Below are positions 1-64,000 of a DNA stretch of 64,000 bases, piece by piece (the first letter of the stretch is position 1; each line of letters opens with the position of its first letter). The stretch comes from Kovacikia minuta CCNUW1 (GTDB taxonomy: Bacteria; Cyanobacteriota; Cyanobacteriia; Leptolyngbyales; Leptolyngbyaceae). The notes beneath the pieces were generated by a model. The model was given only the letters and a program-made list of their open reading frames with translations, did not search any database and was not told the DNA's origin. Location of the stretch: the NCBI RefSeq assembly GCF_020091585.1, contig NZ_CP083582.1:1612001-1676000 (forward strand), in the 5' to 3' direction. A program made the translations under genes and the position numbers.

Positions 1-489
1 CAGGATGTAATTGGTGGTGCCGTTGATGATGCCTGTAACGGTATGAATGCGGTTAGAGCAGAGGGATTGTTTCAATGGTTCAATCACCGGAATGCCGCCA
101 CCAACAGCCGCTTCCAGCAACACATAAACCCCCGCTTTAGAGGCAGCGGTAAAGATCTCATCCCCGTAGCGGGCGATCGCAGCTTTGTTTGCGGTCACCA
201 CATGCTTCCCGTGGGCAATTGCCTGAAGCATCAGCGATCGGGCAGGCTCCAACCCACCAATTACCTCCACCACAATATCCACATTTGGATCGGTGACAAT
301 CGCTTCCAGGTCAGTGGTCAGTCGATCAGTTGGCAGTTCTACGGTACGGGCTTTGTCGAGCGATCGTACCCCCACCCGGTAAATCTCCAACTCCTGTAAT
401 AATGGATGGCGTTGCGCCGGGTTCAGCAAAATCTGCACCGTCCCAGTTCCCACCGTTCCCAGACCCAGCAACCCAATTTTGAACGCCAC
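1..489 (-). CDS. hom: Homoserine dehydrogenase, N-terminal 163 residues (cut by window edge)
   Basis: This enzyme reduces aspartate semialdehyde to homoserine with NAD(P)H, the branch point to threonine and methionine. The start is GTG at 489; the second to twelfth residues contain the Rossmann motif GLGTVGTG. Further family landmarks visible are VVEVIGG, HVVTANKA and the substrate-side segment EAAVGGGIP followed by INGTTNYI at the cut edge. No in-frame ATG lies upstream close by, and a GAGAGG stretch precedes the GTG. The reading frame is open to base 1, so the catalytic and ACT domains lie outside. The pathway partner thrB is also in this window (near 24.3 kb) but is not adjacent. Confidence 0.93.
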   Translation of the reverse strand, partial: MAFKIGLLGLGTVGTGTVQILLNPAQRHPLLQELEIYRVGVRSLDKARTVELPTDRLTTDLEAIVTDPNVDIVVEVIGGLEPARSLMLQAIAHGKHVVTANKAAIARYGDEIFTAASKAGVYVLLEAAVGGGIPVIEPLKQSLCSNRIHTVTGIINGTTNYIL

Positions 490-650
490 AGTTTCAACCC
501 TCTCAATAACAGTCAACCTCCAGACGTAGTTTCCATACTACCTGGAGGGAGGGTCGCAGCGTCAGATTGTGAGTTACCAGAGTTTTTACTCATTGATCAA
601 AGCCAAATGGAGCTTGAGTTTGTTTGGGCGATCGACCCCTAAACCCGCTT

Positions 651-905
651 CTACCAAATCCCAATATCAACTGTCTCGGTATTCTGGCTAAGAACGGCAA
701 ACTGCTCAGGATTCAGAGTAACATTTTCGTATTCAAAATTGCCAACCAACCGTTCATCAGGAATCGCCAGGTCAACGGCATAGCCTTCGGGCTGCTGGTA
801 GCATTCCACAACTGTTCCCAAAGTTCCTTTAGGGATAATCCGACTGCCAAAATCTACCCGAATATCTGTCAAAGTTGTGATCTGATCATAAATTTGGGCT
901 TTCAT
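651..905 (-). CDS. DUF4926-like small protein
   Basis: An 84-residue protein of unknown function. The central segment PKGTLGTVVECY followed by EGYAVDL resembles DUF4926, a small beta-rich domain. I start it at the ATG at 905 because a GGGGGAGC ribosome-binding sequence lies just upstream; an earlier ATG at 941 would overlap the preceding gene by 22 nt. It directly follows the DUF6883-like gene (stop at 920), so the two are probably co-transcribed. Such two-gene pairs in cyanobacteria look like toxin/immunity or toxin/antitoxin pairs, but nothing in the sequence proves that role. Confidence 0.7.
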   Translation of the reverse strand: MKAQIYDQITTLTDIRVDFGSRIIPKGTLGTVVECYQQPEGYAVDLAIPDERLVGNFEYENVTLNPEQFAVLSQNTETVDIGIW

Positions 906-919
906 TGCTCCCCCATCCA

Positions 920-1300
920 TCATCGATATACTGTAAGCCAATTCGTAATTAGCCTTGGTGTTTCTGCTCCATTATCAATCTGCCAGATGGTCAACAAGTT
1001 TCCTACTTTCCCGTTTGGTCCCTGAATGACAACTTGAACTTCAAATCTCAATCCGTAAATACTGGGTTGCCTTTGAAATGCAGACACTTCTGTAAGCTTT
1101 TGCCTCAGTTGGCTAATTACATTTCCTGCTGCAATCCTCCGATTGCCAATATCTCTCACATCATACCCAATTGCTTCAAACGCCATCCATTTCCCCTGAT
1201 TAGCAGGATTGTCCGGGTTCATGGAGTATTCCTCAAATTTTCGAGGATCAATTTCAGCATTTTGAGCGTTGGGTAGAGACTGACCAAAACTCCAACTCAC
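920..1300 (-). CDS. DUF6883-like protein
   Basis: A 126-residue soluble protein. The N-terminal segment LPNAQNAEIDPRKFEEYSMN followed by GKWMAFEAIGYD matches the pattern of DUF6883 domains, which occur as stand-alone proteins or at the C-terminus of secreted polymorphic toxins. Here it is stand-alone and is followed, 14 nt later, by the DUF4926-like gene. A role as a small toxin with the downstream protein as partner is inference. No catalytic residues are recognised. Confidence 0.65.
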   Translation of the reverse strand: MSWSFGQSLPNAQNAEIDPRKFEEYSMNPDNPANQGKWMAFEAIGYDVRDIGNRRIAAGNVISQLRQKLTEVSAFQRQPSIYGLRFEVQVVIQGPNGKVGNLLTIWQIDNGAETPRLITNWLTVYR

Positions 1301-1449
1301 AGAATTTCAATTAATCTCCCTATAGATTGAGGTTTTTCTCCAAAATAGCCTCTGCTAGCTTATGACAGCCATCTATTAACCTGGCAATCTTTGTTCATAC
1401 GTATTTTGAAAGTCCACCGTGATTGCGTAGTTAGCATTATGTTTCGATG

Positions 1450-3267
1450 CTAGGCGATCGTAGCCAGAGTGATATTCAATTTGTTTGTGATTGTTGCGAT
1501 CGTTTTCGCCTCCTCTGGCGTGACGACTCCATCTTGCTGCACGATTTTTTGGCATTGAGCCAGTAAGGGTACAGCAAAGTCACTGCTGATTTCGTTGAGT
1601 AGCGCTTCTAAAGAGGGCGGAGATTTTGCATTTGCTGCGATCACTTCTAGCGAAGCAGGGCTAAAGTTTAACGTTTGTACCTGTGGAAGAATTTGCTCCC
1701 AGGTTTTGCCCGGATGATTGGCTAGAACGACATAGACCAAAATTTGATCCATGATCACTTGTTGAGCGATCGCACCTTTCAAGAACTTTTCGCTTTCTGC
1801 TTGAGAAGCTTGGAAGGCAGATTGAGAGGTTGCAGGGTTCAGTTTTGCTTCATAGAACTGACAGGCTGCATATCCCAGAGCATAAAGCATGGCTGCATTA
1901 CTACTGGCACCAATCAGAGCCCCAGCAACAGGGATATTCCGCGCAAATCCTAAACCTGCCTTGAGGGCATAATTACCACCAAGGGCTAAGCCAAAAATTG
2001 CTAAAACTTCTCCTTTTCTAGCTGACTCATGGGGGTTCAGTCCATACACACAGGCAATTTGATAAACCATTTCTGCTTGTAATGCAGTAGTTGCTGCCAA
2101 ATCCACTGCAAGCATGGCAGTAGCAAACCCAGGCAGTAAACTGCTGGCAAATCCTGAACCTCCAACGTACAGAGCTTTTTCAACCATGACTCGATGGGCT
2201 ATTTCACCAGACTTTTCGTTGGGATATTTCCGCTGTAGATTTTTTACATGGGCTTCCGCTTGAACAACATCTACCTGGTCTACGATTTTGAGTAGCCAGT
2301 CTACTTTTAAGGCTTTTGTCAGATTTTGTAGCTGAGGGCTACTGCTAATCATGTCAAGTACATAGCCAGCCCCATCGGTTGATTGCAACACAGTATTACC
2401 AACGGCTCCAGCAGCTCCAGCGATCGCGCCACCAGCCTGTACAGTTGCGCCGCCAATAGCTCCGGCAGTTCCCGTGACTGTGCCAGCAACAGCACCACCC
2501 GCATAGGCGGCTGCACCCCCAACCGCTCCAGCGGCTCCTGCCACTGCCCCAAAAACGGAACCCCAGAAGGATGATTCTTGAGTTGGGGTTCTTTCGAGAT
2601 TGGATGCTTGAGAAGCTGTTTCAGCCACAAGTGGGGATGGTTCTACAGGAACCAGTGCAGTTGAGTTCGACTGTTTCTCCAGGTCAAAGTCTTGTTGCCA
2701 ATCTGGAAAATCATCCCCTGGTTCCCGTCCGCTGATTTTTACCTTGGTGCAGCCTTGAATTCCTAAGCTCCTTACTCTGTCGAGAATTAGAGGAACAACA
2801 ATTTGTTGATCTGGAACTCCGACTGCTTCCAGCATGACTCGTAAACAACCATCCTTCAGGCTCACTTTTACGGTCACACTTTGAGGGTTTAACCACTCAG
2901 CGATTAGCCTGCTGATCGCGTCGATATCTCCCTGCTTGGCAAGTTCTGTAAGGTCTGGTACTGTCTGCGCTGGAATTTCAAACTCCGTTTGCCAACTGGG
3001 GAAATCTTCCCCTACCTCCCGACCGAAAACCTTCACCTGTTTGACAGAAGTTGATTTTAGCCCCACAATCGCCTGACGGATCAATTCAACAGAGGCTTGC
3101 TGATCGGGTACCTGAACCGCCTCCAGCATGACTTTTAAGCAATCCGCTTTGAGGCTCACCTTGGCTGTGATGCCTTGAGGCTGAAAAGAATGGTTGATCA
3201 AACCTGCGATCGCGCTGGCATCACCTTGTTTTGCGAGTTCCAGAAAATTTGGCTGAGAAGCTGTCAT
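1450..3267 (-). CDS. Duplicated N-terminal domain, glycine-zipper, EcsC/TerB-like membrane protein
   Basis: A 605-residue protein with four visible parts. Residues about 7-97 and 104-195 are two copies of one domain: each begins with ELAKQGD, carries VSLK..CL.VMLEAV.VPDQQ and ends with G(R)E.G(E/D)DFP.WQ.(E/D)F. Residues about 235-300 are a glycine/alanine zipper (repeated GAVGGA, GAIAGAAGAVG) likely to insert in or lie on a membrane. Residues about 340-480 are a hydrophobic helical domain (GFASSLLPGFATA, NIPVAGALIGA) resembling EcsC or DUF697-type folds. The last 60 residues (VQQDGVVTPEEAKTIATI) resemble a TerB-like helical domain. Function unknown; a membrane-associated stress protein is a guess. 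Confidence 0.75.
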   Translation of the reverse strand: MTASQPNFLELAKQGDASAIAGLINHSFQPQGITAKVSLKADCLKVMLEAVQVPDQQASVELIRQAIVGLKSTSVKQVKVFGREVGEDFPSWQTEFEIPAQTVPDLTELAKQGDIDAISRLIAEWLNPQSVTVKVSLKDGCLRVMLEAVGVPDQQIVVPLILDRVRSLGIQGCTKVKISGREPGDDFPDWQQDFDLEKQSNSTALVPVEPSPLVAETASQASNLERTPTQESSFWGSVFGAVAGAAGAVGGAAAYAGGAVAGTVTGTAGAIGGATVQAGGAIAGAAGAVGNTVLQSTDGAGYVLDMISSSPQLQNLTKALKVDWLLKIVDQVDVVQAEAHVKNLQRKYPNEKSGEIAHRVMVEKALYVGGSGFASSLLPGFATAMLAVDLAATTALQAEMVYQIACVYGLNPHESARKGEVLAIFGLALGGNYALKAGLGFARNIPVAGALIGASSNAAMLYALGYAACQFYEAKLNPATSQSAFQASQAESEKFLKGAIAQQVIMDQILVYVVLANHPGKTWEQILPQVQTLNFSPASLEVIAANAKSPPSLEALLNEISSDFAVPLLAQCQKIVQQDGVVTPEEAKTIATITNKLNITLATIA

Positions 3268-3385
3268 GGGAGATTCCTGAAAGGAGAGAGTAAAAATAGT
3301 TTTCCTAAAGTTCCCTACAGCATTTGATGGATAACAGAAATAGAAAGTTTTGTAAAGGAAATCGAGTATCAGCGATGTGGATTGG

Positions 3386-3535
3386 CTATAGCAAAACCTG
3401 GAAGTTTTCCTGGGGGAAGTGGCGATCGTGCGTCAGAACTTCAGTTAACCTAAGATTTCGCATGACGACCATAGAAATACAATCCGTCAGACTGTATCCC
3501 TTATCCAACCGCTCTTCGTAAAGCTGCAAGTGAGA
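3386..3535 (-). pseudogene. C-terminal remnant of a PIN-domain (VapC-like) protein
   Basis: On the minus strand a 49-codon open stretch ends in TAG at 3386 and reads ...KGYSLTDCISMVVMRNLRLT followed by EVLTHDRHFPQENFQ. SLTDCIS and THDRHF are typical of the last third of PIN endonuclease domains, where the Asp residues help bind metal. An in-frame TGA lies just upstream, and no N-terminal part or antitoxin is visible. The remnant lies in a repeat-rich stretch next to the insertion sequence. Confidence 0.7.
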
Positions 3536-3570
3536 TCAGCCCCTCTCCTGTCGTGCGATCGCAACTCTCT

Positions 3571-3698
3571 CGTAGGTTGATTCTACGAAATTCAACATCG
3601 ACAAGATATCACAACAATGAGTAAGATCGCCCCTCACCCGTCGTGGTGATCGCCCCTCACCATCGGTTGAAATGAGTCCACGAAACCCAACACCGATA
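3571..3698. repeat. Degenerate palindromic repeats of the GGTTG...ACGAAA...CAAC type
   Basis: Two related imperfect palindromes (about 3571-3602 and 3662-3698) have the form GGTTGA...ACGAAA..CAACA(T/C)CGA. Between them a unit GATCGCCCCTCACC occurs twice. This resembles the dispersed GGTTGGGTTTCG-type palindromes of filamentous cyanobacteria. The IS element has inserted right after the second copy. Confidence 0.55.
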
Positions 3699-3705
3699 GG
3701 GATTG

Positions 3706-5083
3706 GTTAGTGTCACGAATTTTTCGCCATTAGACAGAGAAAAAAGATTCAGTGACAGTAGAGGAACTCCATCGAGAGGGGAGCTTCCCATGACCATAGC
3801 CCAACGAGAACAACAAATCCATCGAGTCAAAGCCGTCAGTTTTCAACCTGAACTGGATGAGGCGTTAGAACAGGCCCTCAGAGAGGCCGTCATCAGTGCC
3901 GTCAAAATCACCTTGGAGAGCGCACTGAAAGAGGAACTCAAGGCAGAACTAGCCAAAATGGGAGACGATCGACCTCGACGTTCCGGGTATTTTCAACGGA
4001 GACTCGATACCCAGTATGGCCAGGTGAAGGATTTGCGAGTTCCGAAATTACGAGAACGCAACCCAGAACGAGAGTGGCAGATTCTCCAACGTTACCAACG
4101 GGGCTTAGGCAACCTGCTCAACTGGTTGTGTTGTTTGTATGTGATGGGACTGTCGTTGAGAGATTTGCAAGAGGCGCTATATTTTCTCATAGGACATGTG
4201 CTTTCCCGCAGTGCTGTGAACCAAGTCACCCTCCAGATTCAGCAACACTTAGACACTCGTCGCTTAGCCCCGATTGGCAAAACCCCTGCGATATTAATCG
4301 TCGATGGGGTGTGGGTAGAGATTCAATATACCCGAGAAGCGTTTAAGCTAGACCGGGCAGGACATCTGCGACAAAGTCGGCAGGCCGAAGAACGGGTAAT
4401 TTTGGCAGTTCTAGCCGTCTGGGAGGATGGGTCTTATGAAATCCTGCATTATGAGATTGCCTCCGACGAAGGAGAAGCAGAGTGGGAGGCCTTGTTTGAG
4501 CATTTAATCGCCCGAGGACTGCAAGCCGATGCGGTGAAATTAGTGGTCAGTGATGGCAGTTTGGGATTGCCCAAGGCGTTGAAAAAGACCTTGCCCCAGG
4601 CCCAACAGCAACGCTGTATCACGCACAAAATCCGAGGGATTGAGCGCTATTTGAGTTATGAGGATTTGCCGAAAACCGATGAGCAGGAACAACCCCTGAA
4701 GCGGGAAGATGCCAAACGGCAGCGTCGATTTGAAATTGCCTCTGAGGCTTATCAAATCTACAATGCAGAGACTTTGGAGCAGGCAAGGCAACGGTTAGAG
4801 CAATTCATCACCAAATGGGAAACACAAGAACCCAAAGCCATCCAAGTCTTTCAACGCGATCTAGAGTTGACCCTGACTTTCTATCAATTTGCACCAAACC
4901 TGCATCGGCATATTCGCACCACTAATCATTTGGAGCGGCTATTTCGAGAATTTCGCACCAAGTCAGATGAAATTGGGGCATTCCCGCATGAAACGAGTTG
5001 CCTCACTGTCTTTTTCCTCGTGATTGAGCGTGATCATGCCAAACATGACCGTAAAACCGTGGCGAAAAATTCGTGACACTAAC
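3706..5083 (+). mobile_element. Complete IS256-type insertion sequence
   Basis: A 1378-bp element bounded by perfect 24-bp inverted repeats (3706-3729 and 5060-5083, outer end GTTAGTGTCACGAATTTTTC). The same 7-bp sequence GGGATTG lies immediately outside both ends (3699-3705 and 5084-5090) and is read as the target duplication. It carries one intact transposase gene. Perfect ends, a clean duplication and an open transposase frame suggest recent insertion. IS256-family elements usually make 8-9 bp duplications, so the observed 7 bp is slightly short. Confidence 0.9.
3790..5076 (+). CDS. IS256-family (mutator type) transposase
   Basis: A 428-residue DDE transposase. The catalytic acids are visible as ILIVDGVWVE, LVVSDGSLGL and the Glu in TNHLERLFREFR, the last being the family signature; QQRCITHKIRGIERY lies between the second Asp and the Glu, as expected. 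The start is placed at ATG 3790; the open frame extends back to 3703 but that part is encoded by the terminal inverted repeat. Stop TGA lies in the right inverted repeat. The length fits the family (about 400-430 residues) and no frame damage is seen, so the enzyme may be active. Confidence 0.92.
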   Translation: MTIAQREQQIHRVKAVSFQPELDEALEQALREAVISAVKITLESALKEELKAELAKMGDDRPRRSGYFQRRLDTQYGQVKDLRVPKLRERNPEREWQILQRYQRGLGNLLNWLCCLYVMGLSLRDLQEALYFLIGHVLSRSAVNQVTLQIQQHLDTRRLAPIGKTPAILIVDGVWVEIQYTREAFKLDRAGHLRQSRQAEERVILAVLAVWEDGSYEILHYEIASDEGEAEWEALFEHLIARGLQADAVKLVVSDGSLGLPKALKKTLPQAQQQRCITHKIRGIERYLSYEDLPKTDEQEQPLKREDAKRQRRFEIASEAYQIYNAETLEQARQRLEQFITKWETQEPKAIQVFQRDLELTLTFYQFAPNLHRHIRTTNHLERLFREFRTKSDEIGAFPHETSCLTVFFLVIERDHAKHDRKTVAKNS

Positions 5084-5142
5084 GGGATTGCAATATGAGG
5101 TGTTTGCCTCTCCTTTAGTGCGATCGCCCCTTGCTAAAGGCA

Positions 5143-5270
5143 GAGGGCAGAGGTAAAGAATTAAGAGATGAAGGGACTGTTTATCCTTATACTCTTTATC
5201 CTTCATCTTCCCTGCCACCTACCACCTACCACCTGCCACCTCACCCCCTTCTGCCTCCTGCCTTAACCCA
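5143..5270. repeat. Short tandem repeats between IS and caspase-like gene
   Basis: The 337-nt gap after the insertion sequence holds no gene. It contains STRR-type runs (GGCAGAGGGCAGAGG, TATCCTTATACTCTTTATCC, and CCACCTACCACCTACCACCT). More GGGGATGG/GGGGAGTGG units follow at about 5360-5405, just before the next start codon. Confidence 0.75.
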
Positions 5271-5420
5271 CTTAAATAGGAATCACTATAGCCGCGCCAT
5301 TGGAATTCCTGTGCCATTTACGGAATGATTCAGTATCCTTACATAGATCCACTGGATCAAGGGATGGGGGATGGAGGATGAGAGAGGAATGGGGTGATGG
5401 GGAGTGGAAGAAACTGATAG

Positions 5421-7937
5421 ATGTCCAGGGTAGCGTTATTAATTGGGGTGAGCAGGTACCCACCGGGTTTGAACCCGCTACCAAAGGTTCAAAAAGATGT
5501 GGAGGTTTTGAGGCGCGTCCTGAAACGGCCAGAGTTTAAGTGTAAGCCTGTGGTATGCCTGAGCGATCGTCCCCTAACCGAGATGCAGGAGGCGATCGAA
5601 ACATTCTTCAAACAGTGCCATCCGGATGATCAGGTGATTTTTCTCTGGGCTGGCTACGTGTTTCAGGAAGCGGATGCTAGGCTTTATTTTGCGGCTCCAG
5701 AAACAAAACCAGATGAGCAGGGGAACCTGATCAAAGCCTTGAGTATTCCAGCCAGCTTTGTGCAGGAAGCCATGAACCGCAGCCCTGCCCAACAGCAGAT
5801 GTTGGTTTTGGACTGCCAGTTTCGCCAAACCTTTGATCATCCCCCCGCAACTGAAGCACCCGTTGATTTGCAAACCCAGTTAGGGGGCGATCAACGGGTA
5901 ATTTTAACCGCTTCTGCCTGGACGCATCATTTTACGGAACCAGAAGATTTAAATACCTGGAGCTATAGCCGCTACCTGGCAGACGGCATTGAAACAGGGG
6001 CGGCAGACATGGATAGCAACGGCGTTCTTACGCCTGAAGATCTGCACAATTATGTCAAACGGAAGCTAAAGGTTGCGGCTCCGGCAACGGATGCCCAAAT
6101 CTATGGTAACGAGGAGATTGCCAGATCTCCTTTCCTGGAGGTTGCTGTTCAGGATGCAGCCGTCTGCTATCGCAAAATCCTGGAAGACCTTGTGCAGCAC
6201 CAGGAAGCAGGAGCGATCGTGTCAACCTTTCTGGCCCATCGTAATTTTTTGGATGATATCAAACATGGACTGGGATTGCCCCCCAGGGAAGCAGCAGCCA
6301 TAGAGTTGCAAACGCTTCAGCCCGTGCGAGACTATCAGCAGCGGCGTCAGTCCTATGAAGAGAAAGTTTCGGGAACCCTGCTGGGTCAAGCTGTATCTAA
6401 TCCTCAGAACCGTCTACATTTAAAGCAGATCCAAAAAACACTTGGATTGACGGATAGTGATACGGCTGCGATCGACGCTGCCCCTTACGTAGTCGAACAA
6501 AAGATGCAGCGAGAACAGTATCAAAAAAATCTGGCGTCCTATGAGCAAATTTTGCTGGCAGCGATGCGGCGTCAATTTCCGCTGGCAGAGGGCGATCGAC
6601 ATGTGCTTCAGCGGCTAGAGCATGCACTTCAGCTTAAAACAGAAGATGTGCAAGCGGTTCAGACCCGCCTAACGGCACAGATGCAACGGTTGGGAGATGC
6701 GCCCACATCGCTGCCAGTATCCCAGATGGAAACGGAACCTCCTGTTGAGTTAGACCCCAATTCAACCAACCTGTGGGCAACTCCCCCAATAGACTCACGG
6801 AGACCTGCCGCCCAACCCAACTCTCCCCCCCCTCAGGTTGAGCAATTCCCCAAGGTTGAGCAACCCTCAAGAGACGACACGGTCCCCCCCCACCTGGTGA
6901 AACCAGTATCGTTTAGTTCCCCAGAGTCCCAAACGACGCCGGAGATATCAAACCGTCTGCCCGACATCGCCCCCCGGCCAAATGCACCGCCGCAACCGGA
7001 GGTGCCATCCCCTGGTTCACCCGCGCCCCCTGCCATGAGTCCCCCCACGAAAGCATCTGCTACCAAAACATCTGCCAGGTCATACACTGCCCTGATTATT
7101 CCGGGAGTTTTGCTGGCAGCGATCGTGGGCACACTGGCAGCGATGTGGTCCTCAGCAAATTTTCCGAAACTATTGGGTGGCGGCTCTCAACCGCAGCCCA
7201 ACCCAACCAACGCCCAACCGCCTTTACAACAAGCAACTAGCTACACCAAACTTGGAATCACTGCCCAGGGAATTGGGGATGCGGACGCTGCAATCCGGTA
7301 TTACAACGAGGCGATCGACCTCTTAAGTGAAAACTGTAAACAGCCTACCGATTCAACCACGAACGCTACCGCTGCTGCTGCTAATAATTCCTCGGCTGAA
7401 TGTCGGTTATTGGCACGGGCATACAACAATCGCAGCTACTCTCATTTCTGGCAAAAAGATTTTAGCCGAGCACGCAGTGATGCGGAACAAGCGCTTGCCC
7501 TCGAACCCAGTTTAGGTGAAGCGCGGATTAACCTGGCAAATGCTCGCTTTAAGCAGGGCGATCGGGCAGGAGCCATCAACGATTACGATCAGGCGATTCA
7601 GGCTAACCTCTCTAATACCCTAAAAGCCGGTGCCTACAACAACCGGGGCAATGTCCATTTTGCTGAAAATCGCCTTCAGGCTGCCATTCAAGACTATAAC
7701 CAGGCGATTAAGCTCAATCAAGAGTATGCTGACGCCTTCTTTAATCGGGGGCTTGCCTCTTCTAGTAGCAACCCGACCAGTGCAATCAATGATTTTCAGA
7801 CGGCTGCCAGGCTTTACCAGGGGAAACAAGACTTTAAGCAAGCTGACGAAGCGACTCGAAAAGCGACCGAACTTCAACAGAAACCCTCAAACCAAACCCC
7901 GCTCCCACCGACAGACAATGCGACACCGAAGGGATGA
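5421..7937 (+). CDS. Pseudo-orthocaspase (C14-like) with transmembrane segment and TPRs
   Basis: An 838-residue protein. Residues 1-250 have the caspase-haemoglobinase fold pattern: VALLIGV at the N-terminus, VIFLWAGYV at 72-80 where active enzymes have the S-G-H-G catalytic histidine, and LVLDCQFRQ at 128-136 where active enzymes have D-(C/S)-C-H-S-G. Both catalytic positions are changed: His to Tyr79 and Cys to Gln133, so proteolysis is unlikely. A Pro-rich linker (about 440-550) leads to one membrane helix (555-577, ALIIPGVLLAAIVG), then TPR units (606-820). The domain order suggests a membrane-anchored scaffold or decoy. Inactive orthocaspases are known in cyanobacteria; this YQ pair is what the sequence shows. 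Confidence 0.85.
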   Translation: MSRVALLIGVSRYPPGLNPLPKVQKDVEVLRRVLKRPEFKCKPVVCLSDRPLTEMQEAIETFFKQCHPDDQVIFLWAGYVFQEADARLYFAAPETKPDEQGNLIKALSIPASFVQEAMNRSPAQQQMLVLDCQFRQTFDHPPATEAPVDLQTQLGGDQRVILTASAWTHHFTEPEDLNTWSYSRYLADGIETGAADMDSNGVLTPEDLHNYVKRKLKVAAPATDAQIYGNEEIARSPFLEVAVQDAAVCYRKILEDLVQHQEAGAIVSTFLAHRNFLDDIKHGLGLPPREAAAIELQTLQPVRDYQQRRQSYEEKVSGTLLGQAVSNPQNRLHLKQIQKTLGLTDSDTAAIDAAPYVVEQKMQREQYQKNLASYEQILLAAMRRQFPLAEGDRHVLQRLEHALQLKTEDVQAVQTRLTAQMQRLGDAPTSLPVSQMETEPPVELDPNSTNLWATPPIDSRRPAAQPNSPPPQVEQFPKVEQPSRDDTVPPHLVKPVSFSSPESQTTPEISNRLPDIAPRPNAPPQPEVPSPGSPAPPAMSPPTKASATKTSARSYTALIIPGVLLAAIVGTLAAMWSSANFPKLLGGGSQPQPNPTNAQPPLQQATSYTKLGITAQGIGDADAAIRYYNEAIDLLSENCKQPTDSTTNATAAAANNSSAECRLLARAYNNRSYSHFWQKDFSRARSDAEQALALEPSLGEARINLANARFKQGDRAGAINDYDQAIQANLSNTLKAGAYNNRGNVHFAENRLQAAIQDYNQAIKLNQEYADAFFNRGLASSSSNPTSAINDFQTAARLYQGKQDFKQADEATRKATELQQKPSNQTPLPPTDNATPKG

Positions 7938-8022
7938 AGAGGGGAGTTATAAATTATGAGTTATGAGTTATGAATTAGGAATTGATGCTGACCTCTGACT
8001 CCTAGCTCCTAACTCCTGAATC

Positions 8023-9048
8023 CTAACTCCTATATGCCAGCGCAAACCGCTCAATTCCAGCCAGGTCAGGAAAGATTTGGATCGGGTAATAGCTACCCTG
8101 TTGTTGCAACAGTTGGGTAACGGAACTTGCCTGTCCTGCCATCATTTCGAACAGGAGAATGCCATCGGCATGGAGGTAGGCGGGAGCAGTTGCAACCAGG
8201 TGGCGAATGGCATCCAGTCCATCGGGTCCGCCATTCAACGCCAGGTGAGGCTCATGCCGAGTGACTTCCGGTTGCAGTTCTAATACCAATTGGCTGGGAA
8301 TGTAGGGAGGGTTCGATATAATGCAGCTGAGTTTGCCTTTGAGGTGTTCCAGGGGTTGTAACCAGGAACCCTGGTAGAACTGAATGCGATGTTCCAACTG
8401 ATACGTTCTCGCATTTGCCCTGGCGATCGCCAGTGCCTCTGGGCTGCAATCCACAGCATGTATCACTGCTTCAGGAAATGCGGTTGCCAATCCCAGGGCG
8501 ATCGCGCCGCTGCCGGTGCCGAGATCTGCCCAATGCCCACTTGATAGGGGAGTGGGGAGTGGGGAGTGGGACGTGGGGGAAGAGGTCTGAATTTTGAATT
8601 TTGAAGTTTGAACTCCTTCCTGGCTTCTGGCTTCTGCCTTCTCCACTGCCGCGATCGCCAGATCAATCAAACATTCCGTCTCTGGCCGGGGAATGAGCAC
8701 TGCGGGAGCCACTTTGAGGCAAAACTGTCGCCAGGGAGCAATCCCTGTTAGATACTGGACGGGAATGCGCTCGTTTAGGCGTCGTTGCCAGAGGCTTTTC
8801 AATTCCCAAAAGGGGTGTTTCAGGGGAATGGTTGCCCGATCGCGAAATGATTCCAGCCGTAGTGACAGCCGATCCAGTCCGGCAAGTTCTTGCAAAAACC
8901 AATCGATTTCCTGAGGGGGGATATGGGCAGCGATCGCCTCAGACTGCGCCGCCTTACGCCACTCCCATAATTCTTGTCCTGCAACAGAAAACTCCCGCCT
9001 CAGAACTTGAGACGAGAGCTGATTAAAGGGAATATTAGCGTCAGACAT
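8023..9048 (-). CDS. prmC: Peptide chain release factor N5-glutamine methyltransferase
   Basis: PrmC (HemK) methylates the GGQ glutamine of release factors using S-adenosylmethionine. The helical N-terminal domain is followed by the PVQYLTG segment (97-102), the AdoMet loop ADLGTGSGAIAL (174-185) and the catalytic NPPY at 246-249. At 341 residues it is about 35 longer than usual: residues 138-171 (EARSQEGVQTSKFKIQTSSP onward) are encoded by STRR sequence at 8540-8640, inserted just before the AdoMet loop without breaking the frame. The ATG follows directly on a run of GGATAAAGGAT repeats, so the leader itself is repeat-derived. Confidence 0.93.
   Translation of the reverse strand: MSDANIPFNQLSSQVLRREFSVAGQELWEWRKAAQSEAIAAHIPPQEIDWFLQELAGLDRLSLRLESFRDRATIPLKHPFWELKSLWQRRLNERIPVQYLTGIAPWRQFCLKVAPAVLIPRPETECLIDLAIAAVEKAEARSQEGVQTSKFKIQTSSPTSHSPLPTPLSSGHWADLGTGSGAIALGLATAFPEAVIHAVDCSPEALAIARANARTYQLEHRIQFYQGSWLQPLEHLKGKLSCIISNPPYIPSQLVLELQPEVTRHEPHLALNGGPDGLDAIRHLVATAPAYLHADGILLFEMMAGQASSVTQLLQQQGSYYPIQIFPDLAGIERFALAYRS
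8540..8645. repeat. STRR array inside prmC
   Basis: GGGGAGTGGGGAGTGGGGAGT followed by AATTTTGAATTTTGAA and CTGGCTTCTGGCTTCTGCC lies within the coding sequence. It keeps the frame and encodes a low-complexity surface loop. Confidence 0.85.
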
Positions 9049-9105
9049 AGGGATAAAGGATGAAGGATAAGGGATAAAGGATAAAGGATAAAAAAAGCTT
9101 TCTTA
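9049..9105. repeat. GGATAAAGGAT-type short tandem repeat upstream of prmC
   Basis: Seven-to-ten base units of GGATAA(A)GGAT repeat about six times directly upstream of the prmC start codon. Confidence 0.85.
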
Positions 9106-9241
9106 CTTTTATCCCAATACATCTTGGTTAAAGGGGAAAAAGTATGAAACCTAACCAGATTTTCCTTTCCCCTTTTCCCCTGACCCAAAAAGGATTGACG
9201 ACTTTTATTCTTTATCCTTCATCCTTTCCCCTTCATCCTTT

Positions 9242-10061
9242 CTACTTCTTGGGTGCCGCAGGTGCGGGTTTGTTTGCAGGTGCGGTGGACGCAGGTTTGG
9301 GCTGGTTACCCGGTTGCTTACTACCCCCTAGAGATTGGACATAGGTAATCGCCTCCTGGGAGGGAACCAGCATCACCTGATTCAGTTGGGGATCGTTCTT
9401 GGTACGCAACACTTCAATTAAACCCTCCAGGTTCAACACCTGGATCTCAATGGTGGAAGCCATATTGGGTTGCTGTTGCTTGAACTTATCCACCAGTGCT
9501 TGCAATTCCTCTTTCTTGAAAAACATCGGAATCACAGACTGGTTGCCCTGTTGAATGGTTAGATAACCTTTTTCCTTGCCACCCTTTGCCACAAACAGGG
9601 GCGTTCCGTTAGAAATTCTGAACCTGCTGACCGCTTTTCTTCAACAGATCCACGGCAATTCCCACTTCCTGCTTAGAGGGGACAAAGGCAAATCCTAGAC
9701 CTTCGGGTTTATCCTTATTGGACTGTTGAAGTTGGTAAACTTCTGCGAGAGAAACGGGTACAACGGTAACCCCTTTTGCCAATTCAGGGTTTTTGGTTTT
9801 TAGCGTTTCTAAAAATGCCTGGGCATCTTTTTGGCTAATGAAGACGCCTGCAACCGCTGGTCCCTTTTGACCTTGAGGTGGAGATGCGACCAGGGGTGCA
9901 CCTTGAGCGTTCGCGATCGTAAACACGGGGACTGAACGCAACTTCTGGAGAATCTGATCTTGTGGGAGCGCAAGCGCTTGTAGTGCACCCGTCAGAACTG
10001 ACCCCATCAGGACACTTCCGACCAGACCAACCGTTGTACTCCAGCGAATCAATGATTTCAT
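9242..10061 (-). pseudogene. Tic22-like exported protein gene with a one-base frameshift
   Basis: Two abutting frames make one Tic22-family protein of about 272 residues. The first part starts at ATG 10061 (GGAGCAGTC upstream) with a signal peptide (LVGSVLMGSVLTGALQALA) and ends early at TAA 9609-9611. The second frame continues with NGTPLFVAKGGKEKGYL and ends in a Pro/Ala/Lys-rich tail. Dropping one T of the TTT at 9613-9615 (minus strand) restores a continuous frame. Cyanobacterial Tic22 proteins are periplasmic chaperone-like factors for outer-membrane biogenesis and are often essential, which argues for a sequence error rather than a true loss. Confidence 0.8.
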
Positions 10062-10082
10062 GACTGCTCCTGGCATTGACAC

Positions 10083-10683
10083 TCTAAAAGGTTAAAGGAG
10101 AAACCGGACTCAAAACGTTTGCAGTGTAACCAGTTCCGGTAGACTGAACCCTGCTGTGTAGATTTACCTACCCAAATTTGCCTACTCATTCTGAGGCATT
10201 CTCGCCCATTTGTAAAATCACCGCAACATTAAATTTTCAGGTCAATCCGTCTTTACGGGCAAATAGAACTCAATTGGAGCTAAATCCGGCATTTCTACAA
10301 CCTGCTTAGGAGCAGCGGTTAAATAACCTGCGTCGATCGAGGGAAGAACGAAACCCAATATTTGGGTGAGTGTTAGGTTTCGCAACCTCAACCAACTGAC
10401 AAAAGTTGATGGTATTTAATTCTCGTTCCTAAAATTAAGTTTAGAAAGAAAAGCGGATTATTTGACCTGGCAAAGATAGCATCCTAACAGATGGTGCGGT
10501 GATTCGCTCAAAGTTTCGACTCAAAGGCGAGACTTGACCGCAATAGACTTTCAGACAAGCTTAAAATGCCTTTGAATGCCTCTGAATCGAAGACGAGACT
10601 GGTGGGGAATTGTTCCACCCGCGGTTTTTGGGCGTAACCGTGGTAAGCAGAGAGCAAAAGGTGAAGGGACGGGAGAAGCGGAG
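10083..10683. other. Gene-free interval of about 600 nt
   Basis: No convincing coding frame or RNA is seen between the Tic22-like gene and the binding-protein gene. The only structure noted is the palindromic repeat at 10349-10382. Both flanking genes point away from this interval, so their promoters must lie here, but no clear -35/-10 pair can be chosen by eye. Confidence 0.5.
10349..10382. repeat. Palindromic repeat with CGAAACC / GGTTTCG arms
   Basis: A 7-bp perfect inverted pair (10349-10355 and 10376-10382) encloses a second palindrome CCCAATATTTGGG. It belongs to the same GGTTGGGTTTCG-like family as the copies at 3571-3698. Confidence 0.55.
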
Positions 10684-11948
10684 ATGAAGAAGCAAAGGAA
10701 AATGGGCTGGAGCAAAATTACTTTGCTTGGGCTACTGTTCGTTGCTGGTTGCCAGGGGGAGGAACCTCCAAAACGATTAAAAATTGCGACCCTGTTGCCC
10801 ATTACAGGGGATCTTGCTGCCTATGGTGCCTCAATGCAGGACAGCGCGCGGCTATTGGTCGATCGTGTTAACAGTTGTGGAGGAGCGCTGGGGCAACCCG
10901 TGGAACTGAGCACCCAGGATGACCAAACCGACCCGGCAGCAGGTGCCTCGGCAATGACCAAGTTGGCTGAAGTAGACCAGGTGGCAGGAGTGGTGGGAGC
11001 TGCATCCAGTGCTGTTTCGAGTGCAGCCGTGGAAATTGCCGTGCGTAACCAGGTGATGATGATTTCTCCTGCCAGTACCAGTCCTGTGTTTAGCGATCGG
11101 GCACGCAAGGGAGACTACAACGGTTTTTGGGCACGCACCGCACCGCCCGACACGTTTCAAGGAGAAGCCCTGGCAAAACTGGCAAAGGCAAGAGGGTTCC
11201 AGTCTGTAGCGGTTCTGGCAATTAACAACGACTACGGCAATGGCTTGCTGTCTGCCTTTATTCCCAGCTTTGAAAAGTTAGGCGGCAAGGTGACAAACAA
11301 ATCCAACCCCACCCGCTATCCTCCAGACAGCGCAACCTTTGACTCAGTGGTCAGCGCAGCATTCAAGGGTGAACCCGACGCGGTTCTACTCATTGCCTAT
11401 CCAGATACGGGTAGCCTCATTCTTAAAACGGCTTACGAACAGGGTTTTTTGGGCAAAAAAACAAAAATCATGGCAACGGATGGCTTGAAGGAAGCCAAAA
11501 TTGCCGAACAGATCGGCAAAAATTCGCAGGGAGAATATCTCGCTGTAGGCATGCTGGGAACAGCCCCCAGTGCGGGAGGACAAGCACTGAAAAGCTTTCG
11601 GGATCTTATTCACCGCTCAGTACCAGCGGCAGCCAAAGGTGTATGACCCCAATACCTGGGATGCGGCGGCACTCATGGTTTTGGCGGCTGAGGCGGCAAA
11701 ATCGCCAACCAGCACCGCGATTAAGGAAAACCTGAGAGAGGTGGCAAATCCTCCCGGTGAAGCGGTCACGGATGTTTGTCAAGCATTGTCGTTGATCCGG
11801 GCAGGCAAAAAAGTAAACTATCAGGGTGCCAGCGGTTCGGTGGACTTAAACCCCCAGGGGGACGTAACGGGCACTTACCGATGTTTGGACCGTTGAACCG
11901 GATGGCAGTCTTAAGGGGATCGGGGCGATCGCAGTCAGCGGAGAGTGA
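10684..11948 (+). pseudogene. Branched-chain amino-acid-type ABC substrate-binding lipoprotein gene with two one-base frameshifts
   Basis: The start is ATG 10684 (GGGAGAAGCGGAG upstream). The lipoprotein signal LLGLLFVAGC is followed by the type I periplasmic-binding fold of LivJ-like proteins (KIATLLPITGDLAAYGASMQ, VVGAASSAVSSA, ISPASTSP, ATDGLKEAKI). The frame breaks at 11606-11607: removing one T of the TT there lets it continue as TAQYQRQPKVYDPNTW. It breaks again at 11878-11879: removing one C of CC continues as DVWTVEPDGSLKGIGAI to TGA at 11948. Repaired, the protein has 420 residues, normal for the family. No permease or ATPase genes are adjacent. Confidence 0.82.
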
Positions 11949-11982
11949 TCGGTCGAGAGTTATGTGACAGTTCGGAGGTTGA

Positions 11983-13839
11983 TTAATAACCGAGCTGTGC
12001 CTTAGCCTGTTCTCGGAGGGCACGGGCATTAACCGCATTCGGTTGAATCTGTAAGGCCTTATCCAGAGAATTCACCGCGGCGTCAAAGCGTCCCAAATTC
12101 CACAAGGCAGCCCCTTTGGTACTCCAGGCTTCAGCCGAATTGCGGTTGAGTGCAATCGCCTGATCCAGGGCTTCAATTGCCTCCACCGATCGCCCGACTT
12201 CCTGAAGTGCCATTCCCCGGTCCACCCAGGCATCAAAAAAATTGGGTTTAAGCGCGGTTGCCTGCTCGAATAAATTCAGCGCTTCAATGATGCGTTGTTG
12301 CTGCTTAAGCGCTTTCCCCTTACTCCAGAGGGCTTCGGAATAATCCGGGTTCAGATCGAGCGCATCATTACAAGCGACGATCGCCGCGCTGGGCTGGTTC
12401 AAGGACACTAAACTGTCACACCGTCCCCAGTAAGCTTGAGCCATATTCGGCTTCAGATTAATCACCTGATCATAAAGCGCCAGTGCTTGCTTATATTGCC
12501 GCTGCTGCCGTAGTTGATTAGCCTGGTCCAAAAGGCTGCCAGGTTGATTAGCCACAGCAGGCTGAGGAGAAGCCAAAGGTAAACTCTTAGAGCCGGTTAA
12601 GCCGCTAACCGCTGAACTGAAAGGGGTGAAGGTGCTAATCGGTTGAAGGGTACCCCATTTAACTGACAGCAGCGCTACCCCTGCAACTGCCAACCCAGTC
12701 AGAATGGCGACCCGCCTGGATACGAGTTTTTCCAGTCCTTCTTTCAGATCCCCTAAAAGGGCTGGAGTGGTCAGTTGCTGGGAATCATGGAATTGCTCGG
12801 AAGGAACGATCGACAAATCGCTTCCATCTAGCGTCAAAGTCTCATCTTGAGTATCGGTTGGAGCAAACATCCTAACGCCATCCCTCTCCATTTCCGATGT
12901 CACCTGTTCCGGTTCAGTGGCTTCCAGACGAGCAGGTGAGAGCAGCGTAATTGCCTCCGCAAGGGGTTGGGCTTCTGGTTCAATAATTTTTGTTGATAAA
13001 TTTTGCAAAGCTTCCAGAGCTTCCCCCGCAGCCTGAAAGCGATCGCGGAAGTCGTAGCACACCATACCATCCAGGATGGTTGCCAGTTCAGAACTCACTG
13101 TAGGTGCATGCATGCGCCAGTCAATTTCGCCGGTCTGGTCATCATCCTCCAGGTCTGTGGCAGATACTCCCGTCAAGGCCTGAATCCCTACCAGCCCAAC
13201 CGCGTAAACATCACTACAATAACGGGGCTTCCCAGCTAATTGTTCATTTGGGACGTAGCCCTGGGTGCCAATCGCGATCGTTAAATCGGATTTTGTATCC
13301 GTGGCAGTGCTCTGGATTGTGACCTGCTTGACCGCCCCAAAATCAATCAAAACCAACTTTCCATCCCGACGGCGGCGGATTAAATTAGAAGGTTTGATGT
13401 CCCGGTGAATGACTTGTTGTTGGTGGACAAACTCAAGAATTTGCAAGATATCCCGTAACAGCAAAACGACCCGATCCTCAGACCAGGGCTTCCCCTTAAC
13501 AATCTGCCGTGTCAGCGATTCCCCTTCAACAAACTCTTGAACCAAATAAAATTCTTGATTTTCCTCAAAGTGGGCAAACAGTGACGGAATCTGACTATGT
13601 TTGCCCAATTGGTAAAGCACCTTGGCTTCCGTATTAAACAGCCGCCTGGCTGTTTGTAAATGTTTGGTGTTGCTTGCCCGCCCCAGCAGACGCTTGACGA
13701 CACAGCGGGGACGATCGGGCAAGTGCAGGTCCTGTGCCAGAAATGTTTGACCAAACCCACCCACTCCTAGCTGACTAATCAGTTTGTACCGTTTACCCAC
13801 AACAGAGTCAGGATTGTCCTGTTGAGATTGATAACTCAT
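11983..13839 (-). CDS. Serine/threonine protein kinase with membrane helix and TPR domain
   Basis: A 618-residue Hanks-type kinase. The glycine-rich loop GVGGFGQTF, the ATP lysine in CVVKRL, the catalytic loop HRDIKPSNLI and the metal loop IDFGAVKQ are all present, so it should be active. After a linker (about 285-365), one membrane helix (VAILTGLAVAGVALLSV) leads to about five TPR units (from about 430 to the end), each with the A..YW/LW pattern. The kinase is predicted cytosolic and the TPRs on the other side of the membrane, where they could bind a ligand protein. It is convergent with the preceding binding-protein gene. Confidence 0.93.
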   Translation of the reverse strand: MSYQSQQDNPDSVVGKRYKLISQLGVGGFGQTFLAQDLHLPDRPRCVVKRLLGRASNTKHLQTARRLFNTEAKVLYQLGKHSQIPSLFAHFEENQEFYLVQEFVEGESLTRQIVKGKPWSEDRVVLLLRDILQILEFVHQQQVIHRDIKPSNLIRRRRDGKLVLIDFGAVKQVTIQSTATDTKSDLTIAIGTQGYVPNEQLAGKPRYCSDVYAVGLVGIQALTGVSATDLEDDDQTGEIDWRMHAPTVSSELATILDGMVCYDFRDRFQAAGEALEALQNLSTKIIEPEAQPLAEAITLLSPARLEATEPEQVTSEMERDGVRMFAPTDTQDETLTLDGSDLSIVPSEQFHDSQQLTTPALLGDLKEGLEKLVSRRVAILTGLAVAGVALLSVKWGTLQPISTFTPFSSAVSGLTGSKSLPLASPQPAVANQPGSLLDQANQLRQQRQYKQALALYDQVINLKPNMAQAYWGRCDSLVSLNQPSAAIVACNDALDLNPDYSEALWSKGKALKQQQRIIEALNLFEQATALKPNFFDAWVDRGMALQEVGRSVEAIEALDQAIALNRNSAEAWSTKGAALWNLGRFDAAVNSLDKALQIQPNAVNARALREQAKAQLGY

Positions 13840-14124
13840 GGTTCAGTTGGTCACACTAACTTCATCAACATTTGCACAGACCACCTCTCACACTCTGAAT
13901 AAAACCCTAACATCAGGAGCGCTTGAGAACCACCCAACAAAATCAATTGAATGAGTGTGAGGCAAGATAAGTTACTCTACACTGGAGCAGGTAAAATTCC
14001 CTGAAGCTTTACGGTAGCGTTCTAGACAGATGATTTTGGATAGAGGGTTCATCTTTTTAAGGGGCACCCAATTTAACCTCCTGGGGTAGGGTTGTCGAAC
14101 TTTTTTTTGTTAAGAGGAGTTGTC

Positions 14125-14574
14125 ATGTCGGTTCAAGGCATTCCAGTCATTACGGCAAAGCTACTAGAGGCAAAAAAAGCAAAGGGATTGACCTTTGGTG
14201 ATTTGGAGAAAGCAATCGGACGGGATGAAGTCTGGATTGCTGCTGTATTCTATCGTCAGGCAAGCGCATCTGAAGATGAAGCGACGAAACTCCTCGATGC
14301 TCTGGGCCTAAGCTCTGGCTTAATCCCAGAATTAACAGCCTTTCCGGCAAAAGGTTTGGGACCAGTTGTTCCCACCGATCCGCTGATTTATCGGTTCTAC
14401 GAAATTATTCAGGTGTACGGGATGCCAATTAAAGACGTGATCCATGAAAAATTTGGAGATGGCATCATGAGTGCGATCGATTTCACCTTAGACATTGAGA
14501 AGGAAGAAGACCCCAAGGGAGACCGGGTCAAAGTGGTTATGAATGGCAAATTTTTGTCCTATAAAAAGTGGTAG
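14125..14574 (+). CDS. cynS: Cyanate hydratase (cyanase)
   Basis: Cyanase converts cyanate and bicarbonate to carbamate and CO2, releasing ammonia and CO2. The 149-residue length is typical. The catalytic Arg and Glu are in [11 protein letters not shown] and the Ser in [11 protein letters not shown]; the N-terminal half is the helical bundle DNA-binding-like fold. The start at 14125 has an AAGAGGAG ribosome-binding sequence; the frame continues upstream to 14092 without such a site. No cyanate transporter genes (cynABD) are adjacent, so the enzyme may act on internally formed or diffused cyanate. A CDF transporter gene follows after 18 nt. Confidence 0.96.
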
Positions 14575-14592
14575 AGCGAAAAATTCCAATCC

Positions 14593-15255
14593 ATGCACCA
14601 GCATATTGGCGATGGTCATCACAGCCATTCCCACGAAACCCTGATCGATCCCCAAACCAAACGCAATCAATTGGCGACCGCCCTCCTGTTGATTGGGGGC
14701 TTTGCTGTTGCAGAGTTGGGAATGGGGCTGTTCAGCCATAGTTTGGCGCTCATTGCAGAGTCCGGTCATATGGCATCGGACAGTTTGGCATTGATTCTGG
14801 CACTGCTGGCCAGTTGGCTGGGGCAATCCTCCCAATCACAAAGCCCAACCAATCACCGTCTGGAAACGACCGCAGCGTTAATTAACGGCATCGGCCTAAC
14901 GGCGATCGCCCTCTGGATAGGGTGGGAATCAATCGATCGCCTGCACTCTCCTGCGACTGACATTGCCAGTCTGCCCATGCTCTTGACTGCTGTCATTGGC
15001 GTCATTGTCAATGGTGTCAATGTTGCTGTGCTGCACCGGGGTAGCGATCATGACTTGAACCTGAAAGGTGCCTTTCTGCACGTCCTGGCAGACCTGATTA
15101 GCTCTATTGGAGTAATTTTGGCAGCGATCTCCATTGCCACCCTACACTGGCTCTGGGCAGACGGAGCCGTCAGCCTGCTGGTCGCCATTCTCATCCTCCT
15201 CAGTGCAATTCCCCTAATCATAGAAAGCGTGAAAAGCTTGTTGAATAGGGCGTAG
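14593..15255 (+). CDS. Cation diffusion facilitator (CDF) family metal exporter
   Basis: A 220-residue membrane protein with six predicted helices. The His-rich N-terminus (HQHIGDGHHSHSH) and the two metal-site motifs ESGHMASD (helix 2) and HVLADLISS (helix 5) identify the CDF family; the first position of the helix 2 motif is Glu where Asp is commoner. The usual cytoplasmic C-terminal domain is absent: the protein ends soon after helix 6 (IIESVKSLLNRA). Zinc or cobalt export by proton exchange is the likely role. It begins 18 nt after cynS and may be co-transcribed, though a functional link is not obvious. Confidence 0.88.
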   Translation: MHQHIGDGHHSHSHETLIDPQTKRNQLATALLLIGGFAVAELGMGLFSHSLALIAESGHMASDSLALILALLASWLGQSSQSQSPTNHRLETTAALINGIGLTAIALWIGWESIDRLHSPATDIASLPMLLTAVIGVIVNGVNVAVLHRGSDHDLNLKGAFLHVLADLISSIGVILAAISIATLHWLWADGAVSLLVAILILLSAIPLIIESVKSLLNRA

Positions 15256-15343
15256 GGAATGGGAACCAGGCAGCAGGGAAAGCATCGCAGACCCAAGGAT
15301 GACGGGAGTGTAAAGGCAGGAGAAGGAATAGGGCAGATTCCTA

Positions 15344-15403
15344 TAGGGGCAGGTTTAGTCCGTACCGATTCATCTCAACCAACCATCTAACAAAACCCGC
15401 CTA
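15344..15403. repeat. Palindromic dispersed repeat (TAGGGGCAGGTTTAGT arm)
   Basis: The left arm TAGGGGCAGGTTTAGT pairs imperfectly with the right arm ACAAAACCCGCCTA about 30 nt away, a miniature-element-like hairpin often seen dispersed in filamentous cyanobacteria. Confidence 0.55.
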
Positions 15404-15446
15404 CGATTGTTCGGATTTGCCCAGAAGTTCATTTAAATCGGTATTA

Positions 15447-15508
15447 AAATTCAAAACTTAAAATTTAAAACTTAAAACTTAAAACTTAAAACTTAAAACT
15501 TAAAACCT
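15447..15508. repeat. AAAACTT heptanucleotide tandem array
   Basis: About seven near-identical copies of the 7-base unit AAAACTT in a row, a classic STRR. Related units recur at 20085-20230, 23725-23766 and 35945-35965. Confidence 0.9.
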
Positions 15509-15853
15509 TCCTTCCCTTCTCCTTCATCCTGGCTTCATCTCTCCATCTCATTTTCTCCCCTACTCGTGCAAATATCAGGACATTGGGGCACCCTATTAGT
15601 AGGAGTGTCTGCACTTCTGTCCCGTATGTTCTCATTGAAATTATGGAAGCCCCACCCTTACTGATTGATTTCCCATTCCACCCAGAACCTCTCATCAGGT
15701 TCCAATTTGCATTAGCTGAAACCTCATGCTGGCAGGTGGGAGGACTTGGAATGAACAGGGGGCTTCTGCCTTGCTGAACTTTTCAGGGTATTGCTGGAGC
15801 GATCGCACAGTCCAGGTTCAACCAATTTGAATGCTGTTTGTCGGTAAAACCCT

Positions 15854-18239
15854 ATGGAAAAAGATGTGCTGGCATCAGAATTGAAAGGACAACGGACACT
15901 GGCAACCGTGGTATTTACCGATTGTGTCGGGTTCAGTGCCAGAATGTCGGTAGATGAGGATCACACCCTGGATTTGATCCGGCGAGACCTCAAATTGATG
16001 AAGCAATTGTGCGAGAACTATGAAGGGCGAGTTCTCAAATCCACTGGGGACGGGTTATTAATGTGCTTCATCAGCGCAGTCAAAGCGGTTGAGTATGCGA
16101 TCGAGGTGCAAAGAAACCTGACTGAAAAAGCTAGTAAATTAGCGCCCCACGATGCGCTTAAACATCGAATCGGCATCCACCTGGCAGATATTTTTATTAA
16201 TGAAACTGATGTTATGGGAAACGGGGTCAACATTGCCGCCCGTTTACAAACGCTGGCAGACCCCGGAGGTATCTGCATTTCTCAAACTGTTTATGATGTC
16301 GTCAAAGCGGGGCTAAATGTAGGAACCCGTTATCTCGGTCCCCGAGAACTCAAAAACATTCGGGAAATCGTCCCTGTCTACAAAATTCTACTTGCTCCTG
16401 ACGTTGAACTCTCGGATGCATACGTTAGTGTTGTCCGCAACTTAGAGCAAAATAAAAACCTCGCCCGGATTAAAAAACTCCTCTTTTATTCTTGCAAAAG
16501 TACCTGGGAAAACAGCCAGAGTGTCGTCGATTCATTCCCTCTGGAAGCCTTGCTGCATGAACTGCTAGAAGTTGCCTCAACGCCCGATCGCCTGAAGTCT
16601 TTTTTGGATTCGGCTGTAAAAACTTTGAGCAAACCAGCCGAATACACTCTGGTTGCCAACGACATTATGCAGGAGGTGAGCAGGCTTTACGACGCCCAGC
16701 AGCAATCCGTTGTTTCTGGACAGGCTAAACCACCGATTTCTGCTGATCTCACAGTTGCAAATCAGAATCCCCCCCATCGGGCTACCTTTCTTTCACCCTA
16801 TGAGCTGATTGCACAAGAGCTTGAGCAAACAGAAAATTCTTTGCGTACCAAGAAACTGGCTTTTTATATTTGCAAAAAACGTTGGGAGAATGACCCGAAT
16901 TCCTTAAGCAAAGTCTCACTGGTGAACCTGGTGGTGGAACTACACCAACTAGCGCCGACCCTGGAACAGCTAATTACAATCACCAATGAATTTGTTCAGA
17001 CTTTAAGCACAACAAGCCGAATATGTGGTGGTCGCCAATGGGTTGATCAGCAAGCTTCAGAGGTTGTACGTCAGTTCTAACACCCCCCCTCTCCACCCTT
17101 CCCCCATCTCCGTACCCGATGCACCGATTCAGTCTGTTGCTTCACCCCTGGCGAAGGTTGATGCCCAGGTATCTGGTCCATCGCCCCACGCTCGGCCAGT
17201 GCCGCAGGCGAAGTACACTCACATTGCCGGGGAACTGAACCAGCACTCCAAGTTGCTGCGCGTCAAAAAGCTGATGCTCTACGCCTCGCGTCAAGAGTGG
17301 GAAAGTGATCCTGACCGGTTAAAGGAGCTGAATCTTGAACAATTAATTCAAGAACTGCATCAGCAAAATGGAACCAGGGAAGAGCTAGAACAATCACTCC
17401 AAGCCGTCGTCAAATTGTTGAACAAGCGTGAAGAGTATTCTGCGATCGCTCGTTCCGTGGTTGATAAACTCGGCAAACTTTACGCTCATGCCCCAGAGGC
17501 TTTAGAGGAAGTGGCTTCCGAGCCAGGCCCTGCGGATGCGGTACCGGACCCAATATTTTCTAAGCCAGAGGATGTAGGACATTCTTCCCCTGCCCCGCAA
17601 CAACCTGAAAACCCTCCCCCCCAGGCCCTCCCCAGCTTGTTCGACTATCGCCTGGGAGTAATAAAATCTGCCAACCCTCTACGGGCAAAAATTTTGCTCT
17701 TTTCTGCTCTCCAAAAAGACTTCAGCGAGGGTGATCATAACTGGTTCAACCTCAAAGCCTATGACCTGGATGGCTTAATGCGGCAATTGCTGGGTACCTG
17801 TAAAACTTACACTGACCTGGAAGCCTCGCTCTATCGTGCTGCCAGACATTTCAAGGAAACAGAAGACCATTTGCAGACTGCGACAGCTGTAATCAAATGT
17901 CTCCGTCCCTTCTATTTACATGGCGGGTCCGCCCTCCTACTCCATGAATCTACTGAAGACACCCAAATTAGTCTGGACGACTTTGAGGAAACCACTCTGG
18001 AATTTGCTGATGCTAACGACGAAGATGAATTGACCTGTCAAATGCTTACTGCTGCCAATAGTCCGACGGGTTTACTTGAATCGCCCAATCTTGTAGCTGG
18101 CAACACCCTCTTCCCGAGCGATCGAGAATATTCCAAGCCTCAGAGCGAACCAACCTCACCCCCCTCCAACCTAAATCGGGCTGAAACTTTAGATGACAAC
18201 GGATGCATACCCGATCAAACCCCTCCCCAATTCCATTAG
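15854..18239 (+). CDS. Class III adenylate cyclase with four C-terminal helical repeats (one-base frameshift inside)
   Basis: The cyclase domain (residues 15-190) keeps all key residues: metal Asp in VVFTDCVGFS and STGDGLLM, the substrate Lys in VLKSTGDG, the substrate Asp in TDVMGNG, and the transition-state Asn and Arg in VNIAARLQ. This predicts an active enzyme making cAMP. The rest is four copies of a helical unit of about 95 residues, each opening (E)LxQxxxxLRxKKLxxY and ending near A..V...L..LY; I know no name for it. The frame breaks at 17011-17012: dropping one A joins the first frame (ending 17080) to the second (open from 17025), giving 794 residues. The pentapeptide and SLOG genes follow at once. 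Confidence 0.85.
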
Positions 18240-18261
18240 GAATCACCAGGCTGAGAGACGC

Positions 18262-19257
18262 ATGAATGCAGTGGAGCTACTACAGCGTTATGGAGCAGGA
18301 GAAATCAACTTTCAGGGTGAAAACCTGAGTGGCGCTGATTTGAGTGGTGCCGATCTGATTGGTGCAAACTTAATGGGTGCAGATTTAAGGGGCACAAAGC
18401 TGGGCTTTGCCTATTTGAACCGGGTGAATCTGAGTAAAGCTAACCTGACGGGTGCAAAACTGAGTGGGGCAAACCTGAGTCAAGCAGATTTGCTCAACGC
18501 CAATTTGCGCGATACAGATTTACATGGTGCGATTCTATATGGGGCAGATCTGCGGGGGGCAGATATTACTCTGGCAGTGTTGCTGGACGCAAACCTGATC
18601 AGTGCGGATTTGAGAAGTGTCAACCTGAGTGGGGCCAATTTACGGGGTGCCTGCCTGCGGGGAGCAAACCTGCGCTACGAAAAGCGCTGTTATGAAGGAG
18701 CCAATTTGCGGGGGGCAGATCTGCGCAAGGCCGATCTGCGGGGGGCAAACTTGAGCGGGGCAGATTTGACGAAAGCCGATCTGCGGTGGGCAAATCTGAC
18801 TGAAGCCAACTTTCGGGAAGTCAATTTGACGGCTGCAAATTTGACCGGAGCAATTTTGAAGGGCACTTTCCTGACTGATTCAGTAATGGCTGAGGCAAAT
18901 TTGGGACGGGCAATTCTGGTAGACGCTCGATTAGAGAGGGCTAATTTAAATGAGGCAACGCTAATCGGCATAGATTTAAGCGGAGCAAATCTGACGGGTG
19001 CCATCTTGAGCAAGGTCAAGCTGTCCCAGGCAACCCTAAAACGGGCACGGTTGAACCGGGCGGATTTAAGTCGGGCAGATCTACGCCAATCTGATCTGAC
19101 AGAAGCGACTTTGATCGAAGCGTACCTGGGGCGGGCGGATTTACGCGATGCTAATTTGACGGAGGCAAATTTTGTCAAGGCTGAGTTAAGTAGTGCCAAC
19201 ATGACCGGAGCAGAATTGCAGGGTGCAACGATGCCCGATGGTTCAACCCATGACTAA
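18262..19257 (+). CDS. Pentapeptide-repeat protein
   Basis: A 331-residue protein made almost wholly of A(D/N)LXX pentapeptides, which fold as a right-handed four-sided beta helix. The N-terminus MNAVELLQRYGAGE is a common cyanobacterial cap. A non-repeat insert RYEKRCYEG interrupts the helix about 40 percent along. The start at 18262 is preferred to the in-frame ATG at 18193, which would lie inside the cyclase gene. It lies 22 nt after the cyclase and its stop overlaps the start of the SLOG gene. Pentapeptide proteins mostly act as binding scaffolds; no enzyme domain is attached here. Confidence 0.93.
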   Translation: MNAVELLQRYGAGEINFQGENLSGADLSGADLIGANLMGADLRGTKLGFAYLNRVNLSKANLTGAKLSGANLSQADLLNANLRDTDLHGAILYGADLRGADITLAVLLDANLISADLRSVNLSGANLRGACLRGANLRYEKRCYEGANLRGADLRKADLRGANLSGADLTKADLRWANLTEANFREVNLTAANLTGAILKGTFLTDSVMAEANLGRAILVDARLERANLNEATLIGIDLSGANLTGAILSKVKLSQATLKRARLNRADLSRADLRQSDLTEATLIEAYLGRADLRDANLTEANFVKAELSSANMTGAELQGATMPDGSTHD

Positions 19258-20062
19258 TCAGTACCACCCTTTGTCAGGTCTCCCGGAAGTCCTTTCACCG
19301 ATGCAAAAAACTTTTCCCATTGTTTTTCCTGAAGGTTCAAGTGCAGTTGCATTTCAACCGAAGGCGATCGCAGATTTAGAGATGGCTTTACCCCAACTGG
19401 ATCTGCACCCTCCCCGTCCTGTTATTGTCGTTGTCGGAGGGGCTGCGGGTTTAAGGCACTATCACGTTGCCCGACTCCATACGTTGTTTAGTAAAGTCCT
19501 CGCACCTGTGGCTGAGGCACTTGGCGCAATTGTTATCGATGGGGGTACGGACACCGGCGTCATGCGCATGATGGGGGTTGCCCGCCACTGGACAAAATCG
19601 ACCTTTCCCTTAATTGGGGTCTTACCGGTTGGGGTTGCGGCTCTACCGAACGCATGCCCTCCCTGCACGGAAGCGGCTATTTTGGAGTCAAACCATACCC
19701 ATTTCGTCCTGATTCCTGGTTCAAACTGGGGAGATGATTCACCCTGGATCGCTAAAATTGCCAGTCTGCTGTCGCGGGGGCTGCCCTCCATTACCATCCT
19801 GATCAATGGAGGCGAAATTACCTGGCAGGATGCCCACGAAAGTGTCAAAGCTCAACGCTCAATCGTGGCGATCGCAGGCAGTGGCAGAGCGGCTGATGCG
19901 CTGACTGCCGCATTGGATGGAAACCGCTCCGATGAACGAGCAACCCAGATCGTAGAGTCGGGTTTGCTGCAATCCGTCAACCTTGAGCATCAGGACAAAC
20001 TGAGAGAGGTGATGCAACAGATTTTGATGCAGAAGGTTGAAACTGTGAGAAGTAGGGAGTAG
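19250..20062 (+). CDS. SLOG-superfamily protein (LSDAT, TRPM-like nucleotide sensor domain)
   Basis: About 270 residues. The Rossmann-like core shows PVIVVVGGAAG, then VIDGGTDTGVMRMMG and later SNHTHFVLIPGSNWGDDSPW and ITILINGGEITWQDA, the pattern of the LSDAT branch of SLOG domains, related to the N-terminal domain of TRPM channels and to LOG enzymes. SLOG domains bind nucleotides or NAD-derived signals and appear in several antiphage systems. No effector domain is fused here. The ATG at 19250 overlaps the previous stop (ATGACTAA), so translation is probably coupled to the pentapeptide gene. The binding ligand is unknown. Confidence 0.8.
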   Translation: MTNQYHPLSGLPEVLSPMQKTFPIVFPEGSSAVAFQPKAIADLEMALPQLDLHPPRPVIVVVGGAAGLRHYHVARLHTLFSKVLAPVAEALGAIVIDGGTDTGVMRMMGVARHWTKSTFPLIGVLPVGVAALPNACPPCTEAAILESNHTHFVLIPGSNWGDDSPWIAKIASLLSRGLPSITILINGGEITWQDAHESVKAQRSIVAIAGSGRAADALTAALDGNRSDERATQIVESGLLQSVNLEHQDKLREVMQQILMQKVETVRSRE

Positions 20063-20445
20063 GAGAAGAGTTTGGAGTTTTAAGTTTGGAGTTTTAAGTT
20101 TGGAGAAGGAATTTTATAGCGAAAAGCAGAAGGCAGAGGGCAGAAGGCAAAAAGCAGCGCTCAGTCCTCAGTCCTCGCGTAGAACTTGAAACTTAAAACT
20201 CAAAACTTAGAACTTAGAACTTAAAACTCCCTTCCCCTCCTTCATCCCTCATCCTTCATCCTTTCCCGGAACCTGCTGTGGCTTACTCTCGTCAGCAAAC
20301 ATTACTCTAGTGAAATTGGTTGCACGATAGTATGGATTCTGGAGCGAATTGGCTGGAGTATTTCAACGCTTACAAGAGTTTTGTCTTCGTAGAGCAAAAT
20401 TGCTCTTAGGTTTGAATCCTGCTTCCTATACGAAATCTACGAATT
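20063..20445. repeat. Gene-free 380-nt interval dominated by STRRs
   Basis: Units of TTTTAAGTTTGGAG, GCAGAAGGCAGAGGGCAGAAGG, TCAGTCCTCAGTCC, AACTTAAAACTCAAAACTTAG and TCATCCCTCATCCTTCATCC follow one another to about 20270. The last 170 nt before the next gene show no clear element. Confidence 0.8.
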
Positions 20446-21468
20446 ATGACGGATTGGTTTGCTATGACTCAACGAGTTCGCCCTACAGTTGCTTCAAAAC
20501 CCGTGTTACAGCAACTTTCATCCTTCCGGATCTCTCGATACCTGATACCTGGCAATTCCTACCCAATAGGGGTAAGAATTGCCCCAGTAAAGACTGTAGG
20601 TATTCTGGGTGCAGCGATCGTGTCTCTTAGCCTCTGGGCGAGTCCTTCCCTGGCAAAAGATCCCTTTCGGACGACCAATGCTCGACCCATTAGCGATCGT
20701 ACAGAAGCTGCTTTTAAGGCATTTTTTGAACAGGGAGATTACAAAGCAGCCGAAGTCTATGTAAAGCAAGCGGACCCCAATGAGCCAATGACCTCGGCAA
20801 TGAAAGCTTCCCTGGCTTATATTGATTGGCAAAGTAATAAAGATCCCCAACTGTTGGAACAGTTCCAAACCTATGCTGCACAAACCCGCGACAGCGCAAA
20901 GACACTGCTGACAAAAGATCCCCTGCGCGGCAATTTATACCTGGCTGTGGGGCATTTTCTTCAGGCGGGCTATGCTATTCTCAAGGATGGCACGGTGAAA
21001 GGAACTCCCCAGGGTTTAGGGGAAGTGCAACAAGCCTTTAAATATTTGGATGCTGCCGAAAAGCAAGATCCCAATGATCCGGAGTTAAACCTGGTCAAGG
21101 GCTACATTGAGCTATTAATGGCGCTAAATTTGCCCTTTTCCAGTCCAACGGAAGCCATTAATCGCCTGGATAAGCATGCCTATCCCCGTTATCTGGCCGA
21201 TCGCGGGATCGCCTTGGGCTACCGGGACTTGAACCAGCAAACCCAGGCACTTGCAGCCGTTGATCGAGCTTTAAAGGCAACCCCAGACAACCCAGAAGTG
21301 CTTTACCTTAAGGCTCAAATCCTGGTGCGGCAGGGCAATAACAAGGATGGGATCAAGTATTTTGAACAAGCCCTCAAGAGCGAAAACCAACTTCCTGCGG
21401 GTTTGGTGAAGCAAATTAAGCGGGAGCGAGATCGAGCCGAGAGAGGCTTGAGTAATGTAGGACCGTAA
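20446..21468 (+). CDS. Exported TPR-repeat protein
   Basis: A 340-residue protein. A long basic N-region precedes a signal-peptide core (GILGAAIVSLSLWASPSLAK), so the mature part is probably periplasmic. The mature part is helical with TPR-like units, clearest at residues 235-320 (LADRGIALGYRDLNQQTQAL, PEVLYLKAQILVRQGN). This is a conserved cyanobacterial family without known function. An alternative ATG at 20464 would shorten the N-region by six residues. Confidence 0.8.
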   Translation: MTDWFAMTQRVRPTVASKPVLQQLSSFRISRYLIPGNSYPIGVRIAPVKTVGILGAAIVSLSLWASPSLAKDPFRTTNARPISDRTEAAFKAFFEQGDYKAAEVYVKQADPNEPMTSAMKASLAYIDWQSNKDPQLLEQFQTYAAQTRDSAKTLLTKDPLRGNLYLAVGHFLQAGYAILKDGTVKGTPQGLGEVQQAFKYLDAAEKQDPNDPELNLVKGYIELLMALNLPFSSPTEAINRLDKHAYPRYLADRGIALGYRDLNQQTQALAAVDRALKATPDNPEVLYLKAQILVRQGNNKDGIKYFEQALKSENQLPAGLVKQIKRERDRAERGLSNVGP

Positions 21469-21572
21469 GGGGAAAAGGGGGAAGGGGGAAAGGGGAAAGG
21501 AAGGACGAATAACGAATGACCCATGCCCCCTATCCCCACTTTCCGCTTAATAATTTAACGAGGAATGATTGA

Positions 21573-22034
21573 ATGCATGTACAGTTTCGGGAATTTGATC
21601 CTTTTAATATCTGGATCTGGATAGAGTTCAACACCGTCCCTTCGGAAATGGAGAAGCAATACATTGAGGAGGTATTTGCTTCCTGGTTTTTCCTGGGGAA
21701 ATTGGGCGGATTTAATGCCGAGAACCTTCAGGTGCAGGATGTTGGACTGGAAGTTAGCTACATGAATTATGACGAAGATGTGGCTGGCAATAGTATGCAG
21801 GCGTTGATGCACAATATGGGCGACCTGGAATATGAAGGAATCTGGGCACGCTGCTGGTTTGATTTGGGCACCAGCGATGCGATCGCCCTCGACATCCTGA
21901 TCAATGCCCTCCGTCAGTTCAGTAAGGATTACGTCAACCTGAATCAAGTCATCATCGGTGGTGAGAACGAAGACTGGCCTGTGGCAGAAAACAGGCAACG
22001 ATCCAGTTTCGCGTCTGAAAACGAGTTCAATTAA
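21573..22034 (+). CDS. DUF3531 family protein
   Basis: A 153-residue protein conserved in cyanobacteria and plastids. The opening VQFREFDPFNIWIWIEF and the segment EGIWARCWFDLGTSDAIALD are family hallmarks. GAGGA lies 8 nt before the ATG. No function is known. Its last 4 nt overlap the end of the convergent RNase D gene. Confidence 0.88.
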   Translation: MHVQFREFDPFNIWIWIEFNTVPSEMEKQYIEEVFASWFFLGKLGGFNAENLQVQDVGLEVSYMNYDEDVAGNSMQALMHNMGDLEYEGIWARCWFDLGTSDAIALDILINALRQFSKDYVNLNQVIIGGENEDWPVAENRQRSSFASENEFN

Positions 22035-22660
22035 TGCTCAAACACACCCTGATATTGCATCAAATCTAATGTTGCCAGGGTTGGAAGAGATTGGAAGCAT
22101 TGCAGAGCGAGTTCCCAACGCTCTTCCCGTTGCAGCATGGCAGTGAGTTTTTTGCAGGCGCTTAACAGGTAGCGCACATCATTCGCTGCATAACGCAACT
22201 GTTCAGGAGACAGATTACTCGCATTGCCCCAATCTGAGCTTTGGGCGCTTTTATCGAGTTCGACCTGCTCCAACTCCTGAATTAAATCCTTGAGTCCATG
22301 CTTGGAGGAGTAAGTACGGGCAAGTTTGCTGGCAATTTTGGTGCAAAACAGGGGCAGGACGTGGATGCTGAGATTGTATTGAAGGGTGGCAATATCAAAC
22401 CGGGCAAAGTGAAACACTTTCAATACATCGTCTGCTTCCAATAAGCGCTTCAGGTTGGGGGCAGTGGTTTGCCCCCGCGCAATTCGTACCACTGTGACCC
22501 GATCCAGGGGGTCGCATAGTTGCACCAGACATAGACGATCGCGCTGAGGCAGTAACCCCATTGTTTCCGTGTCCACGGCGATCGCTTCCACCTGCAAATA
22601 CTCGTTCATTAAGGTCTCTGACAGGTCACCATCGCAAATTTGAAAATTGTCCAGGGTCAT
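22031..22660 (-). CDS. Ribonuclease D-like 3'-5' exonuclease
   Basis: A 209-residue DEDDy exonuclease consisting only of the catalytic domain. Exo I is AVDTETMGL, Exo II is FHFARFDI and Exo III is YAANDVRYL, giving the four acidic ligands and Tyr. The HRDC domains of bacterial RNase D are absent, as is common in cyanobacteria. It probably trims stable RNA 3' ends. It is convergent with the DUF3531 gene, overlapping by 4 nt. Confidence 0.9.
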   Translation of the reverse strand: MTLDNFQICDGDLSETLMNEYLQVEAIAVDTETMGLLPQRDRLCLVQLCDPLDRVTVVRIARGQTTAPNLKRLLEADDVLKVFHFARFDIATLQYNLSIHVLPLFCTKIASKLARTYSSKHGLKDLIQELEQVELDKSAQSSDWGNASNLSPEQLRYAANDVRYLLSACKKLTAMLQREERWELALQCFQSLPTLATLDLMQYQGVFEH

Positions 22661-22663
22661 AAA

Positions 22664-22716
22664 GGGAGGGGATGAGGGATGAGGGATGAGGGATGAAGGA
22701 TAAGGGATAAAGGATA
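22664..22716. repeat. GGGATGA / GGATAAA short tandem repeat
   Basis: Four GGGATGA units grade into AGGATAAGGGATAAAGGATAA directly upstream of the RNase D gene start. Confidence 0.85.
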
Positions 22717-22806
22717 AAAACTACCTTTTTACCTCCCCTATCTTCCTCACCTTCCTCATCTTCTTTCACCCTATCACCTCCTCACCCCATCACTTCCTCC
22801 TTTCCC

Positions 22807-23349
22807 TCAGCCTTTCCGCCGAATAAAAATCTGAGTAATGTAGACTTCTCCTTTCGAGTTCTGGGCAACACCAATTCCGGTCAAGCCATATTTCCCGACA
22901 ATGTTTTTGAGATGCCCTGGGCTTTTTAACCACCCTTTGACTGCCTGGGTAGCGGGGTCTTGATAGCCCTTACTATAGGAAACGTTTTCAGCTGCACCTG
23001 CATAGGGAATGGTACGGGCGATCGTCTTTACCCGCTGCTGAAACCCATTATGGCTGAATGGAACCCGCCCGCTTGCCATTGCCTGACTATGGGCACGCGC
23101 CTGGGCATTAATTTGGGAGTCTAAGGTTAATGGTGGTAAACCACGGCTTACCCGGTACTGGTTGATCTGATTATGGACAGCCTGTTCTGTTGTTTGAAGG
23201 GAGGCAGTCATCTGATAGGTTCGCTGGCTGGAAGCCTGGTTTAACTGAAATGGAATGGCAACTGGAAACTGAGCCGTAGCATTGGGTACGCATGCCAAAG
23301 TAGTCGTGAAAGCACTAATTAAAGCAATTTTGAGGAGAGTAGGAGTCAT
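22807..23349 (-). CDS. Secreted CAP-domain (SCP/PR-1-like) protein
   Basis: The CAP domain spans the C-terminal 125 residues: NQYRVSRGLPPLTLD, ARAHSQAMASGRVPFSHNGF with the CAP His, AAENVSYSKG with Glu, and GWLKSPGHLKNIVG with the second His. I start at ATG 23349, which opens directly into a signal peptide (LLKIALISAFTTTLACVPNA); the frame continues to 23442 without a better start. Such bacterial proteins are extracellular or periplasmic with unknown substrate. Length is 180 residues from this start. Confidence 0.88.
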   Translation of the reverse strand: MTPTLLKIALISAFTTTLACVPNATAQFPVAIPFQLNQASSQRTYQMTASLQTTEQAVHNQINQYRVSRGLPPLTLDSQINAQARAHSQAMASGRVPFSHNGFQQRVKTIARTIPYAGAAENVSYSKGYQDPATQAVKGWLKSPGHLKNIVGKYGLTGIGVAQNSKGEVYITQIFIRRKG

Positions 23350-23442
23350 TGTCGTTTCGGCGCTAGTTTGATCTGGTTTAGTTGGATAGACTGCCTGAGA
23401 GTTACGCAGGTTCCAACTAAAAAGCGGGTTCATTCTGAACAT

Positions 23443-23767
23443 TAGAGTTCCGCACTTCCACGAAAATAATCACTTTTTTACTATTTGTAAGACTTACCTT
23501 TTACTATTTGTAAACTTTAGATGAGCGATCTTACGGTCGCAGTCCTGGGGTTTGTTTTCTAGACTTAAACTAGGCGAAAAATTTTATAGGAAGAGGTAGG
23601 AGGTGGGGAACGAATAAAGGATGAAAGAGGTAAGTATAAAAAGCGTCTTTTTAGCTTCTACTCTTTTCTCACGAACAATTCAAAATTTACAGCTTAAAGC
23701 TTAAAATCCCCACCGCTTATCCTTTACTTAAAACTCAAAACTTAAAACTCAAAACTTAAAACTTCCA
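23443..23767. repeat. Gene-free interval with STRRs
   Basis: No gene seen. CTTTTTACTATTTGTAA-like direct repeats (TTACTATTTGTAA twice, near 23476 and 23503) lie upstream of the CAP gene and may mark its promoter region. From about 23700 the AAACTTAAAACTC STRR runs up to the next start codon. Confidence 0.6.
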
Positions 23768-24172
23768 ATGCCTTTCACGTCCAAGATAGAAACTAAATTG
23801 CAATCCCCTTCTCCTTCTGGATCTTCTAAGCTTTACCTAGACCACATTTTGGGTGCTGCAATTTTTGATTTGAATGGCTTACCCAAGGAATACTTTATAA
23901 CCACCGAAAGTAGCAACATGAGCTGGGTCCAAACCATTTTTCAGGCTTTGGGGTTGCGATCGCTGCTGATGTCCTCCCTGCAACTGGAGGGGTTTCACCA
24001 TGCCACCATGGGTGGCACAGAGTATTGTGCTGTGGTCGTCAAACAAAGAGCTAATTACACAGCCCTGTTACTTAAGAGGCAGGATGACTTGATTGATGAT
24101 GCGTTTATTCAGTGGCTACAAAATTTCCAGCCTGATGAGTTGAAGCAAAACCCCCGCTTCCATGCAGCGTAA
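23768..24172 (+). CDS. Roadblock/LC7-like small protein
   Basis: A 134-residue protein. HILGAAIFDLNGLPKEYFIT followed by WVQTIFQALGLRSLL and ATMGGTEYCAVVVKQRANYTALL gives the alternating strand-helix pattern of Roadblock/LC7 domains, which regulate small GTPases or act as dimerisation modules. No GTPase gene is adjacent. The start codon follows STRR sequence and has no Shine-Dalgarno-like sequence. Confidence 0.65.
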   Translation: MPFTSKIETKLQSPSPSGSSKLYLDHILGAAIFDLNGLPKEYFITTESSNMSWVQTIFQALGLRSLLMSSLQLEGFHHATMGGTEYCAVVVKQRANYTALLLKRQDDLIDDAFIQWLQNFQPDELKQNPRFHAA

Positions 24173-24287
24173 GAAGAGAGGGAATGGGGAAACAACCCGT
24201 GGTCAGTGACCAACGCGTAAACCGTAACGGTTGAACTGAGCGCGGTAACTGGCGACTGGCAACTGACGGCTGCCTTTTATACTTTTA

Positions 24288-25214
24288 TTAAGCATTGATC
24301 TCCACGATCGCTCCCTGCCGGTCAATGCCTACCTTTTTGACCTGAACAGAGAGGTCTGAAGGTTTCCAAACGGTGGCGATCGCTGCCATGACGGCTTCGG
24401 CGGTGTTGTTATCCGTAAGTGCGAGCAGCGTTGGGCCTGCACCGCTAATCACTAAGCCATAGGCTCCGGCGGCGGTTGCCGCTATTTGCACGGTTTCATA
24501 GTCTGGAATCAAAGTCTGCCGATAGGGTTGGTGAATTCGATCCTGGAGGGCTGCTCTGAGCCAGTTTCCTTTTCCAGTCTCCAGCCCCCGCAGCAGCAAG
24601 CCCAAATGCGCTGTGTTGAAAATCGCATCTGCCCGACTGTAGCTGCTTGGTAGGACTTGTCGAGCGGTCTGGGTTGGCAGTTCAAAATTGGGGATGGCGA
24701 CAATTGGAATGAGGCTTTCGTGCCAGGGAATGGGGCAGATTTCCCAGTCGGTATCTGTTCCTGTTGCCGCTAGCTGGCAGCCACCCAGTAATGCTGGTAC
24801 TACATTATCGGGATGACCTTCGATCGCGATCGCCATCCGCATCAATTCATCCTGGGTCAGTGGGGAATCTGCCAGGGCGTTTGCTCCGACCAGCCCACCG
24901 ACGATCGCCGTTGCAGAACTGCCGAGTCCCCGTGCCAGGGGAACCCCCAACTGAATTTCAATCTGGACGGCAGGGGGGATTTGATTAAGGCGATCGTATA
25001 GCTTTAGAAATGCTTGATAAACGAGGTTGCTGGCATCTGTTTTGACTCGCTTTGCCTCTAGCCCACTGACCCTGATTCGTAAATTCTCTGAACCGGATGG
25101 AAGCGGTGAAAATTTGAACTGGTTGCCGAGGGAAAGAGCGGCTCCCAGGCAATCAAATCCTGGTCCCAAATTTGCCGTTGTAGCCGGAACACTCACTGTA
25201 ACAGTCAAACCCAC
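24288..25214 (-). CDS. thrB: Homoserine kinase
   Basis: A GHMP kinase that phosphorylates homoserine for threonine synthesis. The N-terminus VTVSVPATTANLGPGFDCLG, the ATP loop PLARGLGSSATAIVGG and the C-terminal VISGAGPTLLAL are diagnostic. The frame is open to 25424, but that extension overlaps the upstream gene and is not conserved in type. The GTG at 25214 is chosen: GGAGG lies 9 nt upstream and it gives 308 residues, the usual length; a TTG at 25208 is the alternative. It starts 5 nt after the stop of the epimerase gene, so the two are one transcript. Confidence 0.93.
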   Translation of the reverse strand: MGLTVTVSVPATTANLGPGFDCLGAALSLGNQFKFSPLPSGSENLRIRVSGLEAKRVKTDASNLVYQAFLKLYDRLNQIPPAVQIEIQLGVPLARGLGSSATAIVGGLVGANALADSPLTQDELMRMAIAIEGHPDNVVPALLGGCQLAATGTDTDWEICPIPWHESLIPIVAIPNFELPTQTARQVLPSSYSRADAIFNTAHLGLLLRGLETGKGNWLRAALQDRIHQPYRQTLIPDYETVQIAATAAGAYGLVISGAGPTLLALTDNNTAEAVMAAIATVWKPSDLSVQVKKVGIDRQGAIVEINA

Positions 25215-25219
25215 AAACC

Positions 25220-26146
25220 CTAGCCTCCACTTCCCAAAACCTCTTCCAGCGCTTGCTTCACCGTCGCATACTGATATTGAAACCCGGTTGACTGAGTGCG
25301 CTTTGGAAGCACCTGCTGACCTTCTAACACAACCTGGGCACCATCTCCCAGTAAGGCTTCCAGGGCAAAACCAGGGACGGGCAGCCAGGAAGGACGGTGT
25401 AGTACGTCTCCCATCGTGGAGCAAAATTCAGCCATCCGAACTGGATTGGGGGCAGTGGCATTAAAGGTGCCCTCCATGCCGGGTTGAGTCAGGGCTTGCA
25501 GAATTAAATTAACCAGGTCTTCTCGATGAATCCAGGAAAACCATTGTCTGCCAGTGCCGATCGGCCCCCCCGCAAACAACTTGAAGGGAGGCAGCATCTT
25601 TGCGAGCGCTCCTCCCATTCCCAACACAATCCCGGTTCGCAAAATCACCAACCTGACACCAAATGCCTTGACCTTTTCTGCCTCCGCTTCCCATTCCTGG
25701 CAGACCTGAGCCAAAAAATCGTTACCAGAGGGACTGGTTTCATCGAAGGTAGTGGTTTCGCTGGTCCCGTAATAGCCGATCGCCGATGAACTAACCAACA
25801 CCGATGGTTTCGGGTTTGCCTGAGCGATCGCCTCCACAATCTTCTGTGTCCCCAACCTACGACTGCTTAGAATCTTTTGTTTATGCTCCGCTGTCCACCG
25901 TTCCGAAATCGGTTCCCCCGCTAAGTTTACGACTCCATCGCAACCTGCAATTACCTGCTGCCAGTCCCCCGATTCTGTTGGAGTATACGCCACAATTTCG
26001 AGGTTGGGGAAGGCAGATTTGGGTAAGATGCGCTGTGCTCGGACAGGACTGCGGGTGAGGGCGATCGCCTGGTGTCCCTCCGCCTGCAACCGCTCTACCA
26101 AACGGCTGCCCACAAATCCCGTTGCCCCTGTAATCGCTATTTTCAT
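25220..26146 (-). CDS. TIGR01777 family NAD(P)-dependent epimerase
   Basis: A 308-residue short-chain dehydrogenase-like protein. The cofactor loop is [12 protein letters not shown] at the N-terminus; [21 protein letters not shown] and the C-terminal domain with [18 protein letters not shown] and [12 protein letters not shown] are typical of this family (E. coli YfcH, sometimes called SulA-like). Substrate unknown. It precedes thrB by 5 nt. The ATG directly follows STRR-type TCACCTATG sequence. Confidence 0.9.
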
Positions 26147-26535
26147 AGGTGATAGGTGTCAGGTGTCAGGTGTCAGGTGTCAGATGGTAGGGAGTTAAGA
26201 GTTGATCAGCAATTACACAGTCGTAAACGATGACTAGAAATAAGTCACTGATAGTTGGCTCCTGCCTTCTAGCTCCTGATTCCCTTACCTCTCTATTACC
26301 GACAGTAAAGATGTAAATCTCAGTATACAGAAGTTCAACAGCCACTAATGCAGAGGATAGGGGATGGGAGAGTTATGAATTAAGAATGATGAATGATGAA
26401 TGATGAATTGAAATTGGTGTTCGAGTTTTCTATTTTTAATTCTTAATTCCTTCCCGCCCTCTCCATCTGTTTAGATTGACTGACGACAAAATCTACTAGA
26501 GTGAAGAAATGGACTTTATTGAATGAGCGGCTGTT
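26147..26535. repeat. Gene-free 390-nt interval with TCAGGTG and GATGAAT repeats
   Basis: TCAGGTG repeats four times at 26157-26185; GAATGATGAATGATGAATGATG occurs near 26385-26405. This is a divergent intergenic region, so promoters for both neighbours lie here, but none is clear by eye. Confidence 0.75.
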
Positions 26536-27240
26536 TTGATTTCCCTGTCGTCCTGGTTCCTTGATCCCCCCCTCTGGTTGCAGCTTGCGATCGCTGGAGC
26601 CTGGCTAGGTCTGGTTGGACTGACAGCGGAAATTCTCCACCGGAATAAAGCTGCCGGACCAGAAACGGTGCGCAAGGTGGTGCATATTGGTGCCGGCAAT
26701 GTGATTTTAATCGCCTGGTGGTTGGGTATTCCCGCCTGGGTCGGGATTGGAGTGTCGATCGTTGCCAGTATCATTACATTCCTCTCCTACTATCTGCCGA
26801 TCCTGCCAAGCATTAGCGGCATTGGTCGAAAAAGCCTGGGAACCTTTTTCTATGCGGTCAGCATTGGGGTTTTGGTTGGTTGGTTTTGGACGATCGAACA
26901 ACCCCAGTTTGCGGCTTTAGGCATCCTGGTCATGACCTGGGGGGATGGGCTGGCGTGCATTGTGGGTCAGCGGTTTGGCACCCATCCCTACAAAATCTGG
27001 GACATGCAAAAAAGTTGGGAAGGTTCCCTGGCGATGTTTCTCGTCAGCTTCGTGGTCAGCGGCTTAATTTTGTTGGGTGTCTACGGTAACCTGTGGCAAA
27101 TTTGGCTGATTTCCTGCATTGTTGCGCTCTTTGCCACCGGGTTAGAAGCATTTTCAAAATTTGGCATCGACAATTTAACCGTTCCCCTAGGCAGCGCTGC
27201 CTTAAGCTTTGCATTCAGCCAGTTTTTGCTCGCAGGCTGA
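26536..27240 (+). CDS. Phytol kinase-like membrane protein (dolichol/phytol kinase family)
   Basis: A 234-residue protein with about six or seven membrane helices. GPETVRKVVHIGAGN, TWGDGLACIVGQRFG and KSWEGSLAMFLVS are the motifs of CTP-dependent isoprenoid alcohol kinases; the cyanobacterial member (VTE5-like) recycles phytol from chlorophyll breakdown into tocopherol. The start is uncertain: the frame opens after an in-frame TGA, and TTG at 26536 is the first candidate; no ATG lies before the first helix. Confidence 0.85.
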   Translation: MISLSSWFLDPPLWLQLAIAGAWLGLVGLTAEILHRNKAAGPETVRKVVHIGAGNVILIAWWLGIPAWVGIGVSIVASIITFLSYYLPILPSISGIGRKSLGTFFYAVSIGVLVGWFWTIEQPQFAALGILVMTWGDGLACIVGQRFGTHPYKIWDMQKSWEGSLAMFLVSFVVSGLILLGVYGNLWQIWLISCIVALFATGLEAFSKFGIDNLTVPLGSAALSFAFSQFLLAG

Positions 27241-27295
27241 TTAAATTTTGAATTCAGTAATCGGCAACCAGGTATTAGTTGCAAATCATTCGTCA

Positions 27296-27357
27296 TTCCC
27301 CCTGCCCCCTGCCCCCTGCTCCCTTCGCCCTTCCCCTCCCCCCTCCCCCTCCCTGCC
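27296..27357. repeat. CCCCCTG / CCCTCC pyrimidine-rich short repeats
   Basis: CCCCCTGCCCCCTGCCCCCTG then CCCTTCCCCTCCCCCCTCC lies between the phytol-kinase-like gene and the end of the FUSC gene. Confidence 0.8.
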
Positions 27358-29583
27358 CTAGCTCAAATCATTAGTAACCTGTTGTAAATTTTCTGCCGTT
27401 TCCTTCATCGCTGAAGTAACAGCCGACAGGGAAAAAACCTGATCGAGGGAATAGGTGAGGGTAATTCCGGTTTTCCGCAGATTCAACAGGGTCTGGTCGA
27501 TCGGATCAAATGTGGAGAGGGCAGAGGTCAATTTCCCTGGCTTCGATTGCTGCCCGATGGCTTTTGCCAGTTGGTTAAAGCTCAACACCGTCGCTTTAGC
27601 AGATGCCTGAATTGCATCTTGAAGTTCCTGGGGCAATTGCCGACCGGTGTCTGGTTGAACCGCATCCTGAAGGTCTTCCAGATTTCGTAATAATTCCTTC
27701 TCGTAACTCAGCAATAGATTCCAACGGCGTTGTGCCCTGGGAGCCATCAAGTTGTAAATCGGTTCTTGCTGGGTCTCTTTTTGCAATGCTTCATGGCTTT
27801 TTAGGGATTGCCTGATCTCTTGACTCAATTGCGCGTGCTCTTCTTCTGAGCCAGTTCCCTGTAGAAAAACATCGACTAACTTGCGATATAACTGCCCCAT
27901 CGACTTAAACGTTTGAGAGATTCCCTGATCCAACTGATGGGAAGATGTGTCGGGCCAAAATAATTGGGAGAGTACAAGCGCGATGATTGTTCCCACCAAC
28001 GTTTCGAGGAATCGATGCCAGATGTAGTTATTGGGGTCGTTGTTATGGGTCAGGATGGAGAGGATGATCAGGATGCAGCCCGTTGCATAGCCCTGGGTAA
28101 ATCCCAGGTAGGAACTGGTCAGGATAATCAAAGCGATGCCGATCGCCAGGGTGAGGGGGGTACTGCCGATCGTATTAATCAGTAGCAGGGCATAGATAGC
28201 ACCAATACCAGTGACTATCACCCGCTGAGTGCCCGCAACCACCACCTTGCCAAGGGTTGGCTGCATCGCAACAACAATGGCGATGACTGCGTAGTAGTTA
28301 AACGGCAACTTCAACCAATCATTCAGAAGCACCAGCGTCAGCCAAATGGCAAAACCAGTTTTCAAAAAATGCAAGATCCGATTTGACGGAACTGGATGCC
28401 AACTCAAACGAAAGGCTGGTTCTGGTTGCACCGCCGTTTTTTCTCGCTTGATGAGGGCGATCGTCAACTGTTCTAGAGCCTGCACAACCCCATTCAAATG
28501 ATGCAAAAAGCGATAAAACTGAGGGACTTCTAAATGGGAATAGTGATAGATAGTTCCCGTCGATCGCATCTGGCTGAGCTGATCGGTGATTGCCTGCAAC
28601 GACGCCTTGATCGATTGAATATCGGGATCAGCCAATGGTTTTTGCTGGGAACTAAAAATTCGCCAGCGAAAGGGATTGGAGTGGGTTGCCTCCAGGGATT
28701 GCACCATTTCTTCCAGGACCGTGCAGGTGTGAGAAATGCGATCGGCAAGCAGCGTCAACGGTTCTGCAAATTGAAAACCCAATCTGTCGGGTTCCAAATC
28801 AATCAGTTTGAGCATTGCTGAGAGATGTCTGTGAAGTCGATCGCCCGCAGCAAGGAGATTGCTCCAATTCTCTTGAGCCAGTTGACCGCCGACCACTCCA
28901 TACATTTCCTGGCTTAAGACACTTTTACTTTTTTGGATAGAACTATCTAATTCATCCAGGAGTTGGCTTTCTAAATGGGAAACGGGTCGATCACCCACCA
29001 CCATTGATTGCACCAGTTGCACCTTCTGCCCTCTGCCCTCTGCCTCCTGCCTCCTCCAATTGCCCGCAACCATCGATTGCACCAGTTGCCCACAATTGCT
29101 GAGCATCCGAACCAGATTATCCGATAGGGCTTTTCTGGGATTGTCGGGCCAAAATGTCAGGGTTACTCCGATGCCAATCGCGACCCCAATCCAGTTATCG
29201 AAAATGCGGCTAACCACATATTGTGCTGGATTACCACTTCCCATAATCTGAGCCGCAACCAGGGCGGCAATTAACCCCGCCTGATTGGACGCAGCCTGAA
29301 ACTGAAACAACTCACAAACCAATGTTGCTAGAAAGAATGCCAAGCCCGATGTGATTGGGCTGCTTCCCTGGGTAAGCACCAGCCAGGCACCAATAATGCC
29401 GCCGATCGCGCTGCCTGCCAAACGTCCCCAGCCTTTTTTGACGGTGGGTCCAAAACTGGGTTGAATCGTGTTGATCAACCCCATCGCCGGGTAGGCTAGA
29501 TGTTCGATGAAATCGGAGTCCTGGAAAATTGCCCCCAGGAAAGCAGTGGCGATCGCAGTTTTGAGGGCGAATTTAACAAGCAC
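27358..29583 (-). CDS. FUSC-family (aromatic acid exporter-type) inner membrane pump, copy 1
   Basis: A 741-residue protein with the duplicated layout of the FUSC/AaeB family. The first membrane block covers residues 1-150 (GRLAGSAIGGIIGAWLV, NWIGVAIGIGVTLTFWPDNP) and the second about 385-540 (AVIAIVVAMQPTLGKVVVAG, LVGTIIALVLSQLFWPD); each is followed by a long helical cytoplasmic part. Residues near 178-200 (RQEAEGRGQKVQLVQSMVVG) come from an STRR plus a short duplication inserted in frame. It follows its paralogue by 66 nt on the same strand and probably exports aromatic or amphipathic acids with the HlyD adaptor. Confidence 0.88.
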   Translation of the reverse strand: MLVKFALKTAIATAFLGAIFQDSDFIEHLAYPAMGLINTIQPSFGPTVKKGWGRLAGSAIGGIIGAWLVLTQGSSPITSGLAFFLATLVCELFQFQAASNQAGLIAALVAAQIMGSGNPAQYVVSRIFDNWIGVAIGIGVTLTFWPDNPRKALSDNLVRMLSNCGQLVQSMVAGNWRRQEAEGRGQKVQLVQSMVVGDRPVSHLESQLLDELDSSIQKSKSVLSQEMYGVVGGQLAQENWSNLLAAGDRLHRHLSAMLKLIDLEPDRLGFQFAEPLTLLADRISHTCTVLEEMVQSLEATHSNPFRWRIFSSQQKPLADPDIQSIKASLQAITDQLSQMRSTGTIYHYSHLEVPQFYRFLHHLNGVVQALEQLTIALIKREKTAVQPEPAFRLSWHPVPSNRILHFLKTGFAIWLTLVLLNDWLKLPFNYYAVIAIVVAMQPTLGKVVVAGTQRVIVTGIGAIYALLLINTIGSTPLTLAIGIALIILTSSYLGFTQGYATGCILIILSILTHNNDPNNYIWHRFLETLVGTIIALVLSQLFWPDTSSHQLDQGISQTFKSMGQLYRKLVDVFLQGTGSEEEHAQLSQEIRQSLKSHEALQKETQQEPIYNLMAPRAQRRWNLLLSYEKELLRNLEDLQDAVQPDTGRQLPQELQDAIQASAKATVLSFNQLAKAIGQQSKPGKLTSALSTFDPIDQTLLNLRKTGITLTYSLDQVFSLSAVTSAMKETAENLQQVTNDLS
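29001..29089. repeat. STRR flanked by direct repeats inside FUSC copy 1
   Basis: A CTGCCCTCTGCCCTCTGCC array (29021-29056) is flanked by near-identical 20-bp sequences (29001-29020 and 29070-29089, one mismatch, CCAT(T/C)GATTGCACCAGTTGC). The frame is kept. Confidence 0.85.
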
Positions 29584-29649
29584 AAATCAGCAGGGAGGGA
29601 ATCAAAGTGCAGGAAAGGCTACAAAGCATAGCATGTTTTCTTTACAGCC

Positions 29650-31813
29650 CTAACGACTGAGCATTTTCAAATCATGGGTCACCTGATCTAGATTCTCAGC
29701 AATTTCCCGCATTGTTAAGATGACCACTGTTAGCGGAAGCGTTTCATCCAGGGAATAGGTCAGAATCATCTCCGATGTGCGCAGGTTTTGGAGCGTTTGG
29801 TCGATCGCCTCAAATGATGGAACCGGTGAAGGAATGGTCTGGGGACAATGCCCCGACCTGATCCAACCTGCCAGTTTGTCAAAGCTTCTGACCGTTGCCT
29901 GCGCCGCTGCCTGAATTGTCTCCCTCAAGTTTTCAGAAAATGAATGCCCCGCACTTTGCTGTACTACATCCTGAAGTACTTCTATGTTCTGAATCAGTTC
30001 TTTCTCATAATGGAGCAACAGATTCCATCGTCGCTGCGCTCTGGCAGCCATGAGGTTGAATACAATTTCCTGTTGCGTTTCACTTTGAAGGGCGGCGTGG
30101 GTTTGGGAGACCTCTTGGAGATTTTGAGGAAGATTTTCTGGTGGGGGCAATTCCTGCAAATAGGAATCGATTAATTCAAGGTATCGGTTCCTTAAATGGG
30201 TCAGGGTTTGGGAAATCCCCTGATCCAGGAGATCCGCAGAGGTGTTTTTCCAGAATAGATTTGACAGGATCAGGGCAACCACTACGCCGACCAGAATTTC
30301 AGAGAACCGCCCCCAGATATAGGCATTGGGATGGCTGCTCTGTCCTACAAAGCAAATGAGCACCAGAACGCAACCCAAGGCATACCCCTGGGTGAAGCCA
30401 AGCTGCGAACAGGTCAGGATAGTCAGGAATAACCCCAATCCCAAAGCAAAGGGGCTATCTCCGATCGTGTTAATTAGCAAGGCGGTGTAAAGCGCAGCGA
30501 TTCCAGTAACCACCACCAGTTGCGTCCCAGCGGTGATCGTCTTTCCCATCGTGGGTTGCACGGCAACAGCAGCGCCCATAATCGCGTAATAGCTAAAGGG
30601 AATTTGCAATCCCTTGTCTAGAACCACCAGGCACAACCAAATTGCAAATCCAGTTTTTAACAGTTGTCGCATCCGATTAGCGGGAATCGGATGCCAGGAG
30701 AAGCGGATCTTGGGCGCTGGTTGAACGACCCAATGATGCCGATGGGTGAGCGCAGCCGTTAATCGTTCTAATTCCTGGATAAATTGCCGCAGACCATACA
30801 GCATCTGATAAAGCTGGATGACTTCCGGCAGCGGATACTGAAACAGCATTTTTGCTGTCCGCATCTGGTTGAGCTGATCGGTAATCGCTTGCAATTGCTT
30901 GTTGAGGCTGCTGAAATCAGGTTGAACGAGTTTTGGCCGGGGCGATCGCTGCAACCTCAGCCCCAGGGTTGATTGCTGATCGATCGCGGCGCTGGTGTCG
31001 TGTATCGCCTGAGCCAAATCGGTGCAGGCGATCGAGATTTGTTCGACCAGCGCCGAAAGGGGTTCAGCTAATTGGCGATTTAACTGGCTATCCTTTAGCT
31101 GGTCGAGCGTTTTGAGTATCTTTGCCAGTTGTCTATGCAGCCTGTCTTCAGATGCCAGCCGTTCACTCCAGTTTTCCTGGGTCAAGCGGCTGCCGACTGC
31201 TCCATACAATTCCTGGTTTAAAAGATGTTTGGTTCGTTGGATGCAGCCTGCAATGTCCTGCATCCATTTGCGATCGGGATCGACTTTTGTTCCAGACTGG
31301 TAGCTGGCAGTGATTCCTTCAAAGAGCTTTCCACTTGTCTGTAGAACCTGAATCAGGTTGTTGACAAGCACCTTATGGGGATGACCGGGCCAAAATACCA
31401 GGAGAACCACCAGCCCAACTACCATCCCAATCCAGGTGCCAATTACATAAAACAGGGGCGCTTCACCACGAAAAACCTGCGCCCCAACGAAGGCAGCAAT
31501 TAAACCTGCAACGGCTTTAGGAGCCTCAAACTGCAACACGTCGCAAACCAGCGTGGCCAGAATATAGGCAACACCAGCGGTTATTGATCCCGCTCCCAAC
31601 GTCATCACCAGCCAGGTTCCAACGATTCCCCCGATCGCACCACCCGCCAGGGTTCCCCCCATCTTTTTAAGCGTGCTGCTTAAACTGGTCTGCATGGTGA
31701 CAATCAAGCCCAGTGCAGGAAAAAGTGGGCTGGGAATCAAATCGGTGTTCCTGAAACAGTGCGCCCAGAAAGGCACCGGCGATCGCAATTTTGATAGCAA
31801 GTTGAATCAGCAC
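29650..31813 (-). CDS. FUSC-family inner membrane pump, copy 2 (one-base frameshift near the start)
   Basis: A paralogue of copy 1 across its length (for example GGTLAGGAIGGIVGTWLV and QPTMGKTITAGTQLVVVTGI). A frame open only from 31800 gives an odd N-terminus. The GTG at 31811-31813, 3 nt after the HlyD stop, reads VLIQLAIKIAIAGAFLGALF, matching the paralogue; dropping one G of the GG at 31750-31751 then joins it to TDLIPSPLFPALGLIVTMQ. Repaired length is 720 residues. It is the middle gene of a HlyD-FUSC-FUSC run. If the insertion is real the pump lacks a proper first helix. Confidence 0.85.
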
Positions 31814-31816
31814 CGG

Positions 31817-33325
31817 TTAATAAATTCCCGTCAATTGCCGCAGAACGGGGGTAATGTAACTAACGAGCGATCGGCGCTCCACGGTTACTCTGGCGGTAGC
31901 GGTGGCGCTTTCTGGGATTTTTTGGGGAGGTCCCTGTCCCCGCGTCCATTCATATCCACTGGGGGTTTTGGAGTTCAATCGGAGTTTGGCAGCGACCATA
32001 ACGGAGGGTGTATCTACCAGTAACCCTTTTGCCAGTTGATCATTGCCAACAATGCTGCTGATCTGTTGAGGAGTCACTGTTGCTGGAGTCACCGACACCA
32101 CCTCCGCAACAATGCCGCCGAACCGTTGACGGCTATGAATGTCAGGGGTGATTTCCATTTCCATCCCCGGAGAAATGCGATCGGCATCGCCCACCTCAAA
32201 GAATGCCAACCCATCCGTGAGATCGTTCGAGGAGCTTACCTGGATCGTCCCTAATGGGGTTCCTGGTGTAATGTACTGCCCCCGATTCACCGCAATCTCA
32301 ATCACCCTACCCGCACGGGTACTGACCACCCGCCCTTCCGTTTGAATTTTGGTTCGCAAATCCGCAATATCCCGTTCCATGTCTGCAATGGCATTTCGTC
32401 GCTGCGTATTTGCCTCCAAATCGTCCAGGGATAACTGGCTAGACTGATTTGCCAGGTCGATCGTCTGTGCCTTTAAATCAACCGACTTGGACTGTAACGC
32501 CTTCATCTCGGCATCGATGCTTTCAATCTTTGCTTTGAGGCTGGTAATCTCATTGCGGTTATTTTGCTCCGCTTGAACAATCTGAACAAAATTTACATTC
32601 AGGGGTGCAACTGCCCCCTCCGCACTCAGTTCGTTATAGGCTTTCAGCCGGGCTGCAATCAGTGTGTTGATGGAATTGAGTTGTTCCACCCGCTGAACAT
32701 AAGCCTGCCGTTGGCGCTGGTTTGCCACAATTTGGGCCTGGATGCTTTCCGATTGATCGGGAACCGCCTGCTGCTGAGTTTGGAGGGTATTCCGTTTGAG
32801 CAGGGTGCGCTGGTTTTGAATCGTTGTAATCGCTGTATTTTCGTTGCGAAGTTGCGCCAGCTTTTGTTGTTTGCTTTCTAAATCTGCTCTAAGTTCGGGG
32901 GTATCAAGCACTGCCAGAACCTGCCCAACCTTAACTGTGTCCCCAGGTTTAACCTGAATTTTTAAGACTGAACCCGCCCCGATCGCCTGAAACTCCACGT
33001 TCGATCGGGGTGCAATCAGAACTGCCCGCCCATCTACCTCAGTCGGAATCTTTCCCAAAAAGCTCCAGAGAACAGCAACGCTCGCCAGGGTCGAGATCGG
33101 CAGTAGAGCAACGACCGCTTGCCGCCCATTCCAGGGGCGCTCGCTGGGGGCAGTTTGCTCGGTCGCGGGTTCTACACCGGGCAAGCCCCCTCCCTCCAAA
33201 ACCGCAGTGGTCTTTTGAGAAAGGCTCTGCCCCTGAGAAAGGCTCTGCCCCAGCGATCGTTGAGTTAATGAAGGTTCCTGGCTAGGGTCATCTGTCATAA
33301 CAAACCATTTTCCAATCCATGACAT
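31817..33325 (-). CDS. HlyD-family membrane fusion protein
   Basis: A 502-residue periplasmic adaptor. One membrane helix (VVALLPISTLASVAVLWSFL, about 70-90) is followed by the first half of the lipoyl domain (SVLKIQVKPGDTVKVGQVLA), a long coiled coil (about 165-320, rich in Gln and Asn), the second lipoyl half (GRVIEIAVNRGQYITPGTPL) and a beta-barrel with a C-terminal RVTVERRSLVSYI. It resembles adaptors annotated with NHLP secretion systems, but no peptidase-ABC transporter is nearby; its 3-nt spacing to the FUSC gene points to an Aae-like efflux partner. An ATG at 33298 is an alternative start. Confidence 0.88.
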   Translation of the reverse strand: MSWIGKWFVMTDDPSQEPSLTQRSLGQSLSQGQSLSQKTTAVLEGGGLPGVEPATEQTAPSERPWNGRQAVVALLPISTLASVAVLWSFLGKIPTEVDGRAVLIAPRSNVEFQAIGAGSVLKIQVKPGDTVKVGQVLAVLDTPELRADLESKQQKLAQLRNENTAITTIQNQRTLLKRNTLQTQQQAVPDQSESIQAQIVANQRQRQAYVQRVEQLNSINTLIAARLKAYNELSAEGAVAPLNVNFVQIVQAEQNNRNEITSLKAKIESIDAEMKALQSKSVDLKAQTIDLANQSSQLSLDDLEANTQRRNAIADMERDIADLRTKIQTEGRVVSTRAGRVIEIAVNRGQYITPGTPLGTIQVSSSNDLTDGLAFFEVGDADRISPGMEMEITPDIHSRQRFGGIVAEVVSVTPATVTPQQISSIVGNDQLAKGLLVDTPSVMVAAKLRLNSKTPSGYEWTRGQGPPQKIPESATATARVTVERRSLVSYITPVLRQLTGIY

Positions 33326-33458
33326 GGGAGTTAACCGGATTGAACCACCATTATTGTTGCTATAGTTTTGCTGACGTAATAGTTCAAGTAAAAATTTAAA
33401 CTAAGAATGTCTAATTTGCCTTGATGTAACGGACTATTAACAAGGGTTTAATTTGTCT

Positions 33459-33665
33459 ATGCCAAAGTGGTGGAGTTGGTGGCTCAAATGGTGGGTCTGG
33501 GTCGGAGCAGGGATTTTTATTGTCATGCTATTTAGCCAGCCGCCCCAACTCTGGTTCTGGTTGGTCATTTTCGTTGTGGTTTTGCTATACGGACTTGAAC
33601 GAACCCTCAATTTGTTAATTCAGTACCGGGAAAATCAGGATGACACCGAGCCAGGTAGCAAATAA
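33459..33665 (+). CDS. Small two-helix membrane protein
   Basis: A 68-residue protein with a Trp-rich N-terminus (MPKWWSWWLKWWVWVGAG) and two predicted membrane helices (to about 22 and 31-50), then a charged tail (YRENQDDTEPGSK). No family is recognised. The ATG at 33459 is chosen over a TTG at 33453; AAGGG lies 12 nt upstream. Confidence 0.65.
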   Translation: MPKWWSWWLKWWVWVGAGIFIVMLFSQPPQLWFWLVIFVVVLLYGLERTLNLLIQYRENQDDTEPGSK

Positions 33666-33746
33666 CGGAACTTTGCCCACCCCTCCACCCCGCTCGCCAT
33701 TCCCCTGATAATGTAGTAAATACTGCCCTTTCTACATCCAACACCT

Positions 33747-34388
33747 ATGCAGACCAGCGATCGCCCTCGTGAGCTATCCCCCAACGGCGTTCAACTCCTG
33801 AATCGGATGGCATCTGTTAGCCGCAAAACGGGGGAAACCGATGTTCATGTCAGTATCAACCTGGATGGCAGCGGGCAATGTGTTGCCAGAACAGGCATTC
33901 CCTTTTTGGATCACATGCTGCATCAGATTTCTTCGCATGGATTAATTGATCTGGAGGTGCAGGCAACGGGCGATCTGGAAATTGATGACCACCATACCAA
34001 TGAAGATGTCGGCATTACGTTGGGAATGGCGCTGGCAAAAGCATTGGGCGATCGCAAAGGAATTGTACGCTTCGGTCATTTCCTGGCTCCTCTGGATGAA
34101 GCTCTGGTTCAGGTTGTATTAGACTTTTCGGGCCGCCCCCACCTCAGTTGCGGGCTGGAAATTCCGACCCAGCGGGTTGGCACCTACGATACCCAGTTAG
34201 TGCGGGAATTTTTTGTGGCGATCGTCAACCACTCCCAGATGACCCTTCATCTCCGCCAGTTAGATGGAATTAACTCCCATCACATTATTGAAGCAACCTT
34301 CAAAGCCTTCGCCCGATCGCTGCGCATGGCGATTGAAATCGACCCTCGCCGTGCTTCCACCATCCCCAGTTCAAAGGGAGTGTTGTAA
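33747..34388 (+). CDS. hisB: Imidazoleglycerol-phosphate dehydratase
   Basis: HisB removes water from imidazoleglycerol phosphate in histidine synthesis. The two manganese-binding motifs are [10 protein letters not shown] in the first half and [18 protein letters not shown] in the second; FLDHMLHQ near residue 50 is also conserved. The 213-residue length is normal for the monofunctional enzyme. No other his gene is adjacent, as is usual in cyanobacteria. Confidence 0.97.
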
Positions 34389-34655
34389 GGCAGAAATATT
34401 GGTAAGAAAGGGTAAAGAATAGGGGCTGAAGGATAAAAATTCTTTAGCTTTTAGCCTTTATCCTTTATCCTTTCCCCTATGTCTGGACAGACTGTAGAGG
34501 AAACTTTACCCTATCAAAGGAGTCTTCCTTTCCTCAAATTCCAACTGTCCATTACGATCTTCCTTATCCCTCATCCCGTTCGGCTGAACGCTCACATCGA
34601 AGCCTCATCCCTCATCCCTCCACCTTTTATCCCTCATCCTTCATCCTTTCACCCT
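34389..34655. repeat. STRR-filled gap before bcp
   Basis: Runs of TTATCCTTTATCCTTT, TCCCTCATCCC and CATCCTTCATCCTTTC occupy the leader of the next gene up to its ATG. No gene is called; an in-frame extension of bcp back to 34479 is mostly repeat-encoded. Confidence 0.75.
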
Positions 34656-35114
34656 ATGCCTCTTAACGTTGGTGACCCCGCCCCCGATTTCAGTTTGCCG
34701 GATGGCAAAGGCAATATCGTTCGGCTTGCTGACCTAAAAGGCAAGCGGGTTGTGCTGTACTTCTATCCCCGCGACAATACGCCAGGGTGTACCAAAGAAG
34801 CGTGTAACTTCCGCGATACCTACCCCGAATTTCAGGAGAAAGACGTAGTAGTTCTGGGCGTCAGCACTGACGATGCCAAATCCCACGAAAAATTTACGAC
34901 TAAGTTTAACCTGCCGTTTCCGCTTCTAACGGACGAAGATGGAAAGGTTGCTACGACCTATGACAGTTATGGGCTGAAGAAATTCATGGGAAAGGAATAT
35001 ATGGGCATCAGCCGGAACACATTTGTCATTGACCCTGATGGTCGGATTGAGAAAATTTACAAGAAAGTGAAACCTGAAACCCATGCGGAGGCTATTCTGG
35101 CTGATTTGGTTTGA
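34656..35114 (+). CDS. bcp: Peroxiredoxin, BCP/PrxQ type
   Basis: A thiol peroxidase of 152 residues reducing H2O2 and alkyl hydroperoxides. The peroxidatic Cys is in DNTPGCTKEACNFRD, and a second Cys five residues on is the usual PrxQ resolving partner. The fold continues with VVVLGVSTDDAKSHEKF and FVIDPDGRIEKIYKKV. The start at MPLNVGDPAPDFSLPDG matches the family; the 59 codons upstream that stay open are STRR-derived. No Shine-Dalgarno-like sequence precedes the ATG. Confidence 0.94.
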   Translation: MPLNVGDPAPDFSLPDGKGNIVRLADLKGKRVVLYFYPRDNTPGCTKEACNFRDTYPEFQEKDVVVLGVSTDDAKSHEKFTTKFNLPFPLLTDEDGKVATTYDSYGLKKFMGKEYMGISRNTFVIDPDGRIEKIYKKVKPETHAEAILADLV

Positions 35115-35298
35115 GCCAGGAGCGGGAATAGGGCAGGGTAGGGAAAAAGTTTCTGCACTTTACAGCCAGTTTCATTGGATAACCCCACCCCACCCCCCTT
35201 CACAAGCCTGTGGCGTACCGATCTGAAAACCGCTGTAAGGGTAGTGCGATCGCCCTGAGTCGTGTTTGTGTTGTCCAAAAATTTTTCATTTTTTGCCT

Positions 35299-35754
35299 AT
35301 GCGTCGGTTATGGTATTTTGCACAAACCGTGTTAGGTATCCTGTTTCACCACCCCGTAACAGGCACCAGCATCATTCCAATCCTGCCAGATGGGCGTATT
35401 GTTTTGATTCAACGTCGGGATAACGGCAAATGGGGATTACCGGGAGGCATGGTGAACTGGGGTGAAGATATTCCCACGACCATTCAGCGCGAACTGGAAG
35501 AAGAAACTGGTCTGGAGATGTCTAAAATTCGTCGTCTGGTTGGCGTTTACTCCTCCCCAGAAAGAGATCCCCGGGTTCATTCCATCTGTGTCGTGGTTGA
35601 AGTCGAAGCCCAGGGAGAAATGCACATTGTTGATACGATGGAAATTCTTGATGTGCAAGCATTCTCGCCCACCACGCTACCCGTCGGCGAACTCTCCCAC
35701 GACCACGATCGCCAGCTCCAGGATTATTTCAATGGCCTGACCACTCTAGCGTAA
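35299..35754 (+). CDS. Nudix hydrolase
   Basis: A 151-residue protein that should hydrolyse a nucleoside diphosphate linked to another group. The Nudix box is GGMVNWGEDI followed by RELEEETGL, complete with its catalytic glutamates. The N-terminus carries a hydrophobic stretch (WYFAQTVLGILFH). ATG 35299 is preferred over a TTG at 35266. Substrate cannot be told from sequence. Confidence 0.9.
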   Translation: MRRLWYFAQTVLGILFHHPVTGTSIIPILPDGRIVLIQRRDNGKWGLPGGMVNWGEDIPTTIQRELEEETGLEMSKIRRLVGVYSSPERDPRVHSICVVVEVEAQGEMHIVDTMEILDVQAFSPTTLPVGELSHDHDRQLQDYFNGLTTLA

Positions 35755-35988
35755 GCCAAGGTCGGAGGGGAGGGGCGTAGGGAGTGGGAGCGGGGAAGGG
35801 GCATGCGATTCAATGGGGGATTGGGGGAGTGAGAGAAGACAATACAACGAGGGTTCAAATCCTTGATCGTTGGCATGACTGATGCGGATCTGCATTCACC
35901 AATATTTGGAGTTTGATTAACTTCCATGTAACGGTAGGATAAGCTCAAAACTTAAAACTCAAAACTCTCAATTCCTAATTTTCCTTCC

Positions 35989-36810
35989 ATGACCTATTCC
36001 CGCATGCCCCTCCCCATCCGCAATGCTCGAATTAAGCTATCGCAGGGGCAAATCTTCTGGCGGGAAATTGGTCGAGGACCAGTCCTGGTCTTTTTGCATG
36101 GTTCCTGGGAAGACAGCAGCCAGTGGTTACCAGTCATTGAGCACCTCAGTTCTGAATTCCATTGCTTTGCACCCGATTTGCTTGGGTTTGGAGAGTCGGA
36201 ATGCCCTAAAGTTCATTACTCGATCGAGTATCAGGTCGAGTGTTTGGCAGAATATCTGGAAGCATTAAAACTGAAGCAAGTCTATTTGGTGGGCCATTCC
36301 CTCGGTGGGTGGATCGCTGCCAGCTATGCCCTGAAGTATCTGGATCAGGTGAATGGCATCGTGCTGCTAACACCAGAGGGCGTGTTAGCCAGGGGGCTGG
36401 AACGGCGCTGGCAGGGGGCAAGGCTGTTGCTACAACCATTCGTACTGTGGACGCTGCGATCGCTGCGTCCCCTGGCAAAACTGCTCAAGATCGGCAAAAT
36501 TGACCCATTACTCCAACAGCGGCAACAACTGCTTCAATTTCCCACTACTTGCCAGCTATTATTTCAACGACGCTGGGCTGAAGTCAAAGCAGAATTGCTT
36601 CAAGAACGATTGAGCTGGCTAAAAATTCCCGCTCTCGTGCTTCAGGGTGGACAGGACACCAACCAGGCAGCCATACTCAGCCACACTTACGCCCAACTTC
36701 TCCCCCAGGCAGATCTGAAGCAAATTCCCCAGACAGGCAAAAATCTTCCTCAGTCACACCCCGAAACTGTTGCCCAGCTCATTCGAGCGTTTGTAAGCGG
36801 GAAGGGATAA
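35989..36810 (+). CDS. Alpha/beta hydrolase with an altered C-terminal His position
   Basis: A 273-residue alpha/beta hydrolase. The oxyanion motif VLVFLHGSWEDSS, the nucleophile elbow VGHSLGGW and the acid-loop Asp in LQGGQDTNQ are present. The catalytic His is expected in a motif like GHNLP..HPE near the end; here it reads TGKNLPQSHPE, Lys instead of His, with the only close His four residues on. Activity may be lost, or the later His may serve. The neighbours do not suggest a pathway. Confidence 0.85.
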   Translation: MTYSRMPLPIRNARIKLSQGQIFWREIGRGPVLVFLHGSWEDSSQWLPVIEHLSSEFHCFAPDLLGFGESECPKVHYSIEYQVECLAEYLEALKLKQVYLVGHSLGGWIAASYALKYLDQVNGIVLLTPEGVLARGLERRWQGARLLLQPFVLWTLRSLRPLAKLLKIGKIDPLLQQRQQLLQFPTTCQLLFQRRWAEVKAELLQERLSWLKIPALVLQGGQDTNQAAILSHTYAQLLPQADLKQIPQTGKNLPQSHPETVAQLIRAFVSGKG

Positions 36811-36914
36811 AAGGAGTCATGGACCAGGAGAGGACGACGACACAGGGACGTGGAGACCCGGAGACGGGGAGAACCAGACTCTCTGTAATTTGCACTCTCT
36901 AAGTTAAAGTCCTC

Positions 36915-37763
36915 TCACCGCTCCCCGGTCCCCTTCTGCTCTCTGCCCTCTGCCTGCCTTCTCCTGACTGCGCGTATTCCCTCAAAGAGGATGGCAGGAT
37001 TAACCGTGATTCTCGCTGCTAATGCGGGTACCTGTTGCTTGATGTGGTCATACAAGCGATCGCCATCTCCCCCAGTCAATATGACTGTACTGTCAGGAAA
37101 CCGTTGCCACCAGTCTTCTACAAAGGATCGGATACTTGCGATCAAGGTATGGATCACACCACTGGCGATCGCATCATGGGTGTTGAGTGCCCAACGAGGG
37201 GGGAGGGGTGTGGGGTGTGGGGTGTAGGGTGTGGGAAGTTCAGAGAGCGCGGCGGTTCCCTGACTCAATGCTCTGAATTGAAGTTGTACCCCTGGAAGAA
37301 TTGCTCCTCCTACCAGTTGATGATTTCTATCGGCTCCGGTAAAGGTCAAAGCGGTGCCAGCATCGATGACAAGAGCAGGGCTACCCACCAAGGAGATGGC
37401 ACCCCAAACAGCAAGGGCGCGATCGATACCCAGGGTAGAATAGGTTCCCTGTAAAGGCACATGCTCCAAGGTCAGGAAATGAGCATGGGGGTATTCTTGC
37501 CAAGCAACACTTTGGCTGGGAACAACGGAGGCAATCCAGAGCGGGAGTGGGGAGTGGGGGGTGGGGAGTGAGGGGTGGGGGGGAAGGAGAATTGTCAGGT
37601 CAAATTGATTCGTCTTTAGCTGTTGTGCTGTTTCCTGAGACAGATGCGGGGTATTCCAGGTTTGTTGTAGCTGGTTACCTGAAAAAATTGCCCAATGTAA
37701 GCGGGAATTGCCAATCATTAGTGCAATCCAAATCGCATCCCGTGGCGGACTTGTTTCGTGCAA
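36915..37763 (-). CDS. coaX: Type III pantothenate kinase
   Basis: CoaX phosphorylates pantothenate in coenzyme A synthesis. LGIDRALAVWGA, VIDAGTALTFTG and GGAILPGVQLQFRAL are family motifs. The first phosphate-loop motif, normally DxGN(T/S), reads MIGNSRLHWA, with Met for Asp. Two proline-rich low-complexity inserts ([15 protein letters not shown] and PYTPHPTPLPP) are encoded by STRRs at about 37540-37590 and 37195-37235, and the C-terminus (RRRQAEGREQ) also comes from repeat sequence. The 282-residue length is normal once the inserts are discounted. Confidence 0.9.
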   Translation of the reverse strand: MHETSPPRDAIWIALMIGNSRLHWAIFSGNQLQQTWNTPHLSQETAQQLKTNQFDLTILLPPHPSLPTPHSPLPLWIASVVPSQSVAWQEYPHAHFLTLEHVPLQGTYSTLGIDRALAVWGAISLVGSPALVIDAGTALTFTGADRNHQLVGGAILPGVQLQFRALSQGTAALSELPTPYTPHPTPLPPRWALNTHDAIASGVIHTLIASIRSFVEDWWQRFPDSTVILTGGDGDRLYDHIKQQVPALAARITVNPAILFEGIRAVRRRQAEGREQKGTGER

Positions 37764-37885
37764 AGGTTTTTAGTCCACATTCCAGAATCAATAGTCTATA
37801 GTCTAAATCGTGCGATCACTACCCTATACCGCTCAATTACCTCAATGCCTATCAATTGCTCACCGCTTCATTCCATTACCTTTTC

Positions 37886-37918
37886 TTCTATCACCTGACA
37901 CCTGACACCTGACACCTA
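37886..37918. repeat. CACCTGA tandem repeat upstream of EamA gene
   Basis: Four copies of ACACCTG in a row, 10 nt before the GTG start of the EamA transporter. The same unit, reversed, occurs at 26157-26185 and 60940-60960. Confidence 0.85.
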
Positions 37919-37927
37919 CTTATCTTT

Positions 37928-38818
37928 GTGGCTAAACCTGAATCTGCACAATGGACTGCGATCGTAGCTTTGCTTGCCCTTGCATTGATCTGGGGCAACA
38001 ACTGGGTGCAAATGAAAGTAGCTGTCCACTATGCCCCTCCGTTAGTGTTTGCCGCAATTCGAGTTTTTTTAGGAGCCTTGAGTTTGTTTGCAATGATGGT
38101 GGTGTTGCGGAAACCCCTGGCACCCAGGGAAATTCAGGGAACGTTGTGGGTGGGGTTACTACAAATTACGGGGGTCTACGGCTTAGCAACCTGGGCATTG
38201 GAAAGCGGTGGGGCAGGAAAAACCTCAGTCCTGGTTTACACCATGCCATTTTGGACGGTAATGCTTGCCTGGATATTTTTAGGCGATCGCATTCGAGGAC
38301 TGCAATGGGTTGCCATCGGCTTAAGTCTGGTGGGCTTATTTTTTATTCTGGAACCGCAAAATCTACAAGGAGGTCTCTTCAGTAAAACATTGGCAATTCT
38401 GGCAGGAGTTTGCTGGGGGGGTGGGGCGATCGTTGCCAAAAAATTGCGTCAAACGGTTGATCTCGATCTTTTATCATTCACCGCCTGGCAAATGCTGTTT
38501 GCTGCTGTTCCGTTGATTCTGGTCGCTTTGTTGGTGCCCGCTGCGCCCATCAACTGGACACCCCAATTTGTTTTCGCCCTGATTTACAACGTCATCCCCG
38601 GAACGGCGATCGCAACCCTGCTCTGGCTGTTTGTGCTGAATCAACTGCCCGCTGGCACCGCAGGCTTGGGGTTGCTACTCAATCCGATCGTGGCTGTATT
38701 TTCTGCCTGGATTCAATTAGGCGAACAACCAGGGCTGGTGGAGTCCGTAGGAATGCTGCTGATTGCGATCGCGTTAATACTCAATGCATTGCATGCCATG
38801 AGATCCTCGCTACCGTAA
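37928..38818 (+). CDS. EamA/DMT-family transporter
   Basis: A 296-residue inner-membrane protein with about ten helices arranged as two EamA halves: ALALIWGNNWVQMKVAV in the first and GVCWGGGAIVAKKL in the second, with LLLNPIVAVFSAWIQLGEQP near the end. Such proteins export metabolites or amino acids; the substrate is unknown. The start is GTG 37928; no ATG is available before the first helix. Confidence 0.9.
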   Translation: MAKPESAQWTAIVALLALALIWGNNWVQMKVAVHYAPPLVFAAIRVFLGALSLFAMMVVLRKPLAPREIQGTLWVGLLQITGVYGLATWALESGGAGKTSVLVYTMPFWTVMLAWIFLGDRIRGLQWVAIGLSLVGLFFILEPQNLQGGLFSKTLAILAGVCWGGGAIVAKKLRQTVDLDLLSFTAWQMLFAAVPLILVALLVPAAPINWTPQFVFALIYNVIPGTAIATLLWLFVLNQLPAGTAGLGLLLNPIVAVFSAWIQLGEQPGLVESVGMLLIAIALILNALHAMRSSLP

Positions 38819-38895
38819 TCTCACTCAACCCAATTCGTTAGGGTCTGAGATAGCTTTGGGCTGACATTACTACTGAAGCGACAGCGGGTGCCCTG

Positions 38896-39765
38896 ATGAA
38901 CGAGAACGAGCCACCAAGCTTGGACTTTTTGCAATACGTTGAATCCCTCAACGGGTTTGAAATTAAAAAAATGAGCGAATCTGGGGCACAGTTATTCCCC
39001 TTCTCAGGGCACCCTTCCGACTCCAGCACATCCACCTGTCTTAGCACGATTCCAATCTATATTCAGCATCACAGACTGCTACGCCATCCCTGGCTAATCG
39101 CCTTTTCCAATGCACACTTAAGCCACCTAGATTTGTTGACCTGGTTACATCAGCGCTACCTGGTTAGCTGGTGCTTTCCAAATTGGTTGATGGCAACTGT
39201 GGCAAAGTTACCGAGTGCCGAGGCACGCATTCCCCTGCTCCTAAACCTGTATGAAGAACACGGGCTGGGAGAGTCCCACGGAGGTAAACCCCATCCCCAA
39301 ATGTGGCGGCAGTTGTTTGAAGAGTTAGGGGCGATCGCACCCGGAGAAGCGCTTCCCTTACCCCAGTCAACAACCGATTTGAACCAGGGAACCCTGCTGT
39401 ATTTAAGGCTTTACACAACTGCCTGTTTCCGATTACCCGCTTTAGTTGGGTTAGGGGCAATGGCATTCGTCGAATTCATTCTGCCCTACGAAAATCAACT
39501 CATCCTTCAGGGGTTAGAACGGCTAGGCATTTCGCAGCGGGGACGGGAATTTTTTGAAGTTCATTGCCAGTGCGACGAAGCCCATGCAGGAGAAATTCTG
39601 AATGTTATGGAGAAACTGGCAAACACCCCCACTGCGATCGGGCAAGTTTGGCAGGGAATTCAGATCGCAGAAAATGCTCGTCAGGGGTTTTACGATGCCT
39701 TGAGCGTTGATCGAAATAACTCCTTAACCTGCTCCCAGGCATCGGCAGCAGCGACCGCGTTATAG
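38896..39765 (+). CDS. Haem-oxygenase-like diiron (HDO) / TenA-PqqC superfamily protein
   Basis: A 289-residue, mostly helical protein. Probable metal ligands include the Glu and His of LYEEHGLGESHG and the final HCQCDEAHAGE, the E..H and D..H pattern of haem-oxygenase-like iron enzymes. Substrate unknown. The first 50 residues are variable. The last 25 codons overlap the 3' end of the convergent dienelactone-hydrolase gene by 76 nt, and that tail looks non-conserved. Confidence 0.78.
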   Translation: MNENEPPSLDFLQYVESLNGFEIKKMSESGAQLFPFSGHPSDSSTSTCLSTIPIYIQHHRLLRHPWLIAFSNAHLSHLDLLTWLHQRYLVSWCFPNWLMATVAKLPSAEARIPLLLNLYEEHGLGESHGGKPHPQMWRQLFEELGAIAPGEALPLPQSTTDLNQGTLLYLRLYTTACFRLPALVGLGAMAFVEFILPYENQLILQGLERLGISQRGREFFEVHCQCDEAHAGEILNVMEKLANTPTAIGQVWQGIQIAENARQGFYDALSVDRNNSLTCSQASAAATAL

Positions 39766-40436
39766 CTGGCGCGGTGATTACAGAAGAAGCCATGCCCCGT
39801 GGGATAGCGGAAAATTCGGTGCTGAACCTGGTGTTGCTGAAGGGCGGATTCAATTTGATCAACCTGTTCATTCGGAATCAAGTCATCCTGGGTACCATAG
39901 AACCCATACAGAACCCCGTGAATTTTTGCGGTCTGGCTAACGGGCGGCTCGCCGCCACCAGGCATCCAGGTGGTAGTTCCCCCACCGTAGAAAGAGGCAG
40001 TTGCTTTGATATCGGGTAAGGTGGCTGCCAGGTAAGCAACCAGACCACCAAAGCAAAAACCAATGCACCCGATCGCATCCCCCTGAAATTTGGGCAACCT
40101 TTTGAGATACGCGATCGTTGCCTGAATATCCCCCATAAACTCAGCGGCTTTAGTCTGTTCCTTATACTTCCGCCCCAACAAAACCTCCTCCTGGGAATAG
40201 CCCACATCAAATCCGGGGGCAGTGCGCTGGTAAAGGGCAGGAGCGATCGCCACGTATCCCTCGCGGGCAAGCCGTTCTGTCACCTCACGAATGTGGGTAT
40301 TAATTCCAAAAATCTCTTGAAACACAATCACAGCCGGAAAGGTGCCCTCCTCAACTGGCTCAGCCAGATAGCTGTCAATCTGCAAGCCCTGATTTGGAAC
40401 CTGAACCATTTGTGTGCGAATTTCTTTTCCAGCCAT
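39690..40436 (-). CDS. Dienelactone hydrolase family protein
   Basis: An alpha/beta hydrolase of about 248 residues with a cysteine nucleophile: GFCFGGLVAYL holds the Cys elbow, GTQDDLIP the acid and YPTGHGFFC the His. FPAVIVFQEIFGIN is the typical oxyanion strand. It acts on lactones or similar esters; the natural substrate is unknown. ATG 40436 (MAGKEIRTQ) matches the family better than the frame start at 40487. It is convergent with the HDO gene, overlapping by 76 nt. Confidence 0.9.
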   Translation of the reverse strand: MAGKEIRTQMVQVPNQGLQIDSYLAEPVEEGTFPAVIVFQEIFGINTHIREVTERLAREGYVAIAPALYQRTAPGFDVGYSQEEVLLGRKYKEQTKAAEFMGDIQATIAYLKRLPKFQGDAIGCIGFCFGGLVAYLAATLPDIKATASFYGGGTTTWMPGGGEPPVSQTAKIHGVLYGFYGTQDDLIPNEQVDQIESALQQHQVQHRIFRYPTGHGFFCNHRASYNAVAAADAWEQVKELFRSTLKAS

Positions 40437-40548
40437 AGTGATGTTGTGTGGTAAGGTGGCACCCTCAAGATGATACAGCGATTCCAATCCCTACCACCTA
40501 TCACCTACCAGCTGCCACCTAATTGCAACCTCCCCGCAGCAACAATGC

Positions 40549-41343
40549 ATGATTAACGGTACGCATGAATTAACCCCACTCCACGCCCTCTGGCTATTTG
40601 GGGCAGCACTGATGGCAGGAGCATTGAACGGCGTCGTGGGTGGGGGAAGCTTTATCTCCTTTCCCGCCTTACTGTTTACTGGGGTGCCCCCCATTAATGC
40701 CAATGCCACCAGCAATACCGCCATCTGGATTGGAATGCTCGCGAGTGTGGGCGCTTATCGACGGGATCTGACCAACCAATATCGGCATCTGGTGCCTCTG
40801 GTGCTGGTTAGTGTGGTAGGGAGCGTGGCAGGCTCCCTCTTGCTGCTCCATACTTCTCAAGCGACATTTACGCGTCTGATTCCCTACCTACTCCTGCTGG
40901 CAACGGTGTTATTTACCTTGAGTGAGCCGTTCAAGCAACGGTTGCAAAACCATCAAGTTTCCGCATCGACCGCTTCTCACGTCTTCCGGCTTGGAGTGTT
41001 GCTGTTGCAACTGGCGATCGCCACCTATGGCGGATTTTTTGGTGGTGGCATGGGCATTTTGATGCTGGCTACACTCTCGCTTATGGGTATCGGCACCATT
41101 CATACCCAGAATGCAGTGCGAGCCGTGTTATCAACCAGCATTAATATCACTGCCAGTATTCCGTTTCTGCTAGCAGGTGTAATTGTCTGGCAACAGGCAG
41201 CCCTAATGGCGATCGGAGCAATTCTGGGCGGCTATTGGAGTGCCTTCTATGCCCGCCAACTACCTCCCAAATTAGTCCGGCGGTTTGTCATCCTGGTGGG
41301 ATTTATAATGACGCTGTACTTCTTTTGGAGGAGTGGAGAGTAG
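40549..41343 (+). CDS. Sulfite exporter TauE/SafE family protein
   Basis: A 264-residue membrane protein with eight or so helices. AGALNGVVGGGSFISFPAL near the N-terminus and YGGFFGGGMGILMLATLSL in the middle are the paired glycine-rich motifs of this family, which moves small sulfur-containing anions. Substrate not determined. It is divergent from the dienelactone hydrolase gene with only about 110 nt between. Confidence 0.9.
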   Translation: MINGTHELTPLHALWLFGAALMAGALNGVVGGGSFISFPALLFTGVPPINANATSNTAIWIGMLASVGAYRRDLTNQYRHLVPLVLVSVVGSVAGSLLLLHTSQATFTRLIPYLLLLATVLFTLSEPFKQRLQNHQVSASTASHVFRLGVLLLQLAIATYGGFFGGGMGILMLATLSLMGIGTIHTQNAVRAVLSTSINITASIPFLLAGVIVWQQAALMAIGAILGGYWSAFYARQLPPKLVRRFVILVGFIMTLYFFWRSGE

Positions 41344-41407
41344 CAGGTGGTAGCAGGTAAGGTCGGTGACAGGGCTGAAATAGCTGATACAGCTAATAAG
41401 CCACGCC

Positions 41408-43489
41408 CTACGCTACAAATTCTTTGGATGGCAACGCGGAGGGCACTTCTATTTGGTGCGTTGGAATCTCAATCCAGAACTCTGTGCCTTTGCCCAGTTC
41501 GGAAATGCATTTGAGGCTACCCCGATGTTTCTCTACAACAATTTGATAGCTAATCGACAATCCTAAACCCGTACCAGCACCGACTGGTTTTGTGGTGAAG
41601 AATGGGTCGAACAGACGTTCCTGAACCGCTGGAGGAATTCCCGGACCATTATCCGCAATCCGAATACGAACTCGGTTGGGAGTGAGCAGTTGGGTCTGAA
41701 TCTGAATGGAGGGAGTGGGGAGTGGGGAGTCGGGAGCGGGCGATGGAGAAGAGTTTTGAGTTTTAAGTTCTACATTCTGAATGCCTTCTGGCTCCTGGCT
41801 CCTGGCTCCTGACTTCTCCTCTAATGCATCGATCGCATTACTCAGAATGTTCATAAACACCTGGTTCAGTTGCCCGGCATAACACTCAATTTCAGGGAGG
41901 TTGCCGTAGTCCTTGATAATTTCAATGTCGGGTGAGTGGGACTTGGCTTTCAACCGATTTTGCAAAATCATTAAGGTGCTGTCGATGCCCTCGTGAATGT
42001 TCACAGGCTTCATTTCTGCCTGATCCAGGCGGGAAAAGTTGCGCAGGGAAAGGACGATTTGGCGGATGCGATTGCTGCCCATCTTCATCGATTCCAGAAT
42101 TTTAGGTAAGTCTTCCTGCAAAAACTCCAAATCGATCGCTTCAATTTCTTTCTGGATAACAGGTTCAGCATCCGGGTAATACTGCTGATACAGGTTAACC
42201 AGACTTAGCAAACTGTGGGTGTACTCGTTAACGTGGCTCAGGTTGCCATGAATAAAACTCACTGGATTATTGATTTCATGGGCAACCCCTGCCACTAACT
42301 GCCCCAAGCTAGACATTTTTTCACTCTGGATCAACTGGCTCTGAGTGTGCCGGAGTTCCTGAAATGCCTGGTTTAGTTGTTGCGCCTGGTGAGCTTCTGT
42401 TTCCGCCCTGAGATGGGTTTGTTCTAGAAGTTGAATTAAACGCAGCGCCACAATGGCAGCAATTACCAAAATTATTCCCAGGACGCTTGCCAGCACATTT
42501 AGACCCAGCAATTTCTGTTCCAGATAGGCACGCGGGATGACTTGAGCTAACGACCAACGGCTTCGTTGCAAGGGGGTGTAGGCAACATAAACCCACTCGC
42601 CATCAAGCTGCATCAATTTCACGCTGCTGTGACCACTCAGCATTTGTCGTCCGATGGATGCCAGACCGGGGTTTGTTCCCTGCAAAATACTTGTGGCAGA
42701 TGCTAAAAGCTTGTAATTGGGATGGGCAATTAACACCCCTTGAGAGTCGATCGCAAAAGCGTAGCTGCCTTCGTGATCGGTAATTCGGGCAACAACTTCC
42801 TGAATATGATCCACGGGAACCGCCCCCCACAATTGACCAATAATTTGGGGCGCACGATTCGCAGCCACTGGCAACTGAAGGCGAGCCAAATTCTCGGCAC
42901 GGGTTTTGGCATCCTCCGGCGATTCCGTCCCCCGGTTAAAGGGCGGCACCGACCAGATGGGAACGGTGATGAGAATTTGTCGAATGCCTGTAGAGCGAGC
43001 AATTACCAGGTCAGACACGTCAATTTTTCCGGCAGCGGCTTGTTGAAAGTGGGGACGATCGCTCAAGGTTTTGCCTTTGACAAAGCCTACTTTCGTGGTG
43101 TAGTAGGTGCCATCTGGGTTAACCAGATTCATGGCAAAAAAATCGGGTAGGCGATCGACCTCCAGTTGCATATACGGACGGGCGATCGACCAATCCATTG
43201 AGCGAACCGCATTGTTATTAGCGGCAGAATCAATCTGGGCGGATAGCTCACCTACCCATTCATCGATATCACTACCGCTTTTCTGCACCTGCAACAGCGC
43301 TTTTGCCTTCAGACTTTCAAGGATCAGTTGGCGCACCAGGTTGTAGCTGATGACTGCGGCACTACCAACCGAAATCAACACTACCGCTGTAATGGATAGC
43401 GAAACCCACTTCCTTGGAAGGAGAATCCTGTTTTGCTTCCATACCAAGTCAGATCCAAAACGAACGTTAGACCGCAGAAATTTCAACAT
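41408..43489 (-). CDS. Cache-domain sensor histidine kinase
   Basis: A 693-residue membrane kinase. Helix 1 (about 30-50) and helix 2 (about 340-362, [17 protein letters not shown]) flank a periplasmic double-Cache sensor ([47 protein letters not shown]). A coiled coil leads to the H-box [20 protein letters not shown], then ATPase boxes [21 protein letters not shown] and [18 protein letters not shown]-encoded residues ([20 protein letters not shown] onward) sit between the N-box and the following strand. No response regulator is adjacent, so the partner is elsewhere. Confidence 0.92.
41695..41825. repeat. STRR array inside the Cache histidine kinase
   Basis: GGAGTGGGGAGTGGGGAGT, AAGTTCTACATTCTGAAT and GGCTCCTGGCTCCTGGCTCC units lie in frame between the N-box and the D-box of the ATPase domain. 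Confidence 0.85.
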
Positions 43490-43581
43490 TTTGCCTCAGA
43501 AGTGCCGCTCTGCTTAGAATCCCCCAAAGCAAAGCAGTTCTAACGGGATGCGATAATTTCCAGAGGGCTAGAGCTAGGGGC

Positions 43582-43685
43582 TAGAGCATCGGTACAGTAT
43601 TTCGAGAAACCGGGTTTCTGGTGAGGACATTCAACAAAGCTTGAGCATCTCAGAGAAGAAACCCGGTTTCTGTACCGGCGTTCTA
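43582..43685. repeat. 104-bp palindromic miniature element, copy 1
   Basis: This copy matches 55425-55528 at 97 of 104 positions. The ends form an imperfect inverted pair (CTAGAGCATCGGTACAG against CTAGAACGCCGGTACAG read from the other side), and the palindrome AGAAACCGGGTTTCT occurs near both ends. It directly precedes the truncated gene at 43686, suggesting it inserted there. Confidence 0.9.
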
Positions 43686-43946
43686 AGACTCCGACTCTCA
43701 AAGAGCGATATAAAGAACACAGAGAGTATCAGCCGCAATTTAATAGTTCGAGTGAAGGTCCTGTTGTTTTAGCTGACGGAACTACTGGATACTTATTTCA
43801 GAGCAATTTGTGGAGCAAGTTGCCATAGCGCATTTGCTTCAATTATTTGGGAGCAGAATGGCTATCAGTATCAAGTAGCAATCAAAATGGGGAAACGTGA
43901 GGAGGTGCTTGAGATGGCGAATTCAGCCGTTGAGAACCAGAAGTAG
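43686..43946 (+). pseudogene. C-terminal remnant of an unidentified gene, cut by the palindromic element and frameshifted
   Basis: Directly after the repeat the plus strand is open as LKERYKEHREYQPQFN ... GPVVLADGTTGYLF. Dropping one T of the TTT at 43796-43798 continues it as RAICGASCHSAFASIIWEQN and then GYQYQVAIKMGKREEVLEMA to TAG at 43946. The joined text has a coherent beta-rich composition with two close cysteines (CGASC). The 5' part of the gene is missing. I do not recognise the family. Confidence 0.65.
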
Positions 43947-43984
43947 CGATAATTTCCCTACCACCTATCACCTACTTGCACCTT

Positions 43985-44344
43985 TCATCCCTTCTGGTTT
44001 TGGAACATTCGTTCCACCATTTGAGCCTGCCGCTCCACGGTCTGCGCTTTCCGCTCGACAGTAGCAACGAGGCGTGAAATATTTTGATCTTGAACCTCAA
44101 GCATCCGTTCCTGGAGTTCGATCATTTGATCCAGCCGTTCGTTTTGCTGTTGCGCGATCGCCTTAACCTCAGAAAATCCAGACGTGACCATTTCCGTCAG
44201 AACCCCAAGCTGATAGGTATTGATTTCAACCGCTTCTGCAATTCGCTGGGTAATGGCGTTCAAATGCTCCATTCGAGTGTCAATGACTTCCAAACGTTCT
44301 TTCGTGGTCGAATCGGGATTGGAGCTCGCTGAAGGCGTGGTCAT
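43985..44344 (-). CDS. Small coiled-coil protein
   Basis: About 119 residues from ATG 44344. After a short disordered start, the protein is one long coiled coil with heptad hydrophobics (RMEHLNAITQRIAEAVEIN, LDQMIELQERMLEVQDQN) and a C-terminal repeat VERKAQTVERQAQMVERMFQ. Proteins like this are common in filamentous cyanobacteria, often in several copies; function unknown. The longer frame to 44443 is STRR-encoded. Confidence 0.75.
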   Translation of the reverse strand: MTTPSASSNPDSTTKERLEVIDTRMEHLNAITQRIAEAVEINTYQLGVLTEMVTSGFSEVKAIAQQQNERLDQMIELQERMLEVQDQNISRLVATVERKAQTVERQAQMVERMFQNQKG

Positions 44345-44505
44345 GGCAGAGGGGATAGGTAGTAGCGGTAGGTGGTTAGGGAAAGGATAAATGATAAAAG
44401 ATGAAGGATAAAAATTATTTCTCCATCTCTTCAACTCCCTCATCCCTCACCCCTCACTCCTTGCCCCTCACCTCTTCTGCCTGACTGCACCTAATTAAGA
44501 GCCAC

Positions 44506-44580
44506 GATAAGCTAAGATAATAGGTAACTTTACTTATCAAAACTTTACAGGACTGGGACTATCCACCAATATAAGGATAG
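44506..44580 (+). promoter_or_regulatory. Two inverted repeats upstream of flv4
   Basis: GATAAG (44506-44511) pairs with CTTATC (44533-44538), and CTATCC (44559-44564) pairs with GGATAG (44575-44580) around 10 nt. They lie 40-115 nt before the flv4 ATG in an AT-rich stretch and could be operators of a dimeric regulator. flv4-flv2 operons are CO2-responsive in other cyanobacteria through a LysR-type protein; assigning these sites to it is inference. Confidence 0.4.
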
Positions 44581-44620
44581 GAAAAGTTGCAAATACTACT
44601 TTTTAATTGGGAGGCAAGTC

Positions 44621-46342
44621 ATGGTCGCACTCAAAGAACGAGTTGAATCCAGACTGACGCTGGAAACGGTTGAGATTGCAGCTAATACCACAGCAATTCG
44701 CTGTTTGGACTGGGATCGCGATCGGTTTGACATTGAATTTGCGCTCCAAAACGGCACTACTTATAACTCCTTCCTGATTCAGGGTGAAAAAGTCGCCCTG
44801 GTTGATACTTCCCATGAAAAGTTTCGGCAGCTATACCTGGATGCACTAGCGGGGTTGATTGATCCACGCAAGATTGACTACCTGATCATCAGTCACACGG
44901 AACCGGATCACAGTGGATTGGTGGCAGATGTTTTGAGATTAGCCCCCCAAGCGGTGGTGGTGGGTGCCAAAGTTGCGATTCAATTCCTGGAAGACCTGGT
45001 ACATCAGCCGTTTGAACGAAAACTGGTGAAAAATGGCGATCGCCTCGATCTGGGCAATGGGCACGAACTGGAATTTGTCTCCGCTCCCAATCTGCACTGG
45101 CCCGACACCATTTTTTCCTACGATCACAAAACCCAGGTTCTGTTTACCTGCGACGCATTTGGCATGCACTTCTGTGATGATTGCACCTTTGATGAAGACC
45201 TGGAACTGTTGGAAGCTGATTTCCGCACCTACTACGAGTGCTTGATGGAGCCAAATGCCCGATCGGTTTTGTCTGCCATCAAGCGCATGAAGGAATTACC
45301 CCCCTTTTCCCTGATCGCCACCGGACACGGACCCTTGCTGCAATATCATGCTACTGAGCTGGTTGGACGCTACCAGGAATGGAGCCAGGCAAAGGCAAAA
45401 GCTGAAATGACTGTGGCGCTGTTTTACGTCCCAGAATACGGCTACAGCGATCGGCTCGCCCATGCCATCTCTCAGGGCATCTCTAAAACAGGGGTTGTCG
45501 TCGAAGAAATGGATTTACGGACTGTAGACGCCTCAGAAATTCGGGAACTGGTTGGAATTGCCTCTGGCATCGTCATTGGGATGCCGTCCCAGGCTCAGTC
45601 AGCCACAACCCAGGTAGCCCTCAGCACGATTCTGGCAGCCGTCAATGAGAAGCAATCCTTTGGTTTATTTGAGTCCGGCGGCGGGGATGATGAATCGGTC
45701 TATCCCTTACGAATTCGATTTCAGGAAGTTGGTCTGTCGGAAGCCTTTCCGCCCATTCAAGTTAAAGAAACTCCCACCGAAGCAACTTACCAACTCTGTG
45801 ATGAAGCAGGAACCGACCTGGGACAGTGGCTCACCCGCGATCGCAGCATCAAGCAAATGAAGTCTATGGATGGCGATCTGGATAAAGCCCTGGGTCGGAT
45901 CAGTGGTGGTCTCTACATTATCACCGCGAAAAAAAAGGAAGCTTCCAGCGCCATGCTGGCATCCTGGGTCGCACAAGCGAGTATGGAACCTTTAGGATTC
46001 ACAATTGCAGTTGCCAAAGATCGGGCGATCGAGTCCTTCCTGCATGTGGGCGATCGCTTCGTCCTCAATGTGTTGCAAGAGGGCAATTACCAGACCTTAA
46101 TGAGGCATTTTCTGAAACGCTTTGCCCCCGGAGCCGATCGGTTTGAAGGCATCAAAACCTATCCAGCAAACAATGGTTCTCCGATCCTGGCTGACGCTTT
46201 AGCGTATCTAGAATGCGAAGTGGTCAGTCGCCTGGATTGTAACGATCACTGGCTGGTTTACAGCACCGTTGAAGTTGGACGGGTTTCTGACATCAATGCT
46301 TTGACAGCCGTTCACCACCGGAAGGTTGGGAACCACTATTAA
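44621..46342 (+). CDS. flv4: Flavodiiron protein Flv4
   Basis: A 573-residue A-type-plus-reductase flavodiiron protein that passes photosystem electrons to oxygen. Domains: metallo-beta-lactamase-like diiron (about 20-260), flavodoxin (from VALFYVPEYGYSDRLA, about 265-410) and flavin reductase (from RISGGLYIITAKKKEA, about 425-573). The diiron ligands are intact: SHTEPDHSG, CDAFGMHF and ATGHGPLL. I call Flv4 rather than Flv3 because the next genes are a PsiE-like membrane protein and a ligand-poor partner, the flv4-sll0218-flv2 order. GGGAGG lies 8 nt before the ATG. Photosystem II protection is the expected role. Confidence 0.85.
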   Translation: MVALKERVESRLTLETVEIAANTTAIRCLDWDRDRFDIEFALQNGTTYNSFLIQGEKVALVDTSHEKFRQLYLDALAGLIDPRKIDYLIISHTEPDHSGLVADVLRLAPQAVVVGAKVAIQFLEDLVHQPFERKLVKNGDRLDLGNGHELEFVSAPNLHWPDTIFSYDHKTQVLFTCDAFGMHFCDDCTFDEDLELLEADFRTYYECLMEPNARSVLSAIKRMKELPPFSLIATGHGPLLQYHATELVGRYQEWSQAKAKAEMTVALFYVPEYGYSDRLAHAISQGISKTGVVVEEMDLRTVDASEIRELVGIASGIVIGMPSQAQSATTQVALSTILAAVNEKQSFGLFESGGGDDESVYPLRIRFQEVGLSEAFPPIQVKETPTEATYQLCDEAGTDLGQWLTRDRSIKQMKSMDGDLDKALGRISGGLYIITAKKKEASSAMLASWVAQASMEPLGFTIAVAKDRAIESFLHVGDRFVLNVLQEGNYQTLMRHFLKRFAPGADRFEGIKTYPANNGSPILADALAYLECEVVSRLDCNDHWLVYSTVEVGRVSDINALTAVHHRKVGNHY

Positions 46343-46490
46343 GTGACCATCGCCTATCGGCTGGGTTCAAAGCCATTACCCTTAAACAGAGGCAAACCTT
46401 TCTATCAGAATATTAAATGGAAAACCGAGTGACACATAAGCCAGGTTACTTATAAGCTGAAGCTACCCACTCAGGCACAAGGAATTTTCC

Positions 46491-47060
46491 ATGCAACCAT
46501 CCACCAAGCAAGCGCCCGATTCCTGGTATCTCTCCCTCAAGCGCGATCGGGTTGTGCGTGCTTTAGAAGCCATCCAGGACTTGATCGTGGTTTCCCTCTG
46601 CATTGGCTTGTTCAGCTTTATGCTGATCCAACTTCGGGAAATGTTCCTTTCCCTGTTGCCTCCCCTGGATTTTCCAGCCGTAACGGCTGATATTCTGTTC
46701 TTATTGATTCTGGTGGAATTATTCCGCCTCCTGATTATCTACTTACAGGAGCAACGGGTGTCGATCGGGGTTGCCGTAGAAGTTTCAATTGTCTCCGTTT
46801 TGCGCGAAGTGATTGTTAGAGGCGTGTTAGAAGCACCCTGGACCCAAATTCTGGCAACTTGCGCGCTCCTCCTGGTTCTGGGTCTTTTACTGATTGTGCG
46901 GGTTTGGTTGCCGCCTACGTTTGAAGGCATTGACCCAGAGAAACGCCTTTCTAAACGGCAAAGATGGGAGCCAGAACACCCACTTCAACCCCTCGATACC
47001 ATTGAATACTCCTCTGTCTCAGCACCCCCCTCCGTACACTCGCCCTTGAAGTCTCAGTAA
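46491..47060 (+). CDS. PsiE-like membrane protein of the flv4-2 operon (Sll0218-like)
   Basis: A 189-residue protein with about four membrane helices (LIVVSLCIGLFSFMLI, TADILFLLILVELFRLL, SVLREVIVRGV, ILATCALLLVLGLLLIV) and a hydrophilic C-terminal tail; the layout fits the PsiE-like family. In Synechocystis the gene between flv4 and flv2 (sll0218) encodes such a protein, linked to photosystem II assembly or stability. The position here is the same, 148 nt after flv4 and 150 nt before flv2, all on one strand. Confidence 0.82.
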   Translation: MQPSTKQAPDSWYLSLKRDRVVRALEAIQDLIVVSLCIGLFSFMLIQLREMFLSLLPPLDFPAVTADILFLLILVELFRLLIIYLQEQRVSIGVAVEVSIVSVLREVIVRGVLEAPWTQILATCALLLVLGLLLIVRVWLPPTFEGIDPEKRLSKRQRWEPEHPLQPLDTIEYSSVSAPPSVHSPLKSQ

Positions 47061-47210
47061 ATTCAATTTCCAGTCCTACTTTTGGTTGTCAGCGATCAGC
47101 TTTCACCCGTCATCCTCAACTCGAAATCCCCCTTCCCATCTTCCATCCCTTCTCCCTGACCTTTATCCTTTATCCTTTTCCTGGTTCCTGCCCCTACTCC
47201 CCTACCGCCC

Positions 47211-49122
47211 ATGACCTCCTCCAATCCAATCCTCAGAACCTTCTCCAAGCTGATGAAGCCACTGTCTCAGCCCTCCTCTCACTCTAATCCTGAGCATTCT
47301 AATCCTGAGCAGGATGATGTCCGGGAACCAGGCGAGGATCATACATCTGCGAAACCGCGAGATGTGCAGGTAGCAGAGATCGGCGCGAATACGATCGTGC
47401 TGCGATCACGAACCTGGGATCGGCTCAAGTTTGAGATTGAATACGCCCGTCAGCGGGGCACCACCGCGAATTCTTATTTGATTCAAGCCCGCGAAACAGT
47501 CCTGATCGACCCACCGGGAGAGTCTTTTACCGATTTATTTTTGGAGGAGTTCCAGCAGCACCAGTATTTTCAACGCTTGAATTACGTGATTTTGAGCCAT
47601 GTCAACTCCAATCGCATGGCAACCCTGAAGCGGTTGTTGGAACTGGCACCCTACGCAACGGTGATCTGCTCCAAGCCTGGCGCAATCACGCTGCGGTCTG
47701 TTCTGGTAGAGCAGCCCCCTACTCCGCTGGATGATGCGGCGTTAGATCTAGGGATTGAATATGCCGCAAACCGCACCTTGAAAGTCCATATTGTGCGGGA
47801 CGAAGAAGTGCTAGACGTGGGGAACGGGCACGAACTTGTATTTCGTTTTGTGCCAACGCCGCGCCACCCTGATGCCCTGTGCGTCTACGATCCAGCCTCT
47901 CGAATTCTATATACCGATAAGCTATTTGGAGCCCACGTCTGTGATGAATCTGTCACCGATGAACATTGGAAACGTTACGAAGACGATCGGCGCTACTATT
48001 TCGACTGCCTTCATGCGCCCCAGTCGGCACAGGTAGAAACAGCCCTTGATAAATTGGCTCCCTTCCCTGCCAGGGTCTATGCTCCGGGACACGGTCCAAT
48101 CGTGCGCCATAGTCTCAGCCGCCTGACGTTGGAGTACCGCCAATGGTGCCAGCAGAAGCAGAGTCAGGATGTGGCTGTGGCGTTGCTATATACCTCTGCC
48201 TATGGCAAGACGGCAACCATTGGGCAGGCGATCGCCAAAGGCATGACAGATGCAGGTGCCGCAGTTGAGTTGCTCAACTGCGAATTTGCTGAGCCAGAGG
48301 AGATTGTCACTGCGATCGAACGCTGCGATGGCTTTGTCATCGGTTCACCCACCTTAGGTGGACACGCCCCCGTGCAGATCCAGACCGCTTTAGGGATCAT
48401 CCTTTCAACCGCAGAAAAGACCAAAATCGCCGGTGTCTTCGGTTCCTATGGTTGGAGTGGAGAAGCGGTAGATCAGCTGGAAAGTAAACTCCAGGATGCG
48501 GGTTATCGGTTGGGATTTGAAACGATTCGGGTCAAGTTTACCCCGACTCAGGAAACCCTCCAACAGTGTGAATTAGCGGGGAACGAGTTTATCCAAACCG
48601 TCAAACGCACCAAAAAAGTTCGTTCCATTCGTCAATTGGCAGCGGAAGCCCAAAGCGATCGCACTGCCCAGGCGGTGGGTCGGGTCACAAGCTCCCTGTG
48701 TGTCATTGACGGCAAAAAACGGTAATACGGACATTGGGTTGCTAACTTCCTGGGTTTCGCAAGCAAGTTTTAATCCACCGGGTTTAACTGTTGCCGTCAG
48801 GAAGGATGGGTTGGGTGCCATCCTCGGATCTCCTGATGAACCCTTTGTGCTCAATATTCTGAGAGAAGGGCGAAATCTGCGTCGCCACTTTCTAAAACCT
48901 CAGGTACCTGGAGAAGATCGGTTTGCCGATGTTGAAACGATGGAAGCAGCCAACGGTTGTCTGATGCTAAAGGATGCCCTGGCATATTTGGAATGCACGG
49001 TGCAAAACCGGATGGACTGTGGTGATCACTGGTTACTGTACGCCACAGTAAACAATGGCAAAGTGTTGGATGCTACTGGTGTTACAGCGGTGAATCATCG
49101 GAAGTCAGGAAGCCAGTATTAA
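47211..49122 (+). CDS. flv2: Flavodiiron protein Flv2 (one-base frameshift in the reductase domain)
   Basis: The partner of Flv4. Diiron positions are substituted: the SH(T)ExDH motif reads SHVNSNRMA, as in Flv1/Flv2 proteins, which work as heterodimers. Domains are beta-lactamase-like, flavodoxin (VALLYTSAYGKTATIGQ) and flavin reductase (VGRVTSSLCVIDGK onward). The frame breaks in an A6 run (48714-48719); with one A fewer it reads IDGKNGNTDIGLLTSWVSQA and goes on to 49122, giving 636 residues with a long Ser/Pro-rich N-terminus. If real, the mutation removes most of the reductase domain and would disable the flv4-2 system. Confidence 0.83.
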
Positions 49123-49131
49123 TCAATACGA

Positions 49132-50094
49132 ATGGAAGGATTGATTTTGGCGATCGCGGCCCTGCTGGATTTTCTAATTGGAGATCCGGCGGGGTGGTGG
49201 CATCCCGTGCAGGGAATGGGATGGGCGATCGCTCGCTACACAGAAAAAGCGCTCGGTTGGCTGAAAACACCCGCTATGCAACGACTGGCAGGGATTGGAT
49301 TGGGGATTGGGTTAATTGTGGGAAGCGGGTTGGTTGGTTGGGCGATCGTGGCTGCGGCAAAGCAGTTGAATGAATGGGGAGCGATCGCGATCGAGATCAT
49401 TTTGCTGGCAAGCTGCTTTGCCGCGAGAAGCCTCCGACAGGCAGCAGAGGAAGTATTACGCCCGCTTCAAGCAGGGGATCTGGCTCAAGCCCGTGCAGTT
49501 TTGAGTCGCTATGTGGGGCGCGATACTGAAAACCTCTCAGAACCAGACATTCTTAGAGCAGTGTTGGAAACGGTGACTGAAAATGCCACAGATGGCGTTA
49601 TGGCTCCCCTATTTTATGCTCTGGTGGGTGCCGCAGTGCCGGGAGTAGGGAGTGTGCCCCTGGCACTGGCATACAAAGCTGCCAGCACCCTCGATTCGAT
49701 GGTGGGTTACAAAGAAGCCCCCTATACCGACCTGGGCTGGTTCAGCGCCAGAGTTGAAGATGGCTTAAACTGGCTCCCCTGCCGATTAACCGTCCTCACC
49801 CTCTCCCTGCTCTCTGGAAACCCCCTTCACGTCTGGAAGCTTTGCCTCCGCGACGCCCCCCAAGATCCCAGCCCTAACTCTGGTTGGAGCGAGTGTGCCT
49901 ATGCTGCGATGTTAGGTGTCCAGATGGGTGGCACAAATTGGTATCGTGGTGTCGCAAAACACAAACCACTCCTGGGAGATGACCTTCACTCTATTACTCC
50001 CAAAACTGTCCAGCAGGCATTGCAACTGACTCGTTACTGTTTTTTAATCTGGTTAGGGTTGGGAATTTGCGGAAGTTTACTTATCCGATCGTAA
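49132..50094 (+). CDS. cbiB: Adenosylcobinamide-phosphate synthase
   Basis: A 320-residue membrane protein that attaches aminopropanol (phosphate) to adenosylcobyric acid in cobamide synthesis. DFLIGDPAGWWHPVQGMGW, VLETVTENATDGVMAPLFYA and AYKAASTLDSMVGYKEAPY are highly specific for CbiB/CobD. It begins 10 nt after the flv2 stop, probably read through from that operon although the function is separate. No other cobalamin gene or cobalamin riboswitch is seen nearby. Confidence 0.95.
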   Translation: MEGLILAIAALLDFLIGDPAGWWHPVQGMGWAIARYTEKALGWLKTPAMQRLAGIGLGIGLIVGSGLVGWAIVAAAKQLNEWGAIAIEIILLASCFAARSLRQAAEEVLRPLQAGDLAQARAVLSRYVGRDTENLSEPDILRAVLETVTENATDGVMAPLFYALVGAAVPGVGSVPLALAYKAASTLDSMVGYKEAPYTDLGWFSARVEDGLNWLPCRLTVLTLSLLSGNPLHVWKLCLRDAPQDPSPNSGWSECAYAAMLGVQMGGTNWYRGVAKHKPLLGDDLHSITPKTVQQALQLTRYCFLIWLGLGICGSLLIRS

Positions 50095-50168
50095 TCAAGC
50101 AGTTCTGTTTCGGATGACGTGTAGCTTTTCTCTAGTCTGTTACGCTTGAATCACTAGTCACACGAATC

Positions 50169-50432
50169 ATGATGAAGGCTTACGAATTCTCCACTAACAT
50201 CTCCCCCGATGGTAAGCTCAACCTTCCTGACCATCTGAAGGGTTTAGCCAATGTTTCAGAGGTTAGAGTGATTCTCCTGGTTGAAGAAACGCCAGAAGAA
50301 ACTGAAACAGCCAATGATGACGAAGAGAATGAGGGCTTTTCGGCAGCGAGCTTTCATGAATCCTGGCATCAAGCAGTAAAAGGGCAGACTCTCCCTTTAT
50401 CCCAATTGTGGGAGGGCATCCACGTTGACTGA
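50169..50432 (+). CDS. Putative antitoxin of a RelE-type pair
   Basis: An 87-residue acidic protein. The N-terminal strand pattern (AYEFSTNISPDGKLNLPDHL, then VRVILLVEE) suggests a small AbrB-like or swapped-hairpin dimer, followed by an acidic linker (ETETANDDEENEG) and a C-terminal helix that could wrap the toxin. It overlaps the downstream toxin start by 8 nt, the usual translational coupling of type II systems. Confidence 0.75.
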   Translation: MMKAYEFSTNISPDGKLNLPDHLKGLANVSEVRVILLVEETPEETETANDDEENEGFSAASFHESWHQAVKGQTLPLSQLWEGIHVD

Positions 50433-50802
50433 TTTTTCTTCAGTTGAGATTAGATTTACACCAAAGTTCCAACGCAAATTACGTTTTCTCGCTAAGAAGT
50501 ATCGTCAGATTCAGTCAGACCTTTCAAAGATTTTTGTACAACTAAAAGCGGGAGATTTACCAGGCGATCGACTTTCTGGAATTGGTGCTGAAGTACTAAA
50601 AGTAAGGATTAAGAACAGTGATATAAAGAAAGGTAAGAGTAGTGGCTACAGAATAATTTATTGGTTACAAACGCCTACTTGTGTTGTTTTAGTTGATATT
50701 TATACTAAGTCTGAACAAGACGATGTAGAAATTAGTGAAATTCAAAGCATCATTGCGAAATTCGAGAAACAAAGTGAAGAGGGGGAGGATGAAGTTGTTT
50801 GA
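50425..50802 (+). CDS. RelE/ParE-like toxin
   Basis: A 125-residue basic protein with the RelE fold pattern: IRFTPKFQRKLRFLAKKYRQ, a helix, then VLKVRIKNSDIKKGKSSGYR followed by IIYWLQTPTCVVLVDIYTKS, and an acidic tail. Such toxins cut mRNA on ribosomes or poison gyrase; which is not clear. Start is TTG 50425, inside the antitoxin 3' end. Codon use is more AT-rich than in the neighbours, compatible with transfer. Confidence 0.82.
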   Translation: MTDFSSVEIRFTPKFQRKLRFLAKKYRQIQSDLSKIFVQLKAGDLPGDRLSGIGAEVLKVRIKNSDIKKGKSSGYRIIYWLQTPTCVVLVDIYTKSEQDDVEISEIQSIIAKFEKQSEEGEDEVV

Positions 50803-50819
50803 TGGAATGGAAGGATAAT

Positions 50820-52559
50820 TTACCGGAAACCATTGATCTGAAGCCATAACTCCAAACTCACGAGTAACCAGAGTTTGACGCCATAACGGTTCCAGGTATC
50901 GCCTTCGTAGTTGAGCCAGTTGCGGATGAGGGATTGGTTGAGGTAGGGGGCGATCGCTGCCCTCTGGTTCAGCAGCAAAGCCCGCGCCTGGCGATTCCAG
51001 TGTTTGCGAAAACCAAGCTGCACTGGAACCATCATGCCACTCTTGGGGCGTTGGATGATTGCCTCTGGCAACAGATCCCCCACTGCCTGTTTTAAAACCG
51101 CTTTTTCCTGGACACCCGAAAGTTTATATGCTGGCGGAATCTGCATACTCAGGTCTACGATTCGCTGGTCGAAGAGGGGCGATCGTCCTGTGATTCCTGC
51201 CGCGTGGGTCAGGTTGTTCACCTTTGTCAAAATCTGGTCAGCTCCCTTGAATTTAATATTGAGCGCCATCAGTCGATTCAAATAGCTGTCTCTGGAATGG
51301 AGATCCGCAGAAAACACGGAGGGTTCTGATTGCACCGCTGACCAGAGTTCAGCGTTAAAAAGTAGGGGTAAATCTGCGGCACATTTTTGAAACGAAACGA
51401 GATAGGCCTGGAGCGAATCCTGTCGGTTGATGTCACTATAGAGCGAATTGATGAGCATGGGCTGATTTTTAGGTCCGCCAAAGCAGGGGTCGCCCCCTTC
51501 CCCGTTCAGCACAATCCCAACCGATTCCCGCGCCAACCTTCCCAGTAGCAGATTCGGCACCGTCAGCGGATCGCCGATCGGATCATCCACAAGTGCCATC
51601 GTTTCGGGGAGCCATTCCCACATGTCGCGAAAGGAAATCTCTAGAATGTGGTGTTCGGTCTGACAGTGGTTGGCAACCAGGGTGGAGAACTCCAGTTCGT
51701 TTGGGCGCTCTGCCCCAAAATGGATGGAATAGGTATGAACTGGTGCGGTGTGAAACTTCGCTGCCAGGGCAGTCACACAACTGGAGTCCAACCCGCCTGA
51801 CAGAAATGCGCCCACGGGTTCTCCAGCGGGAAGATATTCCTGAACAACCTGCTCCAATAAGGTACGGAGGCGATCGCTATGCCACTGGAGCGGTTGATCG
51901 ATGCCGTTAATCTGCTCCCGTAACTGCCAGTATGCCTGCACCTTATCAGAGGGTAACTCCACACTAGTTCCCGGACGGATCTCCCGAACCTGTCGCCAGA
52001 GGGTTCTTTCCCCTGGCACAAAAGCGCAACAAAGATAATCCCGCAGCGCCACCCAGTCCAGTTCCGTCGAACAATGGGGCGCAAGGGTTCTCAGCCGAGG
52101 GGCAATCCAGCGGGTGGTTCCTGCGTTGGTGTAATAAAGGGTATCGATACCCGCTCGATCGCGCCCTAACCAAAGTTTTTGCTGTTCCCGATCCCATATC
52201 CCCAACGCAAAAGCACCGACCAAGTTCTCCCAGATTGCTGTACCCTTGCTTTCCCAGAGTTGGGCAACCAGTTCCAGGTCGGTGCCCTGCCAATCCTGCA
52301 AGGGCAAATTGAGTTGGTCAAGGAGGAGGGGGCGATCGGGGAGCCACACCTCTCCTACGGCTACAAACCTGCGCGAAGGACTCCAGGCAATCGGAGCAAG
52401 CGCCGAAATGGCTATCTGCTCATCCTGCCAAACCCTATCCTGTTTGATGGTGTCAACTCCTGCTCCGCAGGCGATCCACCAGGAAGGGTGAGAAACAGAC
52501 TGGAAAGGTCTTCCGTTCGACCAAAAATCAAAAAGCTTCACACCGTCGCAATTACTCAA
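50820..52559 (-). CDS. Asparagine synthetase-like protein lacking the glutaminase cysteine
   Basis: A 579-residue protein with the asparagine-synthetase fold. The synthetase half has the ATP loop GAFLSGGLDSS, NGEGGDPCFGG and a C-terminal QRPKSGMMVPVQLGFRKHW. The N-terminal half is recognisable as a class II glutaminase domain (VGEVWLPDR, LVGAFALGIWD, GRDRAGIDTLYY), but the enzyme starts MSNCDGVKLFDFW, without the Met-Cys that exposes the catalytic cysteine. It therefore probably uses ammonia, or makes a beta-lactam- or peptide-type amide instead. No biosynthetic partners are adjacent. Confidence 0.85.
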   Translation of the reverse strand: MSNCDGVKLFDFWSNGRPFQSVSHPSWWIACGAGVDTIKQDRVWQDEQIAISALAPIAWSPSRRFVAVGEVWLPDRPLLLDQLNLPLQDWQGTDLELVAQLWESKGTAIWENLVGAFALGIWDREQQKLWLGRDRAGIDTLYYTNAGTTRWIAPRLRTLAPHCSTELDWVALRDYLCCAFVPGERTLWRQVREIRPGTSVELPSDKVQAYWQLREQINGIDQPLQWHSDRLRTLLEQVVQEYLPAGEPVGAFLSGGLDSSCVTALAAKFHTAPVHTYSIHFGAERPNELEFSTLVANHCQTEHHILEISFRDMWEWLPETMALVDDPIGDPLTVPNLLLGRLARESVGIVLNGEGGDPCFGGPKNQPMLINSLYSDINRQDSLQAYLVSFQKCAADLPLLFNAELWSAVQSEPSVFSADLHSRDSYLNRLMALNIKFKGADQILTKVNNLTHAAGITGRSPLFDQRIVDLSMQIPPAYKLSGVQEKAVLKQAVGDLLPEAIIQRPKSGMMVPVQLGFRKHWNRQARALLLNQRAAIAPYLNQSLIRNWLNYEGDTWNRYGVKLWLLVSLELWLQINGFR

Positions 52560-52656
52560 CTGCTATCCAGTTTGGCCGATGTTTTCCAGAAAAACTCAAT
52601 TGCAGAGAATTAAGGAGGCCGATAACTCTCTCTGTGCCCCTGCGATTCACTTTCCC

Positions 52657-55311
52657 CTACAGTCGCTTCATAATTTCAGGTAGCAGCGAAGGCGGGATCT
52701 TGGAGAGTGCGAGGTTTTGCCCTTTTGCCCCCAATTCGCTATAAAAGGCGCGAACGGTTTGAATTAAATAGTTAAGGGCGGTTTGATAAAAGTCTGGGTT
52801 TTGCTGCCAACCCTGGAGTGCCTGGAGATGATGGCGGAGGGCAAATTCCAGGTATTCAGAACGATTGCTGGGTTTGTTCGGATTCTGTTTATCTAAGGCA
52901 ATTTGGTAGTAAGCCAATCCTAAATTGTTATGGGTGGCGGCAGGGTCAAACGTTAGTGGGGGAGGATGGTCTGGGTCTGCGGTTAGGAGGTAATTCACGG
53001 CAACCAGGGTTGCTTCATAGGCTGCGATCGCCTGTCGTAAATGCTCCCATCCATCCTCTGGTTGAATGCCAGACAGATTCGCTAAATGCCAGTGGGCAGT
53101 TCCCAAATTATTCTGGGTGGCAGCATAGGCTGCGGGAACCGTTTCCATTGTTCGGTAGGTTAAGGCATTCTGATAAGCGGCGATCGCCCGTTGCAACCAA
53201 TCCGCCGGAGACTTAACCCTGCCATCCATTCCATCTTCATCAGGGGCTGACTGTTTATGTTGCGCCAGATTCCAGAATGCTGTTCCCAGATTGTTTTGGA
53301 TCATGGCGTAGTAGATGGGTTCGCGCTGGGGGCTGTAGTAGCGGAGAGCTTCGTTGTAGGCTGCGATCGCCCGTTGCAAACAGCGCACCGGTTGAAAATG
53401 CTGCGCCAGATTCCAGTACGCCGTTCCCAAATTATTTTGAGTTGCCGCATACCGTGCCGGATCGTCCTCTAGCTTGCGATAGGCAAGGGCTTCCTCGTAA
53501 GCTTTGACCGATTGTTCCAATGCCTCCCGTGGGTTTCGATAACGCGCCAGATCTCCGTATGCCGACCCCAGATTGTTCTGGATCATGGCATAGTTCTGGG
53601 GTTGGGTTGGGAGATGGGTTTTGCTTAAGCCAAATTGATAGGTGGCGATCGCCCGTTCTAGTTGGGCAAGGGCTTGTTCGCTAGAGGGCGAACTGCGGGA
53701 AAGCATCCAGTAAAGGTTGCCAATGTCGTTTAGCACATCTGACCATAGAGGCGAGGCTTCATCCAACCAGCCCAAAACCTGCTCATACGCACAGATGGCA
53801 ATCATCACACTTTGTTCAGAATCATCCCCCTGCTCAACCCGATCGCGATACAGATTACCCAAGTTCTGATAGGCGGTTGCCAGTGCCTCCGGGGGTGCCT
53901 GTTGCAAATGAAGCTGCTCGATTTTTTCCAGTGCTTGAATCAAATCCGAATGTTCCTCTACCGTTTCACTATTCGGATCTTCGAGGGCGATCGCCAACAC
54001 AAAGTTAGCCAGGTCCTGAACAGAATGGGGTTCGTAGGGAAGCGCAACCGGTTTAACCGCCTGTTTCTTCTCAGGGGTGCCCTTAGTTGCAGAAGCAACC
54101 TGGACTGGCGGAGACGCAAACAGACCTTTCTCGGTCTCTTCCTGCTCTCGAATTTCTAGCGGCGGATTGGAGGGTTGCTGTGTTAAACCCTGAAGATGCT
54201 GGAGTTGTGGATCAGGAGGAGGTTGCGGATGCTCCTGGGACGGTAGATCTGCCGGGTGCTGAGGCTCAGGGGGCAACGCTGCCCCCTGATTCCCCTTCAG
54301 CAATGCCAGGTCATGGGTCAAAATATCCCACAAATCTTCCTGAGATGCCGTGCTTTCAGTCAGGTTCGAGTCGGACAAATCCTGATCGATTTTTGTCGTG
54401 GGTCGAGGAGAACCTGACTTTTTTGCCTTCGCAACTTTCGCACCCGACTGGGGCGGATTCGTTGGAATCGGTTGCGTTCGTTTCTGTTTCGCTGAAACGT
54501 CCGAGCCAGATTTGGGTTGCTGGCGACGATCGGGATTTACGATCGCTGGACTTTGCTTCTGAGGGTTCTGTGAGCCTGTAGAAACAGTCTGATTATGAGC
54601 AGCAGGGCTGACATCAAAAGTTGCAACCGGAACCGGTGTTGGGTCACCCTCAAACTCAAATAATGCGGTGTGCCAGTTCCAAAAAACAGGTGCTGACTGC
54701 TGAATCGCCCGTAGCCAGGGGCGGGATAACCACAGCAACAATGGGGATTCCATGCAAACAAGCGATTGCTCAATCTGTTGCAAAGAACTCAAAAACTGTT
54801 TCTGCACCAGCGCAGGTTGGCGGGTAAGACGCTCTGCCCCCAAAATTTGAAATCCTGGTGGATGGCACTGCTGATGAATATTTTTAGGCGGAGGATACTG
54901 TTCTAGCCACTGCTTGATTTGAGCCATAGGATTGGGAGCGCTCAAGTTCAAATTCAGACTGACCAGACGCGGGTAGGCTAACGGAAGAGATTGTTTAATC
55001 GCCAGGGTATCAGTTCGGATGCCATCGTTTGCTGGGGAAAGTCCATCTAACCGTCTTGAAGCAATTTTGGATGGGCTTCCAGAGGAAGTTGAGAGTTGGG
55101 GCGGGTAAGCCAGTTCGGCATAAAGCTGGGCTGCCAGACGATTCCGTAACGCTAAATCGTCGCAAACAGCGAGGAAAATTTGGCGACGAAGATTTAAGCT
55201 CAAAGACAGCTTCAAATTCCGATAGACGCCTTGATTGGGTTCCGAGAACAGGGAAGAAGCGCTATCTGGTAAAGCTGGATCTAGGTTGGAAGAACGATCG
55301 GCAAGTTGCAT
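52657..55311 (-). CDS. Large TPR protein with a degenerate ATPase-like N-terminal domain
   Basis: An 884-residue protein. Residues about 30-245 resemble the AAA/STAND-type domain that often precedes TPRs in cyanobacteria (FLAVCDDLALRNRLAAQLYA, PRLVSLNLNLSAP, LVCMESPLLLWLSRPWLRAI, APVFWNWHTALFEFEG), but no Walker A GxxxxGK is present. A Pro/Gln/Lys-rich linker (about 245-440) follows. The rest is tetratricopeptide repeats of the form YAxxQNNLGTAYWNLAQ, at least six. It is probably a protein-binding scaffold. Its stop lies 97 nt before the asparagine-synthetase-like gene on the same strand. Confidence 0.82.
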   Translation of the reverse strand: MQLADRSSNLDPALPDSASSLFSEPNQGVYRNLKLSLSLNLRRQIFLAVCDDLALRNRLAAQLYAELAYPPQLSTSSGSPSKIASRRLDGLSPANDGIRTDTLAIKQSLPLAYPRLVSLNLNLSAPNPMAQIKQWLEQYPPPKNIHQQCHPPGFQILGAERLTRQPALVQKQFLSSLQQIEQSLVCMESPLLLWLSRPWLRAIQQSAPVFWNWHTALFEFEGDPTPVPVATFDVSPAAHNQTVSTGSQNPQKQSPAIVNPDRRQQPKSGSDVSAKQKRTQPIPTNPPQSGAKVAKAKKSGSPRPTTKIDQDLSDSNLTESTASQEDLWDILTHDLALLKGNQGAALPPEPQHPADLPSQEHPQPPPDPQLQHLQGLTQQPSNPPLEIREQEETEKGLFASPPVQVASATKGTPEKKQAVKPVALPYEPHSVQDLANFVLAIALEDPNSETVEEHSDLIQALEKIEQLHLQQAPPEALATAYQNLGNLYRDRVEQGDDSEQSVMIAICAYEQVLGWLDEASPLWSDVLNDIGNLYWMLSRSSPSSEQALAQLERAIATYQFGLSKTHLPTQPQNYAMIQNNLGSAYGDLARYRNPREALEQSVKAYEEALAYRKLEDDPARYAATQNNLGTAYWNLAQHFQPVRCLQRAIAAYNEALRYYSPQREPIYYAMIQNNLGTAFWNLAQHKQSAPDEDGMDGRVKSPADWLQRAIAAYQNALTYRTMETVPAAYAATQNNLGTAHWHLANLSGIQPEDGWEHLRQAIAAYEATLVAVNYLLTADPDHPPPLTFDPAATHNNLGLAYYQIALDKQNPNKPSNRSEYLEFALRHHLQALQGWQQNPDFYQTALNYLIQTVRAFYSELGAKGQNLALSKIPPSLLPEIMKRL

Positions 55312-55424
55312 TGGTTAACTGGACGCCGGTTGAACGAGGCAGCCTGCTCCAAAATAGGATACAAACCTTTTCAGAAGATTTGCGGGAGTGTCAGGACGAA
55401 TAGCTGACTTTATTTTGATTGCTC

Positions 55425-55528
55425 TAGAGCATTGATACAGTGTTTCGAGAAACCGGGTTTCTGGTGAGGATATTCAACAAAAATTGAGCATCTCACAGAA
55501 GAAACCCGGTTTCTGTACCGGCGTTCTA
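55425..55528. repeat. 104-bp palindromic miniature element, copy 2
   Basis: This is the second full copy of the element at 43582-43685 (97 of 104 identical). It lies between the TPR gene start and the psb34 terminator. Both copies end in the same CCGGCGTTCTA sequence. Confidence 0.9.
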
Positions 55529-55548
55529 GTCGGGTAAAAACCAAAAGA

Positions 55549-55577
55549 CCGGGCTTCTATCCATACAAGCAGCCCGG
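55549..55577 (-). terminator. Rho-independent terminator of psb34
   Basis: On the minus strand a CCGGGCT/AGCCCGG stem with a 15-nt loop is followed by a T-rich run (TCTTTTGGTTTTTA). It lies about 75 nt after the psb34 stop codon. Confidence 0.75.
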
Positions 55578-55653
55578 CCAAACAAAAACAATTAAACCCG
55601 TGGGGGTTAGTTCTATCTCATCTTTATGGCAGTTTTTATATAAAACTTGAATG

Positions 55654-55824
55654 TTATGAAACAGAGACTGCCACAAACATCAGGGTCGCAACCAGCGCTA
55701 GGGCACCAATTCCCAAAAAGATGTAGTTCCGCTGCTGAACTTTTGTAGGAGGCTCAGCCTTGTACATCTTTGGCTCGATCGCAAAGTTGTTGAGCCGACC
55801 GCCTTCTTCAGTGGTATATCTCAT
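55654..55824 (-). CDS. psb34: Photosystem II assembly factor Psb34
   Basis: A 56-residue single-helix thylakoid protein. The N-terminus MRYTTEEGGRLNNFAIEPKM is the conserved Psb34 (Ssl1498) signature, with a stromal arm that contacts CP47 in assembly intermediates; the membrane helix is YIFLGIGALALVATLMFVAV. Psb34 helps late photosystem II assembly, when high-light-inducible proteins leave CP47. It stands alone with its own terminator. The gene is too short for most ORF cut-offs and is easily missed. Confidence 0.92.
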   Translation of the reverse strand: MRYTTEEGGRLNNFAIEPKMYKAEPPTKVQQRNYIFLGIGALALVATLMFVAVSVS

Positions 55825-56053
55825 GAATCATCCTCAAATTTTTAAACAATTGTAACAAAAATTAGTGAAATGTTCTCACGGGTTTAGAAAAAATCGTAAT
55901 CCCTTACAACCCGCTGGGCGGGAAGGGGAAGTTTAGCAAGTGCCACCTGTCGGCGGTCAGAAGCATAGCAGGAGGCAATCTAAGGGCACAGCAGCACTAC
56001 GGCCCCCACCAAAAATCATCCAAAAGATAGAATTTCCATCCCGTGGGGTGCTG

Positions 56054-56374
56054 TCAGACGGGGCGTTCCCGACCTGAACTTTTCCTTTTAGACTCGGTAA
56101 ACCCTTCAACAGCGGTATTGCGATCGCCCGCAGTCTCCCTGGGAACTGCCCGCTTGCTGATCGTCCGTAACGCGCTGGAACGTCGATTGTGATAGGCACA
56201 CAACGCTTCGTAGGCAATGTTGAGTTGCTTCAGCCGTTCCTCTGCTCCCTCACTTTCAGGATTCAGATCGGGATGGTGCTGGCGAGCAAGCTTGCGATAG
56301 GCTTCCTTGATCTCTGCCTGTGTTGCGGCTCTGCTCACACCCAAAATTAAATAAGAGGTCTCAAGGTTAATCAT
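56054..56374 (-). CDS. DnaJ (J-domain) protein
   Basis: A 106-residue protein. The J domain fills the first 65 residues ([20 protein letters not shown] and [15 protein letters not shown] with the HPD motif that stimulates DnaK ATPase), followed by a basic Ser/Arg tail. No zinc-finger or substrate-binding domain is present, so it is a J-domain-only co-chaperone or adaptor. ATG 56374 is chosen because the domain starts there; the frame is open to 56503 without family features. Confidence 0.85.
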
Positions 56375-56600
56375 GATAGCGCTACTGCTCAGTAAATTTT
56401 GCTGGTTTCCAATTGCAATAGGACAGTTAACTTCATGCCACGAGATGAAAATTAATTCCATCGCTTCAACTAATGGTTGAATAGCCCCAATCTCAGTTTC
56501 CAAAGGGCAAAGTCTCAGTACCAGGGATCACAAATAAATGACTTGGGATCGGTGTCTTGCCCATCCGTTACTGGGTAGGATGCCTAACTAAGATCTTGCA

Positions 56601-56700
56601 GCAGTCTCAGAAACCGGGCTTCTTGCGAAAATCAATGCGTGAAACCTTTGATATTTGGTTTAGAAACCCGGTTTCTCTGCCCTTGTTGAGAATGGTTCAA
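56601..56700. repeat. Divergent third relative of the palindromic element
   Basis: AGAAACCGGGCTTCTTGCG and TTAGAAACCCGGTTTCTCTG are arranged as in the two full copies, with a different middle part. Only the two palindromic cores are conserved. Confidence 0.65.
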
Positions 56701-56912
56701 GATGTGAGTTAACTTAAAAAAATGCTGGAGGTAGCAGGCAAACGCCTCACTGCCAGGAGTTTTAAAGGATGAACTCCTTGTTATAAGACTTTCGAAGAAA
56801 ACTAAAGCTAAGAAAAAATGTTATTGTACTGCAACTTTTTCAGAAGTTACTACTGATGGAAATTTCTCCTATCACCCTATCGATAGATCTCTATAACGAT
56901 CCTATCTGGATT

Positions 56913-56946
56913 GTGAAAGGACTTTCCCGTAGGGAAAGACTTTCAC
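56913..56946. repeat. Perfect nested hairpin GTGAAAG...CTTTCAC
   Basis: GTGAAAG-GA-CTTTCCC-GTA-GGGAAAG-A-CTTTCAC folds in two ways: arms 7 + 7 bp around a 3-nt loop, or alternative pairing of neighbouring arms. It could be a repeat core; a T-run is not directly attached, so a terminator is less likely. Confidence 0.55.
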
Positions 56947-57007
56947 AACTCTCCTTTTTCATAAATGATTCAGGACTGCTATATCAACAGATGCTCACAA
57001 TTATCTA

Positions 57008-57360
57008 AGAGGATGTTTGAAAAGGTATGGACTGTAAGATGCAACACTCAGAGATCCCCCCTAACCCCCCTTAAAAAGTCTACGGTGTACACACAAGTCG
57101 ATCGCTGATTCGTTTTCCGAAAACCTGATCCTCCACAACCTTGATTTCTCGTTGCCGGTTCTCAATAAGCCGAGATTATTGAGATTTCAGCCAATTTCCA
57201 AAGTTGAGGCAGAGCAAGGGTTTCAGGACTTGTGTTCACAGATTTCCGACTTGTGTGTACACGGTAGCCTTAAAAAGTGGGGAAACAGGCTTAAAGTCCC
57301 CCTGATTAAGGGGGACTTAGGGGGATCGCATCTTTGCTACGGACTTTTCAAACACCCTCT
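57008..57360. mobile_element. Miniature inverted-repeat element, host of a nested insertion
   Basis: Inverted ends of 17 bp (57008-57024 AGAGGATGTTTGAAAAG and 57344-57360, one mismatch) enclose a C/G-rich palindrome GATCCCCCTAACCCCCCTT ... GGGGGACTTAGGGGGATC (57053-57327). Without the nested 188-bp element and its duplication the host would be about 154 bp. No gene is inside. The type matches miniature relatives of transposons found in filamentous cyanobacteria. Confidence 0.75.
57080..57267. mobile_element. 188-bp MITE nested in the previous element
   Basis: The ends CTACGGTGTACACACAAGTC (57080-57099) and its reverse complement at 57248-57267 match at 19 of 20 positions. The 11-bp sequence CCTTAAAAAGT lies directly on both sides (57069-57079 and 57268-57278) as a target duplication. 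It is too short for a transposase, so it must be moved in trans. Confidence 0.88.
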
Positions 57361-57550
57361 AAGGAGCGCGAATTCAATCCCATCGCGATTGATTCTGTAC
57401 GGGCGAAGCATGCGGTTCTAGCCCCTGGAACCCTTTCCCAGATTTTGCCCCCATGCTTCGCCCCGACCCAATCTCGAACTGATTTAATGTCCATTCCTAA
57501 ATAGGGCTGATGAAATTACTGATGGCTAAATACCATTGACTAAACAAACA

Positions 57551-57580
57551 AAATCCCTGGATTGAAGAATCCAGGGATTT
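57551..57580 (-). terminator. Terminator of tRNA-Arg
   Basis: AAATCCCTGGATT pairs perfectly with AATCCAGGGATTT around a GAAG loop. Read on the minus strand it is followed by T-rich sequence and lies 28 nt after the tRNA 3' end. The stem is symmetrical, so it could work in both directions. Confidence 0.85.
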
Positions 57581-57607
57581 TGTTTAGCTTTTGTTTATCC
57601 TTAAGGA

Positions 57608-57681
57608 CGGGCTAGGAGGGATTCGAACCCCCGACACCGTGGTCCGTAGCCACGTGCTCTAGTCCACTGAGCTACAAGCCC
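57608..57681 (-). tRNA. tRNA-Arg (anticodon ACG)
   Basis: Read on the minus strand, the acceptor arm GGGCTTG / CTAGCCC (one T-T mismatch) frames a D-arm GCTC...GAGC, an anticodon stem CGTGG / CCACG with loop CTACGGA (anticodon ACG, read as ICG), and a T-arm GGGGGTTCGAATCCCTC. The CCA end is not encoded. A hairpin terminator follows. Confidence 0.95.
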
Positions 57682-57780
57682 TCGCAAGATTCCTATCCTA
57701 TCATAATGAGTCACATGTCACAAACTTCCAACCCAAATCCTGTAAACCCAGACCCCACCAACCCAAATTCAAAGGAATCA

Positions 57781-58308
57781 ATGCAGCTCGATCCTGTTAA
57801 TTCCGCTTCTCTTTTGCTGCCTCACCCCCTCACCCATCTCGATACCCAGGGGCAGGCTCAAATGGTGGATGTGTCTGAAAAGTCCCAGACAGTGCGGCGG
57901 GCGATCGCAGTGGGACAGGTTCGCATGCTGCCAGAAACAATGGCGGCGATCGCAGCGGGCAATGCTCCCAAAGGGGATGTGTTGGGTACTGCCCGCCTGG
58001 CTGGCATCATGGCAGCGAAACAAACATCGCAACTGATCCCGCTATGCCATCCCCTACCCTTACAAAAGGTTGAGGTTCAGTTACTCCCCGATCCAGATTT
58101 GCCGGGCTATCAAATTCGGGCGGAGGTCAAAACAAAGGCAGAAACCGGAGTCGAAATGGAGGCTCTAACTGCCGTTTCGGTTGCAGCGCTGACCCTTTAT
58201 GACATGGCAAAAGCATTGGAAAAATCAATGCAAATTGAGGGAATTCGGTTAGAAAGTAAAACGGGCGGCAAATCTGGGGATTACTACTACCATGACAACG
58301 AAAAATAG
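57781..58308 (+). CDS. moaC: Cyclic pyranopterin monophosphate synthase
   Basis: MoaC completes cyclic pyranopterin monophosphate, the first stage of molybdenum cofactor synthesis. [26 protein letters not shown] and [19 protein letters not shown] are conserved, with the Lys in [21 protein letters not shown] start at ATG 57781 because AAAGGA lies just upstream and the 175-residue length fits; earlier in-frame ATGs at 57706 and 57715 would add an Asn/Pro-rich extension. It is followed after 14 nt by an uncharacterised gene. Confidence 0.95.
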
Positions 58309-58322
58309 GAGTAACCCCTTTC

Positions 58323-59234
58323 ATGTCAAAGTATGAGCAATTTCAGCAGTTATTTATCGAAAATGCCCACTCCCATCATCGGGATGCCGAGGTTTGCTTT
58401 GAAGCGATCGCCGAACTGACCTACCAGATGATTACAACTTCTGGCTGGTATGGCGATGATGTGGAATTTATCAGCCTGAGCCATCCGATCTTTCCCCAAA
58501 AACCGCTTCAGGTTTCGCGGTTCAACCGTGCAGGCAGAAATCGTGAGCGCATTCGTGAAGTGGCAGTCTGGACTGGCAGTGATTGGAGTTTTGGAATTCG
58601 CTTTCGGCTTAGACCTCAATTGAATGCAGCGTTGCAGCCACGGGAGATTATGTTTGTCCTGCCAATTCTGGCGAAGAAAGATTCCCAAGGCGAAGTGATG
58701 ATCAAAATTTCCCCCCAGGGAACCACTTATCGATCGGGTGAATTTGAGCAGTTAACAGAACTGGTATTTCAACAAATTCAAACCATCCTGGAACAGGGAG
58801 GGCAGTATTTAGTTGGCAAAAATTCCCAAGCTGAAGCGTTGCTAGATCTGGGTTTTCTGATCAGTGCTGTAAATTTGCAGTCTTTGAATACGGAAGCAGA
58901 AGAAACTGTTAACCATCCATTATCCCAATCTGTTTTTGAACCGCCTGTTAAAGGGGAGGAACCCGTTGCTGCAACCGTTGCTGCAACCGTTTTAGAATCT
59001 GCGCCAGAACTCCCTCTAGAACCAGTTGCGGAACTTGCGCCTGAACCAACAGAACCGATTGCAGAATCCATCCCAGAACCGATTGCAGAACCGATTGCAG
59101 AACCCGTTGCAGAAGCACTCCCCGAACGACCTGGGATGCCGTTGAAAAAGACCACTCAATCGCGAACAAAAGTAGCTAAACAGACCGCAGGCACCGCATC
59201 CAGAACAACTCGATCGCGGACCAAGATCCAATAG
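58323..59234 (+). CDS. Uncharacterised protein with Glu-Pro-Ile-Ala-repeat linker and basic tail
   Basis: A 303-residue protein I do not recognise. The first 185 residues form a mixed alpha/beta domain (FEAIAELTYQMITTSGWYGD, IREVAVWTGSDWSFGIRFRL, GQYLVGKNSQAEALLDLGF). Next comes a linker with repeats of E(P)IAEP type (about 215-275), and last a basic Arg/Lys/Thr tail (TTQSRTKVAKQTAGTASRTT). The tail could bind nucleic acid or membrane. It lies 14 nt after moaC on the same strand; co-transcription is likely but no link to molybdenum cofactor synthesis is evident. Confidence 0.75.
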   Translation: MSKYEQFQQLFIENAHSHHRDAEVCFEAIAELTYQMITTSGWYGDDVEFISLSHPIFPQKPLQVSRFNRAGRNRERIREVAVWTGSDWSFGIRFRLRPQLNAALQPREIMFVLPILAKKDSQGEVMIKISPQGTTYRSGEFEQLTELVFQQIQTILEQGGQYLVGKNSQAEALLDLGFLISAVNLQSLNTEAEETVNHPLSQSVFEPPVKGEEPVAATVAATVLESAPELPLEPVAELAPEPTEPIAESIPEPIAEPIAEPVAEALPERPGMPLKKTTQSRTKVAKQTAGTASRTTRSRTKIQ

Positions 59235-59375
59235 TTGCGATCGTAAAATTAGATGCAGGATAGGGCTAGAGCAAATCCATCCGAGGGGACGTAAAGTACT
59301 TTTGAGGAAAGAGGGCTGTTGTGCGTCCCACAACCTCTGTGTAAATACGATGGGCAGAAAAGGGCACAACCATCC

Positions 59376-61373
59376 ATGATGATGCTGTGCCCTGTGTCGG
59401 ACCCTATTATGCGCCTCGGACAATCTGCAACGCTTTTGTCGTGCCTGCTTCCAACCATCAGTCAACCGTCGTCAGCAGCTACGCCCCTTCAGGATAAAGA
59501 AGCCTTGTTGAATCTTGTTTTGGATAACATTCCCCAATGCATTTTCTGGAAAGATCGCAATTCTGTTTACCAGGGTTGTAATCAGAGTTGGGCGAAAATC
59601 ATTGGTATTTCCAAGCCTGAGGAGATTATTGGTAAAACCGATCGGGACTTACCCTGGGCAGCAGGGGAAGCGGAAGGATACGAGGAGCGCGATCGTGAAG
59701 TTCTAACTGGCGGGGGCAATCCCCAACTCCATATCCTGACCAGCAGGCTCAAAGCCGACGGAGAGCAACTCTGGTTCGATGCCAGCAGAGTTCCCATATT
59801 GGACTATGAAGGAAAAATTGTTGGCATTCTTTGCACATTTGAGAACATCACAGAACGCAAACAGGCAGCGGAGAAGCTCAATAAAAGTGCCGATCTATTG
59901 CAACTGGTGTTAGATAACATTCCCCAGGCACTTTTTTGGAAAGACAGAAGCTCGGTTTACATGGGCTGTAACAAGAACTGGGCGCAAGCAGCCGGAATTG
60001 AGCGGCTGGAGGAGGTGGTGGGCAAAACTGACTTTGAACTTTTTTGGACTCCCGAAGAAGCTCAGCTCTACTGTGAGCAGGACCGGAAGGTAATGGAAAC
60101 CGACACTCCTGTGCTGCACCTGATCGAAAATCGGCTACATGCAGACGGAAAGCAAGCCTGGATTGATGTCAACAAAATCCCGATTCATGATGCGGAGGGA
60201 AATGTGATTGGCATTTTGGGGACGATCGAGGACATTACCGATCGCAAACAGGCGGAAATTGCGCTTCAGGAATCAGAACAGCAATTGCGGCAGCAGGCTC
60301 AACAGCTTCAACAGGCCCTGCACGATCTCCAGCAAACCCAGATTCAGCTCGTTCAAACCGAAAAAATGTCTGGTCTGGGACAACTGGTTGCAGGGGTTGC
60401 CCATGAAATTAATAATCCTGTGAATTTCATCTTTGGTAATCTGAACTACGCCCATGCATACATAAAAGATTTGATGAAGTTGCTTCAGCTTTATCAGCAG
60501 CACTACCCCAATCCCATTCCTGAAATTCAAACCGAAGCAGAGGCGATTGACCTCGATTTTCTGCTGGAAGATTTGCCCAAATTGCTCACATCTATGAAGG
60601 TTGGAGCAGAACGAATTCAGCAGATTGTCCGGTCTCTGCGAAACTTCTCGCGCATGGATGAGGCGGAAATGAAAGCCGTCAACATCCATGAAGGCATCGA
60701 GAGTACGTTGCTTATCCTCCACAGTCGGTTGAAACCCAAAACCATTCGTGTGGCAAATCGGGAAGTCCCCCATCCCGGAATTCAAGTCATTCAGGAGTTT
60801 GGTGATTTGCCCCTGGTAGAGTGCTATGCGGGGCAAATTAATCAGGTGTTTATGAATATTTTGGCGAATGCGATCGATGCCTTGGATGAGGGGTGTGGGG
60901 TGTGGGGTGTGGGGTATGGGGAAGCAGAAGGGGTGTCAGGTGTCAGGTGTCAGGTGTCAGAAGAAAACACGGGGACACGGGGACACGGGGGCGCGGAGAC
61001 AGAAGATGCTCAGTCCTCAGTCCTCAGTCCTCAGTCCTCAAGTTCAATTCAAAATTCAAAACTCAAAATTCCCCCACTCCCCACTCCCCACTCCCCACTC
61101 CCTACTCCCACGATTAGAATTCGAACCGAACAGATTAACCCAGAGTGGATTGTGATTCGAATTCGAGATAATGGTCCTGGGATGTCTGAAACCGTTTTAA
61201 GACGGCTTTTTGATCCCTTCTTTACAACGAAACCTGTCGGACAGGGAACAGGTTTGGGGCTTTCAATTAGCTACCAGATTGTGACAGAACGGCACAAAGG
61301 CACCCTTCAGTGTTTTTCTATACCGGGAGAAGGTAGCGAGTTTTGGATTGAAATCCCAATTCGTCAAAGTTAG
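59376..61373 (+). CDS. PAS-PAS sensor histidine kinase
   Basis: A soluble kinase of about 665 residues. Two PAS domains are near-copies: LLNLVLDNIPQCIFWKDRNS and LLQLVLDNIPQALFWKDRSS, each ending in GI(L)(C/G)T(F/I)E(N/D)ITERKQ-like text, then a Gln-rich coiled coil, H-box [20 protein letters not shown] and ATPase boxes NILANAIDALDE, IRDNGPGMS and [18 protein letters not shown] sequence (60891-61108) encodes about 70 residues inside the ATPase domain, at the same place as in the Cache kinase at 41.4 kb. The exact start is uncertain: ATG 59376 is used, 59409 is an alternative. Confidence 0.88.
   Translation: MMMLCPVSDPIMRLGQSATLLSCLLPTISQPSSAATPLQDKEALLNLVLDNIPQCIFWKDRNSVYQGCNQSWAKIIGISKPEEIIGKTDRDLPWAAGEAEGYEERDREVLTGGGNPQLHILTSRLKADGEQLWFDASRVPILDYEGKIVGILCTFENITERKQAAEKLNKSADLLQLVLDNIPQALFWKDRSSVYMGCNKNWAQAAGIERLEEVVGKTDFELFWTPEEAQLYCEQDRKVMETDTPVLHLIENRLHADGKQAWIDVNKIPIHDAEGNVIGILGTIEDITDRKQAEIALQESEQQLRQQAQQLQQALHDLQQTQIQLVQTEKMSGLGQLVAGVAHEINNPVNFIFGNLNYAHAYIKDLMKLLQLYQQHYPNPIPEIQTEAEAIDLDFLLEDLPKLLTSMKVGAERIQQIVRSLRNFSRMDEAEMKAVNIHEGIESTLLILHSRLKPKTIRVANREVPHPGIQVIQEFGDLPLVECYAGQINQVFMNILANAIDALDEGCGVWGVGYGEAEGVSGVRCQVSEENTGTRGHGGAETEDAQSSVLSPQSSSSIQNSKLKIPPLPTPHSPLPTPTIRIRTEQINPEWIVIRIRDNGPGMSETVLRRLFDPFFTTKPVGQGTGLGLSISYQIVTERHKGTLQCFSIPGEGSEFWIEIPIRQS
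60891..61108. repeat. 218-nt STRR block inside the PAS histidine kinase
   Basis: Units GGGGTGTGGGGTGTGGGGTG, TCAGGTGTCAGGTGTCAGG, ACACGGGGACACGGGG, CAGTCCTCAGTCCTCAG and CCCACTCCCCACTCCCCACT follow each other in frame, without stop codons. Confidence 0.9.
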
Positions 61374-61436
61374 GGAAATCGGTCAATACCAGAAGCCAGA
61401 ACAGTCCAGGTAGAAAAGGCAGACGCTATACCCTCT

Positions 61437-61883
61437 CTATGAAGCGGATTTCGGATGAGATGACAATACCGCTTTTAGCGCTTCAATTCCCACCTGAGCA
61501 ACTTCGATATCTTCCTCATCGGTACCCGACCCAACCCCGATCGCTCCCACAACCTCACCCTCAATTTCGATCGGGACTCCCCCCGCAATTGCCGCGTAAC
61601 GGGTTCCTGTTGCCAGCGCAATCCCAAACGCCAAATCCGTTGGCAGCCCTCCCGTTGAAGTTCTGTGGGATGCAGCCGTAATTGCCTTTTGAATCGCCGA
61701 GTGCTGACTTAATAGTTTCGCCCCCTCCATGCGTTCAAACACCAGCAGGTTGCCGCCCCGATCCACAATTGCAATACATTGAGGCACGCCCATTTTTTCG
61801 GCATGGGCGATCGCAGCCCTTAAAACCACCCTGGCTCCTTCAACCGATAACTCCATCACCTGACGCACGTACATTTCAATCAC
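61437..61883 (-). CDS. GlcG/HbpS-family protein
   Basis: A 148-residue protein. ARVVLRAAIAHAEKMGVPQ, IAIVDRGGNLLVFERMEGA and AAIAGGVPIEIEGEVVGAIG are typical of the GlcG/HbpS (haem-degrading/haem-binding) domain; bacterial members bind haem or act in diol/glycolate use. No signal peptide is present. No partner genes for those pathways are adjacent. Confidence 0.9.
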   Translation of the reverse strand: MIEMYVRQVMELSVEGARVVLRAAIAHAEKMGVPQCIAIVDRGGNLLVFERMEGAKLLSQHSAIQKAITAASHRTSTGGLPTDLAFGIALATGTRYAAIAGGVPIEIEGEVVGAIGVGSGTDEEDIEVAQVGIEALKAVLSSHPKSAS

Positions 61884-61959
61884 ACTCTAAAATTTTGGGG
61901 TTTGATCATTCGTCATTCGTCCTTGGTTGGTGGTGGTGGGTATGGGCAATGGGTAACTG

Positions 61960-62003
61960 GCAACTGGCAACTGACCGCTACCACCTACCACCTACCGCCT
62001 ACC
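61960..62003. repeat. TACCACC tandem repeat
   Basis: ACTGGCAACTGGCAACTG and CTACCACCTACCACCTACCG units between the GlcG-like gene and the BMP-family gene. Confidence 0.8.
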
Positions 62004-62005
62004 AC

Positions 62006-63193
62006 CTACGTGTTCTTTGGATCACCAACGACGCCTTCCACCAGCCAGTCGATCGTTTCCAATTGCGGGTCTTGAAGAGTATATTGCTTTCCGGCAGGAA
62101 TGACGACCTTGCCCTTATTGTCTTTTAGCTCTCCCTTAAAAATAACCAGGCTGCCATCGAGTAATTTTGCCTTCGCCTCGTCTGCGGCTTTCTTTGCCGT
62201 TTCACTAACCGCAGGACCGTAGGGAGAAATTTTGCAATACTCCTCCTTCAGCCCACCCCGCAGCATGTGGGGAATTCCGCCATTCATCAACGTTTTACCA
62301 TCCCGAATCATCTCAGCATAGTTGGTGTAGATTTTTGCCCAGTTCCATTCCACACCCGTCAAATAGCCCTTGGGAGCGAGGCTGGACTGATTGATGTGAT
62401 AACCGCAGGTGAAGACGCCCCGTTTTTCGGCGGTTGTAATCACCACCTTCAAGTTATCGACGCGGCTGGTAATCACATCTGCCCCCTGATCAATCAGGCT
62501 ATTGGTTGCCTCTGCCTCTTTGACCGGCATCGACCAGTCTCCAGTAAAAATCGCCTGCACCTTCAAATCGGGCTGAACACTACGGGCACCTAAGGTAAAG
62601 GCATTCACTTCTCGGACGACGATCGGAATTGGTTTGGGCACAACAAACCCTAACTTCCCTGTTTTGGAGGTGTGAGCGGCAACGATTCCAGCCAGGTAGG
62701 CAGGTTCAATCAAATATCCCAGATAGGAGCCAACATTTTTAGGATGTACTCCTTCCTTATAAAGCGCTCCCGGATGGAAAAACTGCACCTCAGGAAACTC
62801 CTGTGCCAGCTTTAGAATGTGCGGATCGTAGTAACCGTAGGAAGCGGGAAACAAAACCTGCGCCCCATTCTCCTTGATCATCTCCCGCATGACTTCCTGG
62901 ACTTCTACCGTTTCAGGAACACTCGCCTGATCAACCGTTTTGACCCAGTTGAGTTGGGTCAGGGCTGCTTCTCCTTCGGCATGCGCCTGGTTATACCCAT
63001 AGTCATCCTTGGGACCGACGTAAATGTACCCGATCGTTAAGGTTTTTACTGGAGAAGCAGCGGGGCTAGTCTGACTCTGGGGTGGCGCAGAAGTACATCC
63101 TGCCCAGAATCGGGAGGTTGCCCCAAAAGCACCCGCAGCTAAAAGCCCACGAATGACCGTTCGACGCTTCAGGAGGGAGGATTTTGTTGTCAT
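62006..63193 (-). CDS. BMP-family ABC transporter substrate-binding protein (PnrA-like)
   Basis: A 395-residue lipoprotein. The N-terminus has a twin-arginine-type signal (KRRTVIRGLLAAGAFGATSR) with a lipobox FWAGC, so it is probably exported folded and lipid-anchored. The core is the Bmp/PnrA fold (TIGYIYVGPKDDYGYNQAHA, VLFPASYGYYDPHILKLAQE, VGSYLGYLIEPAYLAGIVAA, TGVEWNWAKIYTNYAEMI). Members bind nucleosides or similar compounds. No permease or ATPase gene is visible within the window. Confidence 0.92.
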   Translation of the reverse strand: MTTKSSLLKRRTVIRGLLAAGAFGATSRFWAGCTSAPPQSQTSPAASPVKTLTIGYIYVGPKDDYGYNQAHAEGEAALTQLNWVKTVDQASVPETVEVQEVMREMIKENGAQVLFPASYGYYDPHILKLAQEFPEVQFFHPGALYKEGVHPKNVGSYLGYLIEPAYLAGIVAAHTSKTGKLGFVVPKPIPIVVREVNAFTLGARSVQPDLKVQAIFTGDWSMPVKEAEATNSLIDQGADVITSRVDNLKVVITTAEKRGVFTCGYHINQSSLAPKGYLTGVEWNWAKIYTNYAEMIRDGKTLMNGGIPHMLRGGLKEEYCKISPYGPAVSETAKKAADEAKAKLLDGSLVIFKGELKDNKGKVVIPAGKQYTLQDPQLETIDWLVEGVVGDPKNT

Positions 63194-63504
63194 TTAACGC
63201 TGCTCCTTTAGATACAGGCATCGTACCTGTGTAGCGTTCACTTTTCGCCGGAAAAGTAAACAATCTTGAGGAGCAGACGATTAAGGCAGAGGGAGGGGGT
63301 GAGGGGGTGAGGGGTGAGGAGTTTTAAGTTCTAGGTTTTAGGTTTTAAGCTGAGAAACAGTGGACGGTGAGTAGTGAACAGTCAACAGTCAACAGTCAAC
63401 AGTCAACAGTAAATAACTGACACCTAATACCTGACACCTACCACCTATTTCCTGCTGCCCTCTGCCCTCTGCCCTCTGCCTTTGTCCCCCTTCTGCCTTT
63501 CAAA
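63194..63504. repeat. Gene-free 310-nt interval filled with STRRs
   Basis: GGGGGTGAGGGGGTGAGGGGTG, GTCAACAGTCAACAGTCAACAG (five units), TAATACCTGACACCTA and CTCTGCCCTCTGCCCTCTGCC follow one another. No CRISPR: the units are 7 nt long and contiguous. Confidence 0.85.
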
Positions 63505-64000
63505 TTAGCGGAGTTCACGGGTCAGACACATCCATTCCAGCATTTCTGGGTCTTCGTTGAAGCTGATCAGATTGAGATGGTGGGGATTTGTCAGCAGTTC
63601 TCTCGCAAGCAGGTAGCCCGCGATCGTCCAGGTCTGATATTTGCGGGACGCTTTGCCCACGAGTCTGCCATTTCTGCCATCGTAGTATTCGGGCCATTCG
63701 TCTTCACTCAGGCGGCGTTCTGCCAGTTCAACGGCTCGCCACCCCAGCTCTGGTCTGCCCATTTTTTGGGCGGCAGCGGCAAATGCCCATAGCAGCACAG
63801 GCCAGTTACCGCCGTTGTGGTAAGACCAGGGGACGTTTTTGGGGTCGCAACCGGTGAGAATTCGCCACTCTAAATCTTCCACCGTGGGGAAGCAGATCTT
63901 CAATGGCATATAACCAACAAGATCCTGCCAGCGCTGTTCAAACAGATCCATAATCGCGCGGGATTCGCGATCGCTTGCCAGGGTTGAAATAATCGACATC
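63505..64000 (-). CDS. Neutral/alkaline invertase, C-terminal 165 residues (cut by window edge)
   Basis: This glycoside hydrolase family 100 enzyme splits sucrose to glucose and fructose in the cytosol. The retained part shows [20 protein letters not shown] with the substrate-binding segment, [20 protein letters not shown] and [17 protein letters not shown], all conserved at the C-terminus. The frame is open to the window edge; the catalytic residues lie outside. In filamentous cyanobacteria such enzymes feed sucrose carbon into metabolism. Confidence 0.93.

Follow-up and report, generated by a model that had tools for sequence, protein, structure and literature searches.

A Tyr-Gln pseudo-orthocaspase with a predicted membrane helix and TPRs belongs to a small conserved cyanobacterial lineage of variable dyad

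Pseudo-orthocaspases are common in cyanobacteria. The locus analysed here, from Kovacikia minuta CCNUW1, encodes a protein of this kind, possessing both a C14/p20 domain and a substituted His-Cys dyad, and raises the question of what an orthocaspase that has exchanged both catalytic residues is kept for. Is the gene decaying, does its product still cut by other means, or has cutting given way to another role? The gene was examined in a window of 64,000 nucleotides (bases 1612001-1676000 of contig 1, in a genome of 8.56 Mb), and its parts and key residues are collected in Table 1.

Table 1 Coordinates of the pseudo-orthocaspase gene, its domains and residues, and the adjacent marker gene. Positions are those of the window; fractions refer to the 18 orthologues described in the text.
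Feature	Position	Strand	Evidence and remarks
Pseudo-orthocaspase-TM-TPR protein	5421..7937	+	Single intact ORF, 838 aa; ATG at 5421, stop ends at 7937
Caspase (p20-type) domain, residues 1-241	5421..6143	+	PF00656; model match to MALT1
Asp26, putative counterpart of first acidic pocket residue (TbMC2 Asp95)	5496..5498	+	Asp 9/18, Asn 7/18, Gly 2/18
Tyr79, catalytic His column	5655..5657 (TAC)	+	Alignments; Tyr 16/18, His 2/18
Asp131, putative counterpart of second acidic pocket residue (TbMC2 Asp211)	5811..5813	+	Asp 15/18, Asn 3/18
Gln133, catalytic Cys column	5817..5819 (CAG)	+	Alignments; Tyr 7, Cys 6, Ile 2, Gln 1, His 1, Ser 1 of 18
Helical region, residues 246-425	6156..6695	+	Helices in model; gene break of split orthologues falls inside
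Proline-rich linker, residues 426-552, weakly conserved	6696..7076	+	Alignment; dN/dS 0.20 and 0.43 (two pairs)
Predicted transmembrane helix, residues 557-575	7089..7145	+	Hydropathy 2.36
TPR domain, listed matches between residues 649 and 820	7365..7880	+	TPR_1 72.5 bits, other TPR models
prmC (HemK-type release-factor methyltransferase), convergent	8023..9048	-	TIGR03534 216 bits; marks the orthologous locus

The Pfam model Peptidase_C14 (PF00656) matched residues 3 to 216 of the protein, scoring 34.9 bits where 21.4 is the cut-off. An AlphaFold2 model of residues 1 to 430, computed from an 11-sequence alignment, had a mean pLDDT of 88.6 and a pTM of 0.80. Comparison of its residues 1 to 241 with solved structures revealed MALT1 (residues 341-563) as the best match (Z 21.2, 191 residues aligned, 2.5 A, 16-17% identity), followed by Arabidopsis metacaspase 4 (Z 20.5) and caspases 6 and 7; the comparison yields residue ranges rather than a residue-to-residue superposition on a solved dyad. 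Foldseek likewise placed MALT1 on top. The Pfam match and the structural match each span the entire caspase fold; the predicted structure agrees with the preliminary description, which had proposed that this fold is kept. Sequence searches of the solved structures, with a clade profile or with a His-Cys paralogue, returned only short, weak matches to non-caspase proteins (ubiquilin, E 0.002; ParD antitoxin, E 0.003). Likeness of fold says nothing about function.

Alignment with 15 His-Cys orthocaspases placed Tyr79 and Gln133 on the catalytic His and Cys columns, and a test within the same genome placed both on the dyad columns of ten His-Cys paralogues. The genome encodes 12 C14 domains, namely these ten, one Tyr-Ser protein (L007) and the Tyr-Gln protein of the window. 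Misplacement of the dyad was ruled out by three alignments. Nearby residues were also considered as the true catalytic pair: Cys132 corresponds to the residue preceding the nucleophile (in a DCC/DSC/DAC motif) and is Cys in just 11 of the 18 orthologues; His67, the closest His ahead of Tyr79, lies 12 residues off; and His169/170 lie beyond the next strand and show no conservation in a 10-row alignment. With no nearby His or Cys on the dyad columns, the earlier claim of an orthocaspase in which both catalytic residues are replaced is borne out by the domain match, the alignments and the modelled fold.

The pair of substitutions had also been thought worth recording, a claim that carries little weight, as the Tyr-Gln pair is already known: Y-Q stands among the pseudo-orthocaspase dyads in the accessible parts of PMC8283722 and PMC7889975, the latter also listing Y-C, Y-Y and Y-H. 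In the available portions of PMC3501461 and PMC7475262, Tyr is given as the commonest replacement of His at the dyad column. Moreover, the pair tells little by itself, because the second residue varies between genera within one lineage. That lineage pattern is the new part: our searches of the open literature, in which the papers cited here were consulted in their main text, turned up no account of the clade, whether fused or split.

The search covered 58 relatives, the family and the order (the same 42 genomes) and 388 class genomes selected out of a larger group. Orthologues numbered 18, every one in the window's own family (18 of the 42 genomes), plus a broken copy in genome G008. At E 1e-66, a threshold that would miss more divergent members, with L039 as a candidate (E 2.5e-47 in the search of the relatives), the whole protein matched 21 of the 388 class genomes: the 18 of the clade and three others (G020, G333 and G374), whose matches are of the His-Cys type. 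With the two dyad columns left out of the tree, the 18 orthologues formed a single clade with support of 100/100, apart from the 15 His-Cys and two odd-dyad orthocaspases. The 15 were drawn from the best matches of the query and are thus biased towards near relatives; L001, L007 and L011 were removed as too distant, and L039 and L042 stand in this tree outside the set of 15. A second tree, comprising seven of the outside rows and 11 paralogues from the window's own genome, kept the clade (100/98) among its nearest His-Cys relatives. The broken Tyr-Cys copy of G008 was absent from both trees. This nineteenth relative (L098, G008 contig 108, about positions 92-1354) has a frame change that breaks the caspase domain, either an assembly error or a pseudogene.

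Restriction to the family is true of the 18 as found and not of the architecture, since a protein from another family of the class shares the order of parts. This protein, L039 (L039:1453-3753, genome G054), is a His-Tyr orthocaspase of 767 residues on a very long branch; by eye it possesses a caspase domain, a helical region, a Ser/Pro-rich linker, a hydrophobic stretch around residue 582 and a C-terminus resembling TPRs. It falls outside the clade on the tree, and its constraint inside the clade was not rejected (AU p 0.41). Its identity is 36-42% to its best-matching general orthocaspases versus 27-28% to members of the clade. A search of the 388 genomes with L039 at E 1e-45 matched 105 genomes, the top 20 besides itself being other orthocaspases, matched over about 345-410 residues, with the clade members ranking below them. 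On these sequence comparisons L039 would be either a distant member of the lineage or a convergent case. A further protein, the Arg-Gly orthocaspase L042 in an open frame of 1242 residues (genome G057), also sits on a long branch, and its placement with the clade was not rejected (AU p 0.10).

Within the 18 orthologues the dyad is Tyr-Cys in six, Tyr-Tyr in five, His-Tyr in two and Tyr-Ile in two, with one each of Tyr-His, Tyr-Ser and the Tyr-Gln of the window. On the 35-row tree, with the outside rows counted, the His column requires a minimum of four changes and the Cys column eight. As a reference we took the 64 columns conserved at 93% or more among the 15 His-Cys proteins. An entropy ranking of these within the clade, from most to least variable, puts the nucleophile column 7th and the Tyr79 column 46th; 21 of the 64 are retained in under half of the 18. 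Ser135 and Gly136, which follow the nucleophile, are retained in none, and Gly80 in eight. Losses affected 9 of 15 columns near the active site versus 12 of 49 elsewhere (Fisher p 0.025), an enrichment to which we give no weight, the stretches having been picked after viewing the data. The drift of the dyad and the retention of columns thus indicate that the catalytic machinery is broadly eroded while Tyr79 is held. Inactivity of the whole clade is nevertheless not certain, because the six Tyr-Cys orthologues retain Cys at the nucleophile column.

These six, together with the strong conservation of Tyr79 and the presence of Cys132 beside the dead position, are what could speak for a protein that still cuts through other residues, for example with Cys132 as the nucleophile or by a Tyr-assisted mechanism. 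Against such a protease stand the incomplete conservation of Cys132 and the wide loss of the surroundings of the active site. No C14 protease is known to us that dispenses with the His, and we consider continued proteolysis by this route very improbable.

A gene decaying after loss of function would fit the freely varying nucleophile column, and the G008 relative with its broken caspase-domain frame could be taken as an instance. However, the frames are open in all 18 orthologues, two of which are truncated where their contigs end, and conservation extends to Tyr79 and many further columns. Furthermore, dN/dS ratios (Nei-Gojobori) were below 0.45 for all domains and all pairs with unsaturated dS. 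The caspase domain gave 0.06, 0.03, 0.26, 0.18 and 0.12 in five pairs, with dS near 1.5 in two of them; the membrane helix plus TPRs gave 0.12 in each of the two measurable pairs, and the linker was looser (Table 1). For the window protein's own closest pair the synonymous sites were saturated. Synteny also speaks against decay: downstream of the gene in the window are prmC, in convergent orientation, and a Tic22-like gene, an arrangement that recurs at 7 of the 17 other orthologues (G003, G010, G019, G025, G032, G062 and G063), and the contig ends on the downstream side of the orthologue in G015, G030 and G064. We therefore regard decay as extremely improbable. With 17 other orthologues in open frames and low dN/dS in the measurable pairs, the pattern is more than chance, and the gene, as judged from these substitution patterns, is retained for some function.

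Several features of the neighbourhood were recorded. An IS256-family transposase in an open frame (about 3707-5082) lies some 340 bases upstream of the caspase gene; the element is bounded by inverted repeats that match perfectly over 16 consecutive bases and is not part of the caspase system. The Tic22-like gene (9242-10082, minus strand) is present in two frames, with the N-terminal half at 9609-10082 and the C-terminal half at 9242-9592; it is one open frame in all seven relatives checked, and the split in the window is a real frameshift or a sequencing error. Further along, a gene on the minus strand (11983-13839) encodes a Ser/Thr kinase and TPRs, with an intervening hydrophobic stretch visible by eye, and so matches the pseudo-caspase in the order of its parts. 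Kinase stretches with 39-41% identity occur near the split operon in G017 and G027; the resemblance may be fortuitous, as kinases of this type are common. On the other side, a protein of 605 residues (1450-3267, minus strand) contains, by eye, a pair of similar segments at its N-terminal end, and its EcsC-like part scores slightly below the Pfam cut-off.

If the gene is kept, the parts to which the caspase domain is joined may indicate for what. The preliminary description had placed a membrane helix and TPRs downstream, and both were recovered, by hydropathy and by TPR model matches respectively. The helix is the sole hydropathy peak above 1.6 in the protein, and a peak of at least 2.36 occurs at the equivalent place in all 11 fused orthologues. 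The parent group does not generally share this membrane form, since a peak above 1.9 past residue 250 was found in just 2 of the 15 His-Cys relatives, one of them at the extreme C-terminus. The His-Cys relative L003, from the window's own genome, also has a transmembrane segment after the helical region. Elsewhere in the window's own genome (G000), a stretch at C1:4380884-4381072 is 76% identical to residues 357-420 with one in-frame stop, a partial copy of the helical region.

The caspase and TM-TPR parts lie in one open reading frame in 11 of the 18 genomes (cut by contig ends at the start in G063 and at the end in G064) and in two overlapping genes in the other seven, by 4 nt in four genomes, 11 nt in one and 14 nt in two. 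In all seven the first gene is 325-335 codons long, and one split orthologue, that of G010, shares the prmC/Tic22-like neighbourhood. That the parts are fused in some genomes and encoded by overlapping genes in others is good evidence for their joint action. Lys and Arg residues flanking the helix are more numerous on the N side than on the C side in 10 of the 11 fused orthologues and equal in one; with counts of 2-3 versus 1-2, this is a weak signal of orientation, which would place the N-terminal part in the cytoplasm.

On this basis (the modelled fold, the loss of both catalytic residues, the membrane helix and TPRs, the conservation of the gene and its fused or overlapping arrangement), we propose a membrane-anchored pseudo-orthocaspase, in which a cytoplasmic dead caspase domain is coupled to exported TPRs and binds rather than cuts; our confidence in this mechanism is evenly balanced. 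The caspase domain and its helical extension would lie in the cytoplasm, and a flexible proline-rich linker would lead to the single membrane helix. The TPRs would bind a protein on the far side of the membrane, in the periplasm or the thylakoid lumen. The caspase domain would perform no proteolysis and would have kept binding as its function, either signalling the TPR side's state to a partner in the cytoplasm or just holding partners together at the membrane. It counts against the proposal that these genomes encode many TPR proteins and that a TPR may have any binding target. The earlier suggestion of a membrane scaffold built on a dead protease was a reasonable guess; the order of parts would suit a membrane-spanning receptor or adaptor equally.

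Among animal proteins, MALT1 is an active protease, and c-FLIP_L is a dead caspase domain that serves as a regulator. By analogy, the domain studied here might pair with active orthocaspases of the same cell, blocking or tuning them at the membrane. No Ig or death domain is listed in the window protein; the inactive caspase of c-FLIP is mentioned in PMC8195603. Candidate partners exist in the ten His-Cys paralogues, the nearest of which (L002 and L003) are 34-36% identical in alignments that span the caspase domain and run into the first part of the helical region. Dominant-negative or peptide-binding roles have been proposed for inactive caspases in PMC7159879, which, in the part available, reports about 70% of effector-position caspase domains to be inactive in one class of bacterial conflict systems. 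However, a close active partner is not always present: 6 of the 18 genomes (G010, G015, G016, G017, G022 and G026) have no caspase over the NF047832 cut-off, which the nearest His-Cys relatives pass, and their completeness is 95-100% (four drafts at 99-100%, one single-contig genome and one at 95%). Weaker caspase matches of 96-103 bits, identified by score and whatever their dyads, occur in all six. A caspase over the cut-off, counted irrespective of its dyad, is present in 11 of the 18 (as a partial domain only in G003 and G063), and G019 falls just below. Regulation by pairing is possible in the window species; as the explanation of the protein we think it unlikely.

A different possibility is that the retained acidic pocket traps basic peptides or protein tails without cutting them. 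Asp26 and Asp131, the putative pocket residues, are both retained in the window protein, an equivalence that is our reading of PMC6426788, from its accessible text and not from a residue-level structural alignment; there, conserved acidic pockets are described in YS and YN pseudo-orthocaspases. Against this, the first Asp is present in only half of the orthologues (Table 1), so that a pocket trap cannot be the role of the whole clade. It, too, is possible in the window species, and we give it little credence.

The proposed membrane-anchored binding protein can be set beside known groups. In the accessible text of PMC6426788, YS and YN clades are described, other substitutions being called scattered; these clades, like Synechocystis SyOC (Tyr-Gly; PMC7889975, in part), share with the window protein a p20 domain, the His to Tyr change, a substituted Cys and presumed inactivity. 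The YS and YN proteins are reported there without further identifiable domains, whereas the window protein adds a helical region, a membrane helix and TPRs, and whereas YS and YN are named by their commonest dyad (YN being known to us by description only), the dyad varies within the clade described here. The Tyr-Ser protein of the window's genome, L007 (G000:C1:1207288-1208076), groups with its His-Cys sister L006 (C1:3109654-3110463), with which it is 45% identical. Constraint of L007, the sole YS protein used, into one clade with the window lineage was rejected (AU p 8.8e-6), and with it, for that one protein, membership of the YS clade. Thus, as judged from the trees, this genome most likely holds two pseudo-orthocaspases whose dyads were lost in separate events. 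The N-terminal stretch of L007 is Tat-like by eye.

EACC1-associated caspases (NF047832; System 4 of PMC7159879) are the best NCBIfam match of the caspase domain of the window protein, at 103 bits. In the part of PMC7159879 available these have variable C-terminal domains, some with transmembrane segments, and on the tree the window clade lies among such caspases. The window protein differs in scoring below the NF047832 cut-off of 140 and in having lost the catalytic residues; three His-Cys relatives reach 166-182 bits. The whole genome gave no match to PF19953, the EACC1 gene, at E 0.01, the neighbours of the caspase gene being the IS256 element and prmC. Membership of the NF047832 family and of the EACC1 two-gene system was rejected. 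PADLOC returned just its general caspase model, at 28 bits, and the gene was not called a defence gene. Alphaproteobacterial FS pseudo-orthocaspases, as described in the accessible part of PMC6426788, resemble the window protein in carrying TPRs after a dead p20 domain and differ in dyad and phylum, the likeness being one of description only. PMC8283722, in its available portion, counts 37 pseudo-orthocaspases with transmembrane segments and, among pseudo-orthocaspases, one with TPR_1 and one with TPR_16. A pseudo-orthocaspase of this build is ordinary in kind; the lineage pattern is new and of modest import.

The window protein seems to be a member of a small conserved lineage in which cutting was traded for binding or signalling. 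The drift of the nucleophile against a nearly fixed Tyr, together with the fusion to a TM-TPR part, suggests that the retained function would sit on the Tyr79 side and in the TM-TPR partner rather than at the Cys site. Tentatively, and while ourselves leaning somewhat against it, we put forward a third lineage of pseudo-orthocaspases, defined by architecture and descent and not by dyad, in which, after an ancestral His to Tyr change, the nucleophile column would have been released to drift and Tyr79 would have been selected in a new, non-proteolytic binding site of a two-part membrane receptor, fused or overlapping. If this is true, some of the odd cyanobacterial dyads regarded as scattered (such as YQ, YH, YY and YC) would be members of this single lineage. 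The clade itself offers a natural experiment, in which six residues have occupied the nucleophile position while the Tyr partner and the fold stay, and the partner domain identified through gene fusion gives a concrete complex for testing.
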